From NCBI GenBank assembly GCA_003194525.1, contig NBIV01000131.1, positions 1-64,000 on the forward strand: a stretch of 64,000 bases of DNA, given 5' to 3'. Below the pieces are notes generated by a model. It was not told the origin of the DNA, made no database searches, and saw only the letters and a list, made by a program, of their open reading frames with translations. Made by a program: the position numbers and the translations under genes. Each line of letters opens with the position of its first letter. Position 1 is the first letter of the stretch. This document shows positions 1 through 64,000 of the stretch, in pieces. The stretch comes from Gracilariopsis chorda. Its lineage: Eukaryota > Rhodophyta > Florideophyceae > Gracilariales > Gracilariaceae.

Positions 1-329
1 GGCGGGTAACGGCGAATGAAAACGAGATCATCGCGCGTTTCTTCGGGGTGCCGGTCTTAGCGCTGCCGAGGTATCGGGGATGTCACCACCATGGCGGACG
101 CGGGCCTACCGCCTTGCTGGGGTTACGCCCGGGCAACGGCGAAGAGTGAGAGTGGTTTTCCTGGTATTCTTTCCCTGGCTATGCCAGTTAGTTAGTGTAG
201 TATAGAGGAGCTAGCTGCTCCCCTGAATAAACTTTCCCGTTTAGAACGGTGATTTCCAATTAGCATTTCCCGTCTTAGACGGACTTTCCTTGCTATCCTT
301 TCTCATTGCCCTCCGCTCGCGCGGCAACG
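1..329 (-). other. 3' non-coding part of element A
   Basis: No coding region lies downstream of the chromodomain. On the element's own strand a purine-rich stretch (GAGAAAGGATAGCAAGG) lies at about 275-300 and could be the polypurine tract, which would put the 3' LTR to its left, mostly outside the window. Small hairpins such as CCGTC-TTA-GACGG at about 270 continue here. Confidence 0.4.
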
Positions 330-941
330 TTACCCAACTTGGGCATTAACCAGCGTGGCTGGGGCTGCAGTTCCCGTTTGACGGTGGTATCGCACGATCT
401 GCGACCGTGGGAGGTGTTCAATTGGCTCCCACGTATCCCCACTGGGGTCGTACCCGTACCAGCGGACGCGGTATTGTAGAATACCATCCTGGTCCCAGGT
501 GTGTCCGACAAGTCGGTCTACTACGAACTCTCGTTCGTAGACCTGCCGGCCGTGCCGGGTGGTGGTTGTACTCCCTTGCGAGGTTGTCCGCGGTGCGGTA
601 TAATGTCCCTTAGCAGGGTGTTCGGCGATAACTCCGACGTTGCCGTGCGCTGTCCTAGTGCCGCTGCTCATGCGGGAAAAATATCCCTCAAGAGGGTATG
701 TGGTGTCACGGTTTCCCCGGCAAGTCATTCCCCATTGGGGTGTCGTTGTTCCCGTCTTCACGGTAGCCAGGCGAACCGCCAACCGGCGGGGGACTTGAAA
801 CTCCGCATTCGCGTTGAACTCACGAACCGCGAGTTTGCGGGAAGATGACCGCTCCTGCGGAATCGGCGTTTTCCACGATCCCCTGGGGGGTCCCGTGCGA
901 CACGGTGGTTGGATGGCAAACCGCCTCCCTGCCAGGCGCAC
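330..941 (-). CDS. element A: chromodomain-bearing C-terminal piece
   Basis: The last third carries a classic chromodomain pattern: a YEREFVVDRLVGH start, then YRVRWYGYDPSGDTWEP with aromatic-cage-like W and Y residues and a closing acidic helix. In chromoviruses such a domain follows integrase and is thought to steer insertion to marked chromatin. The unusual point is distance: the integrase C-terminal piece ends near 1716, some 775 bases upstream on this strand, whereas the two are normally contiguous. Part of a decayed retroelement. Confidence 0.75.
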   Translation of the reverse strand: MRLAGRRFAIQPPCRTGPPRGSWKTPIPQERSSSRKLAVREFNANAEFQVPRRLAVRLATVKTGTTTPQWGMTCRGNRDTTYPLEGYFSRMSSGTRTAHGNVGVIAEHPAKGHYTAPRTTSQGSTTTTRHGRQVYEREFVVDRLVGHTWDQDGILQYRVRWYGYDPSGDTWEPIEHLPRSQIVRYHRQTGTAAPATLVNAQVG

Positions 942-1715
942 GAAGCGCTCTGCACCGTACGTTCCGGCGGCGCCGTGGTGTCCCCGGCTACTGGGGGGTT
1001 GCCTAAGGCTAACTCCGGTACACCGGTATTTTGGTCAAAATTCCCCTTTGGGGGGTGCCGGGCAGGTGCCGATGACACCCTTTTCAGGGGCCTGGCCGCT
1101 AAGTGCGGTGCACCGTCTCCATGAGGAGGAGCAGCGTCCGGTACGACCGGTTTCGAGCGTGCGATGGCGCGCGTTTTTTCCCGAGTTCCTCGGTTCTTCG
1201 CCGCAGCGTTGCGGTAGTTGGCGCAAATTATTCCCCGGAACGGGGGCTTCGATTTCGTCTGCGGCGGGGAGCGTTTCCGAGCGCTGCGCGCCAGGGCCTG
1301 AAGCTTCGGATGCGGCTTGGCTACCCTTTTCCCCGATAGGGGTGTGGGTATTTCCCAGCGGCGCTGGTGTATCTGGGCGCCTCTTCTCCGCGGGCGCGGG
1401 TCTGAGCGACCTGATTGAACCGCTTCCGCGGGACTTCCGCCAATGGCGGCTTTGAGGCATCTCCCTGCTCAGGGGATTGAGGGCGATTGTCGCCATACTC
1501 CCGTATCGGGGATCCTTCCCTGACAGGGGTGTGCGGTAGCTGCGTTTCAGCTTCCCGTGTAACACGGTGTATTTGCCGCCTTTGCGGGACCTGCGCGTCT
1601 GGTTCCTGTTGCACAGCGCTGCCCGAGGACGGGGGATTAGTGTCGCGTGAGATACTCCGTGCTCCACGGTCAGTTGTCCGTATGGTACGGCGTGTTTCCC
1701 GTTGCGACGGCGATC
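942..1715 (-). other. hairpin-rich spacer between integrase and chromodomain of element A
   Basis: No recognisable domain is coded here on either strand, although several frames stay open because the DNA is GC-rich. Perfect hairpins crowd the stretch, for example CCCTG-A-CAGGG at 1518-1528, CCGTG-TAA-CACGG at 1555-1567 and CCGC-CTTT-GCGG at 1576-1587. It may be a linker expanded by hairpin-rich sequence. Confidence 0.45.
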
Positions 1716-2435
1716 TCATTCCTCGAAAACGAGTGTTCTCCTCCCCCTCCTGAGACGGAGCGGCGGGATAAGGGATAACATGCCCCGCCTGGCGGGTGTA
1801 GATTCGCGCCATAGGGGCGGGCACAGAGAGGCCCGAATTACCCGGCTGAGCCGGTGAGTCCGACAGGGTCGGTAGGTCTGAGAGTCCCCGGAGGGGTGTG
1901 GTAGCACGGTAGGCCGTCTCACCACCGATGTATCGGATGCAGAGCCATATTCCAGCGTAGGGTCCAGCGTAGCTGGTGCAGCCTCAGTCGAGGGTGGCGG
2001 AGCTAGCACGATGCGATCGCGAGATAACCGCTCATGCTCGTCACCCATTTCCACAACCACTGTGTCCGTCGTGACGGAGATAACCTTGAAAGGACCATCC
2101 GCCACAGGCGAGAGCTTATGGTGCTTCTCCCTTTCAGGGTTGTAGTACTCCTTGCGGACGAATACGAAGTCCCCGGAGTTGATCTGTTCCGGTTTGCCTC
2201 CTCGCAAGCGAGCATCGAAATTCCGTTTGTAGACGGCTTGGGCGTGGTCCATCGCCTTCCGCGCTGCGGGTACCAGCTTGGTCAGCCATGCTTTCCACTT
2301 CTGGCGGTAATCCTTAACAGAAGGGAACGCGTCCAACGTAGGTTGGGATTCCAACGCCATTGGCGGGTGTCCGTGAAAGGACCAACTCGAAAGGGGATAT
2401 TCCGGTAGTCCGGTGTACCTGCGTATTGTACGCAA
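1716..2435 (-). CDS. element A: integrase C-terminal (GPY/F-like) piece
   Basis: After the catalytic core comes the typical gypsy tail: AVYKRNFDARLRGG, GDFVFVRKEYYN, LSPVADGPFKVISV and a VVEMGD segment, matching the SH3-like GPY/F fold that binds DNA. The remainder of the piece, downstream of about residue 150, is low complexity and unrecognised. It overlaps the integrase core reading and belongs to the same broken pol region. Confidence 0.8.
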   Translation of the reverse strand: MRTIRRYTGLPEYPLSSWSFHGHPPMALESQPTLDAFPSVKDYRQKWKAWLTKLVPAARKAMDHAQAVYKRNFDARLRGGKPEQINSGDFVFVRKEYYNPEREKHHKLSPVADGPFKVISVTTDTVVVEMGDEHERLSRDRIVLAPPPSTEAAPATLDPTLEYGSASDTSVVRRPTVLPHPSGDSQTYRPCRTHRLSRVIRASLCPPLWRESTPARRGMLSLIPPLRLRRGRRTLVFEE

Positions 2436-3344
2436 AGGTCACGGCATCCGTGTAGATATCCCAAGTCTTGGGGTGGTCAGCCGTGTAAGCACGGAGAGCT
2501 GCGAGCATTGTCCGGTTGAAACGCTCGACCTGCCCATTAGACTGGGGATGATACGTGGTCGTGAAGAGATTCTTCACGTCCAGTATCCGACAGACGTCCT
2601 GGAAAAATCGCGATGCGAACTGTTTCCCGTTGTCGGAAAGTAGCTCCAAAGGAGGTCCGTAGGCAAACACCCAATGCCGCACAAAGGCGTGAGCGACCGT
2701 GTAGGCGGTAATCCTCTTTAGAGGGACTGTCCGAACTAATTTCGAGAACCTGTCCGTAATAACGAGTAGGAACTTGTTGCCTCTCCTGGTAGAGAGCAAT
2801 GGTCCGAGAATGTCAATTGCGACAAACTCGAGCGGCGCCCTGGCGGGGAATAGCTTCATCCGTTTGGAGTGCTTCCGGAGTTTGACCCGGTTCTTCGCGC
2901 ATTGCGTGCAAAACCGCACCGTAGCGTAGCAATCAACCGCCATGGCGGGCCAGTAGAAATCCCTGCGAAGGGTTAGATAAAGCTTCCTCCCACCGGAGTG
3001 TCCCCCGAGTTTCGGGTAATGCGAAAGGTGCAATATCCGCTTCTGTAGCGTGTGCGGTACCACAACTTGTGGGTAGCCTCGACGGTCCTCACGAGGTAAC
3101 CAATGTCGTTCACCCCGAAGGGGAGGTTCTCTCCGCCGTTGAGGCGTGCACGTATCCTTGTACAGAAGGGGTCCCCGAATTGTTCTCGGATCATTTCCTC
3201 GGTCTCAGCCGGTACATAATTTCCCGGTATGGGTTTCTCAGAATCATCTCGCGATGCGAGTAGGTAGTCGAAGTCAGCATCTTCGTCCCAGTTTTCTGGC
3301 TCAGCCTCGACGGCACATTCCGGATCATCCGGGTCCATTGCCAT
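2314..3344 (-). CDS. element A: integrase, zinc-binding and catalytic core
   Basis: An HHCC zinc-binding motif is visible (HLSHYPKLGGHSG, then CTQC), followed by the RNase-H-fold core with all three catalytic positions: D in VAIDILGP, D in LLSDNGKQF and E in NGQVERFNR. Integrase joins the reverse-transcribed copy to host DNA. The catalytic residues are all present although the region is read in more than one piece. Confidence 0.9.
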
Positions 3345-3780
3345 GAAACATGGGACTTCATCATCCTCCGTTGGAGTGCCTCCCCACTTGTGGGTAAACG
3401 CGACAGAGCGTCGGCTTGGGTGTTCTGCGCGCCCTTTTTATAAATGACTTGGAAGTCATATTCCGCGAGGCGGAGTCTCCAGCGCATGAGGCGTCCCGAC
3501 GGGTCGGAGATATTCATTAACCACCTCAGTGAGGAATGATCCGTGTACACGGTGAAATGGACTCCCATAAGGTAGGGGCGCAGAGTGGTCATCGCCCATA
3601 CGACGGCGAGGCACTCTTTCTCCGATACGGAGTAGTTCCGCTCATGGACATTGAGCGAGCGCGACCAATAACCAATTGGGTGTCGTTCCCCCTCGGGGTG
3701 GTTTGAAAAAGAGCACACCCGACTTGGTAGTCGCTCGAGTCCGTATCTGGGGAGTATGGCAACCCAAGTTTTGGGAGATG
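3191..3780 (-). CDS. element A: RNase H
   Basis: Shows the Ty3/gypsy RNase H signature: PIGYWSRSLN, NYSVSEKECLAVVWA, the FTVYTDHSSLRWLM block and ADALSRLP at the end. This domain removes the RNA strand during reverse transcription. It follows the reverse transcriptase directly and is part of the same broken pol gene. Confidence 0.88.
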
Positions 3781-5622
3781 TAGGATTGGTGCTGATGTGA
3801 CAGCCTCCTTCAAGGAGTTAAAGGCTTCCGATTGCTCGGGCGTAAATGTTCCCAGTTTTGGGGGGTTCCCCTTTCGCAACAACGCGTTCAGGGGCGCTGC
3901 AGTATCCGAAAAGTTCGGGATAAACAGTCGATAGACGTTGACCAGCCCCAGAAAGGAGCGCAGTTCCGTTTGAGTACGGGGTTCTTTCGCCTCAACGAGG
4001 GATTTGACTCGAGCTTTCTCGATCGCTAACCGTCCAGGACGGATAATGTGACCCAGATACTTCACAGTATCTGTGAAAAACTCGCATTTACTCAACTTGA
4101 GGGTAATTCCCGCATCGCGGAGTACGGTCAGCACGTCTCGGACGTGAGTGAGATGGTCGTCCAATGAGTTGGAGAAGATGATAATATCATCAAGGTAGAC
4201 CAGACAACTCCGCCACTTAAAGCGGTTGAGTAGGATATCTACTGCACGCTGAAAGGTGGCGGGGGCGTTGGTTAACCCAAATGGCATCCGCTTGAAGCGG
4301 TACGTTCCTGCATGGCAGGTGAATGCGGTTTTGTCGCAATCCTCCTGTCTGACAGGTACTTGCCAATATCCCCAATTGGCATCAAGGGCCGTGAACACGG
4401 TGGCGTCTCCAAGGGAGTCAATGCACTCGTCCATACGAGGGATGGGGTACGTGTCCCTAACAGTCACGGCATTGAGCCGGCGGTAGTCGACACAGAACCT
4501 CCAGGTTCCGTCAGCCTTTAAAGCCAGTACAACTGGGGATGCCCAGGGCGATTGAGCGGGCTCAATCACACCTGCGCGGAGCATCTTGTCCACCTGGGCC
4601 TGCTCCTCTTCCCGAGCTTTCGGACCTGCCCTGTAAGGGGGTTGTGCAACCGGTCGCGCACCGGGGATTAAATCGATCCGGTGTTCCGTTGCATCAATCT
4701 CGCCAAGCGAGCCATCCCACATTGTGGTGAATTCCCGTAACATAGTACGGAGTTTGTTGCGGTGCGACTCTGGCACGTGGCTGAAGTCCAGCGCTTCAAG
4801 TGCTTTTTCCGGATCAATCCGGTCATTGCTCGATGGAGCATTGTCCTGTGGAACAGGTGTGGTTCGCAATTCCGAGTTACTCGGTATGTTCGACGCGGAA
4901 GTAGCGGTTTCCTCCCCCTCCTTAGACTTGACGTCTTCGGACGGCGGGGTGAACTCCTCAGAAGAGGTGGTAACTCCGAGTACATCGGCGGTTGTCATCT
5001 TCGTTGGCAGCATTCCCATAGGATGGGGGGTTACACTCCCAATTACTTGGTGTTTGACCAGATACTGGGGGTGTTTGCCAAGGTTGGCAACCAATATCCG
5101 GAAAGGAACATCCGGGGAAATGGAGACAATTCCATTAGCCAGCGCCAGCTGGGATTTCTCGTACAACGAGGCGAGGGGTTGTATAACCCGAAGACCGTGT
5201 TGACGGGAATTTACCTGTACCCAGACTTGGGACTCAGCCGGTATAGAAACCGAGGCAGCGACGCGGAGCTTGGTGGACTCGCGGGACGCGGGCGGTGGCT
5301 CCTGCGCAGCAGGGAGCGGAACTTGTTTCCGAGAGGACCGCTTTAGCGGGCGGCGAACAATCGGAACCGACGATCCGTCGTCAAGTTCTACACGCCTGAG
5401 GCGGGGCCTGATTGCGTCGACAAATCTGTCGCAGTAATCACATCCCAGTATGACTGGTGCTGCCAGTGAACGGCAAACGATGAAGTCCAACTTCACCACA
5501 GATGTACCAAGTCTCACGACGAGGTCCACTGTGCCCACCGTTTGTAACGGATTGTTGTTCGCATCCGAAATGTCGGGGACCGCGTCAGAGCGGATACGCG
5601 ACCGCACAAGCGGGGGTAACAA
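3589..5622 (-). CDS. element A: protease remainder and reverse transcriptase
   Basis: The N-terminal 60 residues look like the second half of a retropepsin (FIVCRSLAAPVILGCDY). A variable linker follows, then a complete reverse transcriptase: WRFCVDYRRLN, TALDANWGYWQVPV, YRFKRMPFGLTNAPATFQ and the catalytic YLDD in CLVYLDDIIIFS, then the start of RNase H. Hairpins with 5-bp stems sit inside even the most conserved blocks, for example at 4307-4319 next to the MPFGL motif. Confidence 0.92.
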   Translation of the reverse strand: MLPPLVRSRIRSDAVPDISDANNNPLQTVGTVDLVVRLGTSVVKLDFIVCRSLAAPVILGCDYCDRFVDAIRPRLRRVELDDGSSVPIVRRPLKRSSRKQVPLPAAQEPPPASRESTKLRVAASVSIPAESQVWVQVNSRQHGLRVIQPLASLYEKSQLALANGIVSISPDVPFRILVANLGKHPQYLVKHQVIGSVTPHPMGMLPTKMTTADVLGVTTSSEEFTPPSEDVKSKEGEETATSASNIPSNSELRTTPVPQDNAPSSNDRIDPEKALEALDFSHVPESHRNKLRTMLREFTTMWDGSLGEIDATEHRIDLIPGARPVAQPPYRAGPKAREEEQAQVDKMLRAGVIEPAQSPWASPVVLALKADGTWRFCVDYRRLNAVTVRDTYPIPRMDECIDSLGDATVFTALDANWGYWQVPVRQEDCDKTAFTCHAGTYRFKRMPFGLTNAPATFQRAVDILLNRFKWRSCLVYLDDIIIFSNSLDDHLTHVRDVLTVLRDAGITLKLSKCEFFTDTVKYLGHIIRPGRLAIEKARVKSLVEAKEPRTQTELRSFLGLVNVYRLFIPNFSDTAAPLNALLRKGNPPKLGTFTPEQSEAFNSLKEAVTSAPILHLPKLGLPYSPDTDSSDYQVGCALFQTTPRGNDTQLVIGRARSMSMSGTTPYRRKSASPSYGR

Positions 5623-5912
5623 TATTCCACAACAAAGTTGGGGCCTGCACCTGTATCCAGGACGGTGAGAAACCTCACCATAAACTGGGGGTCAAGGCCA
5701 AGGTCGGCATAGACCTTATAATTGCGTTTGGCCAAGACCAAGACTCCACCGGGAATCCGGGGATTTTTACTCCGTATCCACGGGCGACGCAACACACCGA
5801 GGTGCGCAGAGTCCGCGTCAGCGGTGTCTTTCCTCGAGAGGACTTTCACCGGGGAGCGAGGCGAGGACGCCTCGGGCACCAACAGCCTCGTTCTTGAGGA
5901 CGCCTCTCCCAA
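5514..5912 (-). CDS. element A: aspartic protease active-site piece
   Basis: Contains VLDTGAGPNFV, the DTGA active site of a retropepsin, which cuts the polyprotein. It overlaps the downstream protease/reverse transcriptase reading in another frame and lies just after gag. Confidence 0.8.
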   Translation of the reverse strand: MGEASSRTRLLVPEASSPRSPVKVLSRKDTADADSAHLGVLRRPWIRSKNPRIPGGVLVLAKRNYKVYADLGLDPQFMVRFLTVLDTGAGPNFVVEYCYPRLCGRVSALTRSPTFRMRTTIRYKRWAQWTSS

Positions 5913-5929
5913 AGGGGAGACTCCCTCAG

Positions 5930-7714
5930 TTAGTTTTCCGCCTTCGGCGGTTGGTTGGTTTCCTCGACCACGAGTGCTTCATCCTGTTGACGGGGGTTTC
6001 TATCCGCATAAGCGGGGGTTGCAACGGATGGTTGCGTGATCTCCCGAATCGGGGTGTATGAAGCTTGCCGCGCACGCGGGGTCTGTGGTAGGGCATGGGA
6101 AAAGTCCGTTTTAGCACGGAGGTAAGAAGCCGTCGGGACGGAACTTTTCTCCTCTGGAGTGAGGGCCTCATAATTTGCCACTACCTTGGCCATATCCTTC
6201 AGTGAACAAATACACTGAGGTGAGGTATGGCCATGGGCATAGCACAGGTGGCAAATCAGAGCCAATACCGCGACACGCGGATTATTATTCCGAGTATCGG
6301 AGAAGCGAACCGCAGGGCGGGTGTCAGTCCATCCAGGCCGTTGATAAGGGGATTGACCGTTTGAAAACGGGAGTCGTTGGGGTTGAACCCGACTGTTACC
6401 ACAGTATAGAACGGGATCCTCTGTTCCCGTATCATGGGTCATCTCCGTCGTTGACGGTAAATCACTGGTGGGTATCGACACACCATCCTCCTGCACTAAA
6501 TGCACGGTATCAAATCCCTGTCCAGGGTTCCCATCCGCGGTGAGCGGGAGAGAGGAAGCTTCGCTTTCCAGCAACAACGCCTTGGCGGATTTAGACCGAT
6601 TGTTCGGAGTTCTTGCACGAAGTGCATCCCCTTCCGCTCGAGCGTGTTGGACCAGCTCGAGGTAGGTGATCCTTCGCTTGTCCTCCCGATAACGGGTAAC
6701 TAAACTCCGGATTGCCGGGTCAAGACCATCAATGAACATGGTACTGCGCTCCCCAGCGGGGTATACGTTACCACATCTGTGGAAAGCCTTGTTAAGGCGC
6801 ACCGAGTAATCGGTCTCGGTCTCTCCAGCACGCTGGCGTGTATCTCGCAAAGCGAGGATAGCCTGCTGAATAGCGGTGTTGGTGGCGTAGGAGCGCAGAA
6901 GATACTGCACAGCCTCCGGACAGCAAGTAACTCCTCCCTCGGAGGCGCGAGAAGATCCTCGGACAGAGGTGTATTGGTCCTCGGCCACTCCCCGTAAGAA
7001 ATACGGTAAAGCCAAATAGGCTTGTCCCTCATTCATACCGAGGATATCGGCCTCCGCTACAAAGCGGGATAGGAAATCCAGTACTACGACTGGGTCCTCT
7101 CCAGTAAAATACTGGTTGCGGAGCGAGAGCTGCATTCGCTTAATGCATTCTCGCACCTTTCCCGTACCACGGGGCGTACGTCCAAGTGAGGAATCTTCAA
7201 GCCGGTAGTACCGGTATGATAAAAGCTTCCGATAATCCGGGTTTGTCGGTTTCAATTCCCGGAGACCGGGGTGTCTTCTCCCCTTCTGGCGGGTTCGGAC
7301 CACACCTTCAGTGGCCGATGACCGCTTCGAGCGGGAGGAGTAGCCTCGCTTCTCGTCCTCCGAGTCGGAGTCCGAGGAGCTCGAGCTAACCGAATGGTTT
7401 CGGGGTGAGTCCGACGATGTCGAAGAATCGGAGTCCGAATATTTTCGGTGATGTTTCCGTCGGTGACGGCGTTTCTTCTTCCCAGCAAGCTGGTCGTTGT
7501 GCGATGCCTCGTTTACCGGATCACCCGGGGATGGTTTGTCCATGAGGACGAACTGCTCCAGCGTCTCCAGGCGGGCACCAATCCGATCAAATCGGGCTTC
7601 AACTCCTTCGATGAAGGCGGCGGGTTGTCCCAAACTCTCCAACACGGAGTTGACGTCAGACCGTAAAATACGGAGCTCCTCGGCGACCTCCTTTACGGGG
7701 GTTGCCGAGACCAC
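5930..7714 (-). CDS. element A: gag
   Basis: A long open reading of 594 codons. The N-terminus is coiled-coil-like with heptad Leu/Val; residues about 70-170 are rich in Ser, Lys and Arg; the retrotransposon gag core follows (VLDFLSRFVAEADI, ETETDYSVRLNKAFHRCG). Near residue 510 is one CCHC zinc knuckle (CHLCYAHGHTSPQC, spacing C-x2-C-x4-H-x4-C), which binds RNA. This is the best-preserved reading of the element. Confidence 0.85.
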   Translation of the reverse strand: MVSATPVKEVAEELRILRSDVNSVLESLGQPAAFIEGVEARFDRIGARLETLEQFVLMDKPSPGDPVNEASHNDQLAGKKKRRHRRKHHRKYSDSDSSTSSDSPRNHSVSSSSSDSDSEDEKRGYSSRSKRSSATEGVVRTRQKGRRHPGLRELKPTNPDYRKLLSYRYYRLEDSSLGRTPRGTGKVRECIKRMQLSLRNQYFTGEDPVVVLDFLSRFVAEADILGMNEGQAYLALPYFLRGVAEDQYTSVRGSSRASEGGVTCCPEAVQYLLRSYATNTAIQQAILALRDTRQRAGETETDYSVRLNKAFHRCGNVYPAGERSTMFIDGLDPAIRSLVTRYREDKRRITYLELVQHARAEGDALRARTPNNRSKSAKALLLESEASSLPLTADGNPGQGFDTVHLVQEDGVSIPTSDLPSTTEMTHDTGTEDPVLYCGNSRVQPQRLPFSNGQSPYQRPGWTDTRPAVRFSDTRNNNPRVAVLALICHLCYAHGHTSPQCICSLKDMAKVVANYEALTPEEKSSVPTASYLRAKTDFSHALPQTPRARQASYTPIREITQPSVATPAYADRNPRQQDEALVVEETNQPPKAEN

Positions 7715-7737
7715 CTCTTGGAGGGATTTTAGTTCCC

Positions 7738-8103
7738 CTACAAGGGTGTCATGGGCGGTCCACAGAGCGCGGACCTGGGATTCCAGGGAAGTTCCCTGGG
7801 GGGTGTTATCACCCGTTCCACGGGGCTTGAAGCCGCGACAGCGGGAGCAGGCCGGGGTGCCTGGGGCACTGCGGCAACAGCCGGAGTCGATGCTGCATTC
7901 CCCTGCGGGGGTGATAACGAGGGCAAAAGGAGGTTCCGGGGTTCCCGGTCGGGGGTATCATTCCGCGATGAAGCGGCGCCAGCACGGCTGGAACTTGTCC
8001 GTATAGGGATACGGGGTACGAACCGAACTTCGGAAGTGTCCGCGTTGTCGCGGGAGCGACTACGCGTAACCACTGGCTCCGCGTCGGAGGGATTTCTCGA
8101 CAT
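7738..8103 (-). CDS. element A: short Pro/Ala/Arg-rich reading ahead of gag
   Basis: 121 codons rich in Arg, Ser, Pro and Ala, with no domain I recognise. It lies just upstream of gag on the same strand, so it may be the gag N-terminus or a leader-region open frame. Confidence 0.4.
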   Translation of the reverse strand: MSRNPSDAEPVVTRSRSRDNADTSEVRFVPRIPIRTSSSRAGAASSRNDTPDREPRNLLLPSLSPPQGNAASTPAVAAVPQAPRPAPAVAASSPVERVITPPRELPWNPRSALCGPPMTPL

Positions 8104-9000
8104 GAGAAAATACCGTTACGACGGGAAACGATCACGGAACTTCCGGTGAATGAAAACAAACCTCGTAAGAGGGAAAGCAAAAACCGATTCTAGGTCGGGA
8201 GACCACTTTGTGGTGCAATGCCCCAAAGGGGAAAAACACCGAAAGACGTCCGGGATCTTCCTCTCACGAGGTGAACCCAGTTGGGTAGAGCCCTCCCAGA
8301 GGTGTCACGGCGAAGCCGGTTTGTAAGACCAGGGACACCTGTCGCGACTCGCGCAGGGAGGTGAAGGCGAAGAATCGGTATCCGCGTGAGCGGGGCGTGA
8401 TCCTCAGTAGAGGTATGTTTCCACGTAAGTGGGGGTGTGTGAGCGGATGCGCACACGAGGGCCGCGGATAGCGGGAGGTGCTACCCTAAAAAGGGGAAAG
8501 AGGAAGGACGAGTGGGTCGCGAGAGCGACGAGTAGATACGGCGATGCCGGTGGACGGGACTCCCTATACAGGGCGGAACACCAATATGATTGGAACAATT
8601 AGTACTCCCAATGATGGGTCTCCTTTAGATGTGCAAGGGGGGTGAACTTCCGTACACTGCGGTGCTTCCCTCCAAGGAGGAGTTGAGAACACGCGGAGGC
8701 GGTAAAGCTCAGAGCCAATTCCCCAGGTTGGGGTCCCTTGTTGGGGAAGGTTTACTGGTGCGACGGCAGTGCGCCGTCGCACTAAGTACTAGCTTCCCAG
8801 AAATGGGTGTGAAAATAATAAATAAAATTAACTAAAATACTCCACATTCCGTGGCAACATCCACTACTGTGGCCAACCGCCAATTGACCCAAAACCGTGT
8901 CCCACGTGTCCATACCCACCGTAGTGGGGCGTAGTTCATATACACACTACACAACCGATAATATCGGGAAAACAATCAAGTACCAAGAATCCCTCCCTGA
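8104..9000 (-). other. 5' non-coding region of element A, probably including the 5' LTR
   Basis: No coding potential. The hairpin texture continues (CCCC-AAA-GGGG near 8225, CCCAC-CGTA-GTGGG near 8925) and weakens after about 9000. The 5' LTR should lie here, but without the partner LTR its edges cannot be set. Confidence 0.45.
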
Positions 9001-9100
9001 GGGCGTTGCACTTCAACTATTGTCAGTACATTAGACAATAGTAAAAATAGAAGCGTATCCTATTCAAACAACAAAATAAATAATGTGTAGTACAACCTAC

Positions 9101-9440
9101 GTATACCCTTCTAACGAAAATAGTTGTAATCTATGTAGTGCATAATTAGACTGCCCAGTACTAAAAACTTATACCATTCTAACAAGAATAGGTATAGTTT
9201 ACGTAATGCATACGTAGGCGACATAGTACTGTAGACGTATACACTTCTCACAAAAATAATTTTAATCTATGTAGTGCATACGTAGGTCACACAGTTTTAC
9301 AAACGTAGAATCCTTTAACGAGAATGGGAATTAACTATACGGTGCATACGTAGGTAAATTCATACTCCATATAAATTGACGTCTGAAACCCATACTGAAT
9401 AAGAATGCAATGCATATGTAATTAGTAAAGTACTGCGTAT
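9101..9440. repeat. 68-bp tandem repeat, five diverged units
   Basis: Units start at 9101, 9169, 9237, 9305 and 9373, each exactly 68 bp. The best-kept part is a core like TATGTAGTGCATACGTAGG in the middle of the unit. Units differ by roughly a quarter to a third of positions, so the array is old, but the exact 68-bp register is kept. It is AT-rich and abuts the hairpin-rich element on the left and the Helitron on the right. Confidence 0.8.
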
Positions 9441-10735
9441 TTAAACTATCAATGTACTGCTGGTGTTAGGAACATCTTGAGACAATGAAGACAGTATTAA
9501 TAAGTATATATCACGCAGGAAACTATTTTGCAACACCAGTTCTCTACTTAAGAGGCAGAGACGGTACATGTTCCATCGAAAAGTGATCACCAACTCTCTC
9601 AATCTCTCTCCGGTTCCGGCAGTCCAACATGAGTTATTCATGGCATCCACCGCCATCATGACGTGGTGGAAGCCGGTCAGGAGCAGTCCTTCGTCCAAGA
9701 GAGAATATGCAGCCAATGCATCGTCGAGACATAACCGATGAGCTTGTGCAGTTGGACTTAAAACTAGAACGGAGCTTCCCCATAATTTTATGGAACGTCA
9801 TAACCCTGAAGAGATTTACTTGAACTCCTCTCATTTTCTGGCATTCATCAGGAACGAGATAGGATGTTTATGCGGTTTGCTGGGAGACCTCATCAAAGCA
9901 TTCAAAATGGAGCAAAATATGTCTGCAATGCAAGGGCAGAAAATATTAGTCAAGGTCTCGCATGTCCGACCTCTTCATATCTGGAGTACCACCCAATCAC
10001 TTTCACACGTCCAGCTTGTTATGGACCTTGCAGTGCAAACGGCCATCGAGCAACTCGATTTCCTCTCTAAGATTCGGGGTGGGTGCTTCGTATTCGTATG
10101 TGCAACTATTTTGGCGTAGTTCTGCTTGGTGCGGAGATGGATGGAACATGCTGTGCATACAAGAGCTCCAGATCGCTTGAAATGTCTTTCGGACGAGTGC
10201 AAATCAACTCTCAACTTCAAGACATATATCGCTTACGTTCTTTTCAAACGCTATCAACACACATCAATGGGTTATTTGCACCCCGTTGTCACATTCATGG
10301 ATATGAAGTAAGTCCGGGGTGGAGTTCCGTCATATCTCCGACTTCAGGCAATTTGTCTATTTCTCTTCCAGACCAGGATGTGCGCTACACATATTTGTGG
10401 TCGGAAGGTCCTCCCAGTCTTAATTCACGGGATTATTATTCTTCTTTCACGAGAAGAATTGTGTCTAGCCCGAATATTCGATACTTGGTTCCAATGGTAT
10501 AAGATCTCTTACAACCAAGACCCGATATTGTCCGACAGAGAGATAAAAATTTGTTCAGCCCAGACGAAAGTGTTCGGAGTAGATCAAACGAGAAACAGTC
10601 TACTCTGGACATCTCTTCAGACGCTGTTCAGGAAGGAATAGTTGTCTGGAATTATCAAGGTGCCCATGAAGCCCGAATCGAGGTGAGGTCTGGTGAGGAT
10701 CGTTACCAGAAGACAGCAAAGGCAGACCTCTTGCA

Positions 10736-11377
10736 ATGAGAGCTTTGGTCGTAGAGCCAATTGGACTGTTCAGTTCGAAAGCCCCAGTTACCCCGCTGGT
10801 AGGGGGAACAGAATCCCATCACTTGTCAAACGTAAATATTCGACCTCGAGTTGTCAAGTACAAGAGTTTGAAGCCTGATTCAATAGACGCTGAGAAAGGG
10901 GCTTTTTTACTGCTCTACCCTTACGGTGATATTCACGCCCCTTATGATACAGCAACATATATTTCATCAAGGGATGCGAACAACTGAGACGAAAGGAGCC
11001 TAGTATGGGCAGAACACTCTATGCGAAGACCGTACACCGATAATGTGCTGCTGAACTCTGGTACTCTTCTTCAGCAATGGTTGCTTCGTACTAGCATAAA
11101 CATTGAAGAATTAAGACTTCGTTACTTGGAAGCAGAACAGATGAGAATGGTTGACGAACGGGAGCTGCAGGCTGGAACCCATACTGGAACAGATGAACTT
11201 GGCCCTCCCGGTAAAATCTTCTTTCCAGGTAGTCACAAAACCTCTCCGGTGTATTGGCGACAAAAACGACTGGATGTGCAAGCAATGGTAGCTCGACTGG
11301 GCTCTCCGACGCTTTTCGTCACAGTCAGAATGAACGTATGGCAGGAAGAGATGAAAAGGCTTAGTATGGACAACTAA
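10736..11377 (+). pseudogene. Helitron Rep N-terminal domain, broken
   Basis: Two consecutive pieces. The first (to 10987) ends in KGAFLLLYPYGDIHAPY, matching the Helitron block that usually reads LLFPxGD. The second (11021-11377) has GKIFFPGSHKTSPVYW, DVQAMVARLGSPTLFVTVRMN and WQEE, matching the conserved Helitron-like N block that usually reads TGSPRYM, GKPDLFITFTCNPxW. A stop at about 10985 and others separate the pieces. The region 9441-10735 upstream probably holds the more variable N-terminus, but I could not align it confidently. Confidence 0.65.
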
Positions 11378-11533
11378 GACACCGGAGCATTTTCTCCACA
11401 GGGAGACAGAAGCCGTACTTTTGATAGGCCAGATATTATTGCAAGATTGTGCAACTAGTATGCAAATTCAATCATGAAGGATCTACAGAATAGTTCAGAA
11501 CTGCTCGTTGGCTTGAAATGCATTGGGATTGCC

Positions 11534-11596
11534 GTCAAACTTGAGTTCCAGGAGAGAAATACTCCACACCAGCATATTCTTCATTGGTTGTAGGTG
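11534..11596 (+). pseudogene. Helitron Rep HUH nickase motif
   Basis: In the plus frame starting at 11534 the translation VKLEFQERNTPHQHILHWL matches the Rep HUH block (usually EFQKRGLPHxHIL). The two metal-binding histidines are codons 11567-11569 and 11573-11575. A TAG follows a few codons later. This short block is the diagnostic catalytic piece of the rolling-circle nickase. Confidence 0.7.
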
Positions 11597-11685
11597 GGCG
11601 TAATTGAAAATCTTGAGATCATTGACAATTTGATCAAAGCCGAAGTGCGTCGGGTGACTCGGCTGGGGACCAGGAACTCCAAAAA

Positions 11686-12168
11686 ATGGTGAAGAAAATT
11701 AATATGCACAGACACTCTCCATATTGCTGTGGTCGTGACTCTGACAGGAGGTGCAGATTTGGGTATGATCGAGAACAAATTGTGGCTGAAACAATGATAA
11801 ATGAGTACAAAAACCGAATGAACTACCGAAGAAGAAGGACAGAAGATTTGAAAGGGGTTCTCTACAATCCAGATCTCACAATGAAGTACAACGCTCACAT
11901 CAATGTTGAAAGAATACAAGGTGGCAGCGCTGTAGCATCCCTGATCACGTATGCTTTCAAGAGTGCCAAAAAACAGGATTTGGTTGTATCGAGTCGAACG
12001 AAAAGCCAATCAAGTGCACAGAGCGATATGCTTCAAAGTAACATCAGGTCGTACATGAGAGCAAAAGTGGTGGGTGCAGTTGAAGCTGCATGGAACCTAT
12101 TTGAGTTCAGCCATGTTCACATCAACCCAACTGTACAGGAAATTGACATACATATCCGTGGAGAGTGA
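11686..12168 (+). pseudogene. Helitron Rep, C-terminal part
   Basis: 160 codons with HRHSPYCC, RRCRFGYDR (the usual CRFGYPR), YNPDLTMKYNAHINVERIQGG, ASLITYAFK and SYMRAKVVGAVEAAWNLFEF, all Helitron Rep landmarks. The last block normally carries the two nicking tyrosines (YLDARYV); here the first is kept and the second is replaced by Val, which would impair a two-tyrosine mechanism. It is in a different frame from the HUH piece. Confidence 0.75.
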
Positions 12169-12906
12169 CAGGTTTTGATTCGAAACGTAAGACTGCCTAG
12201 GCGTCTGAAGTCTTCCCTGCTGGAAAGATATTTCAAATGACCCTCCCATTACATGGAATTGGACTACATGACATACAACAAGACTGTACGTGTATACGGT
12301 AAGCCAGCCCGCTCTGTACCATAATCTGAATCTACTAGTGATGGAGGACGTCCACGAATGTACGTCGTGCAACGATCCGAAAATGATCGAACTGGGACTC
12401 GAATTAGATTTGCTTCTCCAGCAAAACCCGTAACTTGGCTCTTCGAATATTGCTCATGAACTCTGCATTCAGCGCCTTTGATGATCCGAAACGTGTTGAG
12501 AGCGAATTCTGCTCCCTTATAGAGAATCGGCAGTAGCCCGTGGACTAAATATCCTGGTGACGAGTACGAAACGCCTTTTTATGAGACAGTAAGATACAAT
12601 TCTACTTCTGTTGAGCTGCGTTACTTGGTCGTCACTTCTTTTCAACAAGGGATAAATCCTAAAACTGTGATTAAAAAGCACGAACGAGCTCGAACTGCAG
12701 ATTTACAAGAGAGAAACAGAGCACAAAGAAGAGAAGAACTAATTCGAAGAATGATTGAGATTTAGAACAGACATGGCGGTCCGCTTATCACAAATGATCC
12801 CTTCTTTCATCATACTGTATCAAAACTTCATCTCAGAGCGAGCGAACTGCAATTAGCAGAGAAAAGAGCTGATATACGTCGCAGCTCTTCTTCGAGGTCC
12901 AGGCAA
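12169..12906 (+). pseudogene. Helitron Rep-helicase linker, heavily decayed
   Basis: Fragments in the plus frames, such as RIRFASPAKPVTWLFEY and the charged stretch ending in AEKRADIRRSSSSRS just before the helicase, fit the variable linker of RepHel proteins. Stops are frequent. No separate gene is seen. Confidence 0.4.
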
Positions 12907-14376
12907 ATGTTAAAAGAGCAATATGATGGTCTGAAAGAAGGCCAGAAGCAATATGTCGACAACATAATGAGAGAAATACAATACCGAGAGAGAATGGGAG
13001 AGTCCGAAGGACTGAAAACAAACGAAAGCGTTTTCTACTTACAAGGGCGAGCGGAGACAGGGAAGACCTATCTCCAATCTTTGCTGAGAGATGTTGTTGA
13101 GCACGAAGGCCTATTGGTGCAGATGAAAGCCAGTACATGTATTGCTGCTGCCCTATGTGAAGGCGAAAGAACTTTGCATAGTTTTCTAGGATTGGGACTT
13201 GATGAAAACAAAGATTCGCAAAGTAAAGATCGTCAGGCACTTTCCAAGCAAGGAACACGATCGCGGAGAGCAAAAATAGTAAAAAAGACTGTTTTGCTGG
13301 TAATTGATGAACTTTCAATGTGCTCGAAGATGCTCTTCGAGATTATGAACACCGTACTGAAGGACTTAAGAAACTCTACGAAAGACTTTGGAGGCATGGT
13401 CGTAGTTATGGGAGTCGAGTATATGCAACTGCTTCCAGTCGTTACAAGAACGAGAAAAGTGTCCTAAAGAGATGAAACAATTCATGTTTTTCCAGTGCGT
13501 CTCCTACAGAAGCCTCCATGGTACTCTTGTGGGCTTCAAGACAGAAGAGGTAAAGTTCTCCGTCCTAAAGAACAGGTTCGTCAACATGATGACCCAGGTT
13601 TTGGGAAAGGTTTGCTTATTCTTGGTTGTGGGACGTTTCCAGCATCCGCAAGGCTTCCACTCATGTCTACGTCACATGTAAACGATGCATAAAAGTTGCT
13701 GTAGAAATGGTTTACAACATGAATGAAAGAAGATATGAAGCTCAACCGATTGATTTTTGTGCCAACGAATCAAGTAGTGGAAGATCATAACCAAAAGTTA
13801 TTAGAGTATTTCCCAGGAAGGATGTTTGAATTGAAGTCTGCAACGACGAACGTTCCCAATCGAGGGCCAACCAGTGAAAATTTTCATACAACTAGTGTCA
13901 TTGGACTTAAACGGACGTATCATCACGCCCCAACTGCAGTCCCACACCATCATTTGAAACTGAAGTTAAGTGTTCTTGTTATGGTGATCCGAAATTTGCA
14001 TCATCCGCAATTGCTGAATGAATAAGTTTTAGTCGTTACCAGCCTTTCTAGCAGATTGATTCAACTTTCGGGCACCGATAAATATAGGGAAATTTAGAAA
14101 AGCCTTTGAGTGAGCTGTATAGACGTTATGTATGAGTTTGCAGATGTGAAAATATAACATCGACAGTTTTCTATCTTATTGGAATTTGCAGTAAATTTGC
14201 ATAAAGCGCAAGGACCAAAGCTGAAGGAAATGATATTTTGACTTTCGAAGAGACTTCTCTTTGCTGCGTCTAGTTTCTATTGTAATGTTGCGTGTTAGAA
14301 CATCTGATGATGTGTCACTGTTCAAACTGAAGAGAAGACGCCCCGAAATGCACAAGATGTCCATCCAATGCCAGTA
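12907..14376 (+). pseudogene. Pif1-family helicase of the Helitron
   Basis: Opens with LKEGQKQYVDNIMREI and a Walker A loop GRAETGKTYL (normally GxAGTGKT, so one Gly is replaced by Glu). It continues with KASTCIAAALCEGERTLHSFLGL, Walker B LLVIDELSM, and GMVVVMGVEYMQLLPVV in place of the usual GGDFRQLLPV. Further pieces are VPTNQVVEDHNQKLL (13723-14025) and, at about 14158-14376, the late motif FAVNLHKAQGPKL followed by RVRTSDD. Stops and frame changes separate them. It would unwind DNA during rolling-circle transposition. Confidence 0.8.
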
Positions 14377-14492
14377 AGCATTAAAAACTCTGTTCTACAA
14401 GAAGCTGTAGACTTTGCAGAGGGGCGTCATTACTTTGACATAGTTTAGTTTTATGCGTAAACCAAAATTTGTGCGGATATTTTATGCCAACT

Positions 14493-14527
14493 TTCGGCCG
14501 CAGCGCGAAGCGCCGCCTGCGGCCGAA
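14493..14527 (+). repeat. GC-rich 11-bp hairpin near the Helitron 3' end
   Basis: TTCGGCCGCAG at 14493-14503 pairs perfectly with CTGCGGCCGAA at 14517-14527 around a 13-nt GC-rich loop. CTAA tetranucleotides, the kind that end a Helitron (CTRR), follow at 14543-14546 and 14552-14555, but neither is followed by the expected T, so the exact terminus is unsure. Confidence 0.65.
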
Positions 14528-14704
14528 GGCCACTTTCCTTGTCTAACCTAACTAAGGATTTGTGCGACACTTCGCACCCCTTAAAAAATAAGTAAAATGC
14601 ACGATTTCGTTATTTTGGAGCAAACTGCGTCAGCACCCAAAATCGTGCTTCATGTTCATGTTTTGAGTCTTTTGGTACGCCAACTCTTTGCACCAATGAT
14701 AATC

Positions 14705-14733
14705 AAACGTCTTGGACAACCAAAACGTTTGAT
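14705..14733. repeat. 29-nt imperfect palindrome, copy 1
   Basis: A block with arms ATCAAACG and CGTTTGAT. A near copy (about 25 of 29 positions the same) stands at 63921-63949, about 49 kb away, at the right edge of the window. Confidence 0.6.
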
Positions 14734-14779
14734 TCTCATATTTATCACCGCTCAAGCTCCGGCCCTATCACTATTTTTT

Positions 14780-14972
14780 GCAGGCAAGATGCAGACGTCA
14801 CAACTGCAGGAAAGAATGGTAGGGCGGCCCTACCACTCTTTCCTGCAGGAAAGATGCAGACATCACAACTGCAGGAAAGTGTGGTAGGGCGGCGCTACCA
14901 CTCTTCCCCGCAGGAAAGATGCAGATGTCACCACTGCAGGAAAGAGTGCTAGGGCCGAAGGCCCTTCTTACC
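14780..14972. repeat. 65-bp tandem repeat made of nested palindromes, three units
   Basis: Units start at 14780, 14845 and 14910. Each unit holds a CTGCAG...CTGCAG segment and, in the first two units, half of a long near-perfect palindrome centred on GGGCGGCCC (arms GGAAAGAATGGTAGGGC and GCCCTACCACTCTTTCC, one mismatch). The third unit ends in a different hairpin, GGGCCGAAGGCCC. Units are about 90% alike, so the array is younger than the neighbouring Helitron coding remains. Confidence 0.8.
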
Positions 14973-14992
14973 CTTGTATTAAGATAAGGTTT
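14953..14992 (+). repeat. second Helitron-like end
   Basis: GGCCGAAGGCC followed by CCTTGT, TAA, TAAGG and TTTGTG in the same order and spacing as at 14521-14564, about 430 bp upstream. This suggests two related 3' ends, as if a short non-autonomous copy (about 14565-14992) sits next to the autonomous one. Confidence 0.5.
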
Positions 14993-15425
14993 GTGAAGAA
15001 ATAACTGTGTTGGCCGCTACTTCAAGGAATTACTGACGGGCTCGAAGACATTATTTCTCTGAGTGAAGCAGAGGTATCTTTAGCACAGTCGTGTTGAATG
15101 CACATAATGCGTGAGACGTATATGCGCCTCAGTTGTAGGTGACTGATATTGTAGGTAGCAGGTAATGGTAGATATACCTGCACCGCGGGTTTGAGAGATG
15201 TTATCCAAAGTACGTGCGTGGCGTCAACCCAACAAAACGTATTTTACGTTAGAGAAGCTGCTCAAATGAGGCAGAATAAGTAACCGATTTTAACTGCGGA
15301 ATCTGAATCCGGAGGCGTCTTCAGACGGACCTCTGAGGTGGTGTGCCTGTTCCTGGGCCTGGCGTCCCGAGCAACTCTTCCATAGCTCGACTACCCGCTC
15401 ACGTCTCATTGTCCTGACCAACACG
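14993..15425. other. no gene recognised
   Basis: Mixed-composition DNA without a coding signal I trust. Its right part may belong to the reverse-transcriptase-like relic that follows. Confidence 0.5.
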
Positions 15426-15707
15426 TTGGCGGTTGGACATACGCCATATCTACATTCCTTGAGAACATATTTATTGAAGCGAAGATTGGTGTGCAGATGT
15501 AGATCGGGAGTATTGAATGACGTGGACCATTGTGTTCTCAGATGCCTCTTGAGAGGCTGGTCTCGCAGACTGGGCTTGCCGAGTTTGCGTGAACGACAAG
15601 GACTTGGAGTACACGATATCATCCGAAAATGGTCTGAACGAATGCTGGTTTCCCTCGCGAGAGAGCGCTACTTTGATTTGAAACACTCTGCGCTACGTAG
15701 CAATTAA
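15426..15707 (+). pseudogene. possible LINE-type reverse transcriptase tail
   Basis: The reading contains LVCRCRSGVLNDVDHCVLRC, which resembles the C-x-C...DH-x3-C zinc-like tail found after some non-LTR reverse transcriptases, followed by Arg-rich sequence. No catalytic block is seen upstream, so at most it is a fragment; a chance open frame is possible. Confidence 0.25.
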
Positions 15708-16041
15708 ACTAGTGTACCCATAAAAGAGAGAGAGATGTTGAGTACGAAGCACTTTTTTTTAGGAATTTGAAATAGGCAGACACCTACAAGACACACGATC
15801 GTGGAACTTGGGGACTGTATCGCTTGTGATGAATACTTCCAAAAGGATATAGGCTGCGATGTAGCCAATGCGATCGTAGAATAATCCGAGACGGCATACC
15901 CTTCGCAAGGAGGTGCATCCGTGCTTAGCAAACCATGCTGGCAATGTCCCAGTAAGATGCCCTGTTTGACTGTTCTGCAAGCAAGAACGCTGATATTTGA
16001 ATCATCCTCTTCAGATCGTGCTTGGCGACCGTGGCATGCCG
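15708..16041. other. no gene recognised
   Basis: No coding pattern. It is the 5' flank of the tRNA gene. Confidence 0.5.
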
Positions 16042-16125
16042 TTCCCGTTGGTCTAGTGGTTACAGTGCTGCGAAGGATGTCCCGCTTTCACCGGGAAGAC
16101 CGCGGGTTCAAACCCCGCACGGGAA
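16042..16125 (+). tRNA. tRNA-Glu (UUC) with a 12-nt insertion in the D-loop
   Basis: Acceptor arms TTCCCGT (16042-16048) and ACGGGAA (16119-16125) pair over 7 bp. The anticodon stem TCCCG/CGGGA encloses the loop CTTTCAC with anticodon TTC at 16087-16089. The T-stem GCGGG/CCCGC encloses TTCAAAC. The D-arm starts GTCTAGTGGTTA like other eukaryotic tRNA-Glu genes, but 12 extra bases (CAGTGCTGCGAA, 16063-16074, one placement among equivalents) precede GGAT. Without them the gene is a standard 72-nt tRNA-Glu; with them the D-loop would be 20 nt. The A box (16049-16059) and B box (16105-16115) are intact. The insert most likely is an ectopic intron; a pseudogene is the alternative, though every stem is perfect. 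Confidence 0.9.
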
Positions 16126-16138
16126 GACTAGCTATTCG

Positions 16139-16155
16139 TTTTCGTTTTCGTTTTT
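16139..16155 (+). terminator. RNA polymerase III terminator of the tRNA gene
   Basis: Three successive T-runs (TTTT, TTTT, TTTTT) separated by CG start 14 bases after the tRNA 3' end. T-runs of four or more stop Pol III, which supports a live gene. Confidence 0.75.
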
Positions 16156-16213
16156 GTCCTAAGTTTTGTGGTTTCTAATAAGCTCCCACACGTGACCACG
16201 ATTTACACGTGAG

Positions 16214-17186
16214 TCAGAATAAAGGGCGACTCGCGCTGTCGCGAGTTGCAACTTCGTGTTGCGTCTTGCGATGAGCTTCCAGTTCGGCACTTCGACTGAA
16301 ACGCGCGTCGCAACCGTCGCATTGCAGACGCGCTCCTTCGCGATGAACTGTGCGCACATGCTTTTCCAGATGCGATTTTTGTCCGAAACGAGACTTGCAC
16401 GTTTTGCATTCCCATCGACGCTGCTTCAGATGAACCGTCTTTACGTGCCGACTTAGCACTGATCCGTTGGAAAACCTCGCGCCGCACTTTTCACATTTGA
16501 TGCGTCCGCACAATCGATGCTCCATCTACAGCGGCAAACCAACGTTGATCCAGAATAGCGTACGTGTCTGTTAGTGCCTTCGCCCGCATGCTGTCCCCTT
16601 GAGTTGAATTTCGCACTCCACTACTTACCGCGTTGTGAAGACCCAATGCCTGTGTCGACCGGTAACGAGCTCCGCACTGAATGCAGCAATACTTTTCCAA
16701 GTTGTTTCTCCCCGCACCCGTAGTGCTCGCACTGTTGCTTCGTTTGCTGCACTTTCCCTTGCCATCGAAATGGATTCCATGTTGCGTCTGCAAAACGTGA
16801 ACGGTAAGCGCTCCTTTACTAGAAAACGTGCATTCACACTCGCAGCATCGCCATAGCTTGCTTGTTTTCAACGAGTGCCCACCCTTTGTCAGCGGAGATT
16901 GACAGCGTCCTGTCAGAAGCATTGCGTACCGTGCTAGGTCATCTGGTGGAGCCACGGGCCCCTTCCCGTTTGAGATTGCAATTGTTCCGCTTCTGTTGTC
17001 GTTGCAAGGATCTTTCATCCACTGAATTGATCTCGTGCTTGCACTTGTCAAAATTAAGGATGCGAGAGCCCTGGGAGGAGCAATCGGTGGTTTCCATTCT
17101 GCGCCATCATTCATTATGTCATCCTGGCCTTCTCTCATATCACAAGATGTTTCATTCATGTTCTTCTCAATGCTTCTACTCGTCAA
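16214..17186 (-). CDS. C2H2 zinc-finger protein 1, two exons
   Basis: Exon 1 is 17186-16629 (186 codons) and exon 2 is 16525-16214 (103 codons plus stop), giving about 289 residues. The 103-bp intron (16628-16526) begins GTAAGT, has a CACTAAC branch-like site and ends CTGTAG. The N-terminal half carries a PPRALASLI motif and a PPDDLARYAMLLTGR motif of unknown role. Five C2H2 fingers follow: one at residues about 110-140 (CCECECTFSSKGALTVH), one cut by the intron (CIQCGARYRSTQALGLHNA then MEH), and three in exon 2 (CEKCGARFSNGSVLSRH, CKTCKSRFGQKSHLEKH, CDGCDARFSRSAELEAH). Probably a nuclear DNA-binding protein; its target is unknown. The paralogue at 29108-29836 shares the motifs, finger order and intron position. 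Confidence 0.85.
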
Positions 17187-18033
17187 ACACCCGCTTGACC
17201 AATTTACTGCGAGTACGAGCGGATATTCCCATTTATACCGTCAGTATCACTCAAAAAAACTTTGTTACTTCATACGGTTTCGAACCCTTTCGCCCCACCA
17301 TTTCAAAGTCACTGCGCTTGTCTCACAACCCACTTGCAGTCTTTGGAACAGCATGTACTTGGTTCGAGTCGATGCTGTTTGTCTCTACTTAAATCATTCG
17401 AAAACAAGATTTTTGCAGACCTTGGTGTTGCATCGACCTGTTCCGTACAGATTGGGAGCGGAAATGTCGATTGCCTAGTCGTCTCCTATCCTTGCCGCTT
17501 CCCCAACATCCGAGCTCTCTTTAAATCCACCCATTGCATACCACGCTGGAAGTTACCTGAATGTTTCCCATCCATTGTCTGATACGGTGCGAGCCATATC
17601 CTTTTGACAAAACTCACATCAAAGGCGACCTCTGTTTGTGCACAGCTTCAACTTGCAGGATCATTCAATAGTCTAGTGAAGTTTTTCGTTACAGAAAAAG
17701 CACGCTGTTTCACTGATTGGAGTTTGGCCACACTTCTACTCCTTCCGACAAGCTGCCTCAATTCATTATAGAACTATGAACTTTATGTGGCTCTTGCTTT
17801 GCTCTCAGATAGTTAGTCACTCCTTGGTTCGCTGACCATGCGCAAGAGTTAGAAATGTTATACCGCTCAGCTATCGATAAAAGAACCCAGTGGTAATCTG
17901 AGATGTGGCCTGGATATTGGTCCGATATAATCCAAGTTGTTTACATGTAGATGAGATGAAGTTTTGATAAAAAACTATTAAAAATTGAGGAGACGCATGT
18001 CTGGTAAAGGTTTGAGTTTATGATAGCGGTTCC
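17187..18033. other. no gene recognised; upstream of zinc-finger gene 1
   Basis: Left part should hold the promoter of the minus-strand zinc-finger gene. No convincing coding sequence or repeat was seen up to the TTA target duplication of the Harbinger element. Confidence 0.5.
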
Positions 18034-18300
18034 TTAGAGCAAGTCTATTCGCATGGTTAATTTGCCTGGTTAAATAGCCAAAGTACCCACGGAAAAATAA
18101 ACACCACTGCGCGCATGTCTATCAGCGGCGGTGGCTACATTTTATTTATATCATATGTCTCAACGTGTAAACTTTTCATTGGGACCCTTTGCGCCCGTAC
18201 CCGTTGAAGTCAGACTGTACAGCAATGTGAGATGCAGTACAGTACAGTACCTACCACAAAATGCATCGTTGCTCCTGCAAGACGCCCCACCCGCAACATG

Positions 18301-19692
18301 GAGCACTGCGAGGAATCGTCGTCCTCCGACGACCTGAACGCCCTCATCGATGGCCTCTTCGACGACGGCCACAACGCTGATGCCCTCGAACTGATTGGCT
18401 GCGCGGCTGCAGTTGCCAACTGCTCCAGGGAGACAGGGCCAAAGCGTGCAGGAAGAACTAAGGGGTCCCGCAATCTCAATCGGGAACCCTGCACATGGTT
18501 CAGCGACTACCTCTCACAGCATCCAGTGTACCCTGCCGCCAAGTTTCGCAACGTCTTTCTCATACCTCTCAAGCTGTACTGGAGGTTGCATGACGAACTG
18601 GTACAACAAGACGCGCGGTTTGGCCAGCTACGGGTAGTGTCTGGGAGAACAGGCCACAGTAGCCATCAAAAGATACTCTGCAGCCTACGTCGTCTTGGAA
18701 ACGGGATGTCATACAATCAGATGGATGATATGGCGCGCATGATCCCGGAGTCACAGAGGCAGTACTTCCCTATATTTCTAGAAGCTGTAGTAAGCCGTTT
18801 TGCTCCTACCTTTTTAAACCGTGAACCTACACTCGACGAATTGAGAGGAATCATAGCGAAGTATGAGGGTACAGGATTCGCCGGTTGAATTGGATGTTTG
18901 GACTGTATGCATATCAAGTGGAAGAACTGTCATCGTGCATACAAGGGACAATACTACAACCCTAAAGAAGGGAAGCTCGCTACAATCAGTGCAGAGGCAT
19001 TATGTGACCGTGACCTCTACTGTTGACACTGGTATGCGGGCCGCTGTGGTATCAATAAAGACATCACGGTGCTGGATAACAGCCCGTTGATGAACGACAT
19101 CCTTTCAAACAAGCGTCTGATGACGCTTCCAGAGGGTTACACGCTCAATAGACAGGTGCGGGCATGGCTGCTGTACATTCTAGTGGACGACATCTACCCA
19201 GACTGGGCTATCTTCGTCGGGCCCAATCACGCCCGAACGAACGAGCGCGAGCTGCACATGACGAAGCGTCAGGAAGTGGTGCGTAAGGACATTGAAAGAC
19301 TATTCGGGTGCTTACAAGGGCGCTTTCGCATTCTGCGGCAGGATCGTCATGAGTGGTCTCATGAGGAGATCATACTCATCAGTAACGTATGCAATATCAT
19401 TCACAATATGATTGTGAAGATGCAGGTAGACGGCGAGCTGTCCGATGAGGTTGATGAGCACGGGGTTTCGTTTGCAAAACGGGAATTGGTGGAGGAATTC
19501 TTCAATTCACCTACTGTAGAGGCAAGCGAAGGGACTATAGAGGGTGGTGTGGAGAGTTCGAGGAAGATACCGACGGGACTAGCTGGGCTTTTACAACGTA
19601 ATGAGCTAGTCTGTAGTAGAGATGCGCACGGGCAGCTTAACGAGGCGATCAGCGCGCATCTATGGAGTAGGTTTGGATTCGGGCTCGAGTAA
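18301..19692 (+). pseudogene. PIF/Harbinger transposase (DDE superfamily) with two nonsense codons
   Basis: A single frame of about 463 codons runs from 18301 to 19692, broken only by two TGA codons (18888 region and 19024 region). These fall where the family has Cys/Met after GFxG and Trp in the DLxxWH block. Catalytic region: CLDCMHIKWKNC (first Asp), VDDIYPDWAIF (second Asp region) and VVRKDIERLFGCLQGRF (Glu), then the helical tail with IIHNMIVKMQ. The N-terminal part includes an acidic stretch and SSHQKILCSLRRLGNGMSY, the usual helix-turn-helix-like lead. Other genes here end in TGA, so code reassignment is unlikely and the stops look like simple nonsense changes. Confidence 0.88.
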
Positions 19693-19765
19693 AGGATTGT
19701 TGCCCTCGCTGCGCGCTTCGCGCGCACCACTTGCATTTGCGCGGCGATTGCAACACGAAAACCCA

Positions 19766-20701
19766 TTACACATCTTCTTCTTCCGTCGCCTCCGCCCCAA
19801 CCGTCTCTATGGCGTCCTCGGTCGCCCGATTGGGTGCATCGGGACCCATGCCTCCTTCTTGTGGTGTATTCAAGCGAACAGGACAGCCCACCGCGCTGCC
19901 AATTCCATCCGCCTCCATCAGGAGCTTGTCCAAACTTCTGTTCATCTCATCCGGCGGTAGCGACATCTTCGACAATATCTTGAACTTGATAGCCACTGCT
20001 GCGGCGTGGGCACGAGTTTTGGCACTGCTGCGGATTGCAGCGCTCACGCCTTCAATGGACGCAGAAATCTTGAATGAGCCGGCTTCGATTGCGTCAGCGT
20101 ACTTCTGCCGCTTCGTTCCTAGGGGGCGGTTTGCTGACGGACCTTGCATGCAGACATTGCCTGCCTGAACGTGCTCATCGGGGAGCACACGGGCCCTGCT
20201 CTGGAAGCTAGACGTGTTTAGAAGGCTCGCTTCGCTCTCTCCCTGCTGGCTGTCGTGGTAGCCCGGTGCAGATGAGGAAGAGCCACCTCCGACCCTCTGA
20301 GAGAACTTTGGGTGCTCGGAGAGTAGCATCATGGCGTCAAGACATTTGAGCGCCGGCGCGAGACGAGTCTTTCCATCCTTGATTGTCTTGTTCTTCTCGC
20401 GGTAGAGCGTCATTACATTGCGGAGCGTGTCGTCTTCTGTCTCCCCGGACGGGGTGTTGGCCCGGTACAGACGGTTTGCAGCGAGGTACGTCTGCGTGGC
20501 GCGCTGCAAGAGCGTCCAGCGGCACCGTAGACTAGCCTGCGAGCGGGGGCCGACAACTTTCAGCTGGTTGGAGAAGGCGAGGGCGACGTCAGCCCAAAAG
20601 CTTTCGGCGTTCTGGTCGAGCGTGCGGCGAGAGCAGCTCAGCCACGCTTTGGCTAAGGCCAGGTCTTCTTCGGGCGTAAAGTTGTTGCCCTTTCCCGCCA
20701 T
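19766..20701 (-). CDS. Myb/SANT-like DNA-binding protein of Harbinger 1
   Basis: 311 codons, uninterrupted. The N-terminal 80 residues are a Myb/SANT-like trihelix (GNNFTPEEDLALAKAWLSCS, SFWADVALAF, RCRWTLLQRATQTYL) with the spaced Trp residues of the fold. A Ser/Gly-rich middle and a Lys/Ala helical tail (KISASIEGVSAAIRSSAKTRAHA) follow, ending in an acidic EEED stretch. In PIF/Harbinger elements this partner carries the transposase to the nucleus and to the element ends. Intact, unlike the transposase. Confidence 0.88.
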   Translation of the reverse strand: MAGKGNNFTPEEDLALAKAWLSCSRRTLDQNAESFWADVALAFSNQLKVVGPRSQASLRCRWTLLQRATQTYLAANRLYRANTPSGETEDDTLRNVMTLYREKNKTIKDGKTRLAPALKCLDAMMLLSEHPKFSQRVGGGSSSSAPGYHDSQQGESEASLLNTSSFQSRARVLPDEHVQAGNVCMQGPSANRPLGTKRQKYADAIEAGSFKISASIEGVSAAIRSSAKTRAHAAAVAIKFKILSKMSLPPDEMNRSLDKLLMEADGIGSAVGCPVRLNTPQEGGMGPDAPNRATEDAIETVGAEATEEEDV

Positions 20702-20907
20702 TTAGATGCAAAGGTAGGTGGCAGATAGATTCACGGGGATAGTCCGGAAAGGGCCAAGAGAGAGGAGAGCGTAGTCTAAGGTTGGGGGCGATGAAGGGAG
20801 TTGAGATGGTACTGTATTTTCCGTGGGAAGGGTCCACGAACTGCGTGGGGTCATTGCTGTGATTGCCAGTTGGTGGTTTCTTGTTGGTACAAAAAGTAGC
20901 ATGCCAG

Positions 20908-20973
20908 TGGCCAAATGAGTAAATCCATATGTATTTCAGCCCACGTTTACATATAAATTTACTCATTTAGCCA
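20908..20973. repeat. 66-bp hairpin near the right end of Harbinger 1
   Basis: TGGCCAAATGAGTAAAT... at 20908-20933 and its inverted partner at 20948-20973 match over 26 bp with about three mismatches around a 14-bp loop. It stands 90 bp inside the terminal repeat and could be a subterminal transposase or Myb binding site, or an embedded MITE. Confidence 0.7.
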
Positions 20974-21065
20974 CCAAATTTGGAGATAACCTCTCGAATA
21001 GATACTACCTGTGAAGCTATATTTTCAGAATTACAAATTTACCACGACGAATAGACATGCTCTTA

Positions 21066-21545
21066 TAGCCTCGATTATTTGTTTCAATTTGAAAATTCAG
21101 ATGAAGTTAATCGAGACGTAAAATAGATAAGGAAATGATATGTACTAATTCAGATATAAGGTAGATACCGAAAGCCGAGATATGGGGTGGAGAAGTTATT
21201 GATGTATCCTCGATAGAAATGATGTTTGATAGGTACACTGTACCGCTTTAATACAGGCTGCGTTGGTCAGTATCCAGATAGATCTTTGGTATCTCTCTCG
21301 TCCTCCTGTCACCGTATTTTCAACAAAACACCCACTTCTAACAACTGCGCAACACTAACGTAACGCATCCATCTATTGCCAACCCGATTCAGCATTCGTT
21401 TCCACGTCGAGGTGGCCCCAAACAGCACCAGACGTCAACAAATCGTCCAAACGCGCTCAACGGTTGAGCATCAACCGTCGTCTTACACACTCAAACAAGG
21501 CCTACTTTCCGCATCAGAACAATCGTAGCTGCAGCTCGCGCACTT
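21066..21545. other. no gene recognised
   Basis: AT-rich DNA between the Harbinger right end and the copia target duplication; neither coding nor repeated sequence noticed. Confidence 0.5.
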
Positions 21546-21550
21546 CTTCA

Positions 21551-21821
21551 TGTTGAGTGGTTGGGTGACTCCGATCAGCTCTGTCAGCTGCGGAGACTCC
21601 TTTACTCTTTATATAGATTGTAACTGCGTAAAACCCTGCGAAAATCACAGTACGTATGTCTATTGTAGTCTAACGAGCAGGGGACCACAAACCCAAAATA
21701 GTATATCAATACGTAGGGTCCGACACCTTACAAGAGGTATCGGGCAAAGGGACTCACGTAACTACCTTACGTGATTCCTAGACCTGTAGGTAATGGCATC
21801 ACGATTGCATGTTCCTCATCA
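21551..21821 (-). repeat. copia 3' LTR
   Basis: Begins TGTTGAGTGGTTGGG and ends CCTCATCA on the plus strand. On the element strand a short purine run GGTAAGGG immediately precedes it and fits a polypurine tract. Same length as its partner. Confidence 0.95.
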
Positions 21822-22806
21822 CCCTTACCATGCCATTGTTACTACTCATCAGTCCAAACTTTGTCGACAATCGACGAAAGCGGTTTACACTCAGCGCTTT
21901 GGTGAATATATCTGCAAGCATTGCGTCAGTGGTGCAATACCTCAAAATGGCCTGTCCTGATTCAATTGCCTGAACCACGAAATGATATTTGAGCTCAATG
22001 TGTTTTGCTCTTCGCGTTCCATGACTCCAATCCAGTACCCCTGTGTTGTCTTCATAAACAGGAGATGGAACTGCTGGGTCAAGCATACAAATTTCACGCA
22101 GCAAGTTACGCGCCCATTTCACTTCCTTCAGACATTCAAATAGAGAAACGTACTTCGTTTCTGTCGTAGAGGTGGCAATACAGCTCTGCTTCAGTGTGCT
22201 CCAGCCTATTGCATTGCCTAGGACAAAAAGACAAAAGCCACTTGTATACTTCATTTCCAAGTCATCCCCAGCCCAATCGGCATCTGTATAAGCCATCAAA
22301 ACATTCTTCATTCCATGCGCTGGCCTTCTGTACCTAAGACATAAACTTCGAGTTCCGTTTAAGTACCTCAGAACCCTCTTGACTGCCTTCCAATGATATA
22401 ATGTCAGCGTGGCCTGGGCGCGCGATAAGATGTTCACCTCAGCACATATATCAGGTCTCGTGCGCGTCGAGAGGTAGAGCAGAGAGCCGATAGATTCCTG
22501 ATACAATGTTTTCGATGTCATCGGTTCTGCGTTCAGTGCATCGGATGGCTTGTAGCTTGTTGTCATCGGTGTGGGGACAGGGCTCGACTGTGACATATTA
22601 AACCTGTCCAGTATTCTTGCAACCATTGGCTGCTGGTGCAGAATGAGTACTCTTACTTCCCTCTGTATGTAGACACCAAGAAAACTGTTCGAGCAAAGCA
22701 CTTCCTTCATTTCAAACTCTTTACCCAGTATCTTCTTAACATTCTTGATCAGTTTCGCACTTTTGCCGATTAGCAGAAGGTCGTCCACGTAAAGGAGAAG
22801 CCACAA
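21822..22806 (-). CDS. copia: reverse transcriptase C-terminal part and RNase H
   Basis: Contains the catalytic YVDD in WLLLYVDDLLLIGKS, then the copia RT tail (STRTRPDICAEVNILSR) and RNase H with AYTDADWAGD, TSGFCLFVLGNAIGWS and KYVSLFECLKEVKWAR. The last block precedes the polypurine tract directly. Part of the broken polyprotein; the terminal residues run into the LTR. Confidence 0.9.
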
Positions 22807-22863
22807 GGTGCTGCCATCCTTCTTAATGTAGAAAAAACAAGGGTCAGAAAGGTATTGCTGAAA

Positions 22864-23537
22864 TCACAATGCCAGTAATCTCTGCGTGAACAATTGACTC
22901 CAGATCGAGTTGAACTGTTTGAGACCGTATATAGATCGGTTTAGCTTGAGAACTTCGTGCTCTGCCAGGCCTATATCTAATCCAGATGGTGGAGCCATAT
23001 AGACTGGGTGTGTATCATCGATACCCCCATTCAGGAAAGCACACTTGACGTCCAGTTGGTGTATCTCAAAGTTGTACACACATGCTAGCGCAAGGGCGAT
23101 TCGGACTGTGGAAAGTCAACGAGAGGTGAGTATATGTTTTCTACATGGCCCTGTTGGCATCCCTTTGCAACCAGCCGTGCTTTGTACCTTGATACTGTAC
23201 CATCATCGTTCAACTTTGTCGCAAAGACGAGTTTAGATGCCAGGACTTGAGAATTCGGTGGCCTCTGTACCACATCCCATGTGTTCATAGACCTGAAGGA
23301 TGCTAGTTCTTCCTTGATTGCCACTTCCCAATGTTCCCAGTCCCAGGATTTCTTGGCTTCATCGAGGTCTGCAGGTAATCTTGTTGGTTTCTGAACTAGG
23401 CTGACATGGTTGCTGTGTTGCGTATCTGAAAAGCGTTCTGGAGGCTCTCTGCTTCGCTCGAGATAGCGTCTAATGGGATAGTGGGTAAGGAATTCTTGCA
23501 TGCTGGAGGTAATTGAGCCAGCTTCTGCATCTTCCAC
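22864..23537 (-). CDS. copia: reverse transcriptase N-terminal part
   Basis: Includes AIKEELASFRSMNTWDVV, LASKLVFATKLNDDG and YKARLVAKG, then IHQLDVKCAFLNGGID and LKLNRSIYGLKQ, the standard copia RT blocks in order. Read in more than one piece. Confidence 0.85.
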
Positions 23538-23597
23538 ATTATCGGACTCGATGCCTTCATCTGAATTTGCTTCTGCGATTAGTTCATCAGAGCCTGT

Positions 23598-24212
23598 TTA
23601 GTTTCCAACTGAACCCACACGATCAACGGCGGTCTCATTAGCGCCATTATGCTCACTATCTTGCGCATCAGTGAGCACCTGGTCTTCATCAAGGCGAAGG
23701 TCTGGTGCCGGGTTGCCTCTGACCTCATCCAGGGTATTCTCTCTTCCACTTCCTCTTCCCGAGGAACATAAAAGCCTCCCAGGGAAGACGTCTTCATTGA
23801 TGGTCACATGTCTGGCAAACGTCACTTCTCTCCGTTCAATGTCATACACTCGGTAGTTTAGATGTGGCAAGGACTTGAGTAGAATCCCACGTCGTGCCTT
23901 CTTTTCCAGCTTCTTTCTCTTTGCAACATGTATCCAGACTTCACAGCCGAATGTCCTCAAGGACTCAAGGTTTGGGACGGTTCCGGTGATGACTTGATGT
24001 GATGTCATGCCATTATTGGCGTCACAGCCGATGGTGTTTATTATCCTTGTAGCAGTGACAACAGCTTCTGCCCAGAACCTATGCGGAAGTCCAGCGTGGC
24101 GCAACATGGACAGTGCCATTTCCATCACTGAACGATTGAACCGCTCAGCTACTCCGTTCTGTTGGGGAGTATACGGGGCACTTGCTTCCCAATCTATGCC
24201 TTCAGTAGACAA
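23598..24212 (-). CDS. copia: integrase second half and linker
   Basis: Shows SAPYTPQQNGVAERFNRSVMEMA with the catalytic Glu, then HRFWAEAVVTATRIINTIG and FGCEVWIHV, as in copia integrases. An acidic linker leads to the reverse transcriptase. Confidence 0.88.
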   Translation of the reverse strand: MSTEGIDWEASAPYTPQQNGVAERFNRSVMEMALSMLRHAGLPHRFWAEAVVTATRIINTIGCDANNGMTSHQVITGTVPNLESLRTFGCEVWIHVAKRKKLEKKARRGILLKSLPHLNYRVYDIERREVTFARHVTINEDVFPGRLLCSSGRGSGRENTLDEVRGNPAPDLRLDEDQVLTDAQDSEHNGANETAVDRVGSVGN

Positions 24213-24251
24213 GTACTTCCGGAGCGCAATGTATTCTTTTGCATTGTCGGA

Positions 24252-25874
24252 TTAAACCAGTTTGATTTTCTTCTCAGCCTGCCTTTCAAACTTTGCTTGG
24301 AAGCATCTGAACTGCTGTGTGAGTTCCGATCGTCTACTTAGAAGTCTAATGTCCTTGTATCTTGATCTTTTGTCAATAAAAGAGACAAAGTACTTCTTTC
24401 CTCCAATACTCAGAGTATTGAAAGGACCACAAATGTCTGAGAATATGACATCTCCGACATTAAAAGAGTCATTGGCGCTACGGCTCGACAGAGTACGGCG
24501 GACCATTTTGCCTTCTAGACATGGCGTGCAGCGTAATCCAGACTCTGGACCCTTTGTTAGGTCTAGCCCAATTACCGCAGTACTGTTGGACATTTGCCTT
24601 ATCCGACTTCTGCAAATGTGGCCAAGTCTCTCCTGCCATAACTGGATACCCCTCGCATTCTGGGCTACGTACGCTCGTTTGCTGCTCAGGTGAGCATGGA
24701 TTACATACATCCCTTCACAGGCTTCAGCTGTTACCCTCTTATTCCCCATCTCTATCGTGCATCCCGATGTATCAAATCGGATGCAGTGTCCTATTGCAAT
24801 TAGCTTTGAACACGAGATCAGGTTGCAGTCCAGTTCATTGGCGAACAGCACACCATAAAGTGTTAGATACGCAGCACGTCCTCGTGGTTGGATCACACTC
24901 AATACAACTCGTCCTTCAATCTTAGCTTGTACACGCCTTCCATCTCCAAGGGAAATGATCCTAGGCTGTACTGGAGTAAACGATTGCGATAGAGCATGAC
25001 TCCCAACCATATGGCACGTAGCGCCTGAATCAATCAAGAAGCGATAACCTGGGTCACTAAGAGCGAGGAGAGCACGATGAACGCTTGTGCCACTACCACC
25101 TTCTATTTGATTTTGATTCCGTGAGCGGCAGTTGCGTTTGTAATGGCCCTTCTTTCCGCACAGGAAACAACGGCCGTTGACGTTTGCTTTCAGGGCACGT
25201 TCGGTTTCTACGTGTTCATCGTGTGGCACAGATGTTCCAGTTGTTGCCTCAATTGCTCGAGTGTCATGCTCCTGCAAGAGCCTCGCAGTAACCTTATCCC
25301 AAGTAAGCTCAGTGTCTGACATCGTTTGCAACGCAGATATCACAGGTCGAAACGCACTGTCACCCGTGGAGCCAAACCTTGAGAAGAGGATGTCAATCTG
25401 CATGCTTTCCTCGAGAGGACTTCCCATTCCATCAAGACGAGCAAACACGGATTCCATCTCCTCTACATAGTCAGACATAGGCTTGCCTTCGGTATAGCGG
25501 AATTGGTGTAGTCTGGTTTGAAGCTGTACTCTCGTTGCTGCGTTCTCAGTTGCATAACGCTCACGGAGTTTTCTGAACCTAACGAATGGGTTTTGTCTCT
25601 CCGAAGCAATTGGTCTCAACGGCTTGTCACTGAGAGACTGTACAAGGTACATCCTTGCCTTCAATACTCTTTGCTTCATTGCCGTAGTAATTGCATCAGT
25701 ACCTTCCGTACCAATCACATCATCAACCACGACGTGAACCAAATCCTTAGATTCTAATAGCGCTTCAACTCGCATGGTCCAAAGAGCAAAAGTGTCATCC
25801 CGACGAGCACAAAAGCGCGTAAGCTTTATGTGCGTGTCTTCTTCCATTGTCAACGTGAGTAGAACATTACTCAA
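24252..25874 (-). CDS. copia: gag, protease and first half of integrase
   Basis: 540 codons. Gag of the UBN2 type (RDDTFALWTMRVEALLE, YVEEMESVFARL), then a CCHC knuckle CFLCGKKGHYKRNC, the protease site FLIDSGATCHMVG, a pre-integrase zinc region (LWQERLGHICRSRI, CTPCLEGK) and the first integrase Asp in IFSDICGPF. The longest intact stretch of the element. Confidence 0.92.
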   Translation of the reverse strand: MSNVLLTLTMEEDTHIKLTRFCARRDDTFALWTMRVEALLESKDLVHVVVDDVIGTEGTDAITTAMKQRVLKARMYLVQSLSDKPLRPIASERQNPFVRFRKLRERYATENAATRVQLQTRLHQFRYTEGKPMSDYVEEMESVFARLDGMGSPLEESMQIDILFSRFGSTGDSAFRPVISALQTMSDTELTWDKVTARLLQEHDTRAIEATTGTSVPHDEHVETERALKANVNGRCFLCGKKGHYKRNCRSRNQNQIEGGSGTSVHRALLALSDPGYRFLIDSGATCHMVGSHALSQSFTPVQPRIISLGDGRRVQAKIEGRVVLSVIQPRGRAAYLTLYGVLFANELDCNLISCSKLIAIGHCIRFDTSGCTIEMGNKRVTAEACEGMYVIHAHLSSKRAYVAQNARGIQLWQERLGHICRSRIRQMSNSTAVIGLDLTKGPESGLRCTPCLEGKMVRRTLSSRSANDSFNVGDVIFSDICGPFNTLSIGGKKYFVSFIDKRSRYKDIRLLSRRSELTQQFRCFQAKFERQAEKKIKLV

Positions 25875-25934
25875 GCGTTAGAAGCTCAGTGATGGTCGAT
25901 GGTAGCGGCTTTCTTTAGCCGGCGATGCTACCAC

Positions 25935-26205
25935 TGTTGAGTGGTTGGGTGACTCCGATCAGCTCTGTCAGCTGCGGAGACTCCTTTACTCTTTATATAG
26001 ATTGTAACTGCGTAAAACCCTGCGAAAATCACAGTACGTATGTCTATTGTAGTCTAACGAGCAGGGGACCACAAACCCAAAATAGTATATCAATACGTAG
26101 GGTCCGACACCTCTCAAGAGGTATCGGGCAAAGGGGCTCACGTAACTACCTTACCTGAGTCCTAGACCTGTAGGTAATGGCATCACGATTGCGTGTTCCT
26201 CATCA
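25935..26205 (-). repeat. copia 5' LTR and adjacent primer site
   Basis: Partner of the LTR at 21551. On the element strand the LTR is followed by GTGGTAGCATCGCC, which resembles the initiator-tRNA-Met primer site common in copia elements. Confidence 0.9.
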
Positions 26206-26254
26206 CTTCACAAGTACCCAACTTCACTGGCGCTCAACCGTAGCGTTGTGCTCT

Positions 26255-26291
26255 ACCGAGTCTATCAAAATTACTTTAAGAGACTCGGTAC
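26255..26291. repeat. 10-bp inverted repeat
   Basis: TACCGAGTCT (26255-26264) and AGACTCGGTA (26282-26291) pair perfectly around 17 nt. It lies just past the copia target duplication, 3' of the TLC-like gene; function unknown. Confidence 0.6.
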
Positions 26292-26375
26292 TTAAATTTA
26301 CGTCTCCCTCACGTCAGTGGTCAGGGCCAACAGAATAACAAACAACGCATCTTCCATATTTACACGAAAGCAATG

Positions 26376-27000
26376 TCAGTAATTAGTCCTTCCTCTCGAA
26401 TTGCATAATCTCTTCGTCTCCTTTATCCTCGCTTCTAATAGCCTTTTCTTCTTGCCTTTGAGAAGCTCGCGGTATATCATATGCAAAGCCAAAACAAGCA
26501 AGAATCCGTGCAACAACAGGGGCGTTCCGGCAAGGCCGATGAAAAACAGGTAATGAATCAGAAGCTTATCGTAAAACATCGCCCAGTTGTTCAACCTGGG
26601 ATCTACCAAGACCGTTTCCAGCAGTTGTATGCTTAACATGTTCTCCAGTCGCAAGAACAGCAACAGCTTCGCCGCATAGAACGTCACTGCAAACGTAGCA
26701 AAAACGTCCATGCTAAGCCCAGCCAACCCAAGGCAATTAATGAAGTTTTGCGGAGTACAGGAAGATATCTCCCGCATCTTGCAGAGCCAGGATCACGATT
26801 CCGGCTTGGAGGCGCCCTTAGTCCACACAGAAGATTCCTCCCGTCATGAGGAACAGCATTCGCACTTCCTTCGTATATTTCGTACTCTCTGCAACCAAAG
26901 CACCCCATAGCTCACATCATTCGTCATCTAGATACAGACCGCCTCCCTCTTTCGACATATCCAGTGAGAAGTGCAGCATTGCAATAATCATCGGGCTCAT
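26376..27000 (-). pseudogene. TLC-domain-like membrane protein, probably a pseudogene
   Basis: The 3' part (26376-26777) codes four hydrophobic helices, an LLLHGFLLVLALHMIYRELLKG end and a basic tail (KGKKKR), typical of the last helices of TRAM/LAG1/CLN8 (TLC) proteins. Just upstream, in another frame, lies AGIVILALQDAGDIFLYSAKLH, which resembles the family block around LHDxSDxFLExxK, with Gln where the usual His stands. The same upstream frame runs back to an ATG at 27000 with two in-frame stops (near 26918 and 26820); a frame change near 26735 leads into the 3' part. TLC proteins include ceramide synthases of the endoplasmic reticulum. Very short introns could explain the stops, but no standard GTATGT/GTAAGT site is visible. 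Confidence 0.45.
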
Positions 27001-28747
27001 TCTCCCCACTTGTACACAAACGCATTAGAGCTGCGAGCAGCCCTACAATTGACATGCGCACCAAAACCAGAGCTCTTTTCGTAAATTTCGCTAACGTCCA
27101 GCCTAACTTCCAAATCTATTTCTCAGCCAGTCGTTCATTCGTATGTTAGAGACCACCCCGCATTTGGGGTAAAACCGTCGCAATGAATTCCACTTCCCCT
27201 GCAGTGTGCTGCGGTAGGTACCGTTCCAGAATACAGGTAACTTTTCGCACTTTCACTTAAATGTCCAATGTTTTGGTTCAAGTCTTAATATGAATACTAA
27301 AAGGTTTTCCTTTTCTTGTCAAGAATCTAATCTATAGCATTCAGTATTTAGAAGGATGTGCTCCTCGTGAAATGATGAACGAAACTATTCCTATTGGTAC
27401 AAATAAGTTTTGAATAACAGTTGCAAGAAGAGCAACTTGGTTAACTCTAATAGCAAAAAACAATTTCAATTCTCAATTGCGCATGATCCACAAAAGCAGA
27501 CCATTTGTCATTTGTGACTTACATAAGAACTGTGAAGTAGTAATAAGCAGGTATTTACAGACCCACCGCTGTTGTCCATGATATGCATAATGAGATGCAG
27601 AAAATAGTATATTGTTCATGAAACTGTTTTGTTTGCGAGCTACATATTCTATTTTGCCGCCACCTATTGATGAATTTCAGAAATTGTTTTCGACAGAAAC
27701 ATGTCAGAAAGGCCACATGTGTACCCATTGTAAATCGTAAGACAGCGGAGAATGTCTCGTCAGGGGCTGCCAACTAATGTATGCTTTCCCAATTTCCTGC
27801 TTGGCTTCTGGAAGGTGTACTTATTTGTAGTCTGCTTTCCTGCAGTTCTGCTTATCAAGTGACATATATTAAAGTAGGGTGTGAGAAATGTCTCATGAAC
27901 GTCTATCAATCTCCTACGGCTCGTGAAACGATGTCCTATTGGCCACAAATAGTATGCTGTGGTTTTTATAATTGGTTTTCTGTATAATCGTTACATAATA
28001 GGTAGATTTTAGCAACTTTCCCCCGTTACATTGCATGTATTCGTTTCTGAAGTCCGTTTTCAATCTTCATTATTTATATACGCGTTTTATTAGTTCTAAA
28101 TGCAGTCGTGATCCGTCTTTTAGATTGTTCGCTTTGAATTGATGTGTTTATTAATTATATGGGAAATGAGATTTTTCAAGAATACGTGAAGGAATAATAA
28201 GATCTCTGCAAGCACTTCAAAGTGTGAGAAGCTCGTTACATAGAACAGAGCCAATGCAATTTCTGTGTAGCATTAGCAAAAGTGATCCCTATTATTCAAA
28301 TTGGGTCCATAGTTTTTCTTCTGTCTTGCCTCGGGATCAGGTTTTTGACGTAGCTCTTTTTATCCATTTACGTATTGACACAGGATTGTAATGTTCTACG
28401 TAGTCATAAAATCTACAGAAATGTAGCATCGCAACTGAAGCTTTACTTGCAAAACTTGAGAACAGTGTTGTTGATCCTTTTGCTCCATACTTCTTCATTT
28501 GCGCGCGACCGTTACAGGAAGCGGTGCAAATCCTTTGAATTAAGCTCACCGTAGTTTATGGTGCTAAATTCGCACAATTTCTTCGAATCAGGGTTACAAT
28601 TACAATCTCATCCCCAAATTTTGATCATGTTCCAGACATACCTGGGTGCCCCAAGTTTTTCGGTTTTAGAACGCAAGCTTTTTTGCCGATTCTTGAACAT
28701 GTCCTCATCTCCTTCTCGGATCACAATCTTTTAACGTAATACATCTA
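27001..28747. other. no gene recognised, AT-rich
   Basis: About 1.7 kb without a convincing coding pattern, tRNA or repeat. The left end should contain the promoter of the TLC-like gene. Confidence 0.5.
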
Positions 28748-29107
28748 TTGATGAAGATGAAAGCTTTATTGTTCTCTTGTATGCTCTTCTGTGAATGTTT
28801 AGGGTCCAATGATTCTTACCAGAATATCCAAATAGCTGACTTAGAAGCACAACATGTTCTGAGAAGTACAAATATACTGAATACTTTTATGAAAGACATT
28901 GTAGCAAGGGTTCTGCATGTTTGTTCTCGATCTTGCGAAACCTCCTTTTCGTCACAAAAAAGTCGTAACTTTCATCACTCGAATTCAATATGTAGTGGAG
29001 TCCAAGACAAGCGCCTTGCACATAAAAGGGGAGGTCAGCGTTCCATTACCGAGACCCTGCAAACCTAAGGAAGACGGGTATTCCGACATCGTATCCGTAG
29101 ATGTATC

Positions 29108-29836
29108 ATGGCTTCTGACAGACAGCCCTCACGTGTTAATGTCCCGAAAAGCCATGCATGGCTGCCCTCTTTGAAGCCACCCCGTGCCTTGGCAAATCTC
29201 ATTACTTCTCCAAACTCTCGCGAGACAGTTCTTCCTAGACCTCCTTCTGATTTGGTGAACGCTGCAATGCATATCACCGGTAGATCAAGAACTAGAACCA
29301 CTCCCGCGTCTTCTGGGAACAGGAACCAGAGCACTTCCCAATGGATTTGTTCTCAATGTGATGCAGCGTGCTTGACAAAGGAAGAATTAAGCTTGCATTT
29401 AAACTCTCATAAGTCGACTTCCGCCAAATACTCCTGCATTCAATGTGGTGCCGCGTATAGATCAACTCGAGCTCTTGGAGAGCATAATGCGGTATGTTGA
29501 AGGCCTTCTTACACATTTTTCTCATATCAAATATGTTCTAACAAGTAATTGTAGGCTGCTCACAAAAGCAGTGGGAAGATATTATGCGATATGTGCGGTG
29601 GACTCTTTTCAAATGGATCAGTACTTAGTAGGCATGTGAAGACCGTACATTTCAAATACAGAACATGGGTATGCAAAGTATGTCGTTCGTCTTTCGGCCA
29701 GAAAACTCATTTGGAGAAACATATGAGAACTGTACACCGCGACAGTGCGAAGCTCCGATGTTCAATCTGCTACGCAAGGTTTAGCCGAAGCGCGGAGCTC
29801 GAAAGCCATCGCAGAGATCAGCATTCCAAACGTTGA
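29108..29836 (+). CDS. C2H2 zinc-finger protein 2, two exons
   Basis: Exon 1 is 29108-29491 (128 codons) and exon 2 is 29555-29836 (93 codons plus TGA), giving 221 residues. The 63-bp intron has GTATGT, a TTCTAAC branch site (CTAAC at 29538-29542) and TTGTAG, in phase 0. N-terminal PPRALANLI and PPSDLVNAAMHITGR match motifs in zinc-finger protein 1. Five fingers: CSQCDAACLTKEELSLH, CIQCGAAYRSTRALGEHNA (cut by the intron; second His in exon 2), CDMCGGLFSNGSVLSRH, CKVCRSSFGQKTHLEKH and CSICYARFSRSAELESH. All coordinating residues are present. Likely a nuclear DNA-binding protein; the start ATG agrees with the paralogue's conserved region but a more upstream exon cannot be excluded. Confidence 0.88.
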
Positions 29837-30210
29837 CACCTTGCAGTTCCACCTGGCCAAGTTCTAGGATGTTTAAGCTCGCAAACCAATTTCAATTTGC
29901 TGTAACAATGACTAGTACACGGTAAATCGAGCTTCGAAACAGCATGGTCCGAACAGTATTCGATGAGTAAAAGCAATAATCGAAGAACGAGCAACTAGTT
30001 TCTCTGACTACTGATTGAAGAGTTGGCTTCGTTCTGTTCTGATTGATTAGCTCATGGACGAGGTCCCTGTAACCGTTGCCTTTGCCTACTTGTCTTTTGG
30101 ACGCAGATCGTATTTAGTAATATGCCGTTTATGGGCTCACGATACTAATTCCGGAAGCGCGGTAGGAGACATTATCAAAGAATTCGTCTCCCTGGAAGTA
30201 CATCAATATC
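29837..30210. other. no gene recognised
   Basis: 3' flank of zinc-finger gene 2; no coding or repeat signal. Confidence 0.5.
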
Positions 30211-30495
30211 TCAGCAGGTCAGTTTTTCACTATCGATGTGACCCCATGCCCTTGGCGTTCTATTAAAGACGGTAAGATCTCCCATCTCAAATATTCCATT
30301 TATCTCAGTAGACGCCAGAGAAGACGGGGTCCTCTCTGGAACAGGGGCCAGCCTGTGTCGTGATACTGTTCCGTCGGCGGGTTTGATGAGCAAGACAATT
30401 CTACACTCAAGTACACCCAAACAAACTAATCTTTCATCACATAGATGCAGCGTGTTCTTCATGTAAACAGAGAAGGTCTTCAAGTCGTCGCTCAA
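30211..30495 (-). pseudogene. possible copia-type reverse transcriptase relic
   Basis: The reading TEINGIFEMGDLTVFNRTP loosely recalls the block that opens copia-like reverse transcriptases (E-x-x-G-L-x-x-x-G-x-F-x-V-V). Nothing else of such an element is visible nearby. A chance open frame remains possible. Confidence 0.2.
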
Positions 30496-30539
30496 ATACC
30501 AAATTACATAACAATCATACTTCTAACGAACAAATAAAT

Positions 30540-31454
30540 CTACATTAACGTTATGTCACCCGCTGGACAAACAGTTGGCGCAAACAGTCTAAACTGAGTT
30601 TTGCAACTGGCGGCGTAAAAGGCACATGGCGGACAAGTATTGTTGCACACAGGACCGGATGGCGGCAGGTCGCAGAGAATCAAACACACAATCAAAGGAC
30701 AAGCTCCCTTGTACAAACTCGGCCACTGCTCACAAGTTATTTTGCTCCCTCGAAACTTGCATACCGCCCTGCTTCCGTTTGTAGAACAGAGCTCGAGGGA
30801 ACATGTCTGGACAATTGGCTTTGGTGTCGGAGAACTGCATTTCTTTGGGGCATAAAGTTCGAAGTTTGACTCACAGCTGAAACTATGAAAAGCACAGTCC
30901 GGGCAGGTGTTATTGCATATTCGCCCCTTCTCCGGTAGTCGGCATAGGGTTTTGCAAATGGCTCTAGGGCAAGCATCATTGTCGAGTGAAGGCCATTTTC
31001 CACAGGTGATTCTCTTGGTAGTTGCCCCAATTTGTAGTGAACACTGACCCTTACTTCCATTCTGACTGCAGAACGACAATGAGCATTTTGGCAGTAAGGG
31101 GTAGACAGGCGATGTCGTGGGTTCTCCCGTCGGGGCAAAGAATATATTGTAATCAGATGCACAACTTGCAGACTTGAGGATGCATTGGGAACAGTAACGG
31201 TTTCCGTCACTTCCAAGTGGTTGTTCTCCGGCTGGCAGACATATTTGAATGCAGGCGAAGCTGCACTGCTCACGGGACTGTTCAGTTTGTGCGAATTTGG
31301 CGCAGGTGAAGACGCTAGATTGAGATCCGTCGATGAACTTGCAAACGTTTTGAGCACCAAACTGAGCGCAATAGTCGGCTGTGCATATCTCCAGTGCCAC
31401 AGAAAGGTGCACAAAAGCTAGGTGAAGTGCCACCAGGAGAAGGGTAGCGTTCAT
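30540..31454 (-). CDS. secreted Cys-rich protein with three Kazal-like repeats
   Basis: 304 codons, single exon. Residues 1-20 are a clear signal peptide (MNATLLLVALHLAFVHLSVA). Three repeats of about 85-100 residues follow. Repeats 2 and 3 share CSLxxCSxNGS, ITCxxWPSL, ACPxxxCxxLCxLP, CNNTCPxCAF and a final LxAPxxC; repeat 1 is looser and contains GSDGNRYCSQCILKSASC, close to the Kazal core. Kazal domains usually inhibit secreted serine proteases, but spacing here departs from the standard domain, so inhibition is inference. N-x-S/T sequons (NGS, NNT) fit secretion. No membrane anchor is seen, so the product is probably extracellular or in the cell wall. Confidence 0.8.
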   Translation of the reverse strand: MNATLLLVALHLAFVHLSVALEICTADYCAQFGAQNVCKFIDGSQSSVFTCAKFAQTEQSREQCSFACIQICLPAGEQPLGSDGNRYCSQCILKSASCASDYNIFFAPTGEPTTSPVYPLLPKCSLSFCSQNGSKGQCSLQIGATTKRITCGKWPSLDNDACPRAICKTLCRLPEKGRICNNTCPDCAFHSFSCESNFELYAPKKCSSPTPKPIVQTCSLELCSTNGSRAVCKFRGSKITCEQWPSLYKGACPLIVCLILCDLPPSGPVCNNTCPPCAFYAASCKTQFRLFAPTVCPAGDITLM

Positions 31455-32177
31455 TTTTTGCTCACTCAGTTCTTTTGACGCAAATTGGTTTGTGCGAACG
31501 CGTTATTGGGCATCTCAGGTTGTCCAAACTACCGAAACCTCCTGCTCTTATATACAGCACTTCGGACACGAATTTGCTCACTGCATGGTGAGCAGTCTCG
31601 CTGTGGGCAATCTGAACGAAGGAATAATGCGTTGCCACCGGTTTTTGCGACTGTCTACAGCGATGCCAATGCTTGCTCGCAACAGAACATAACGACCATT
31701 CAACATGCGTTATGGATGCAGTCCTATGTGATTCCACCGCGCCTTGGGTTGGATTGACGTTCCACCATGTCTCGCAGACGAACATTGAATTTCAAATTTT
31801 TATTTGTGCCAAGGGATCATCAATGCCGCGATCAGAATTGAATTTTGACATCGCAAGGCGATCCCCTTTGATGAGATGGGTTTTGAACTATCTGTCAAGA
31901 GCTCAATTTTCGGAATAGAAAATTCGAGAACGGAGGGAATAACATCTAATTAAACCAAGAGTGGAGGTTCCATCAGATCAACGGACAAAGGTTACGGCGG
32001 TACACGTGTATAAAATCATCAGACCGCGTTGTCAGTAGAGAAGTGGCGAATTCTTGCAACCAATGATAGTGTAGTGCTTGTCAGCGTGATATGACGGGGA
32101 TTTTTCATGGTTTTCAAAAGAAATCAGAAGTAGATTAATCTCTCCACTCTGTGGAGAGATGATTTGTTCATGTATGA
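31455..32177. other. no gene recognised; upstream of the secreted protein gene
   Basis: Should include the promoter of the minus-strand secreted protein gene. No other feature was supported. Confidence 0.5.
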
Positions 32178-32278
32178 GGGGGGGGGGGGGGTTCTTGATT
32201 GAATAAAGGCGGTGCGCCAATAAACCGCCCTGCATGCCCCTCTAAGTGCATGCAAAACTCCCATTTGGCGCAACGCCT
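32178..32278. repeat. G14 homopolymer followed by a cruciform-forming repeat
   Basis: Fourteen G in a row at 32178-32191, then AGGCGGTGCGCCAA (32207-32220) and TTGGCGCAACGCCT (32265-32278), which pair over 14 bp with one mismatch. The 44-nt loop has its own stem (TGCATG...TGCATGC). Further 6-bp stems follow up to about 32430. No coding gene overlaps convincingly; a structured RNA or small transposon remnant is possible. Confidence 0.6.
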
Positions 32279-32430
32279 CCCCACCATTTGAAAAATTGAG
32301 CAGCAGCAGCAAAGCTTGTTCCTTAGTGGTTGGCACTCCCATAATAACTGCAGTGCCATTCAATTACAGAAAGCAGGATTTTGCGCTCTCCCCTCAATGG
32401 TTGCCACTGCAGTTAAGTTAGGCAACTATA

Positions 32431-33985
32431 CAAAAACTGTTACGGTTTTAGATCCGAAAAAAACGTCTTTCAAACATTATTAAGCCCATCTCTAACTTTT
32501 CTCATTTTCCTTGCAGTGTAAATTTCTCGTCACCGTTTCGTTACGGTTTTCGAAAACTTTGCAAACACTTCTATTTATTGCCTATATCAAAAACGAATTC
32601 CAGACATGCGGTGACAACTCACAAATTGTGGGCGCCATCACAAAACATACACGAAAAAAGGCCAAACTTAGCAATAACGTAGGCTAAAAAGGGTGTCCTT
32701 GGAGCTGAAAAACCCGTAGCGATGATGATGATAAACAGACAAATCGAAAAAAGGGAAATTAAGGTACCAAAAAGACTCAATCTGCTAAGAATATATGAAA
32801 ACGACATGGAGAGCAAAATGTTCAAGCCTAGAAAACTTCTTCCACCGTTCTTGAAACGGCGCGTCACCAAATACTTACGTCAATGGCCACTAAAAGCCAG
32901 AAACCAGGCTTACGGTCAGACACTCCAGTCGGTTAGCGATTCATGCAGAATAACAACTTCTGCGCTAACCAAAACCAGACGTGTACAATCCTTACAGGGC
33001 TTCCTAAGGATTGTTCATAACAGCGGGATATGCTTTCACTCTGTTTCAAATCTGGCGCTTTGCAGGAAATTTTGCACGGCACGTTGCCTGCGAACATCTT
33101 TCCGTCCAGCACTTCCGACCGTAAATTGCCAGTTCTCTCTGCAGACACTGCTATACGAGCAAAGCTCCGGTGGGGTGCACAGACCACAAACGCACCTGTA
33201 GTACACACTGCGCTTCCCCCGTCTACGCATGGAGCGCTTCAACCGGTCTTGTCGATGGAATTTCTCAACCCCAAGTATGCACTTAGTGGCAAACGCCTCA
33301 CTAGATGCAAATGATGGTTGGATAGTTGAATGAAAGAGTGAAAACGATTGGGAGGTGAGGTATTTATATGATTGTGATGTTTTGCTGAGTCCGGATTGAA
33401 GTCCGGGCCTCAACGTGGCCTTTTACAGCGTCTATAATCAATTAAAACAACGCAGGAATGCATTACTACTTCCTAATTACTCATTTGTGCGTCTTTGTTA
33501 CTCCATTGGCTTCTAAAAGCCTCTGAAGCTCCACAGTAACCAATAAAAATCCAACTTCTGGCACCAGCGTCACTTAAATACAGTAGCATGGCTGGACTCG
33601 CGAAGTAGAGAATGCTTTAGGATGTGCTGGAACACTGTACACGCGTGTTCTAGCAGTGCCGGGACATTCTACACGTTACGCGGCCAATACAAATATTGCA
33701 TTCCGCCAAGAGCTCCATTTTCAGAAGCTCTGACCTCAACTTACCAGAAAGTTTGTGGCAAAAACGTGCTACACGTACACTTTTCGGCGTTTATTTGGCT
33801 TGTGATCAAAGCATGACTTGTAACAATGGCCCACCATTGCTTATGCAAACTTGCGTCCAAAACAAAAGCAAGGTAGCAGCGCGACACAAGCACCAGCTCC
33901 CACGCCTTGTCAAGTGCAGTATACAGTTCTCTTACTTCTTCGTATAACAAACGCACTTGTCTAGCCCCACCATATTGAACATCTT
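32431..33985. other. no gene recognised
   Basis: Several short open frames occur on both strands. The stretch 32933-33413 on the minus strand is somewhat Cys-rich (for example CVCGLCTPPELC) but has no start, repeat or splice structure I can defend. Confidence 0.4.
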
Positions 33986-34746
33986 TTGCACTTTCTAACC
34001 ATTCCTATGTCAAGCCGCTTTGTGTTTCTAGTACCATCAATCTTCAAAAGTCGGTGTAGGTGTAGAAGCATTTCGTGTGCGCATCACGGATATCTTTCAT
34101 CATTTCTAGCAGCAAACAATTCAATTCAGCACAATTTTCATACACTCAGACAGCCTCGAAGGGCCGAGAGAAGAGCTGGTAGAGTGAGGAGTGTTTCAAT
34201 GTCGATCGTTCAGCGGCAAACCCAAATTGAAGCTTTTAAAGACAAACTACGCGCAAGAAGTGTTCTTGTCAGTCTCTGCCATCTACATCAAACGACATGC
34301 AATTGGAGAAGCCTCTGCATGAGTGCAAAGGTTCTTCCAGCGGTGAAAGAACGCCTTTTCGAAATGAACACTACCGCAGGTTAGGGGGGACATCGCTGTG
34401 CTTCGGTGTTCCGCAATCACCCGTGCAGAAGCCTAAACTTCGCCTTTCTCGGCAGGCTCAGAACGCACATGGAACGATGGTGTTGAGAAAGGAGTTCAAA
34501 TCAGAGAAGCGCCAAAGGGGTGATTCTAGTGGTAGAAGCGATGAATCGTTTCTCAAGGTATCAAGACTGAAGGAATTTCTCACCTCTCTGATTATTAATC
34601 ATATGCTGCCTTTTTCGGTGCTTAAGAGAAGAGAAGGAGAGAGTCAGCTGAATTAACTTATTAAGCTTTTGAGCCCCAAGATTGTTCAAGGGTTGCCAAG
34701 CGTTCCGAGAATTGGATGAGAAGGACTTGAATCCTATTATTTTAAT

Positions 34747-35395
34747 ATGCTCTCTCATGCAAAATGTTCTATTGCAACGGCGGCGTCCCGCAGTTATGGA
34801 ACCTTGGTATATGATGGGTGGACCGATGGGAACTCATATATCGTAGTTACTGGACTTGATCAGGCTAGGCAATCTTCTTTTCTGCGCTCAATATATACTG
34901 GCTCAAAGAAGTGCAACGCTGATTTTTTATGCCAAACTTGTCACGGAAACAATGGCAGACTTGGAGGATATGAGAAAGGTGTGTGGTAATACAAGCAAAA
35001 ATGCGAGCGTTTGTGTCAGTGCTAAAGAATAAATGGCAGAGATGTTCAACTTCATGAGACCAAATCAAGACCAGACGCATCTTGCAAATTTGCTCATGCA
35101 GGACATTGGTAGTTTAAAATGGATCTCGGAGACTCTGCGCACTGCTTCTGAGTTGAAAAGCAACTTACACAATCGACTGAAGCTTTATTTTCATTTCAAA
35201 GAGCTACAAGAATTACACAATGCTTCGGTGCAAAACAGTAGGAGGGTCACAGCGACAAAGGAGTCAAAGGAGTATGACCGCCATTCTCGTGTTTTGCCAC
35301 CTCGAACGGCAGTTCTTCCAGTGAAGCAGGCGTCTATGTGGTTTGCGAGTTCTAAAGCTATGCTGCAGTCCTTTTTAAGGAGCAAAGAAGTTTAA
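34747..35395 (+). pseudogene. hAT-type transposase relic (DUF659-like)
   Basis: The first piece (34747-34989) reads SRSYGTLVYDGWTDGNSYIVV then SSFLRSIYTGS, matching the DUF659 block of hAT-like transposases (DGWT, FLxSID). The second (35033-35395) has DQTHLANLLMQDI, like the xCxxHxLNLLxxDI block, and a later Trp-containing helix (ASMWFASSKAMLQSFLRSKEV). The pieces are separated by stops. Flanks 33986-34746 and 35396-36060 may hold the rest but are not recognisable, and no target duplication was found. Confidence 0.5.
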
Positions 35396-37028
35396 AAGAA
35401 GCTCGTTGAATCTCACGACTTTGACGCCAATCTTTTTGGAACGCGCAACGAGGCATAAAGAGCAATATACAACTCTGCAGGTGTTGGAAGGGAGTTCAAC
35501 CATCTCAATATTTTGGCTATCGCAGCGTCGATATATTCTTATCTCTTGCGTGAACTATTGCCATTAAAAATACTTTTCTTTATTGCGGGACAAACTTGCG
35601 TTTAACGAAGTTGATGTGGATAGCAACATCGGAGACTACTTCTTTGGTAATGAAGCCGTTTGTGCTGCAAGCCATTTGAGAGCCCTTAGGAAGCCGATCG
35701 TCGCCTCCGGGCCATTTGTAATCTGCTTGCAGCGTTTTCTTTACCTTTTCTGGAATCAGTTTCCTCCAGAACCTCACTGGATTTTCTTCATGTGCAATGA
35801 GAAAACTGGTGCTATGTCCCCTTCATTACAACCTATTATAAAGCAAGTGAGGTGTTCCTCATTGTATTTAACTTTCTTTCTTAGACCGCTCTTTCTCCAG
35901 TTGGTTGGCAGCACTGAATCCTCCATGAGAAGTTCTTATGGAGCACGTATAGCTCTTATATCAACGTTTCAGGTTTTCTGCGTGTATGTAAACATCTCTG
36001 GCATTTTTAGCTTAAAGTTGTTTATCACGTCAACCAAAGTCTGTAGATGTTAAGTTTTCTAAGCGTAATGAGTTTTAGTTCTACATTTTTCGTCGTGCGC
36101 ACTTTCAGTGCTCTCGATCTTCACAGAAACGAGTGCAGAGCCCAAATAGGTGATAAGGTGTTTGTGTAAGCCTTGAAGCCAATATTAGCAACTTGAACTA
36201 TCATGAAGCGCATTTAATGCTCTTTTATGGTATAAGCTCGCTCAGAGCTAAACATTGCGCGGTCTACTAGCATATTATCTTCTGAAAAGTTACGATTGGT
36301 TTGAGTTCTTCATAGTGCCTTAGTAAGGTAAGCAGTTGATCGAGTGTATGCATTTGGTATTCTATTTTTCCTTTCTTGATGCATTGGATAATGAGTTTGT
36401 TAACAGAAGATGCTGCGGAAAAGTATGAAACAGTATGGTGCTGTCTGATTAAGTTCACAGCTTCACAGTTGTAGTGCCTGCAAATCATCTCGCTTAATCC
36501 GATACGCCTTTATTTTGGCCGTCTCGGGTCGCATTGATAATGGTTTGGTGAATATAATGTCTCGGGACGCTATGTAAGCTCTCAAGTTAAAAGACTGAAT
36601 TTCTGCGGTGGCTTAGAAAGCCTTTCTGTAAGTTGCTTATGAGGGGCAACCAACCGACCAAAACGGGAGGGAATTCTGCCAAATTAAGCCCTTTGCGAAA
36701 CTGAGCCAATTTGAAGTTTACATCTGCATTCGCCATGCGTTTTGCAGTGTTGCAGATTGCGCAGCTTATCAGAGACATATAATTATTCAAGTTCTAAGAT
36801 TGTGGCGCGTAGTGCAGCCTACATCCGAAAAGGGCTGTATAAATATTTGTATTTAAGACTCGAGTCTCTATCGAAAACCGCTGCGCTTGTGCCTAGCCAG
36901 TATAAGTATTTTGTGAAACATTTGTTTAAATCACACAAAAGTTAGCGTAAAACGCAAGTGTAAAACTTTACGTAGATAGCTTTCGTGATCCACCAGAAAT
37001 GTACGTCAGTACTCTCCGCAACAAGTTA
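35396..37028. other. no gene recognised, AT-rich
   Basis: The first part may be the decayed C-terminal end of the hAT relic. From about 36060 to the LTR at 37029 nothing was found. Confidence 0.45.
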
Positions 37029-37245
37029 TGTGAAACGCTTGGAAGAGATATAGAAGTTTTATTTTGTGACAGGTAGATGGTGTTCTTCCTCTCTGTTCTT
37101 CTCTCTCTAGTTTGCGGAAATACCGCCTTTCCCGACGAAATTACTATTTTTATAAGACCAATTACATAATTCGGCCTACATTTACGCCGAATTACAAATA
37201 CGAGCGCGTTCGATTGCTGCGCTCCTTGCAATTAATCATTGTTGC
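37029..37245 (-). repeat. element D 3' LTR
   Basis: On the element strand it begins TGCAACAATGATTAATTGC and is preceded by the purine-rich AGGGAGGACAATGG, a fair polypurine tract. The end towards 37029 is set by loss of similarity to the right copy, at a possible ...CACA end. Confidence 0.7.
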
Positions 37246-37458
37246 ACCATTGTCCTCCCTGATTATTGACGACCACGTCAATGCAAACGTAAAAGAAGAC
37301 TATTGTTCATGATTTAGTCACGAACCGCTTTGCTGAGCGTACAATCTTCATCAACAAAGTCTCATGTTGGCTGCCATTGCGCTTCGTGCGTCTTAGAATT
37401 TTTAATAATGTGAGGCACTGGTATCCTTTTCCTATTCTATGATGGGCCAGAATGCGAC

Positions 37459-38150
37459 TCACCTTGTAGAGGTCTTTTGCAGATGACCTGGAAACTGGCG
37501 AGAGAGTTCATCGTTTAGGCTGTGCAATATCCGTAGGTTGCAAACGATTTGGTTTCGCATGAGAGACATTACCCACTGGATATGTTCGTATGTTAGACGG
37601 AAACGCCAACCATACTGATTCTTTCCTACCAACTCCAAGACGCGAAACAGCCCAACTCTGCGTACTGACAGCTTTGAAGACTCCTGCACCTTAGAATACG
37701 AATATCGAAACAATTTTCGAGACACGCATACTTCATCCCCGACTTGATATGTAGGCTTCTTAAAATAAACACTGGCTTTCGCGGTCTGACGATTCTTTGC
37801 GAGCTGATGTGCGTACATTACATCATCTGCCACAGCCTGTACACGGTCACGAAAATCGGATAGAGCTTCAAGCGGTGTTGTAGATTGGAACAAAGCATCC
37901 AAGGGGGCCTTCGGTTTCCAACCAATATCAACTTCAATCGGAGACAACCCAATATCTCGGAGAAAGCGGACTTGTAAGCAACTCTGCGCAAGGATGCAGT
38001 ACATACCAATCCGTCTGCACGAATGAACAAAAGCAGCGTACATAATTTTCGACAATTCGATTCATGACCTCCGATGTTCCGTCTGTCTGAGGGTGGTGGG
38101 CAGAAGGCATACGGTCCTTCACTCCACATAAATCCATTAACGATTGCCAA
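37459..38150 (-). CDS. element D: integrase core (second part) and C-terminal domain
   Basis: Visible are AHHPQTDGTSEVMNRIVENYVR (shortened here to the catalytic block HHPQTDGTSEVMN), where the Glu stands, and then the tail with PTYQVGDEVCVSRKLF, GLFRVLELVGKNQYGWRF. It is severed from the first part of the integrase by the composite C insertion. Confidence 0.75.
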
Positions 38151-38196
38151 AAGGAAGAAATAAAATGAGGATCACGATCGTAGATGATAGAGTCGG

Positions 38197-38507
38197 TGTT
38201 GGTCGGATACGATACGCGGTCGAAGTGTTTCTGAGTAGCGCGATAGGCGAGAAGAACAGGAAAAAAAATGCTCAGAGGTCTCTCTCTGAGTTGTGCCCCC
38301 TTCCTCCAGAGTTCTTCCTCCGAAGGCAGGCTTATTTATTCTCTAGTTTTACTACGCGCAGTCTTCCACTAGAAGGCACCTGCGACTGCGTAGGTTGCTT
38401 GTGCACTGCGTGGACTACCACGTAATTTAAATTGCTTCAGTTTGAATTTTGGTGCTTCTTCTGGAAACAACTGTTTCCGCTTTGGGGAATTGCGGCAATA
38501 GTTAACA
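38197..38507 (-). repeat. composite C outer 3' LTR
   Basis: Plus-strand ends TGTTGGTCGG and AATAGTTAACA. On the element strand a GGGGGAC purine run precedes it, a likely polypurine tract. The neighbouring interior has ATCAAACG-ACT-CGTTTGAT, a perfect 8-bp stem. Confidence 0.93.
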
Positions 38508-38535
38508 GTCCCCCATAATCAAACGACTCGTTTGA

Positions 38536-39696
38536 TTAGTGTAATTCAATGTTGCGAGCAATTTTCCGCTGAAGATGGGTTCTGGACGTTTGCAGGTCTT
38601 CCAAATATTCCTTCAACAGTATCGGTACATCTTGCTTGAGTGATTCAACAGAGACCCAGTCGGTCTCATCTTTGGTAAACCCTTTCCACTTCACAAGCAG
38701 TTGCGGAACGCCGGCGTTGCGACGAATGTCCTTGAATTCCTCGATTGTCAGCAATTCTTTTGCTTGATATGCAAGATGGTCCTTGACTTCTCGAGTAACC
38801 ATAAAGTCTCTGTTGCTGTTGAACTTTAAGCGGCGTCCATGAACCCATTCCTTTTTTCCTGATAGCAAGTCCTCGACTTGAAAGACGTAGCCGTCTCTGC
38901 AGAGTGTAACTCTAAAAGGACCATACCATTTCAGATTGAGTTTTGAATCAGCGTGCTTCTGCAAGACACGTCGAAAAACGAAATCTCCCTTTGAGAAGTT
39001 GATGCTTCGGATTCCTGTTTTGCGATTATGGGAGTCAACAGAGGCCTTTCTGCGCTTTTCTGCGCTGCTAGCGCATGCTTTGTGGAGTTGCGCGAGTGAT
39101 TCGTGCAGCTTCTTGGTTTCAATTACGGCTTCCTGTTTCACTTTCTCAGCACATTTCGTCGTCACAACTGCATGATCCCTGACGATGGCAGACAGTGTTG
39201 AGTCCCGTGGTAATCCAGTGAAAATCGTGAGAGGGCATTTGCCGTTCAGTCTACGCGTAGGTGAATTGTTCAGGGCAGACTGGAATAGAGGAAGAATTGA
39301 CCGCCATGCCTTTTGCGGCATTTGTAACTCAGACAATATCTCCCTTGTCGTTCTCAGTAACTCTCTGCACACTACGTCCACAGATCCATTAGTACATGGG
39401 AAATACGAGAGTGTGAAATGGTGATTACCTTTCAGTGCTTCGGCGACCTGCTTCACTAGCTGATTCTTGAAATGGCTTCCTTTGTCGGATATCCAACATT
39501 TCGGCACTCCAAAGGATGCAAACCAGTCCAATAGTACCTCTGCTGTGTTCTCTGCGTCAGCCTCTGACGTGGGCTTTAGCCAAACGTATCCCGACAAATC
39601 GTCCTTGACGATTAGGACGTACAGAAAGTCTCTCTTTCCGCATGTCATGAAACAGTAGTCAAAATGGATAATCTCGTTCGGCTTGCTTGCATGCAT
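38536..39696 (-). CDS. composite C left body: integrase core and chromodomain
   Basis: 386 codons. Integrase core with IHFDYCFM (first Asp), CWISDKGSHF (second Asp) and an altered glutamate block (CTNGSVDVVCRELLR). Then GDFVFRRVL, KWYGPFRVTLC, and near the C-terminus a chromodomain with VPQLLVKWKGFTKDETDWV. The counterpart at 43369-44607 is clearly related but much more decayed. Confidence 0.85.
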   Translation of the reverse strand: MHASKPNEIIHFDYCFMTCGKRDFLYVLIVKDDLSGYVWLKPTSEADAENTAEVLLDWFASFGVPKCWISDKGSHFKNQLVKQVAEALKGNHHFTLSYFPCTNGSVDVVCRELLRTTREILSELQMPQKAWRSILPLFQSALNNSPTRRLNGKCPLTIFTGLPRDSTLSAIVRDHAVVTTKCAEKVKQEAVIETKKLHESLAQLHKACASSAEKRRKASVDSHNRKTGIRSINFSKGDFVFRRVLQKHADSKLNLKWYGPFRVTLCRDGYVFQVEDLLSGKKEWVHGRRLKFNSNRDFMVTREVKDHLAYQAKELLTIEEFKDIRRNAGVPQLLVKWKGFTKDETDWVSVESLKQDVPILLKEYLEDLQTSRTHLQRKIARNIELH

Positions 39697-39942
39697 GGTG
39701 TGGCCGAGGGGTCTGGGTACAATTGACCCAGACTCTGTTGCAATGCAGTGAAAGCAGGATGATACAAACTGCTGGGTGTCTTCGCGAATGTTCTTCCACC
39801 GAAAGTGTTCCGAGACGGATGCTAGCGTAGGGTCGAATGCTCTGTGGCCACCTCTTCCGGTATGTGCGGCGATAAGCGTTCGTAGGCGCAGCAGCTTGTC
39901 CGGTTCGGGAATCCATATCTGGCCTGAAACGAATTTCCAAGG

Positions 39943-40791
39943 TTATTTTTGCTTCAAGAGATTCTTTGGAGCTTGTGTGAAGTGCATATTCTGCGACGCG
40001 ATGATTTCTTTCTTCGATTGCCAATGGAATTTTTTGTTGATCCCTGGATTGATCGAGGTGACCATGAGTGCGCTGACTCGTCCTACATTAGAGGACTGTA
40101 CCGTCTTCTTCGGCTCTATCGCCAATCTGGAGAGCATGTCCGCCCAGACGTTCTTCTCTCCCGGGACGTGCTTGATGATGTAGCGGAATGCGCTCAGCTT
40201 GAGGGCCCATCGCATGATCTTGTTTGGTGCATGTCGCACGATCCCCGGGTTCTGACCATATTGGTCGTATATGTACACGAGGTTGGCATGGTCGGTGTAG
40301 ATTGAGGTCGTTCTGCTAGCTGTGAGATAGTCCATTCTGCACATCGCTTCGACTATAACAAACTCTTTCTTCTCGGGGACGCTCCATCTTTCCGAAGAAC
40401 CTCTGAAGGAACCAGACAAGAAACACATTGGCTCGTGCCCTTGGTTTTCGACTGATTTGCGTTGTTCCGCCTCAGGCCACTGCGTTAGGATGGCAGACCA
40501 ATGAAAATCCGAGGCGTCGGTGAAAAGGCAAGTTCTGTACCCTTCCTTAGGGAGCGAGAGCTTAGTTGCGGCAGCTAGCTGGGAGATTATTTGGTTGAAT
40601 GCTGTGTTGTGTGTATGCCTCCAAGAGTTGCTAATGCGAATCTTCTCCACCGCCTTATTGGCCCGCTTACCGGCTTGCTTATACGCGTCTTCGAGTAGGT
40701 CATGAAGCGGCTGAACTATCTGTGAGTAGTTCGGAATAGAGGATGGCATCCAGTTTGCGGCACACATTAGCTGCTGCAGTTCGCTACCCAT
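39943..40791 (-). CDS. composite C left body: RNase H
   Basis: Shows CLFTDASDFHWSAILTQW (catalytic Asp), WSVPEKKEFVIVEAM, SIYTDHANLVYIYD and EKNVWADMLSRLA at the end. Related to the copy at 44618-45415 and to the RNase H of element E (DNVWADLLTRW), so C and E are members of one broad clade. Confidence 0.85.
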   Translation of the reverse strand: MGSELQQLMCAANWMPSSIPNYSQIVQPLHDLLEDAYKQAGKRANKAVEKIRISNSWRHTHNTAFNQIISQLAAATKLSLPKEGYRTCLFTDASDFHWSAILTQWPEAEQRKSVENQGHEPMCFLSGSFRGSSERWSVPEKKEFVIVEAMCRMDYLTASRTTSIYTDHANLVYIYDQYGQNPGIVRHAPNKIMRWALKLSAFRYIIKHVPGEKNVWADMLSRLAIEPKKTVQSSNVGRVSALMVTSINPGINKKFHWQSKKEIIASQNMHFTQAPKNLLKQK

Positions 40792-41117
40792 CTAAGGCTT
40801 TCGCATGGTCAACAGTGCTTCAGGGTTCCGAGGTTCGAAACGGACTCCTTGTCGCGATATGATTTTTCCGCAGAACTTCACTTCCTTGCAGAAAAAATAA
40901 GATTCGGCCGCGTTGACTTTGAAACCAATCTCGCGACAGACAGATAGAAAAGCCTTAATGTCTTCTAGTAGCTTCTCCTCCGTTTTCGCGTACATGAGAA
41001 AGTCGTCAAGCCACTGTATCATTTGCTGTACCTTTCCGGCAAAGTGTCCGCTAGTGACAGACTGGAAATAATTCCCAGAATCCATTCCTTCGTGCAAAGT
41101 TCGTGTTGGTGAGTAAA
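40792..41117 (-). CDS. composite C left body: gypsy reverse transcriptase, partial
   Basis: Contains SGNYFQSVTSGHFAG and the catalytic block MIQWLDDFLMYAK, then the thumb region FKVNAAESYFFCKEVKFCG. The upstream RT fingers present in the right body are missing here; the sequence instead switches at about 41118 to a different retroelement type. Confidence 0.8.
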
Positions 41118-43029
41118 CTGCGTGGAACAAGCATAACTCGTCCAAGAACATGTGTTTAACGCACACAACTTCGTTGAATTCGCGGGACAATGGAACTAAT
41201 TGAGACCTTACGGAGAGGTTGAGGACGAGCTGTAGTGGAGCAACTGATGCACTCTTCCAAGGTTCGAGACAGATACTTCTCGATCGAATCATCCCAAACT
41301 TGATTGCGCTGCAGCAAAGTCTTGATATCTGTATAGGTGGCATGGCTGCACACATGTTTATGAACTTTATCCACAATGTGCTTCGCTTCAGACCATGGGC
41401 GATTGTAGGGCGAGTCGCCGACAGTAGCAGTAGCGCAGAACAAGCGATTCAAGTGACACCTAGACAGCGGAGTGGAATGAAAAGAGAACGTTTCGTGCGG
41501 TATGTAGCAGTGCATCTCATGGTTCACTAGAGAGACTTCGTCACGGGTGGAAGCCACACACGGTAGCTGGAGGACATTGCGACCTTGGTGCAGTATGTTG
41601 CAGTACTGAGTAACATTGCGACCAATAAACCACTGAGACGAACCTTCTATGACTAAGTGGCGAATGTCCACGAGATTTTTAAGGTTGGTGCACATTTGCA
41701 ACACAATGGAGCCAAGAATAGGTCGAGCTTCACTAGAGTGATCACCATTGCCGTGCTGCCAGTACGGTGTATTGGCGACCAAAGCCGGTAACGCGTCGAG
41801 CTGTCCAATATAATCGGGGCAAACGGCCTCTTGAACGAGAGAAAATTCACGCTGGCCAAGGCCACTGTAAGGAGCGCCATCGTCTAGAAGGGGTCCGACA
41901 AAGTCAGGACTAAGAAAGCGATTACCGAAGGTCTTACACATACGCACCATGTTGAACGTAAGGGTTTTCTTCTCGGTAGATTTATCTTTAGGAGCATCAT
42001 AACAGGGCACGCCATGCTTTAGGCACCCATCTTCTTTATGGTCGGCATCCCAATGACCATATTTGGAGCATTTCCTGCACTTTGACCGGGACTTCAGATC
42101 TGTAAGCTGCTCGGGCGTTAGCTTGTTTTTCGTACTCGGACGAGAGCCAGAGGACCTAGGAGCACTTGGGGCATTGGCATAAAGAGCTGACGAACGGGAA
42201 AGAGCCACAGGTGTTCTTTCGCATTGTCGTAAAACATAAGCAATAGAGCTGTAGGATACTGCCTTCAAGTAGTCGTCGGTGGAGAAGGAATTGGAGAAAT
42301 CTTTAGTGCTCGGAGCAGAGTTGGCAAGCACAGAAATTCGTTGAGTAGCGTCAACAGCGGAATTTTCCAGGAGCGTGAATGCGGTAACAGCATCGGAGAG
42401 TCTGACTTCAGAACCATGGGCGTGTAGCTTAGAAATTTGGGCTTGGAAACGAGACTCGAAGTTCTTGAAGGATTCATTGTTACCAAGACGGGTGGTCAAC
42501 AGCAACACGAAGTCTTAGTAGACTTCGGAGAGAACTGCAAGGGGTCACGAACGTAGACTGGCACGACAATTACAGCAGCACCTTTTTCATACGCAATGGT
42601 AGCTTGATCAATAGCCTTGCATAGGTCACGTGCGCGTCCAAATAGCTGGGACTGTAACATAATTCCGCGGAGCCCTTTCTTGAGCTTGTGACTATTAGTA
42701 TCTTCTAGAGCGTCATGAAAAGATTCCCAGTGTTTGACCGCAGTAGCGTACGGCTCTTGATTACCATTGCCATCAGTCCAAGGAACGTTACGAATATCCC
42801 AAGTAAACATTGGCCTGTTAGGGAGGTCAGAAGACGAACGGGCTGGGCCCATAACTGCGTAGGAACAAGATAACAAAGGAAAACAAACAGGGGGTTTACT
42901 ATAGCGGAAGCTCGATCGTCGCCATCGAGACCCCGCCTCGTCGGATAGAAAAAGAACACCGGCTACAAGTAGTACGCAGAATACAGTATATAACCACTGA
43001 AAGGGCGCCACAAAAAGGGCGCGATACAA
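41118..43029 (-). CDS. composite C left body: copia-like gag, protease and integrase start
   Basis: The rightmost piece (42496-43029) and the long piece (41156-42508) hold a gag (LLTTRLGNNESFKNFESRF), a zinc-rich segment CRKCSKYGHWDADHKEDGC, a protease site LLDDGAPYSGLG, an H/C zinc region (KVHKHVCSH ... ECISC) and the opening of an integrase core (FNEVVCVKHMFLDELCLFH). Protease followed directly by integrase before RT is the copia order, not gypsy, and none of this matches gag-protease of the right body. Chimeric origin is likely. Confidence 0.7.
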
Positions 43030-43059
43030 ACAATACTCGCCAACAGACGCGAACAGTAA

Positions 43060-43310
43060 TTTTCGTCAGTACCGATAACGCGCAACTTGCTTCTACGCAG
43101 AAACCAGTGGCGATACATACCACACTCTATCTGTTCATATATTTATTCTCTAGTTCTATTGGGCACAGCTTTCTTCTGGAAGCCCCTACGACTGCGGACG
43201 TTGCGCGTGCACTACGTGAACTACCACGCGATTCAAACTGCTTCATTTTGCATTTTGGTGCTTCTTTGAAAGACAACTGTTTCCACTTTGGGAAATTGCT
43301 GCAATAGTTA
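43060..43310 (-). repeat. composite C internal LTR
   Basis: From about 43137 to 43310 it aligns at roughly 80% with the outer LTRs (TTTATTCTCTAGTTCTA ... GCAATAGTTAAC), and the following purine run and ATCAAA...TTTGAT stem are also shared. The part left of 43137, next to the copia-like gag, has no match in the outer LTRs. Confidence 0.75.
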
Positions 43311-43368
43311 ACGGTCCCCCATAATCAAATGTTTCGTTTGATTATTGTAGTTCAATGTTGCGCGAAAT

Positions 43369-44607
43369 TTATCGCTGACGCTGGGTTCCTGAAATTTGCA
43401 GATCTTCCAGATATTCTTTCAGTAGTACGGGTACATCTTCCTTGAGTGATTCGATAAATTCACAGTCTGTTTCATCGTCGGTAAACCCTTTACACTTCAA
43501 AAGCAGTCCTGGAATTCCAGCTTTGCAACGAATGTTCTTGAATTCATCGAGAGTCAGTAACTCGTTTGCTTGATACGCAAGATGGTTCTTGATTTCTTCA
43601 GTAGCCATAAAGTCTTTGTTGCTGTAAAACTTCAAACGTCGTCCATAAACCGACTCTTTCTTCTCTGACAACAGGTCTTTGACTTGAAATACGTAGTTGT
43701 CTCTGCAGATTGTAACTCTAAAATGCCCGTGCCATTTCAGATTTCGTTTTGAACCAGCATGCTTCTCCAAGACAACTCGAAGTACGAGACCTCCCTTTGA
43801 GCAATGGATGCTTCTGATTCCTGTTTTGTGATTGTGGGAGTCTACTGCAGCATTTTTGCGCTTGTCTTCGTGGCTAGAACATTCTCTATGGAGCTGCGAG
43901 AGTGATTCTTGCAACTTCTTGGTATCAACTAGGGCTGTCCCTCTCACTTTTTTGACACTTCTTATGGTCACAACTTCTTCATGATCGCTGACAACTGCAG
44001 AGAGTTATGCATCCCGTGATAAGCCAGTGAAAATCGTGAAAGGACATTTGCCGTTCAGTCTACGCCTGGAGGAATTATTCAGGGCAGACTGGACTAGAAA
44101 AAGGATTGATGGCCGGGCCATTTGCGGCATTTGAAATTCAGACAGTACCGCCCTTGTGGTTCCCAGTAGCTCTCTGCACACCACTTCCACTGATCCATTA
44201 GTCCAGGGAAAATACAGGAGTGTGAAATGGTGATTAGCCTTCAGTGCTTCGGCGACCTGTTACACTAGCTGATTCATGAAATGGCTTCCTTTGTCGGATA
44301 TCCAACATTTCGGCACTCCGAACGATGCAAACCAGTCCAGTAGTACTTCTGCTGTGTTCTCTGTGTTAGCCTCTGATGTACGCTTCAGCCAAAGGTTTCC
44401 CGACAAATCGTCCTTGACGATTAGGACGTACAGAATGTCTTTCTCTCCGCGTTTCATGTAACAGTAGTCAAAGTGAATTATCTCGTTTGGCTTATTGGCA
44501 TGCATGGTATGGCCGAGTGTTCTGGGTACAGTAGAACCAGACCCTGTTGCTATGCATTGGAAACAGGATGATACAAACTGCTGGGGGTCTTCACGAATGT
44601 TCTTCAA
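43369..44607 (-). CDS. composite C right body: integrase and chromodomain
   Basis: Pieces match the left body: FVSSCFQCIATGSG, IHFDYCYMKRG, CWISDKGSHF, then KWHGHFRVTICRD and a chromodomain with LLLKCKGFTDDETDC. It is clearly more decayed than the left copy. Confidence 0.8.
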
Positions 44608-44617
44608 ACGAAAAAGT

Positions 44618-45415
44618 TCAGAGATGGATGCAAGCGTAGGGTCGAATGCTCTGTAACAGCTTGCCTAGTTCGTAGATCCATATCTGGCCTGAAACGAATT
44701 TACAAGGCTTCTCTTTCTTCAAGAGGTTTTTGGGAGCTTGTGTGGAGTGTATATTTTGTGACGCGATGATTTGTTTCTTCGACGGCCACTCGAGTTCTTC
44801 GTCGATACTTGAACTGTTCGGGGCGACCATAAGTGCGCTGGCTCTTCCTACATTAGAATTCTGTACTGTCTTTATTGGCTCTACCCCCCATCTAGAGAGC
44901 ATGTCAGCCCAGAAGTTCTTCTCTCCCGGTATGTGCTCGGTGATGTAACTGAATGCCCTCAGCTTGAGGGCCCATCGCATGAGTTCGTCAGCTGCATGTC
45001 GCGCGATCCCCAGGTTCTGACCGTATGGGTCGTATATGTATACGGGATTGGAATGGTGGGTGTAGATTGAGGTTATTCTGCTAGCTGTGAGATATTCTAT
45101 CCTGCACATGGCTTCGACTATAGCGAACCCTTCCTTCTCGGGGACACTCCATCTTTCAGCAGAGCCTCTCACCGAACCAGACAAGAAACACATTGGCTCA
45201 TGCGTTTGGTTTTCGACTGATCTCTGTTCTTTCGCCTCAGGTGACTGCGTTAGGATGGCATACCAATGAAAATCTGAGGCGTATGTGAAGAGGCAAGTTC
45301 TGTACCCTTCCTTAGGCAGCAAGAGCCTAGTCGCCGCAGCAAGTTGGGAAATTGTTTCGTTGAATGCTGTTGTGTGTGTGTTTTTCCCAGAGTTGCTGAT
45401 GCGAATCTTTCCCAC
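44618..45415 (-). CDS. composite C right body: RNase H
   Basis: CLFTYASDFHWYAILTQ, WSVPEKEGFAIVEAM, SIYTHHSNPVYIYD and EKNFWADMLSRWG correspond block for block to the left body. Decayed copy. Confidence 0.8.
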   Translation of the reverse strand: MGKIRISNSGKNTHTTAFNETISQLAAATRLLLPKEGYRTCLFTYASDFHWYAILTQSPEAKEQRSVENQTHEPMCFLSGSVRGSAERWSVPEKEGFAIVEAMCRIEYLTASRITSIYTHHSNPVYIYDPYGQNLGIARHAADELMRWALKLRAFSYITEHIPGEKNFWADMLSRWGVEPIKTVQNSNVGRASALMVAPNSSSIDEELEWPSKKQIIASQNIHSTQAPKNLLKKEKPCKFVSGQIWIYELGKLLQSIRPYACIHL

Positions 45416-45475
45416 TGCCTTCTTGGTTCGTTTACAGGCCTGCTTATACGCGTATTCGAGTAGGTCATGGAGCGG

Positions 45476-46368
45476 CTAATATATATGTGAGTAGTTTGGA
45501 GTAGAAGATCGCATCCAGTTTGCGGCGGACATTATTTGCTGCAGTTCGCTACCCATCTCAGGCTTTGGCATGGCCAAAAGTGCTTCAAGGTTTCGACGGT
45601 CGAAACAAACTCCTTCTCGCGATATGATCTTGCGGCAGAACGTCACTTCCTTGCAGAAAAAAGAAGTTTTTGCCGGGTTGACTTTGAAACTAATCTTGCA
45701 GAAGACAGATAAAAAAGCCTTAATGTCTTCTAGTAGCTTCTCCTCCGTTTTCGCGTACATGAGAAATCGTCAAGCCACTGTATCACTCGATGTACCTCTC
45801 CTGCAAAGCGTTCGCCAGTGACGGACTGGAAATGAATCCCAGAATCTATTCCGCCCTGCAAAGTTTGTGATGGTGAGTAAACTCCATCTGGGGTTTGTAT
45901 GGACATGATTTATTGCGCGGTAGGGTCTAGACGAATTTGCCAGTATCCGTGGGTGAAATCGATGTTCGCATAGCACTCGCTCTCACTGCAGTTCTGGAGA
46001 AGGGATTCCAGATGTCGCATCGCTGACTGCAGCGGAAGTGTCCTGGCATTGGTTCCACGAAGATCCACTGTAAAACGTAGCTTTTCCGTGCCTGGCTTCG
46101 GTACAGCTAGTGCTGGACTTGCCCAATGAGCGCCCGGGTTCTTATATACAGCGCCAATTTTCTCGAGCTGCCGTATTGTGTGTTGGATGAAAACTCTTTG
46201 GTTTGGGGCATAGTGGCGCTGGGCGCATCGGAAGGGCTTGGCGTTAGGTTTAAGCTGCACGGACAGCGGTTGTACCTTTGCCGGAGGATCGGGCCCCAGT
46301 TTGACGCGGAAGCAGTCCTGATGGGTTTCCAATAAGGATTTCAATTCTTTGGTGCCTGTCGGTGACAC
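45476..46368 (-). CDS. composite C right body: reverse transcriptase
   Basis: Includes FIQHTIRQLEKIGAVYKNPG, WASPALAVPKPG, RFTVDLRGTNART, ANIDFTHGYWQIRLD and the thumb FFCKEVTFC, so the N-terminal RT fingers absent from the left body are present. Read in more than one piece. Confidence 0.85.
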
Positions 46369-46533
46369 TCCGTTGGCTGTGGCATTTTCAACAGCCTTCA
46401 GTACTGCCTCCTGAATCGTTTCGTCTGTGTCGATCCCGAATCCTGCTTGCAGGCACTCGTGAAGTTCTATCGGATCGTCATCTGCTTCGTTGTAGCTCAG
46501 TTCCTTGAAGGTTGTCGAGGAAAACCGAGCAGT

Positions 46534-47088
46534 CTATGACTTCAGCTCTCTCTTTGACATACCTTTGATTTCCGCGCCAACTTTCCGAAGGTGCTTTACT
46601 AGGTCGAATACGATCCTCTTCAGAAGCGGTCTTCCTAGCAGCACTTCTACTATGTCGTCATCTGCAATCAAAAAGTGTACTTCTCGAATGCGGACGGTAA
46701 GGCCAGTGTTCGGCAAGATAATCGTAAGTGATAGCAGCGTCTTTCCCGCAGCTGTCGAATTACGCATGTTTGTATGGTCTCGGAATGTGGGCTTCAGTAT
46801 CATTGGCTTCTCCAGTCTTTGGTAGGGCGTGTTGGGATGCTTCTGCCTGATTACTGCAAATACTGCGGATGATATTGCAGAATAATCGGCTCCTGAATCT
46901 CCCAAAGCGACTTCCTCCACGTCTTTGAGTAATACCGAGTACCTCCCTTCGTCTTCATTCGTGATCGTTCGTGAAAGGGAACGAACGGAAGAAAAGTTCG
47001 CTTTCTTCCCTGTTTTCTTCTTGTTTCCGAAGAATCGGTCCAAAAGTTCCCACCGTTTCTCCTTAGAGGTGACTGGACACTTGCTCAT
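46534..47088 (-). CDS. composite C right body: aspartic protease
   Basis: Active site VALGDSGADYSAISS, then a flap region and VEVLLGRPLLKRIVFD, as in retropepsins. This differs from the DDGAPYS protease of the left body. Confidence 0.8.
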   Translation of the reverse strand: MSKCPVTSKEKRWELLDRFFGNKKKTGKKANFSSVRSLSRTITNEDEGRYSVLLKDVEEVALGDSGADYSAISSAVFAVIRQKHPNTPYQRLEKPMILKPTFRDHTNMRNSTAAGKTLLSLTIILPNTGLTVRIREVHFLIADDDIVEVLLGRPLLKRIVFDLVKHLRKVGAEIKGMSKRELKS

Positions 47089-47363
47089 GGGGTGGATATC
47101 ATCTCATTCTTCGGTGTTGAGGCACGGCTTGTTCCAGTTTCCTTGGGCTTCCTTCCTTTTTGTGTTGGCAGAATCCCCCTTCTTTCCAAGACGTTCGCGA
47201 ACGGGACAGTTAGTCTTCTGAACCTTTCCTGGGCGCTCTTGCCCGGTCCTGTTCTGGGTATTCCTCTGATGGCGCTGTACGTGCTTTCGTTACAGCTTTG
47301 AAGTAACTGACTGTACGGCGTGAACCTGGTCGGCGAGTGTTGAGAGTGTATTGCCAAAGAACG

Positions 47364-47963
47364 TTAAGTTTCCTTTCTGCTCTGCAGTCCACGTACCCAT
47401 CTGGTCTGTAACAGCTGCTTTAGTTCGGGCGGTTCTACTTTGCTGAAGAGCTTCGCAATTAGCTGCTTGCACGTGTCGCACTCTTTGATTACCTCGGATG
47501 CATTGTGATCGTCGAGTGTGGTTATCACGTCAAGCACAAAGTGTTCGGCTGTCCCGGCGGGGTCTCTCGGTAAGAGCTTATAAGTCACGCTTAAAATTGT
47601 TTCTTCCACGCGATCATTTACGTCACACGATGTGTGTGCCAGGCGGGAGTCAAACCAGTTCTTCACGGCATCGTCGGTAGCGTCTTCGGCCTTCGAAGCG
47701 CCCTCGATCCTACCTAAGATGCAAAGGCTGTGCAACAGTTTCGGTTTGATGCATTGACGAATTGAGGCAGCTTTGATTCTATGGTTTGTTGGTCTTCCCA
47801 CATTGATGCCATTCACGCGCGCCACATAGGCTGAATAGTTTGTCTCAAAACCAATTAGTTTCAGTTGCGTTGCTTTACCCAGGTTCAGGGCCTGGATCGT
47901 GTTAACCAATCCGTAAGTAGACATCTTCTTCTCGCAGTGTTCCCGTACGGTTTGACGTCTCAA
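47364..47963 (-). CDS. composite C right body: gag
   Basis: Nearly 200 codons directly inside the 5' LTR. No zinc knuckle is seen in this piece. Helical, charged, with CDTCKQLIAKLF near the end. Called gag from position rather than from a strong motif. Confidence 0.6.
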   Translation of the reverse strand: MRRQTVREHCEKKMSTYGLVNTIQALNLGKATQLKLIGFETNYSAYVARVNGINVGRPTNHRIKAASIRQCIKPKLLHSLCILGRIEGASKAEDATDDAVKNWFDSRLAHTSCDVNDRVEETILSVTYKLLPRDPAGTAEHFVLDVITTLDDHNASEVIKECDTCKQLIAKLFSKVEPPELKQLLQTRWVRGLQSRKET

Positions 47964-47970
47964 AGCGCTT

Positions 47971-48281
47971 TGTTGTTCGGATACGATACGCGGTCGAAGT
48001 GCTTCTGAGTACCGCGATACGCGAGAAGAACAGGCACAAAAATGCTCAGAGGTCTCTCTCTGAGTTCTACCCCCTTCCTCCAGAGTTCCTCCTCCGAAGG
48101 TAGGCTTATTTATTCTCTAGTTCTACTACGCGGATTCTTCCACTAGAAGGCACCTACGACTGCGTAGGTTGCGTGTGCACTGCGTGGACTACCACGCAAT
48201 TCAAACTGCTTCAGTTTGAATTTTGGTACTTCTTCTGGAAATAACTGTTTCCGCTCTGGGGAAGTGCCGCAATAGTTAACA
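47971..48281 (-). repeat. composite C outer 5' LTR
   Basis: Same 311-bp length and TGTTG...AACA ends as the LTR at 38197-38507, about 7% different. GTCGG follows at 48282-48286. Confidence 0.93.
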
Positions 48282-48286
48282 GTCGG

Positions 48287-48715
48287 GCAGGCCATTGCGC
48301 GGAAATATGTTGGTAAAGAATTCTTTCGCGAAGTCTGGTGCCTTATCCGTCTCCTTGGAGGCAATAAAGCGAACCCTTCTAGACAGGCAGTGAGCCCACG
48401 TAGCGATAGCATCAAATCCACGGATCGTTCTCGGAAGTTTGACAATAAATTCTGCAGCAACCATACCCCACCGAACCGTCGGAACTAGAAGAGGAGTTGG
48501 ATTATTCAAAGTTGGTCCTTGAAAATTTTTCTCTTGCTAGAAAATACTACAGCCCTCACTATATCTCTTCACTTCTTTGGCCTTATGCTGCCAATGAAAT
48601 TCTGCCAACCTTGCCAGGGTCTTTGAGAATGCAAAATGACCTCCGACCTTGGAGTCATGAGCCGTTTCTAACAGTTGACGACGACGATGCTACGTCACAC
48701 AAAGCTTCCCTTTCT
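48287..48715 (-). CDS. element D: integrase first part
   Basis: On the right of composite C stand the zinc-binding region (HDSKVGGHF, LAEFHWQHKAKEVKRYSEGC) and the core opening (PLLVPTVRWGMVAAEF, FDAIATWAHCLSRRVRFI). The reading is cut by the composite insertion between the first and second catalytic positions. Confidence 0.7.
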
Positions 48716-49250
48716 GTCGTATAATAGGTTTTTGTACCAAAGTGGTGTCCAAAATACCAGTTCGGTGTGCCATATGGGTGATTAGACCAGGGCGGTATGT
48801 CCTAATATTTAACTATAATTTTAGAAATAGTTCTAACTGTTAACTACATTACTGAGGTGCACCAATAGGGTGTACTTCAGACGTGGCAAAATTAGCGTGC
48901 CATTTCCCACGGGAGTCGAGCTCGCCCAACCCTAAGGTGAGTTTCAGCCTCCTCCCCCCTCAAGGTAAACGGTAGGTACCACTTGGATAATTGTGATACC
49001 AACTGATTTTTACAGTCAAACTTTCTGGTTATCCAAGATCTTATCAGGTAGTACTAGTCCGCCAGTCACGATACCTAGCGACTACCACGCTGGTAAGTAG
49101 AATTAGCCGATTATTTTGCCCCTTTAGTGGTTGGTGCAGCCACAGACCCTACCGGTAGCCCTCTTTTCTCCTTCTAGGTTGAGCCCACCCGAGGCTCCCT
49201 ACAGCCGAGGTCACCACGAACTACCCATATGGTCATTGACCGTGTTCGGT
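48716..49250. mobile_element. probable small insertion in element D
   Basis: About 530 bp without retroelement coding separate the RNase H end of D from its integrase zinc region. Its edges show related inverted ends (TGTCGTATAATAGG on the left, CGGTTATACAACA on the right, plus strand), TG...CA in style, so it could be another solo LTR. A matching target duplication was not found. Confidence 0.4.
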
Positions 49251-50204
49251 TATACAACATTTGTACAGAAGGCGCCATTCATCATTCGCAAAAGGCGGCA
49301 AGATAAGCTCAAGCCGCTTGCAATGTTTGGGGTCCGCTGGCCACTTACCGTCGAGCGTTAAGACGACCGACCCAAAGAATTGAGCTTTTTCATAGCGAGA
49401 CAACACTCCTTCAAGCTCTGAAAAGGAGAGAGTCACACACAGAATTTGTTGTAGTATTACACAATCGGGAATATGGGATAAAAAACCGCCAAGAACATCC
49501 AATTTCCCGTGAACCAAGTTGACATTTCGAATGTTGAAAGTAGCCAAAGAATTCATCCAGCGTGCTTCACGATGATTTGATGACTTTTTTCTCGTAACGT
49601 TTTCCATCACTTGACTGTCTGTAAAAGCGTCAAACGTGGATCACTCAAGGTAGCAACGAAATCTCTGCAACGAAAACACGAGCGGTAAACGTTCGCGTTC
49701 ATTCGCCGTGTAGTTCTGCTCCACGGATGTACGTTTGGGAGATGTGTATGCAATTACTCGTTCATGACGATCATCGTCAAACTGATTCAAGGTAGCACCA
49801 ATTGCCAACTGCAATGCATCTATGGGGAGGCGAAAAGGCTTTGCTCAATCAGGAGAAACAAGAACTGGCGCAGATAGAACTGCCTCCCCCAGCTCTATGA
49901 CTGTTTGTTGGAACTTAGAATTCCAATCTCTGATACTGGAGCCTTTCCGAGTAATACTGGTGAGTGGAGCGGCACGCAGAGAGAACTAGGGAATAAAGCG
50001 ACGAAAGAACTATACGAGATCCAAAACGTTTCGGAGCTTGGTGACATTAACAGGTCGGGGCCAGTTCTTGATAACATCCACCTTGCCTGGATGGACAGAG
50101 AGACCCTCATGACTAACTCTTAATCCAAAGAGTTTCGTCTCGGAAGCCATAAACGAACACTTTTTCTGAGAAACAAATAACTGATGTTTGCGCAAGCGTT
50201 CCAG
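49251..50204 (-). CDS. element D: RNase H end and RT thumb region
   Basis: Right to left: RKHQLFVSQKKCSFMASETKLFGLRVS (RT thumb, quoted here in part as KHQLFVSQKKCSF), PGKVDVIKNWPRP, then a decayed stretch and the RNase H end NIRNVNLVHGKLDVLGG near 49510. Heavily decayed. Confidence 0.65.
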
Positions 50205-50753
50205 AACAATGTAGAAGAATGGCCATCGGGTATGTGGAGTGATGAGGTCACCACGTAAATGGTAAGGCAGAGGTCAGACCATTGCTGGCCCAAATATTCC
50301 ACGTGGGCGAGCCGGGTGCCGGAGCGGGGGACGTCAGGAAACAGTGCAAATGCCAGGGCACAAGTGCCAGGGCATTGTGGAAATAGGTTTGATTATTTAG
50401 CTAGTTTTATTTAATGTTTTAGGATAGTTCCGGATGTCAGAGTGCCTCGCCAGCTAAATAAGTTGGCTCGATTGCTGTCCACCCCCGAAGAGTAAAGGCA
50501 AGCTCCATCGCCGTCTTCTTGCCGCCATATGCTGCCAGTAGGATGCCAAAGGCCTCCAAGCCATCGCTAGCATTCTCCTGACCTGTATGGACTTGAGATA
50601 GCGATCGCTCATTGCGCTTAGCTGCCAGTTGGGGCCTGCGTCACTAGTAGACCCAGTGGATAGTCACACCAGTGGCTGGCTCTATGTCGCTACTACCCCC
50701 TGTTACACTACTACCCCACTTGGACAAAGGAAGTGGTATTCTAATACAAACAA
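50205..50753. mobile_element. solo LTR inserted in element D, AACAA target duplication
   Basis: A 539-bp block (50210-50748) begins TGTAGAAGAATGG and ends TTCTAATACA, with inverted TGTA-GAA / TTC-TA-ACA-like ends, and is flanked by AACAA at 50205-50209 and 50749-50753. It splits the reverse transcriptase of D at a conserved block. No internal region is present, so it is what remains after LTR-LTR recombination of an unseen family. Confidence 0.85.
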
Positions 50754-51567
50754 AGCGCATGTGCTGCAGATGCCCCTGCCTTGTTCGGCTGTACATGAAG
50801 ATAGAATCAATGTACACCATGAGAAACCTGTCAATGTATTCATCTAAAACGCCGTTCATAAGCGATTGAAATAACGCAGGAACATTACAAAGGCCCATGA
50901 GCATTACTATATATTCAAACTGAGCATAACTGGTTTTAAAGGCGGTGTTCTCAATATTAGAGGGGCAGAAACGGATCTGGTGTAACCCGGTATCCAGATC
51001 CAGCTTATAAAAGAAACCTTGGCCACGACGATCGAACATTTCATCACAAAGACGCAGTGGAGCGTTTTTTCGCTTTGTTATGTGGTCAAGGGCTCGGTAA
51101 TCCACAACACAACTCACGTCGCGACCTGGCTCATTCACGAAAAATAGCGGTGCTCCATAAGGAGAGTGGCTAGGGTGATTCTTACCTGACTTCAAACGTT
51201 TCTCAACAAATTCGCGAGCAGTTACCAGTTCCGCAGGGGAAAGCTGATAAGGGGGGGCACGATGTTGGGGCTTTGCGTCAGGCACCAATTCTATAGCATG
51301 ATCGACATTGCGTGAAGGGGGTAGACCAGAAGGCACCTCGACCTGAAAAACATCCTCATACTTATCAAGTATGGAACGTATCTCTACATCATCAGATTTA
51401 AATAGTTCTGATTTGGGATCCTGTTGGACTGCATCTGCTGCCAGGAACTCGGAACTGCTCACCTCAGCCACCCTGAACAGCTGCATTGCCGACTTGGGGT
51501 GACGTAGAGTGCGACGAAATTGCTTCACTGCAATGGTTTGAACTTCGCAGGCGTCCAGACAATACAC
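50754..51567 (-). CDS. element D: reverse transcriptase
   Basis: PSGLPPSRNVDHAIELVPDAKP (quoted in part: NVDHAIELVPDAKP), YGAPLFFVNEPG, CVVDYRALDHIT, FYKLDLDTGLHQIRF, FEYIVMLMGLCNVPALFQ and the catalytic block LMVYIDSIFMYS, where the usual YIDD is changed. Typical gypsy RT in order, then cut by the solo LTR. Confidence 0.85.
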
Positions 51568-52033
51568 ATACTGGGCTAAACGCTTCCTCCCATCAACGAC
51601 GATGGTACGTTATGGATGATTATTTTGTGGATTACAGTCGATATTCCATGGCATACATAGGAGCACAGCACATCGTAGCGAGCATCTGCCCCAATCCAGT
51701 CCGCTGTTTATGAGTGGTGCCCAATGCGTATTGTACTGCTCAAGATTATTCTCGTTGCAGTTTCAACAGAGCCTGCCTTCGAATGGCAGACGTCCATACG
51801 AATCAGACGGAATTCAAAATCCTCTCTATGCCCTTTGGCAAACTCCCTTGAAATCATATTGGAGATATATCCATCATCCTTGAATATTCGCGTGAGGATA
51901 TCATTGAAAGCCCAAGACAGCACCATTAACAGTACACACCGAACACTTTGCAAACGATGGCGTTCACAGTTAGAGGAAACGTTGTTATACAAAAGTCCTT
52001 TCCACGTGCTCTTCTTATTTCCAAAAGAACATT

Positions 52034-52667
52034 TTAGTTTTCCGAACTATCAGGACAATCAACTTGTTCTTCTTTAGCTAACGTAGTCTCTACATTTGCC
52101 AGTTTCACACTTCGTGCCGATTTGCAGCGATGTGTCCAGGGTCGGCAACCCGGCTTGTGGCATTTGTAGCATGAACTATTTTGAATGTCCACCAAACGCT
52201 TCTTGGAGCGCTCCGTACGGCAAAATTCAGTATTCCCGATTTTCATTGGCTCGTACGCTGCATTTTCTGTAATGGGAGAACTTGAAACTGGCCCAGAAAA
52301 CTTCGAGTCAATTGGAACACCTGCAAAAGCGGGTTCGACACGCATTGCAATTTTCGTTGATTCTTCGAATTCAGCGCAACTCCACTTGCAGACTTCGAAT
52401 TGTATCTTTGGCTTGAGATCACTAACAAACTTGTCCCACTTTTCAATTGCACTCACATCCAGAATCGTAACCACAATGTTCCAAAAGTCCGAAAGGTAAA
52501 TGGGGACCGTGCTAGTTTGTTTGCAAGCTCTAAGGGTATCTCGAGCTCAGCGCTCATGATCGTCTGGTACGAACTCACGTTTGTTAGCTGTAGAAAAACT
52601 GTTTCAAGACTGTAAGACTTCACAGTAGCTTTCAAAGCCGTATACTAAAAAATTGCTGCTGTACCAG
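52034..52667 (-). CDS. element D: gag with zinc knuckle
   Basis: WDKFVSDLKPKIQFEV and a knuckle-like CYKCHKPGCRPWTHRC resemble gypsy gag ends, just upstream of protease/RT on the element strand. The region 51568-52033 between gag and RT is too decayed for a protease call. Confidence 0.65.
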
Positions 52668-52885
52668 TTAGGGGCGTTCTACGAGTTGATGTGGTGAAAA
52701 GCAAAAACAGGAAAGTTAGTCTAGACCAATAGGAAGCATCCGCGTCCCGGAAGATTATTTCCAAGTCTTCATCTTGCCGGCAGGGCGAAAATTTCCGCCG
52801 ACAAGGAAACAACGAGCGTTTCATTGCATAAACCCTCTGAAACCGAAATAACTCCAGTTTTGTTTTTCCTGTACATAAGAGGGCA

Positions 52886-54256
52886 ATGAATGGCTCGCAA
52901 GCGCAATATCACAATTCGAACCCTCGGTCACATTCTGGACACATGCAAGACAATGTTTCGAGCCACAACCGCGGTAATGTCACCCCAAACACTGACACTC
53001 TCCATGCCAATCACACCGTACATCCCGCCATCCGTCCTACAACAGTCTCTGAAGCATTTCAAGTGCTCATTGATGCTTAATTAGACAACAGCCAAAGCGA
53101 TCAAGCACTAAAAGTAATGAAAATTGTTGGAGCTCACAACGCGAAGCTTGATACAAAGCGAAAGGTGATAGCTCAGAAAATGGTACAGAATCATATAACA
53201 CTTAAGGAAGTGAACGATTTAATAGCATCCAATGCCGCTAATGACAGCAATATTACCGTTTTTCATCGACTTCCTTCCACAAAAGTAAGAATCTGACGAG
53301 TGGAAGACAAATCGGAGGTCATAGAATACATACGAGGAAACGCACCAACTACTTTTGATGGAGAGTATGTGATAAATTGCTCAAATATAAGTGAGCCACA
53401 GCTGACATTGAGGGTATCAGTGGATGGAAGGCTTTCTGCTTTTGAAGCGGTCGATTTATGTAGACTAATCCCTGTTTATGCAGAAAAAAGAATGACAGGG
53501 ACGCGACAGAAGTTAATGCAATGCTGCGATCGGGAGCAACTTGATCATGAAATAACCGATCCGTGGACAGAAAAGATTGCTCCTCTTTTTAATGAATGCC
53601 AGTTTAAACCAAGTGCAAAAACACTGTTATCGGGAGGTGTGGCACTGAGTGATATTTCCATGATAAATCCTGCCCTAAGACCTCATTTACGTGATGAAAG
53701 TGTCTTGAAAAGAAATTTTGGGGAACTCAAGAGTTTATATGGCACTTTTATCTCTCGATACGATGTTTCTGGGCAAGGAGATCCTGAATCCTTTCCAAAG
53801 TTTTCTAACGGGAAGTCATATATTTTGTATGCGTTTTGCTTTTATAAAAAACAATCGATTATCCAGCCACTCTCAACAAGGGCATTGGATAATGAGGCAC
53901 AAAGTGAGGAAGGAGTTGCACGTGGCTTTGGTGGATATGGTTTTGGGGGTCCAGAGTTTTGAGCGCACAAGAAAAGAAAGAAGTCAAAGAATCAGGAAAT
54001 TAATGTATTGGGAGTGGATAGTCTCGTGACCGCATTGCCCCCTCCTGACGATAGCATTTCGAGAAAGCTACAAGTTTCGGAGAGAGATAAGATGCGATTT
54101 GAAGTTCTTGACGCACAGGCGCGTTCGGCATGTTCTATGCTGCACGCTATTTCAAGAACGAAAGAAATGCTACGGCAGGCATCAAATGATGATGACAAAG
54201 CAGCGTCTCAAAGAATGTTAAAGAAACGTATGGACAATTGGGGTTCAGTAGAGTAG
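52886..54256 (+). pseudogene. Harbinger 2 plus-strand protein 1, unknown family
   Basis: One frame of 457 codons with three in-frame stops (TAA 53078, TGA 53294, TGA 53960) and otherwise coherent coding. The N-terminus is Asn/His/Ser-rich. A Lys-rich helical part follows (KRKVIAQKMVQNHITLKEVNDL, quoted in part: AQKMVQNHITLKEVNDL), then a globular region (FDGEYVINCSNISEPQLTLRV), a Gly/Phe tract (GFGGYGFGGPEF) and a charged coiled-coil-like tail (SERDKMRFEVLDAQARSACS). No Myb domain is seen, although Harbinger partners are usually Myb-like. Function unknown; it may take that partner's place. Confidence 0.6.
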
Positions 54257-54287
54257 ACGTATCATCGCAAAGTACCTGGGAAAGGTT

Positions 54288-54704
54288 ATGGAAGGGGAAA
54301 TAGACACTATGAGGCTTCGATTGGCGCGAGAGACCAACTTTGCGGAAGCAGGCTGGCGGTTAACGGACGATGGTATGCTAGTTGGGGATGAAAAAGGGAA
54401 GAAACTGATCCGTAAAGACGAGCATAGAGCAGTGAAAAGCGGAGACGTGTACCTTTCGTACCTTTTGATGAACGCTGCACAACTGTGCGGTTATGATGGG
54501 GCTCTTGTTAGTTTTAAACTGGCAAGTCTAAAGAGAAAGGCAAGACCCGTGAGCGGCGCAGGTGCAGCTCTGGCAAGATTCACTGGGAAACTGGGCTTAA
54601 GGAGGGTTGCAGGATTGCGACCCTGCACCAAGATGCACGGTTTCATTGATGCAGAAATGGCAGTGTACTATTGTCATACCGAAGCTTGTAGATTGAACAA
54701 GTGA
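54288..54704 (+). CDS. Harbinger 2 plus-strand protein 2, unknown
   Basis: 138 intact codons, 31 bp after protein 1. Acidic start, a WRLTDDGMLVGDEKGKKLI segment and a C-terminal YCHTEAC. No family recognised. It ends where the next open frame starts (overlap GTGA), so the two may be one gene separated by a frame change. Confidence 0.5.
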   Translation: MEGEIDTMRLRLARETNFAEAGWRLTDDGMLVGDEKGKKLIRKDEHRAVKSGDVYLSYLLMNAAQLCGYDGALVSFKLASLKRKARPVSGAGAALARFTGKLGLRRVAGLRPCTKMHGFIDAEMAVYYCHTEACRLNK

Positions 54705-55081
54705 TGTCAAAGGAAATACTATTTGCCTTGTCAACGGAGCTCTGCGACAAAAGCTTGACATATGATGTTGAGGAGTTGTATAAATCAAAGGAAGCGATTG
54801 CGATGCGAAAAGCGGGAGGTTGGAAGGTCGCGACGATTGCTTGGCGAGGGAAGCATGGGGCTGGAGAACAGTGGGGTGGTCGTAAAACCCTGAGAAATGG
54901 AGGTGAGAGGAAAACGGCATGCGGAAACAAAGGTAGACGCTTTTTGGTCGCGCTGGCACGCGACGCCAAGAAAACAGGGAAGAGCAGAACGGAGGCAGCT
55001 CATAGAGTTACATGTTGTCGAAATTCTGTCTCTTGCGTAGGAAACCTAGTCTGCAAAGCTGTTCAGCGAGAGAATCTCTAA
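54701..55081 (+). CDS. Harbinger 2 plus-strand open frame 3, doubtful
   Basis: 126 codons starting MSKEILFALSTELCDKSL, then Lys/Arg/Gly-rich. The last 70 bases overlap the 3' end of the minus-strand transposase. The basic half may be non-coding; the first 60 residues could be the C-terminus of protein 2. Confidence 0.3.
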   Translation: MMSKEILFALSTELCDKSLTYDVEELYKSKEAIAMRKAGGWKVATIAWRGKHGAGEQWGGRKTLRNGGERKTACGNKGRRFLVALARDAKKTGKSRTEAAHRVTCCRNSVSCVGNLVCKAVQRENL

Positions 55082-56246
55082 TCACACTGGTGTCTCTCCT
55101 CCACTGTCTTGATCTTCTTTTATCTCTTTCAGTGTGTAGCATATCTTGAAAGTGGAATATTGAGGAGCCTTTTACACTGTTCAGTTGATGAGTTGTTATC
55201 ATATCAAACAGTGACCCGTCGGCATTGTTGATTATGAAATTGTGCAGCTTTACTTCCACCATAGTTATAAGTGTGAAGTTCCCGATGGGATACCGTAGTG
55301 CCCAACAAAATATTCCAAAGCGAGAAAATAACATGCCAAAAGCTTTCTCGGCACCAATTTGACAAGAAGAATTATAATAGTTGAATTCATCTTGATTCGC
55401 AGTTAGTATTTTAGCAGAATATGGCGTTGGGAGTCTTCCATCGTTGGAATACGCCTCCTCTGCGACCATGGTGGCCCCGAGCGGAAGACAATCACCTTTC
55501 AACAAGTCGTAAAGACGTGTTGCAGCAGAAGCAGTCGAATCGTGCGTACCCCCCGTGTGCCGAGCGGATATAAATGAAAAATTGTAGTATGCTTCTACTG
55601 CTGCTTGCAAAACGATGGAAAAGAATCACTTTCTGTTATAGTACGTTTATGGATCTGCCGCATCCGTTATTGCACGCCGATGCATCTTGATAGCAATACC
55701 ATCCAGAGCTGCTATTATAACATCAAACGGAAATTTTCATAGTTGTTGAAACTGCTTTGCGCTTATAAGAGATTCTCTTTCGGTGGATGGAAAGTGCAAA
55801 CCTGGAAGTACTCTATTTAAAGCACACAAGGTTTCCTCAAATACACGATAAACAGTAGAAACGGCAATCTCACACGACCAATACAAATCCAGATAACTTG
55901 CTCCGGCTAGTAGTCGTAGCGTCACGAACAGCATCACAGCTGGTGAAACGGCACTTGCAACATCTGAATCTGGTCGTTGACTGCATTTGAGTGTGTGGTA
56001 CAAAGCAGAGTGTAGAAGAAAAACTTGCGCCTTCGTAAGTTGGTACATGCGAGCAAAGAGTGCATCAGATATGTTCCGTATGTGTTTTTGGTAATCAAAC
56101 ATAGGTCTTGGCAGAATAGAATTTGTGTTCCACAGCATTTTGTTGGAGAGTGCAATCGTAAGAACGGTGTTTAGAATGTGGAGAGCTACTCGATGAAGCC
56201 ATTGTTGGCGATTTATTCGTGACGGCGGTTTGCGTAGGCAGGACAC
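55008..56246 (-). pseudogene. Harbinger-like DDE transposase of transposon 2, three nonsense codons
   Basis: One frame of 413 codons with in-frame stops at 55737-55739 (TAG), 55647-55649 (TAA) and 55626-55628 (TGA). Upstream helices (FARMYQLTKAQVFLLHSALY, SCEIAVSTVYRVFEETL) are the usual helix-turn-helix lead. Catalytic part: IIAALDGIAIKM (first Asp), AEEAYSNDGRLPTPYS where the family commonly has a D-x-AYS block so the second Asp appears to be Glu, and QIGAEKAFGMLFSRFGIF (Glu). KLHNFIINN closes it. Clearly DDE_4/HARBI1-like and distinct from transposase 1. Confidence 0.85.
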
Positions 56247-56443
56247 CTGTAAGCTTTGACAGCGTCTTGGACTCGGCGGTCAAACATAGGGTCTACAGAG
56301 CATGGTCTCGAACAAGGCATATCCAGGGTTGACGGCACCCTTGCCTTTCAGACTGAAAGAACGCTTTTATTCTTGGAAACTTTGAAAAAACATTGCCCAA
56401 AATATCTTTCCATCATCAGCGTCAACTCGTAGAACGCCCTTTA

Positions 56444-56567
56444 GCAGCGTAGTGGCAAACGGTATGCGACTAGCATCGGAAAGTACAAAGTTTGCATTGC
56501 CAGCTTGAATCAGCACAAAGAACTGTTCCACCTTGTACAGCCAGGTGTTGACCAAAAAAAGTCGCAA
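56444..56567 (-). CDS. element D: gag N-terminal piece
   Basis: TWLYKVEQFFVLIQ matches the conserved W-x-x-x-VEQYF start of retrotransposon gag cores. It lies just right of the Harbinger 2 target duplication, so that transposon cut the gag region. Confidence 0.6.
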
Positions 56568-57236
56568 CTCTCATTAAAGCATCACTACGAGGTCAAATAC
56601 TTTGGAAAGCATTGATTCAAAAACGGCAAGTCAGAAACGGCATCAATAGAACTGTTGATGTGTGGCATTGTATGTGAAGTGTTCGAACCACTGATCTGTT
56701 GGTTCCAAGATAATTTTCTTTATGATACCCTCCAATTAATTCCAGTGATGTACATCAATATGAGATGGTAGACGCAAGGTAGATGTCTTAAATAGTGGCA
56801 ATAGCTCTAATGGTTCCGTTGTAATAATGTCATTGGATGCGGCATGTTCGTAGAATTGGTTTCAGTATCAATAGAAACGGTACAAAGATGTATTAATCCT
56901 ATTCATTTCTAAGCGTCAGATACGGTGATGTGACACATTAGTATTATTGAATAAGGGAACAGCAATTCTTTAGCTAGGAAGAGATTCCTGTTGACAATCG
57001 GTACCGACAATGTCATCGTTCCGAGGTGTTGGTTATAATACTTGATATACACATAATTTATGGGATTGCATATGGCAGTTCCTATCCGTCTCGACACAAT
57101 CATTGCCACCCACAATTGCTGTGCATTGCAGTGCAGCTCCCCTCCCCTCGGCTGTCTTCACAGATGCTCGGTACCAAGCGCTCGGCGGGTACCCGTCGAT
57201 GATCGTCTGACAATACATTCCACCGCCGAGCACACT
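56568..57236. other. no gene recognised; within the 5' region of element D
   Basis: Low-information DNA between the gag piece and the Cys-rich reading. Confidence 0.4.
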
Positions 57237-57752
57237 CTACAAATGGATGACCTTCTTCTTGCAAACGTCAATTTCGCACGAGATATTGCAGCAGTGATAC
57301 AATCCCATTCTTTGCTTGTTTTCATGCATACCGAAGAGCTGCACACAACACTCATCGCACTGCCGGCATAGCTTCAGCCGTCGTCCCGTCCCCACCTCGC
57401 ACCGAAAGGCGATCGCCCACGGGTCCTCCCCGGTCCTCACCATGAAACCCAAAACTGCAAAAATGGCCTCCTCGCTTCTCTCGTAATGCGATGGTGCACA
57501 CCTGTACACTACTTTGTGAGCCCTGCATCCCTCTCGACCACGCGTCCCGAAGACGCAGCCGGTTTGCAGTGTCTTGCAGGCATACGAAGCCCTCCTGTCG
57601 TCTTCTCCGTTCAACTTTCTCAATCCATACTTCTTGCACCCATTGAATACTTCAATTTCCTCCACGTGTCCACTTGATCCTGCCCCGAAGCGAGGGGCAT
57701 AAGCCCGAAGCAGATCTTGCGCGTACTGCACAATCCCGACAACTCCTGCCAC
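57237..57752 (-). CDS. Cys-rich protein of unknown function inside the 5' region of element D
   Basis: 171 open codons starting at a GTG (a spliced N-terminus is likely; MVEVEVVDSSDGPW in another frame just upstream is a candidate). Thirteen or more Cys residues: YACKTLQTGCVFGTRGREGC, VVYRCAPSHYE, RRLKLCRQCDECCVQLFG and YHCCNISCEIDVCKKK. The first part (YGLRKLNG...ASYACKT...TGC) faintly recalls FLYWCH/FAR1-type zinc regions. It is intact while element D around it is badly broken, which argues for a later arrival or for constraint. Confidence 0.4.
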   Translation of the reverse strand: MAGVVGIVQYAQDLLRAYAPRFGAGSSGHVEEIEVFNGCKKYGLRKLNGEDDRRASYACKTLQTGCVFGTRGREGCRAHKVVYRCAPSHYERSEEAIFAVLGFMVRTGEDPWAIAFRCEVGTGRRLKLCRQCDECCVQLFGMHENKQRMGLYHCCNISCEIDVCKKKVIHL

Positions 57753-58037
57753 GGCCCATCAGAACTATCGACAACCTCTACTTCAACCATTGATCTACGC
57801 ATCGATCATGCGGTACCGCGACGTTTAAATTGGGTGGGAATACGCAGGTCAACAATGTGCACCAACGAATTTCGTTTATTTTCTGACCCATTTAAATTGA
57901 TGCAAATTTTCATGTTCTACTACTGAATCAAAAATGTTTTACCTCGTAGTGATTCCGGTTTTTTTCGGCTTGAGATTGATAGACACAGAAAGGTTCGGAA
58001 CTTCCATTGCAGCGATGCATACCAGTACGACAAGGTA

Positions 58038-58249
58038 TGTAAAACGCTTGGAAGAGATAGAGAAGCTTTATTCTCTCACTGGTCAATGGCGTTCTTCCTC
58101 TTTGTTCTTCTCTCTCTAGTCCTAAATACCGCCCTTCCTGACGACATTACTCTTTTTATAAGACCAATTACATAGTTTTGTATGCTTGTACGCCCAATAA
58201 CAAATACGAGAGCTTTCGATTGCGCTCCTCGCAATTAATCATTGTTGCA
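58038..58249 (-). repeat. element D 5' LTR
   Basis: About 80% like 37029-37245, sharing AACGCTTGGAAGAGATA, TATAAGACCAATTACATA and GCAATTAATCATTGTTGCA. Similarity stops at the final TTGCA in both, which fixes that LTR end. Confidence 0.75.
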
Positions 58250-58279
58250 CTCTCGGCCACAGAGCATCCTGTGTATTGC

Positions 58280-58528
58280 TGAAGTGGGTGGCAAGCAACC
58301 CACTAGGGGTAGCCACGCCATTCAACGGTTTAATTGTGAATTCACCTTGCCACACATCGTTGGCCATGCAAGCCAGCTCACCTCCGCTTAGAGATTGTTT
58401 CCGGATAGGGAAACACTTGGTTGGTATATAAGATAGAGATACAACACCACCAAGTAAAACAGAGGCATCGAACTATGAAGCCTCGACTTCACGCACAACG
58501 CCGCGCCTTTTTACCGTGAATGCGCCCA
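58280..58528 (+). repeat. element E 5' LTR
   Basis: Begins TGAAGTGGGTGGCAAG, ends GAATGCGCCCA. Includes a TATATAAG box near 58426, a plausible promoter for the element's transcript. Confidence 0.9.
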
Positions 58529-59460
58529 GTGACCACTGCCGATACAAGGTATCGCAATCGTTCTATCCGCAATGACGTCCGCATCGACGTCGCAATCAGA
58601 CTATGCTGAAGCACAGAGTGAAACGGCCTTGCAGCAGCAGTCTTCCGATTCGTTTTCAATTAGCCATCCTAGGCTCAACCTTACCGATCCTCGATCTATT
58701 TGAACTTTTTTTGCAAATACGACCAATAAATGAAAGAAGTAACCGCTCGTGCCCTTCAGTTGGCCGTAGTAGACTCGAACACGACAGAGCCAGTCCGCCC
58801 GGTAAATTTGACATATTGTGTGGACCCATAATGGATAGAGTGTTCAATCGCCTTGGATTACATTCCTAGAGTCACTACACTCGCCAAATTGACAGACAAC
58901 TCTTTACGCAAGCACCTTGAGTCCGAAGCCAAAGAGGAAAAGTCCTCTGCCTCTATAGCCTCTATTGAATACATCATCAAAAAGGAACTTCACATGGATA
59001 TGAATGAAACTTCTTCGCGCTCAAGCATGAAACGGTTGTTCACTTCTTACGTTTCTGTTCTCTGAGCAAATGGACTTAGCTGGATAATGGAGCAGCAGCA
59101 AAAAATGGCAGTTAAACGCCTTCTTGCGGCAATCAGGCCAAGAACGCTTCAACAAAGATTGGAAACTGACCTTGAGCTAGCACATTATAATCTTAGAAAA
59201 GCTGTGAAGAGTTTCATGAAGCACGCATTATCAGCAGCGGACGCGTTTTAACTCATCGACAATGGTCCGCCCACAAAAGTCAAACAGACGAAACCTCGAA
59301 AACACCCAAGCCAATCAACGCCAGACTCCCCTCAAGGGTAATCAAAGAAGAACTCCAACGCCGGTAATGCATCAAAACCATTCCAAAAATAGTCTCGTTA
59401 CGGACCGCCTCCCTGCCCAAAGCCACCCTGCAGAAGAAAGGAAGCCCGACATTGGATAGA
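58529..59460 (+). CDS. element E: gag, decayed
   Basis: Readings such as TTLAKLTDNSLRKHLESEAKEE and ELAHYNLRKAVKSFMKHALS (each quoted in part: LAKLTDNSLRKHLE; LRKAVKSFMKHAL) are helical and charged as in gag. No zinc knuckle is seen. Called from position. Confidence 0.5.
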
Positions 59461-60061
59461 TGATTGCGAGTTTTCTACAGATGAGGAGAAAAGGCAGATG
59501 AAAGCAGAACTTGCAGCGAAGAAAGCATCAGACGGAACCGCCAAGCCCACTAGATCACAGAAGAGGGCAGCTCAAGAAACTTCTGGCATTGTCGGACGAC
59601 TACGCCCCATAGATGCGAAAAACTCACCGATGTGTGCCATCACAGTTTTGGATGGATAGTCTTCGATCGATTCAACAGGCCGATGCGACGATGGAAGTGA
59701 TGACAGCCTCGTATCGCCACATCTGGCTGAAAAGGCGGCAAGCCAGGGGATTGGGAAGATCGCAGCCATCAAAACTGTAACACTCGCCGTGGCGCTGAAA
59801 AAAGACAAAAGTGCCACAGCCGAACAGTTCTCATTCTCCCGCACATGGATTGTACCAAGAACAATCCTCCACCTCGCTTCAGGAAGCTTAGTGCTTCTCA
59901 ACATTACCTTTCTCGTCGCCAATCATGAACTTGCCTGCGAAGAGCTTTTAATAGCTCGCCCTGTGTTGGAACATATTCGAATCGACACTCGCACATCGTT
60001 AGACAGACAACAATCGTTTCGCTCTGAATGGCACAGACTGCTCTGGAATCGGAAACCCTAG
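59461..60061 (+). CDS. element E: protease region
   Basis: SPMCAITVLDG may mark the protease active-site region, and RTWIVPRTILHLASGSLVLLN and LLIARPVLEHIRID resemble the second half of a retropepsin (usually LIGRPFLxxL). Decayed; no clean DSG/DTG. Confidence 0.5.
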
Positions 60062-60086
60062 CACCACTGACTATGTTAGCCGTCTC

Positions 60087-61061
60087 ATGTTTAAGACAGC
60101 CAATGGCATCCATGAAGAATCCCGAGAAGAACCGAAAGAGAAAGATCGTAGGCGTGTGAACAACTACAACGCCAGGAAAATAGAAGACCCGTTTCCAGAC
60201 CCCTCGCACTTGAACCCGATCGACAGCACGCAACATGAAGAAATACTACAGGCCGTGAATAAGATGATCGAAACAGCACAACCAAATGGCATGAAAAAGC
60301 AAGACGCCACTCGCTTGGAACAAGTAGTACACGAGCATATCAACACCTTTCACACGTCTCTATCCTCCGGTCCCCCGGCTAATGTCAACCCCCTTAAGAT
60401 CGTCCTCACAAACGATGCGAAACCAACGCCGGTCCGACTACGCAAATACTCCCAAGACCAGCGCGCATTCTTGGCGAAGTTTTTATCCGACTTGGTTCGC
60501 ACAGGAATGGTTTACGCGAATCCGACGCCGCCCTGGGCCTCTGCACCACTCATCGTGCCAAAACCAGGACCAGCGAAGTTCCACTTCACCATGGACCTCA
60601 GGCCAGTGAGCAAGTATACCGTCAGACACCAGTAACCCATGCCAAACATCGAGCAAGAGCTACTCAAACTCGCTGGGTCAAACTACTTCTTCACACTGGA
60701 TCTGTCATATGGCTATAGGCAATTTTTGTTAGGTAAAGACTCACAAGAGTTCGAATCTTTCATAAAACCTGATAGTTTGTTCTCCCCAAAAAGAGTTCTC
60801 CATAGCACAACGAACGCAACAACGCACTTGCAGTCGGTTCTACCTGAAATGTTTCCAAGTGACCTGCTCAAGCAGTTAATTTACTGGCTCGACGACATCT
60901 TGCTTCACAACCTCTCTGTCAAGGGCCTAATTGACGACATTCGCAGACTTCTCGCCACTTGCGCGCAGCATTCGATCCGACTACACCTTGGAAAATGTGT
61001 GCTCTTCGCCAAATCTATTCGGTGGTGCGGTCGCATAGTTTTCGCTGAAGGAATTCGATAA
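60087..61061 (+). CDS. element E: reverse transcriptase
   Basis: RAFLAKFLSDLVRTGMVYANP, WASAPLIVPKPG, FHFTMDLRPVSKYT, YFFTLDLSYGYRQF and the catalytic LIYWLDDILLHN, then FAKSIRWCGRIV. The YWLDD form is close to the QWLDD of composite C. Read in two pieces. Confidence 0.88.
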
Positions 61062-61203
61062 GATCCGAAGCAGCTGGACGGAATGATGTCTATAGAACCG
61101 CGGACCAATGGAGCCCACCTCCAACACTTCCTTAGTGCCATGCAATTGTTGAAGACCGAAATCCCGGACTCTGCTCATATCATCTCCCCCCCTGCATGAA
61201 TTC

Positions 61204-62004
61204 ATGGAAATGGTATACGGAAAAGCAGGTAAGCGAACCAAACGCGCAGTGAGTTCAGTGACTCTAGACTCTCTCAGCTGGGAAAAATGCGAACTAGAGG
61301 CCTTCAACTGTTGCAAGAAAGCGTTGGTCGAGATAGTAACGTTGGCACATCGTGACAAGCATCAGCGTCTTTGCATCTACACCAATGCTTCAGATATATG
61401 TTGGTCTGGAATTGTGGCGCAAGTCCCTATCGAAGATCTGTCGCTCTCTCATAAAGAGCAATGTCATGAACCGCTCGCATTCTGCTCTGGGCGTTTCAAC
61501 TCAACCCAACTAGGATGGTCAACCCTGGAGAAGGATGGTTATGCCATCATGGCCACCGTGGAACGCATGCATTGGCTCGCCGCAACTGCAGCGGGTTTCG
61601 AACCTCAAACTGACCGCAACAACCTTGTTTTCCTCTTTTATCCGCTCTCTCTTGTGCCCGATCTCAGCCAATCGTCTACGCGAAAAGCCTTGCGCTGGGC
61701 TGTTCGACTGAGTGGGTATTCCTACACCTGCTTTCATATCAACGGTACCGACAATGTCTGGGCAGATCTGCTGACGCGTTGGTCCGCGCCGAAAACGGTT
61801 CGTCGACTTATCAAGATTCCTGTGCTACCTACAACCAGCATGGAGACCTTTCACTGGCCATCTCACACGGAGATAGTGGAAATACAGAAGGCACACATCA
61901 ACAGCCGACCTTCGCGCACACTGCAGTCAAACGGGCTTTGGAAAACTCCCGCTGGTGCCATATGGATACCAGAGGCAGCCCAAAATCTACAACTCCGATT
62001 ATGA
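61204..62004 (+). CDS. element E: RNase H
   Basis: LCIYTNASDICWSGIVAQV (first Asp position changed), LGWSTLEKDGYAIMATVERM, then ALRWAVRLSGYSYTCFHING and DNVWADLLTRWS. 266 open codons. Confidence 0.85.
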   Translation: MEMVYGKAGKRTKRAVSSVTLDSLSWEKCELEAFNCCKKALVEIVTLAHRDKHQRLCIYTNASDICWSGIVAQVPIEDLSLSHKEQCHEPLAFCSGRFNSTQLGWSTLEKDGYAIMATVERMHWLAATAAGFEPQTDRNNLVFLFYPLSLVPDLSQSSTRKALRWAVRLSGYSYTCFHINGTDNVWADLLTRWSAPKTVRRLIKIPVLPTTSMETFHWPSHTEIVEIQKAHINSRPSRTLQSNGLWKTPAGAIWIPEAAQNLQLRL

Positions 62005-62139
62005 TCGCTCATACGGACTATTAAGGTTATAGAGGGCAGCAAACTACATTCAGGACTCTTAAGCAGCACTAATTCTGGAACACCCTTGCAGATGACGTAC
62101 AGGCATTTATAAAATCCTACATAAATTAAATCTCTAAAT

Positions 62140-62880
62140 TAGGTGGCGAAAAGGTTCCCAGGCCTTTTGGTCCCGCGCTGCACGGAACAAAGCCAAACGA
62201 TCTCCTCCAATTCGACTATATCGACATAGAACGAAGCCATGGGGGTGCGAAGTATATTCTAATGTTGCGCGACGACCATTCAGACTACAAATGGTTCCTC
62301 GCAACGACAGGGACAACTGCCGAAAATGCCGCAATGGCAATCATTGACTGGGCGACAGCTTTTGGGGTTCCTCATGGCCTCATTTCCGACGGGCCTAGAC
62401 ACTTTAGAAACGGAACCCTCCGTCGGGTATGCAAAGGGCTTCGCGTACCGCCTCATTTTACGCTCCCGTACATCCTTTCCAGTACCAGGGCTGTTGACAG
62501 ACTTGGCAAAGAAGTTGGTCGTACATTCTGAGCGCTCGTGTCTCAAATTCAAACGGAATTCAAGAAATGGCCTGATCTTCTACTGATCTTCCAGAGCATT
62601 TTAAACAACGCCCCCTCTCCCAACCGTCGCAACATCGCTCCGCTGACCGTATTCACAGGCATGGAGCCGTCTCCAACAATTGAGAACCAGTACTCTGGCA
62701 CCCGTTAAGATCAATGACGCACAGTTGGAGCGTTCCTTCAACGTCAAGAGTCTGAAAGAAAGAGTTGCTGAACTACATCCGCTGGTGCAAAAAAGCCGTC
62801 GCAAACAATTGTGCTTTGTCTCGTGCTCGAGCTTCGAAAGGGTAGCTCCCTAATTTCTCACGCGGTGATTTTGTTCTAGT
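62140..62880 (+). CDS. element E: integrase
   Basis: PNDLLQFDYIDIER (first Asp), GAKYILMLRDDHSDYKWFL, FGVPHGLISDGPRHF (second Asp) and HFTLPYIL then a decayed glutamate block. Further right are NAPSPNRRNIAPLTVFTG-like remnants. Confidence 0.8.
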
Positions 62881-63304
62881 TGCAGGAAACGAATTCCACT
62901 CGGGTGAAAAGCTAGCTCTTTGCCGGCGGAGACCACGAAGGATTACCAAAGCCCTCTCAGATTATGTTTGTCAGGTAAAAGACCTTCAAAATGGTTTACT
63001 AGATGAAATTCATTACAGCCGACTGAATGTCTACTACTACCGGTCTCTCGACCAGGAAACAATTATTAGTCATGTTCATACTTCCGAAACCAGGATGCCA
63101 CTGTCACGTCTTTTAAAACTGGATGATACTGAGAAGGGAATGCATGTTTCAGTACGATGGAAAGGCTTAGATAATAGTGAAGCCTCCCTGGAACCTTTGG
63201 TGCAAATCTACTCTGATTATCCAGAGATGTTGCTACGGCTGCTTGACAGAAATTCTACTTCTACTTCACTCGCGAAAAGGGCAAAGAAAGAGCTCTCTCG
63301 TTGA
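62881..63304 (+). CDS. element E: integrase tail and chromodomain-like end
   Basis: The last 69 codons (63095-63304) contain MHVSVRWKGLDNSEASLEPL, the core of a chromodomain, with YSDYPEMLLRLL after it. It ends 10 bases before the polypurine tract. Confidence 0.75.
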
Positions 63305-63314
63305 AGAAGGGGAG

Positions 63315-63560
63315 TGTAGTGGGTGGCAAGCATACTAAGGGTAGCTACGCCACCCAACGGTTCAATTGTGAACTAACCTTGCCACACATCGTTGGACATG
63401 CAAGCCAACTCACGTCCGCTTAGAGATTGTTTACAAATAGGGAAACACTTGGGTAGTAAATAAATTAGAGATACACCACCACCAAGTAAAACAGAGGCAT
63501 CGAACTATGAAACCTCGACTTCACGCACAACCCCGCACCTTTTTACCGTGAAAGCGCACA
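63315..63560 (+). repeat. element E 3' LTR
   Basis: Begins TGTAGTGGGTGGCAAG directly after GAAGAAGGGGAG and ends AAAGCGCACA, followed by ATTGC. Confidence 0.92.
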
Positions 63561-63565
63561 ATTGC

Positions 63566-63920
63566 GATGTGTCGCAGAGCCTAACCGTCTAGTGTTCATG
63601 CAGTAGCCGTAGCACAGGTTGGGTGGATCGCCAGCGGTGGGGCAGTCAAAACCCGAGCCCAAAGCGATAGATTTGAGCTGCCCGGCGTGCGTGAGTCTCA
63701 AAGCTCGGACAGTATCAAAATGCGGCGTGCTTGAGCAGCGTTGTCAGTGAGCCTCATCTGCCTTGAAGACCATCAGCCGCCAGCCATCAAACTATCTACT
63801 TTCATTAATAGAAACCACTGAAAATCATTTTGTTTTCATGGAGCCAGCCAAATCCGCATGTAAAATTTTGTGTTTTTCGTAGCTTTCGAACATTTCTGCA
63901 AACATTTTGCATGAGCAGTA
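63566..63920. other. no gene recognised
   Basis: Continuation of the DNA into which element E inserted. No coding or repeat signal. Confidence 0.45.
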
Positions 63921-63949
63921 AAACGTCTTGAACAATCAAGCCGTTTGAT
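63921..63949. repeat. 29-nt imperfect palindrome, copy 2
   Basis: About 25 of 29 positions equal 14705-14733 (both open AAACGTCTTG and close CGTTTGAT). Same orientation as copy 1. Confidence 0.6.
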
Positions 63950-64000
63950 AAACACCTCTGTAAGAGCACAATTTATTTTGCACTGGCGTATCAACGCAGA

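What the first reader, a model, noticed from the sequence alone, without database searches (positions are those of the whole stretch)
1..8960. A gypsy retrotransposon studded throughout with perfect mini-hairpins
Element A carries a perfect short stem-loop about every 25-50 bases, in coding and non-coding parts alike. In 4288-4884 alone I read CCGCT-TGA-AGCGG (4288), CCTGC-ATG-GCAGG (4307), CCTGT-CTG-ACAGG (4344), CCGTG-AA-CACGG (4389), CTCGC-CAA-GCGAG (4699), CCACA-T-TGTGG (4717), CCGGAT-CA-ATCCGG (4809), TGCTC-GATG-GAGCA (4827), CCTGT-GGA-ACAGG (4845) and CCGAG-TTA-CTCGG (4872). A 5-bp stem with one fixed 3-nt loop is expected about 0.6 times in such a stretch; six or more occur, most with outer CC...GG pairs. 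They sit inside conserved RT and integrase codons, so the protein is kept while the nucleotides pair. The other retroelements in the window do not show this. Possible causes: selection on the RNA (packaging, translation control, escape from silencing), spread of tiny palindromic inserts, or a templated mutation process that makes inverted repeats.
Basis: partly seen in the sequence, partly recalled or inferred. Interest (0 to 1): 0.88.

Follow-up and report, generated by a model that had tools for sequence, protein, structure and literature searches.

The report
Retrotransposon written in tiny hairpins
A jumping gene of what looks like a red alga carries a tiny, precisely built hairpin about every 50 letters, inside its genes as well as outside them, and the pairing seems to be kept by selection while copies multiply; what reads these hairpins is not known.

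Summary
Element A is a Ty3/Gypsy element (window 1-9015, coding strand minus, cut by the contig start) of a probable red alga. It holds 170 perfect hairpins of one kind: 5'-CC, two or three more Watson-Crick pairs, a free loop of 3-4 bases, GG-3'. That is 18.9/kb against 0.44/kb in the other 55 kb, and 33 vs 4.0 (PR-RT) and 32 vs 2.7 (gag) against synonymous shuffles. The rules are strict: almost no G.U pairs, helices that end at the CC/GG foot, few longer stems, A-rich flanks on the coding strand. Two related Gypsy families show it; the other retroelements tested in the window do not. Between two diverged family members, CC stems change less than loops and surroundings, with three paired substitutions. 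In five older copies, private mutations hit stems as often as other sites. The missing G.U pairs speak against selection for RNA stability alone and leave an ssDNA stage or a templated process open.

The parts
1..9015 (-). Element A, Ty3/Gypsy LTR retrotransposon, truncated by the contig start; carries 170 CC-foot mini-hairpins (18.9/kb)
   Evidence: LTR-LTR spacing of about 10.73 kb in full copies
8209..9015 (-). 5' LTR (807 bp); 17 CC-foot hairpins (21.1/kb)
   Evidence: 99.4% match to the 3' LTR of another copy, both ending at the same base
7715..8208 (-). Leader between LTR and gag frame; 12 CC-foot hairpins (24.3/kb)
5930..7714 (-). gag-like open frame (594 aa) with a CCHC-type knuckle (read by eye) and a basic Ser/Arg-rich stretch; 32 CC-foot hairpins vs 2.7 in synonymous shuffles
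   Evidence: (no Pfam family over its cut-off)
3589..5622 (-). Protease/RT/RNase H frame (677 aa); 33 CC-foot hairpins vs 4.0 in synonymous shuffles
2314..3063 (-). Integrase frame; 8 CC-foot hairpins vs 1.3 in synonymous shuffles. The pol frame between this and the RT frame is interrupted by stops in this copy
1..1700 (-). 3' part downstream of the integrase core; 41 CC-foot hairpins (24.1/kb); about 90% identical to L070 over 5-1558, with conserved stems
4288..4300 (-). Hairpin CCGCTTCAAGCGG (Y-R-F-K-R-M of RT); B has CCGATTCAATCGG, C has TCGCTTTAAGCGA: two paired changes at one site
3620..3632 (-). Hairpin CTCCGTATCGGAG (Y-S-V-S-E conserved): one stem pair is C-G in A, T-A in B, G-C in C, between third positions of two serine codons
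3462..3474 (-). Hairpin TCCGCCTCGCGGA; C has TCCGACTCTCGGA (paired change C-G to A-T)
4288..4884 (-).

Best explanation
Element A and its relatives B and C carry a second code on top of their protein code: a mini-hairpin of fixed build, about one per 50 nt. Each has a 5'-CC/GG-3' foot, 4-5 strict Watson-Crick pairs in all, a loop of 3-4 free bases and unpaired, mostly A-rich flanks on the coding strand. SHOWN by sequence: the motif, its density, its boundaries, and that CC stems change less than loops and surroundings between two diverged family members, with paired substitutions. INFERRED: that selection acts on the single-stranded coding strand, most likely the genomic RNA/mRNA. INFERRED with less confidence: that the hairpins are many weak binding sites for an RNA-binding protein of the element itself (Gag has a CCHC knuckle and a basic Ser/Arg-rich stretch), used to recognise, compact or package the element's own RNA. 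Each family has its own foot (CC in A and B, often TCC in C), as expected if protein and sites coevolve. After insertion a copy is no longer under this selection and its hairpins decay.
For: Motif and density: 170 CC-foot hairpins vs 24 in the other 54,985 bases; synonymous shuffles 33 vs 4.0, 32 vs 2.7, 8 vs 1.3, none of 1000 shuffles reaching the observed count in each frame. Geometry: 5 bp + 3-nt loop 54 vs 1.2; 4 bp + 4-nt loop 67 vs 3.7; GG-foot hairpins of the same builds 1 vs 0.8 and 4 vs 3.2. Helix ends at the foot: a further Watson-Crick pair in 7 of 170 vs 40 by permutation, 0 of 55 vs 10.9 in L070, 1 of 37 vs 9.9 in B. Single-strand asymmetry: A 303 vs T 178 in the flanks on the coding strand, p = 1.3e-8, offsets chosen after seeing the profile. 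Constraint between window copy and L070: 3' part CC stems 9/329 and 17/325 changed vs outside 91/719 and 78/716; INT 32/174 and 27/164 vs 226/861 and 221/842; CC loops change like or more than outside; non-CC stems like outside in three of four comparisons. Identical stems 26 of 34 and 30 of 35 vs 0.54 for random windows; INT 8 of 18 and 10 of 18 vs 0.13-0.14. Three hairpins differ by paired changes in that comparison; more between families, including a three-way C-G/T-A/G-C pair with unchanged amino acids. Five older copies: private changes 62/3705 in CC stems vs 202/16010 outside. Three families show the trait. Hairpin codons lie at less conserved residues (0.54 vs 0.65) and do not depart more from the RT consensus (1/36 vs 23/212, p = 0.22), as expected if hairpins are fitted around the protein.
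Against: G.U pairs are not enriched even at equal RNA free energy (A, coding strand: 4-bp 4 vs 3.5 and 7 vs 6.5; 5-bp 1 vs 1.8, 3 vs 1.7, 3 vs 1.1; Watson-Crick 12.8x to 67x where at least 0.3 was expected), which an RNA-stability model does not predict; B has a small G.U excess at 5 bp (4 vs 1.4 over three energy bins). On the other strand, hairpins with G.U (A.C on the coding strand) are mildly in excess. RNA folding z-scores are about equal on both strands. Between families most hairpins turn over: stem columns change about as often as others in A-B and A-C (third positions 0.56-0.60 vs 0.61). In C the CC hairpins do not end at the foot (6 of 22 vs 5.7). The leader, where packaging signals usually lie, is not clearly richer (24.3/kb vs 18.9/kb overall). 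No protein, expression or binding evidence links Gag to the hairpins. The stem-conservation test rests on one pair of copies; the five older copies are not all dead (in-frame stop in 2 of 5; private changes by codon position 47:26:52).
Confidence: 0.4

Rival explanations
1. The hairpins act in DNA: they fold in a single-stranded DNA intermediate (cDNA or displaced plus strand) and serve reverse transcription, protection of the strand or integration. G.T is a true mismatch in DNA, so only Watson-Crick stems work.
For: No G.U enrichment at equal RNA energy, and enrichment of Watson-Crick 4-bp stems is the same in two RNA energy bins (12.8x and 12.8x); loops of 3-4 nt are usual for DNA hairpins (recalled).
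Against: A-rich flanks on the coding strand point to the plus strand, whereas the long single-stranded cDNA intermediate is the minus strand (established knowledge). DNA stability alone does not explain CC...GG over GG...CC.
Confidence: 0.2
2. The hairpins help the element's RNA in the host cell without an element-encoded reader: resistance to silencing or decay, control of translation or export, or binding by a host protein that reads a CC/GG foot.
For: Present in coding and non-coding parts alike; maintained between diverged family members; very local structure with few longer stems (6-bp with loop 3-4: 2 observed, 0.3 expected, vs 67 five-bp).
Against: The Gypsy and Copia regions tested in the same window lack it, so the host does not demand it of all retroelements; family-specific feet fit a family-specific reader better.
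Confidence: 0.2
3. A templated mutation process: during replication of these families the nascent strand folds back, copies itself for a few bases and returns, writing perfect inverted repeats; stems look conserved because mismatches are copied away.
For: Strict Watson-Crick pairing and no excess of internal one-mismatch stems of any kind (A: G.U 47 vs 49.6, A.C 54 vs 60.9, other 233 vs 223.6 at the three inner positions); paired changes; loops as short as sterically possible.
Against: Foot fixed as CC/GG with a forbidden next pair and A rather than T after GG is hard to get from copying; hairpins lie at tolerant residues without raising departures from the RT consensus; synonymous three-way compensation; one-mismatch stems are not depleted as conversion would predict.
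Confidence: 0.15
4. No special feature: composition, codon use or protein sequence makes hairpins by chance.
For: The element is GC-rich (0.54-0.63 per kb) relative to most of the window.
Against: Composition expectation 3.6-4.8/kb, dinucleotide shuffles and synonymous shuffles all fall far short; L074, a distant relative, sits at chance (3.3/kb vs 3.6).
Confidence: 0.01

Closest known systems
Dispersed RNA packaging signals of ssRNA viruses and hepatitis B virus (MS2, STNV, parechovirus; papers seen as search listing only)
   Same: Many short degenerate stem-loops spread through coding sequence of one genome, proposed to be read by a multimeric capsid-type protein.
   Different: There the HBV listing places the shared recognition motif in the loop; here the loop is free and the foot of the stem is fixed. 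Density is far higher, G.U is missing, and no binding protein is shown. The genome is an LTR retrotransposon.
Genome-scale ordered RNA structure (GORS) of RNA viruses (recalled; search listed 5 papers with the term and 'retrotransposon', none read)
   Same: Structure spread over the whole genome, above sequence-order-shuffled controls.
   Different: GORS is a folding-energy trend without a motif; here the excess is a discrete motif and enrichment does not follow RNA energy. Folding z-scores here are modest (mean -0.82 for 60-nt windows).
Ty3 genomic RNA structure (PMC11381356; abstract, list of sections and section 29 read)
   Same: Same superfamily; a mosaic of structured and dynamic regions, with palindromes and cis elements at the 5' end.
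   Different: The parts read describe no repeated hairpin motif; Ty3 gRNA is A-rich (about 36%), element A is GC-rich.
lambda boxB-type mini-hairpins read by arginine-rich peptides (recalled)
   Same: A 5-bp mini-hairpin of about 15 nt recognised by a short basic peptide.
   Different: boxB has a fixed loop and few copies; here loops vary and there are 170 copies.

Membership tests
Ty3/Gypsy LTR retrotransposon (element A) | RT, RNase H and integrase domains in the order RT-RH-INT | tested here: met
   RVT_1 and RT_RNaseH_2 in 3592-5622; Integrase_H2C2 and rve in 2317-3063 downstream on the same strand
Ty3/Gypsy LTR retrotransposon (element A) | Long terminal repeats | tested here: met
   807-bp repeat, paired copies about 10.73 kb apart in other contigs; the window holds one LTR only
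Ty3/Gypsy LTR retrotransposon (element A) | Intact in this copy | tested here: not met
   Stops between RT and integrase frames; truncated at contig start. Other copies have long open frames (up to 1887 codons in the list)
Dispersed packaging signals | Multiple stem-loops across the genome, above chance | tested here: met
Dispersed packaging signals | Common recognition motif in the loop | tested here: not met
   Loop letters are mixed in all four builds; the common motif is the stem foot
Dispersed packaging signals | Contact with capsid protein and effect on assembly | not testable with these tools
   no binding or assembly data
Genome-scale ordered RNA structure | Lower folding energy than sequence-order-shuffled controls along the genome | tested here: met
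   A, coding strand: mean z -0.56, -0.82, -1.22 for 30, 60, 120 nt; control Gypsy -0.01, -0.06, 0.10
Genome-scale ordered RNA structure | Pairing that follows RNA rules including G.U | tested here: not met
   G.U near chance in A at equal RNA energy; small excess in B at 5 bp (4 vs 1.4)
Mobile palindromic inserts (GC clusters, double-hairpin elements) | Hairpins present as insertions absent from empty homologous sites | tested here: not met
   At shared hairpin sites between families the aligned copies have equal length; among the hairpins listed in the integrase part, sites without the hairpin mostly align without gaps

The most novel reading that the evidence does not exclude
A retrotransposon lineage has evolved a genome-wide, sequence-degenerate hairpin code, a repeated mini-hairpin with a fixed CC/GG foot, fixed length, strict Watson-Crick stem and free loop, superimposed on all its genes and kept by selection during replication. 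It would be read by a dedicated partner as a self versus non-self mark of the element's own nucleic acid, a kind of system not described so far.
Probability: 0.35. Interest if true: 0.93.

Novelty: new variant of a known kind. Interest (0 to 1): 0.85.

Why it matters
Structure overlaid on coding sequence is usually subtle and needs large alignments to detect. Here one 9-kb element shows a motif 43 times denser than the surrounding 55 kb, with rules sharp enough to test. If a Gag-type protein reads it, it would be a clear case of an LTR retrotransposon marking its whole RNA for self-recognition. Either way the many copies in one genome, of different ages and families, make the evolution of such a code measurable.

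Tried and rejected
Chance and composition: rejected.

Palindromic inserts: not supported, see membership test.

Simple selection for RNA stability: not supported, because enrichment does not follow RNA energy and G.U is near chance.

Regular spacing: rejected (CV 0.97).

Higher density in the leader: it appeared for stems of 5 bp or more (32.5/kb) but not clearly for the strict class (24.3/kb), so I do not use it.

A first test of stem conservation (subfamilies A1 vs A2) looked positive but is confounded: A1 and A2 are identical over the first 2.1 kb of the shared frame and 22-26% apart in the integrase part. I replaced it (window copy vs L070), where the compared regions are evenly diverged.

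Known RNA families: no Rfam match up to E = 1 in 1-9100. Relatives elsewhere: one scan of IMG/VR with the single protein gave none, one with an alignment gave one distant locus, L074, at chance density. Gag has no match among solved structures up to E = 1.

Prior description: eight searches of the open PMC library showed no title or abstract start describing such a hairpin code; only PMC11381356 was opened, and only in part.

Rows dropped before counts: 12 same-centre duplicates (without dropping, 19 of 182 have a further pair, against about 44 by my hand calculation from its margins); columns with gaps in the substitution counts; 11 of the 30 A-family loci were aligned.
Full report
WHAT WAS CLAIMED AND WHETHER IT IS THERE. 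The ten quoted hairpins are all present at the quoted places. In window 1-9015 there are 184 stems of 5 bp or more with loops of 1-5 nt against 41.4 in dinucleotide shuffles; the remaining 54,985 bases have 245 against 242.6. Synonymous shuffles that keep the protein and the codon counts give 9.9, 9.8 and 3.3 where 49, 40 and 10 are observed in the PR-RT, gag and integrase frames.

THE ELEMENT. Coding strand is the minus strand. Gag-like frame 5930-7714, RT/RNase H frame 3589-5622, integrase frame 2314-3063, 5' LTR 8209-9015. In other contigs the LTR probe occurs in pairs about 10.73 kb apart (for example C46, C23, C66, C161, C198). The window copy is truncated by the contig start and its pol frame is interrupted. 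The host is probably a red alga: the best RT and Gag relatives are Agarophyton chilense proteins (67% over 83% of the query; 51% over 99%, where 5 of 46 hits bear that name), and light-harvesting genes are present (15 matches); RuBisCO large subunit was not found, so plastid DNA is probably not in the assembly. The species was not established.

THE MOTIF. About two thirds of the excess of stems of 5 bp or more is in hairpins that begin CC and end GG (100 vs 4.8); the other outer classes together are 84 vs about 33. The preferred builds with a CC foot are 5 bp + 3-nt loop (54 vs 1.2), 4 bp + 4-nt loop (67 vs 3.7), 4 bp + 3-nt loop (29 vs 3.3, and 15 vs 1.6 with a further pair) and 5 bp + 4-nt loop (13 vs 1.0). 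Stems of 3 bp are at or up to twice chance where they end at the foot. Stems of 6 bp with loops of 3-4 nt number 2 against 0.3, too few to judge, but fewer than the about 9 expected if they were enriched like 5-bp stems (my estimate). The same builds with a GG foot are close to chance. Loops show no fixed letters. The helix ends at the foot: a further Watson-Crick pair occurs in 7 of 170 against 40 by permutation, and in 0 of 55 against 10.9 in L070. The bases just outside are A-rich on both sides of the coding strand (A 303, T 178; offsets chosen after seeing the profile), which a double-stranded palindrome would not show.

WATSON-CRICK ONLY. With CC...GG fixed and spans of 12-14, all-Watson-Crick inner triplets occur 89 times against 3.3, those with one G.U at the outer two inner positions 4 against 3.0, with one A.C 6 against 3.6, with another mismatch 19 against 13.2 (summed by hand). 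At equal RNA free energy, G.U hairpins in A are near chance while Watson-Crick ones are enriched 12.8-fold or more in the well-populated bins; B has a small G.U excess at 5 bp (4 vs 1.4); on the opposite strand G.U (A.C on the coding strand) is mildly in excess in A. I cannot explain the G.U ban by RNA stability; a protein that reads the stem, a DNA stage, or a copying process could.

DISTRIBUTION. The strict class (CC foot, 4-5 bp, loop 3-4): 170 in 1-9015 (18.9/kb), 24 in the rest (0.44/kb); LTR 21.1/kb, leader 24.3/kb, 3' part 24.1/kb; frames 33, 32, 8 against 4.0, 2.7, 1.3 in 1000 synonymous shuffles each, maxima 11, 9, 5. The 38 A-family loci (some of the same copies) have 19.3-23.4 stems per kb; 7 loci of family B 10.9-11.8 and 23 loci of family C 10.5-14.4, with about 4/kb expected. 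Representatives of B and C exceed shuffles 2.7- and 3.1-fold and synonymous shuffles (40 vs 17.9, max 32; 46 vs 15.9, max 28). Foot enrichment: CC 19 vs 1.2 in B; TCC 6 vs 0.3 and CC 8 vs 1.1 in C. In C the CC hairpins do not stop at the foot (6 of 22 vs 5.7), TCC ones perhaps (1 of 12 vs 2.9, p = 0.17). The window's other Gypsy region, the Copia region and the distant IMG/VR relative L074 are at or near chance. One of two stretches fetched as random background (L070) proved to be the 3' half of an A-family copy and is hairpin-rich; the other (L069) has 2.7/kb.

IS IT KEPT? L070 and the window copy differ by about 10% in the 3' part and 25% in the integrase part. CC stems changed at 9 of 329 and 17 of 325 sites (hairpins defined in one copy or the other) against 91 of 719 and 78 of 716 outside; in the integrase part 32 of 174 and 27 of 164 against 226 of 861 and 221 of 842. 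Restricted to G and C sites: 5/277 and 12/277 vs 44/428 and 39/429; 20/134 and 23/130 vs 122/461 and 100/446. Loops changed as often as or more often than outside. Stems without a CC foot changed 12/113, 4/111, 33/141, 34/146, like outside except the second. Whole stems identical: 26 of 34, 30 of 35, 8 of 18, 10 of 18, against 0.54, 0.54, 0.13, 0.14 for random windows; three hairpins differ by paired changes. This is one pair of copies. That most of their divergence arose while the lineages were replicating is an inference from the 98-99% identity within subfamilies. In five more diverged copies, private changes fall on CC stems at 62 of 3705 and outside at 202 of 16010, so nothing protects stems there. 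Two of these five have an in-frame stop in the PR-RT frame, and private changes by codon position are 47:26:52, so they are largely but not fully relaxed.

BETWEEN FAMILIES (64-66% nucleotide identity) hairpins mostly turn over: stem columns change nearly as often as others in A-B and A-C, somewhat less when defined in B or C. Yet hairpins with the same centre are shared 10, 9 and 5 times against 0.39, 0.54 and 0.25 by shifting; some are identical because the codons are. Double changes within stem pairs give Watson-Crick pairs 21 of 48 (A2 to B), 16 of 46 (A2 to C), 13 of 26 (C to A2) against 27%, 28% and 18% for slid partners. The best examples: YSVSE, TCC GTA TCG / TCT GTG TCA / TCG GTG TCC; and CCGCTTCAAGCGG / CCGATTCAATCGG / TCGCTTTAAGCGA.

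INTERPRETATION. Shown: a discrete, dense, rule-bound hairpin motif, conserved in the stems of one diverged pair of copies and unprotected in older copies. Inferred: selection on a single-stranded coding-strand molecule, most simply the genomic RNA. Hairpin codons lie at less conserved residues (0.54 vs 0.65) and do not raise departures from the RT consensus (1 of 36 vs 23 of 212, p = 0.22), as expected if hairpins are fitted around the protein. A Gag-type protein is my first choice because the trait belongs to particular element families, the foot differs between families, and Gag has a CCHC knuckle and a basic Ser/Arg-rich stretch (read by eye; Pfam gives no family over its cut-off). Rivals are a DNA stage, host-side effects on the RNA, and a templated process; see those fields.

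RELATION TO KNOWN SYSTEMS. It works most like dispersed packaging signals, but a defining feature, the common loop motif, is not met, so I do not file it there. It meets the folding-energy test of genome-scale ordered structure but not its pairing rules. Eight literature searches showed no description of it in titles or abstract starts.

LIMITS.

Noticed in passing
window 9088-9331: Three copies of a 68-nt-spaced tandem repeat (69-72% alike) lie just outside the element's end at 9015.
   Followed up: no
L020 vs L025 (A-family copies): Mosaic subfamilies: identical over the first 2.1 kb of the aligned frame, 22-26% different in the integrase part, as if by recombination or template switching.
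   Followed up: partly
G000 contigs C573, C819, C883, C642 and others: Another Gypsy family stands in head-to-tail arrays with a period of about 5.68 kb.
   Followed up: no
G000 contigs C190, C529, C920, C938: A Gypsy family with one TAG inside a long frame (2145 codons in two of the copies listed) in five listed matches, perhaps a recoded stop.
   Followed up: no
L015 (matches window 6682 and 8209 side by side): An A-family copy with an internal deletion joining pol-gag and LTR parts.
   Followed up: no
window 16042-16126, + strand: tRNA-like hit with an odd four-base anticodon call.
   Followed up: no
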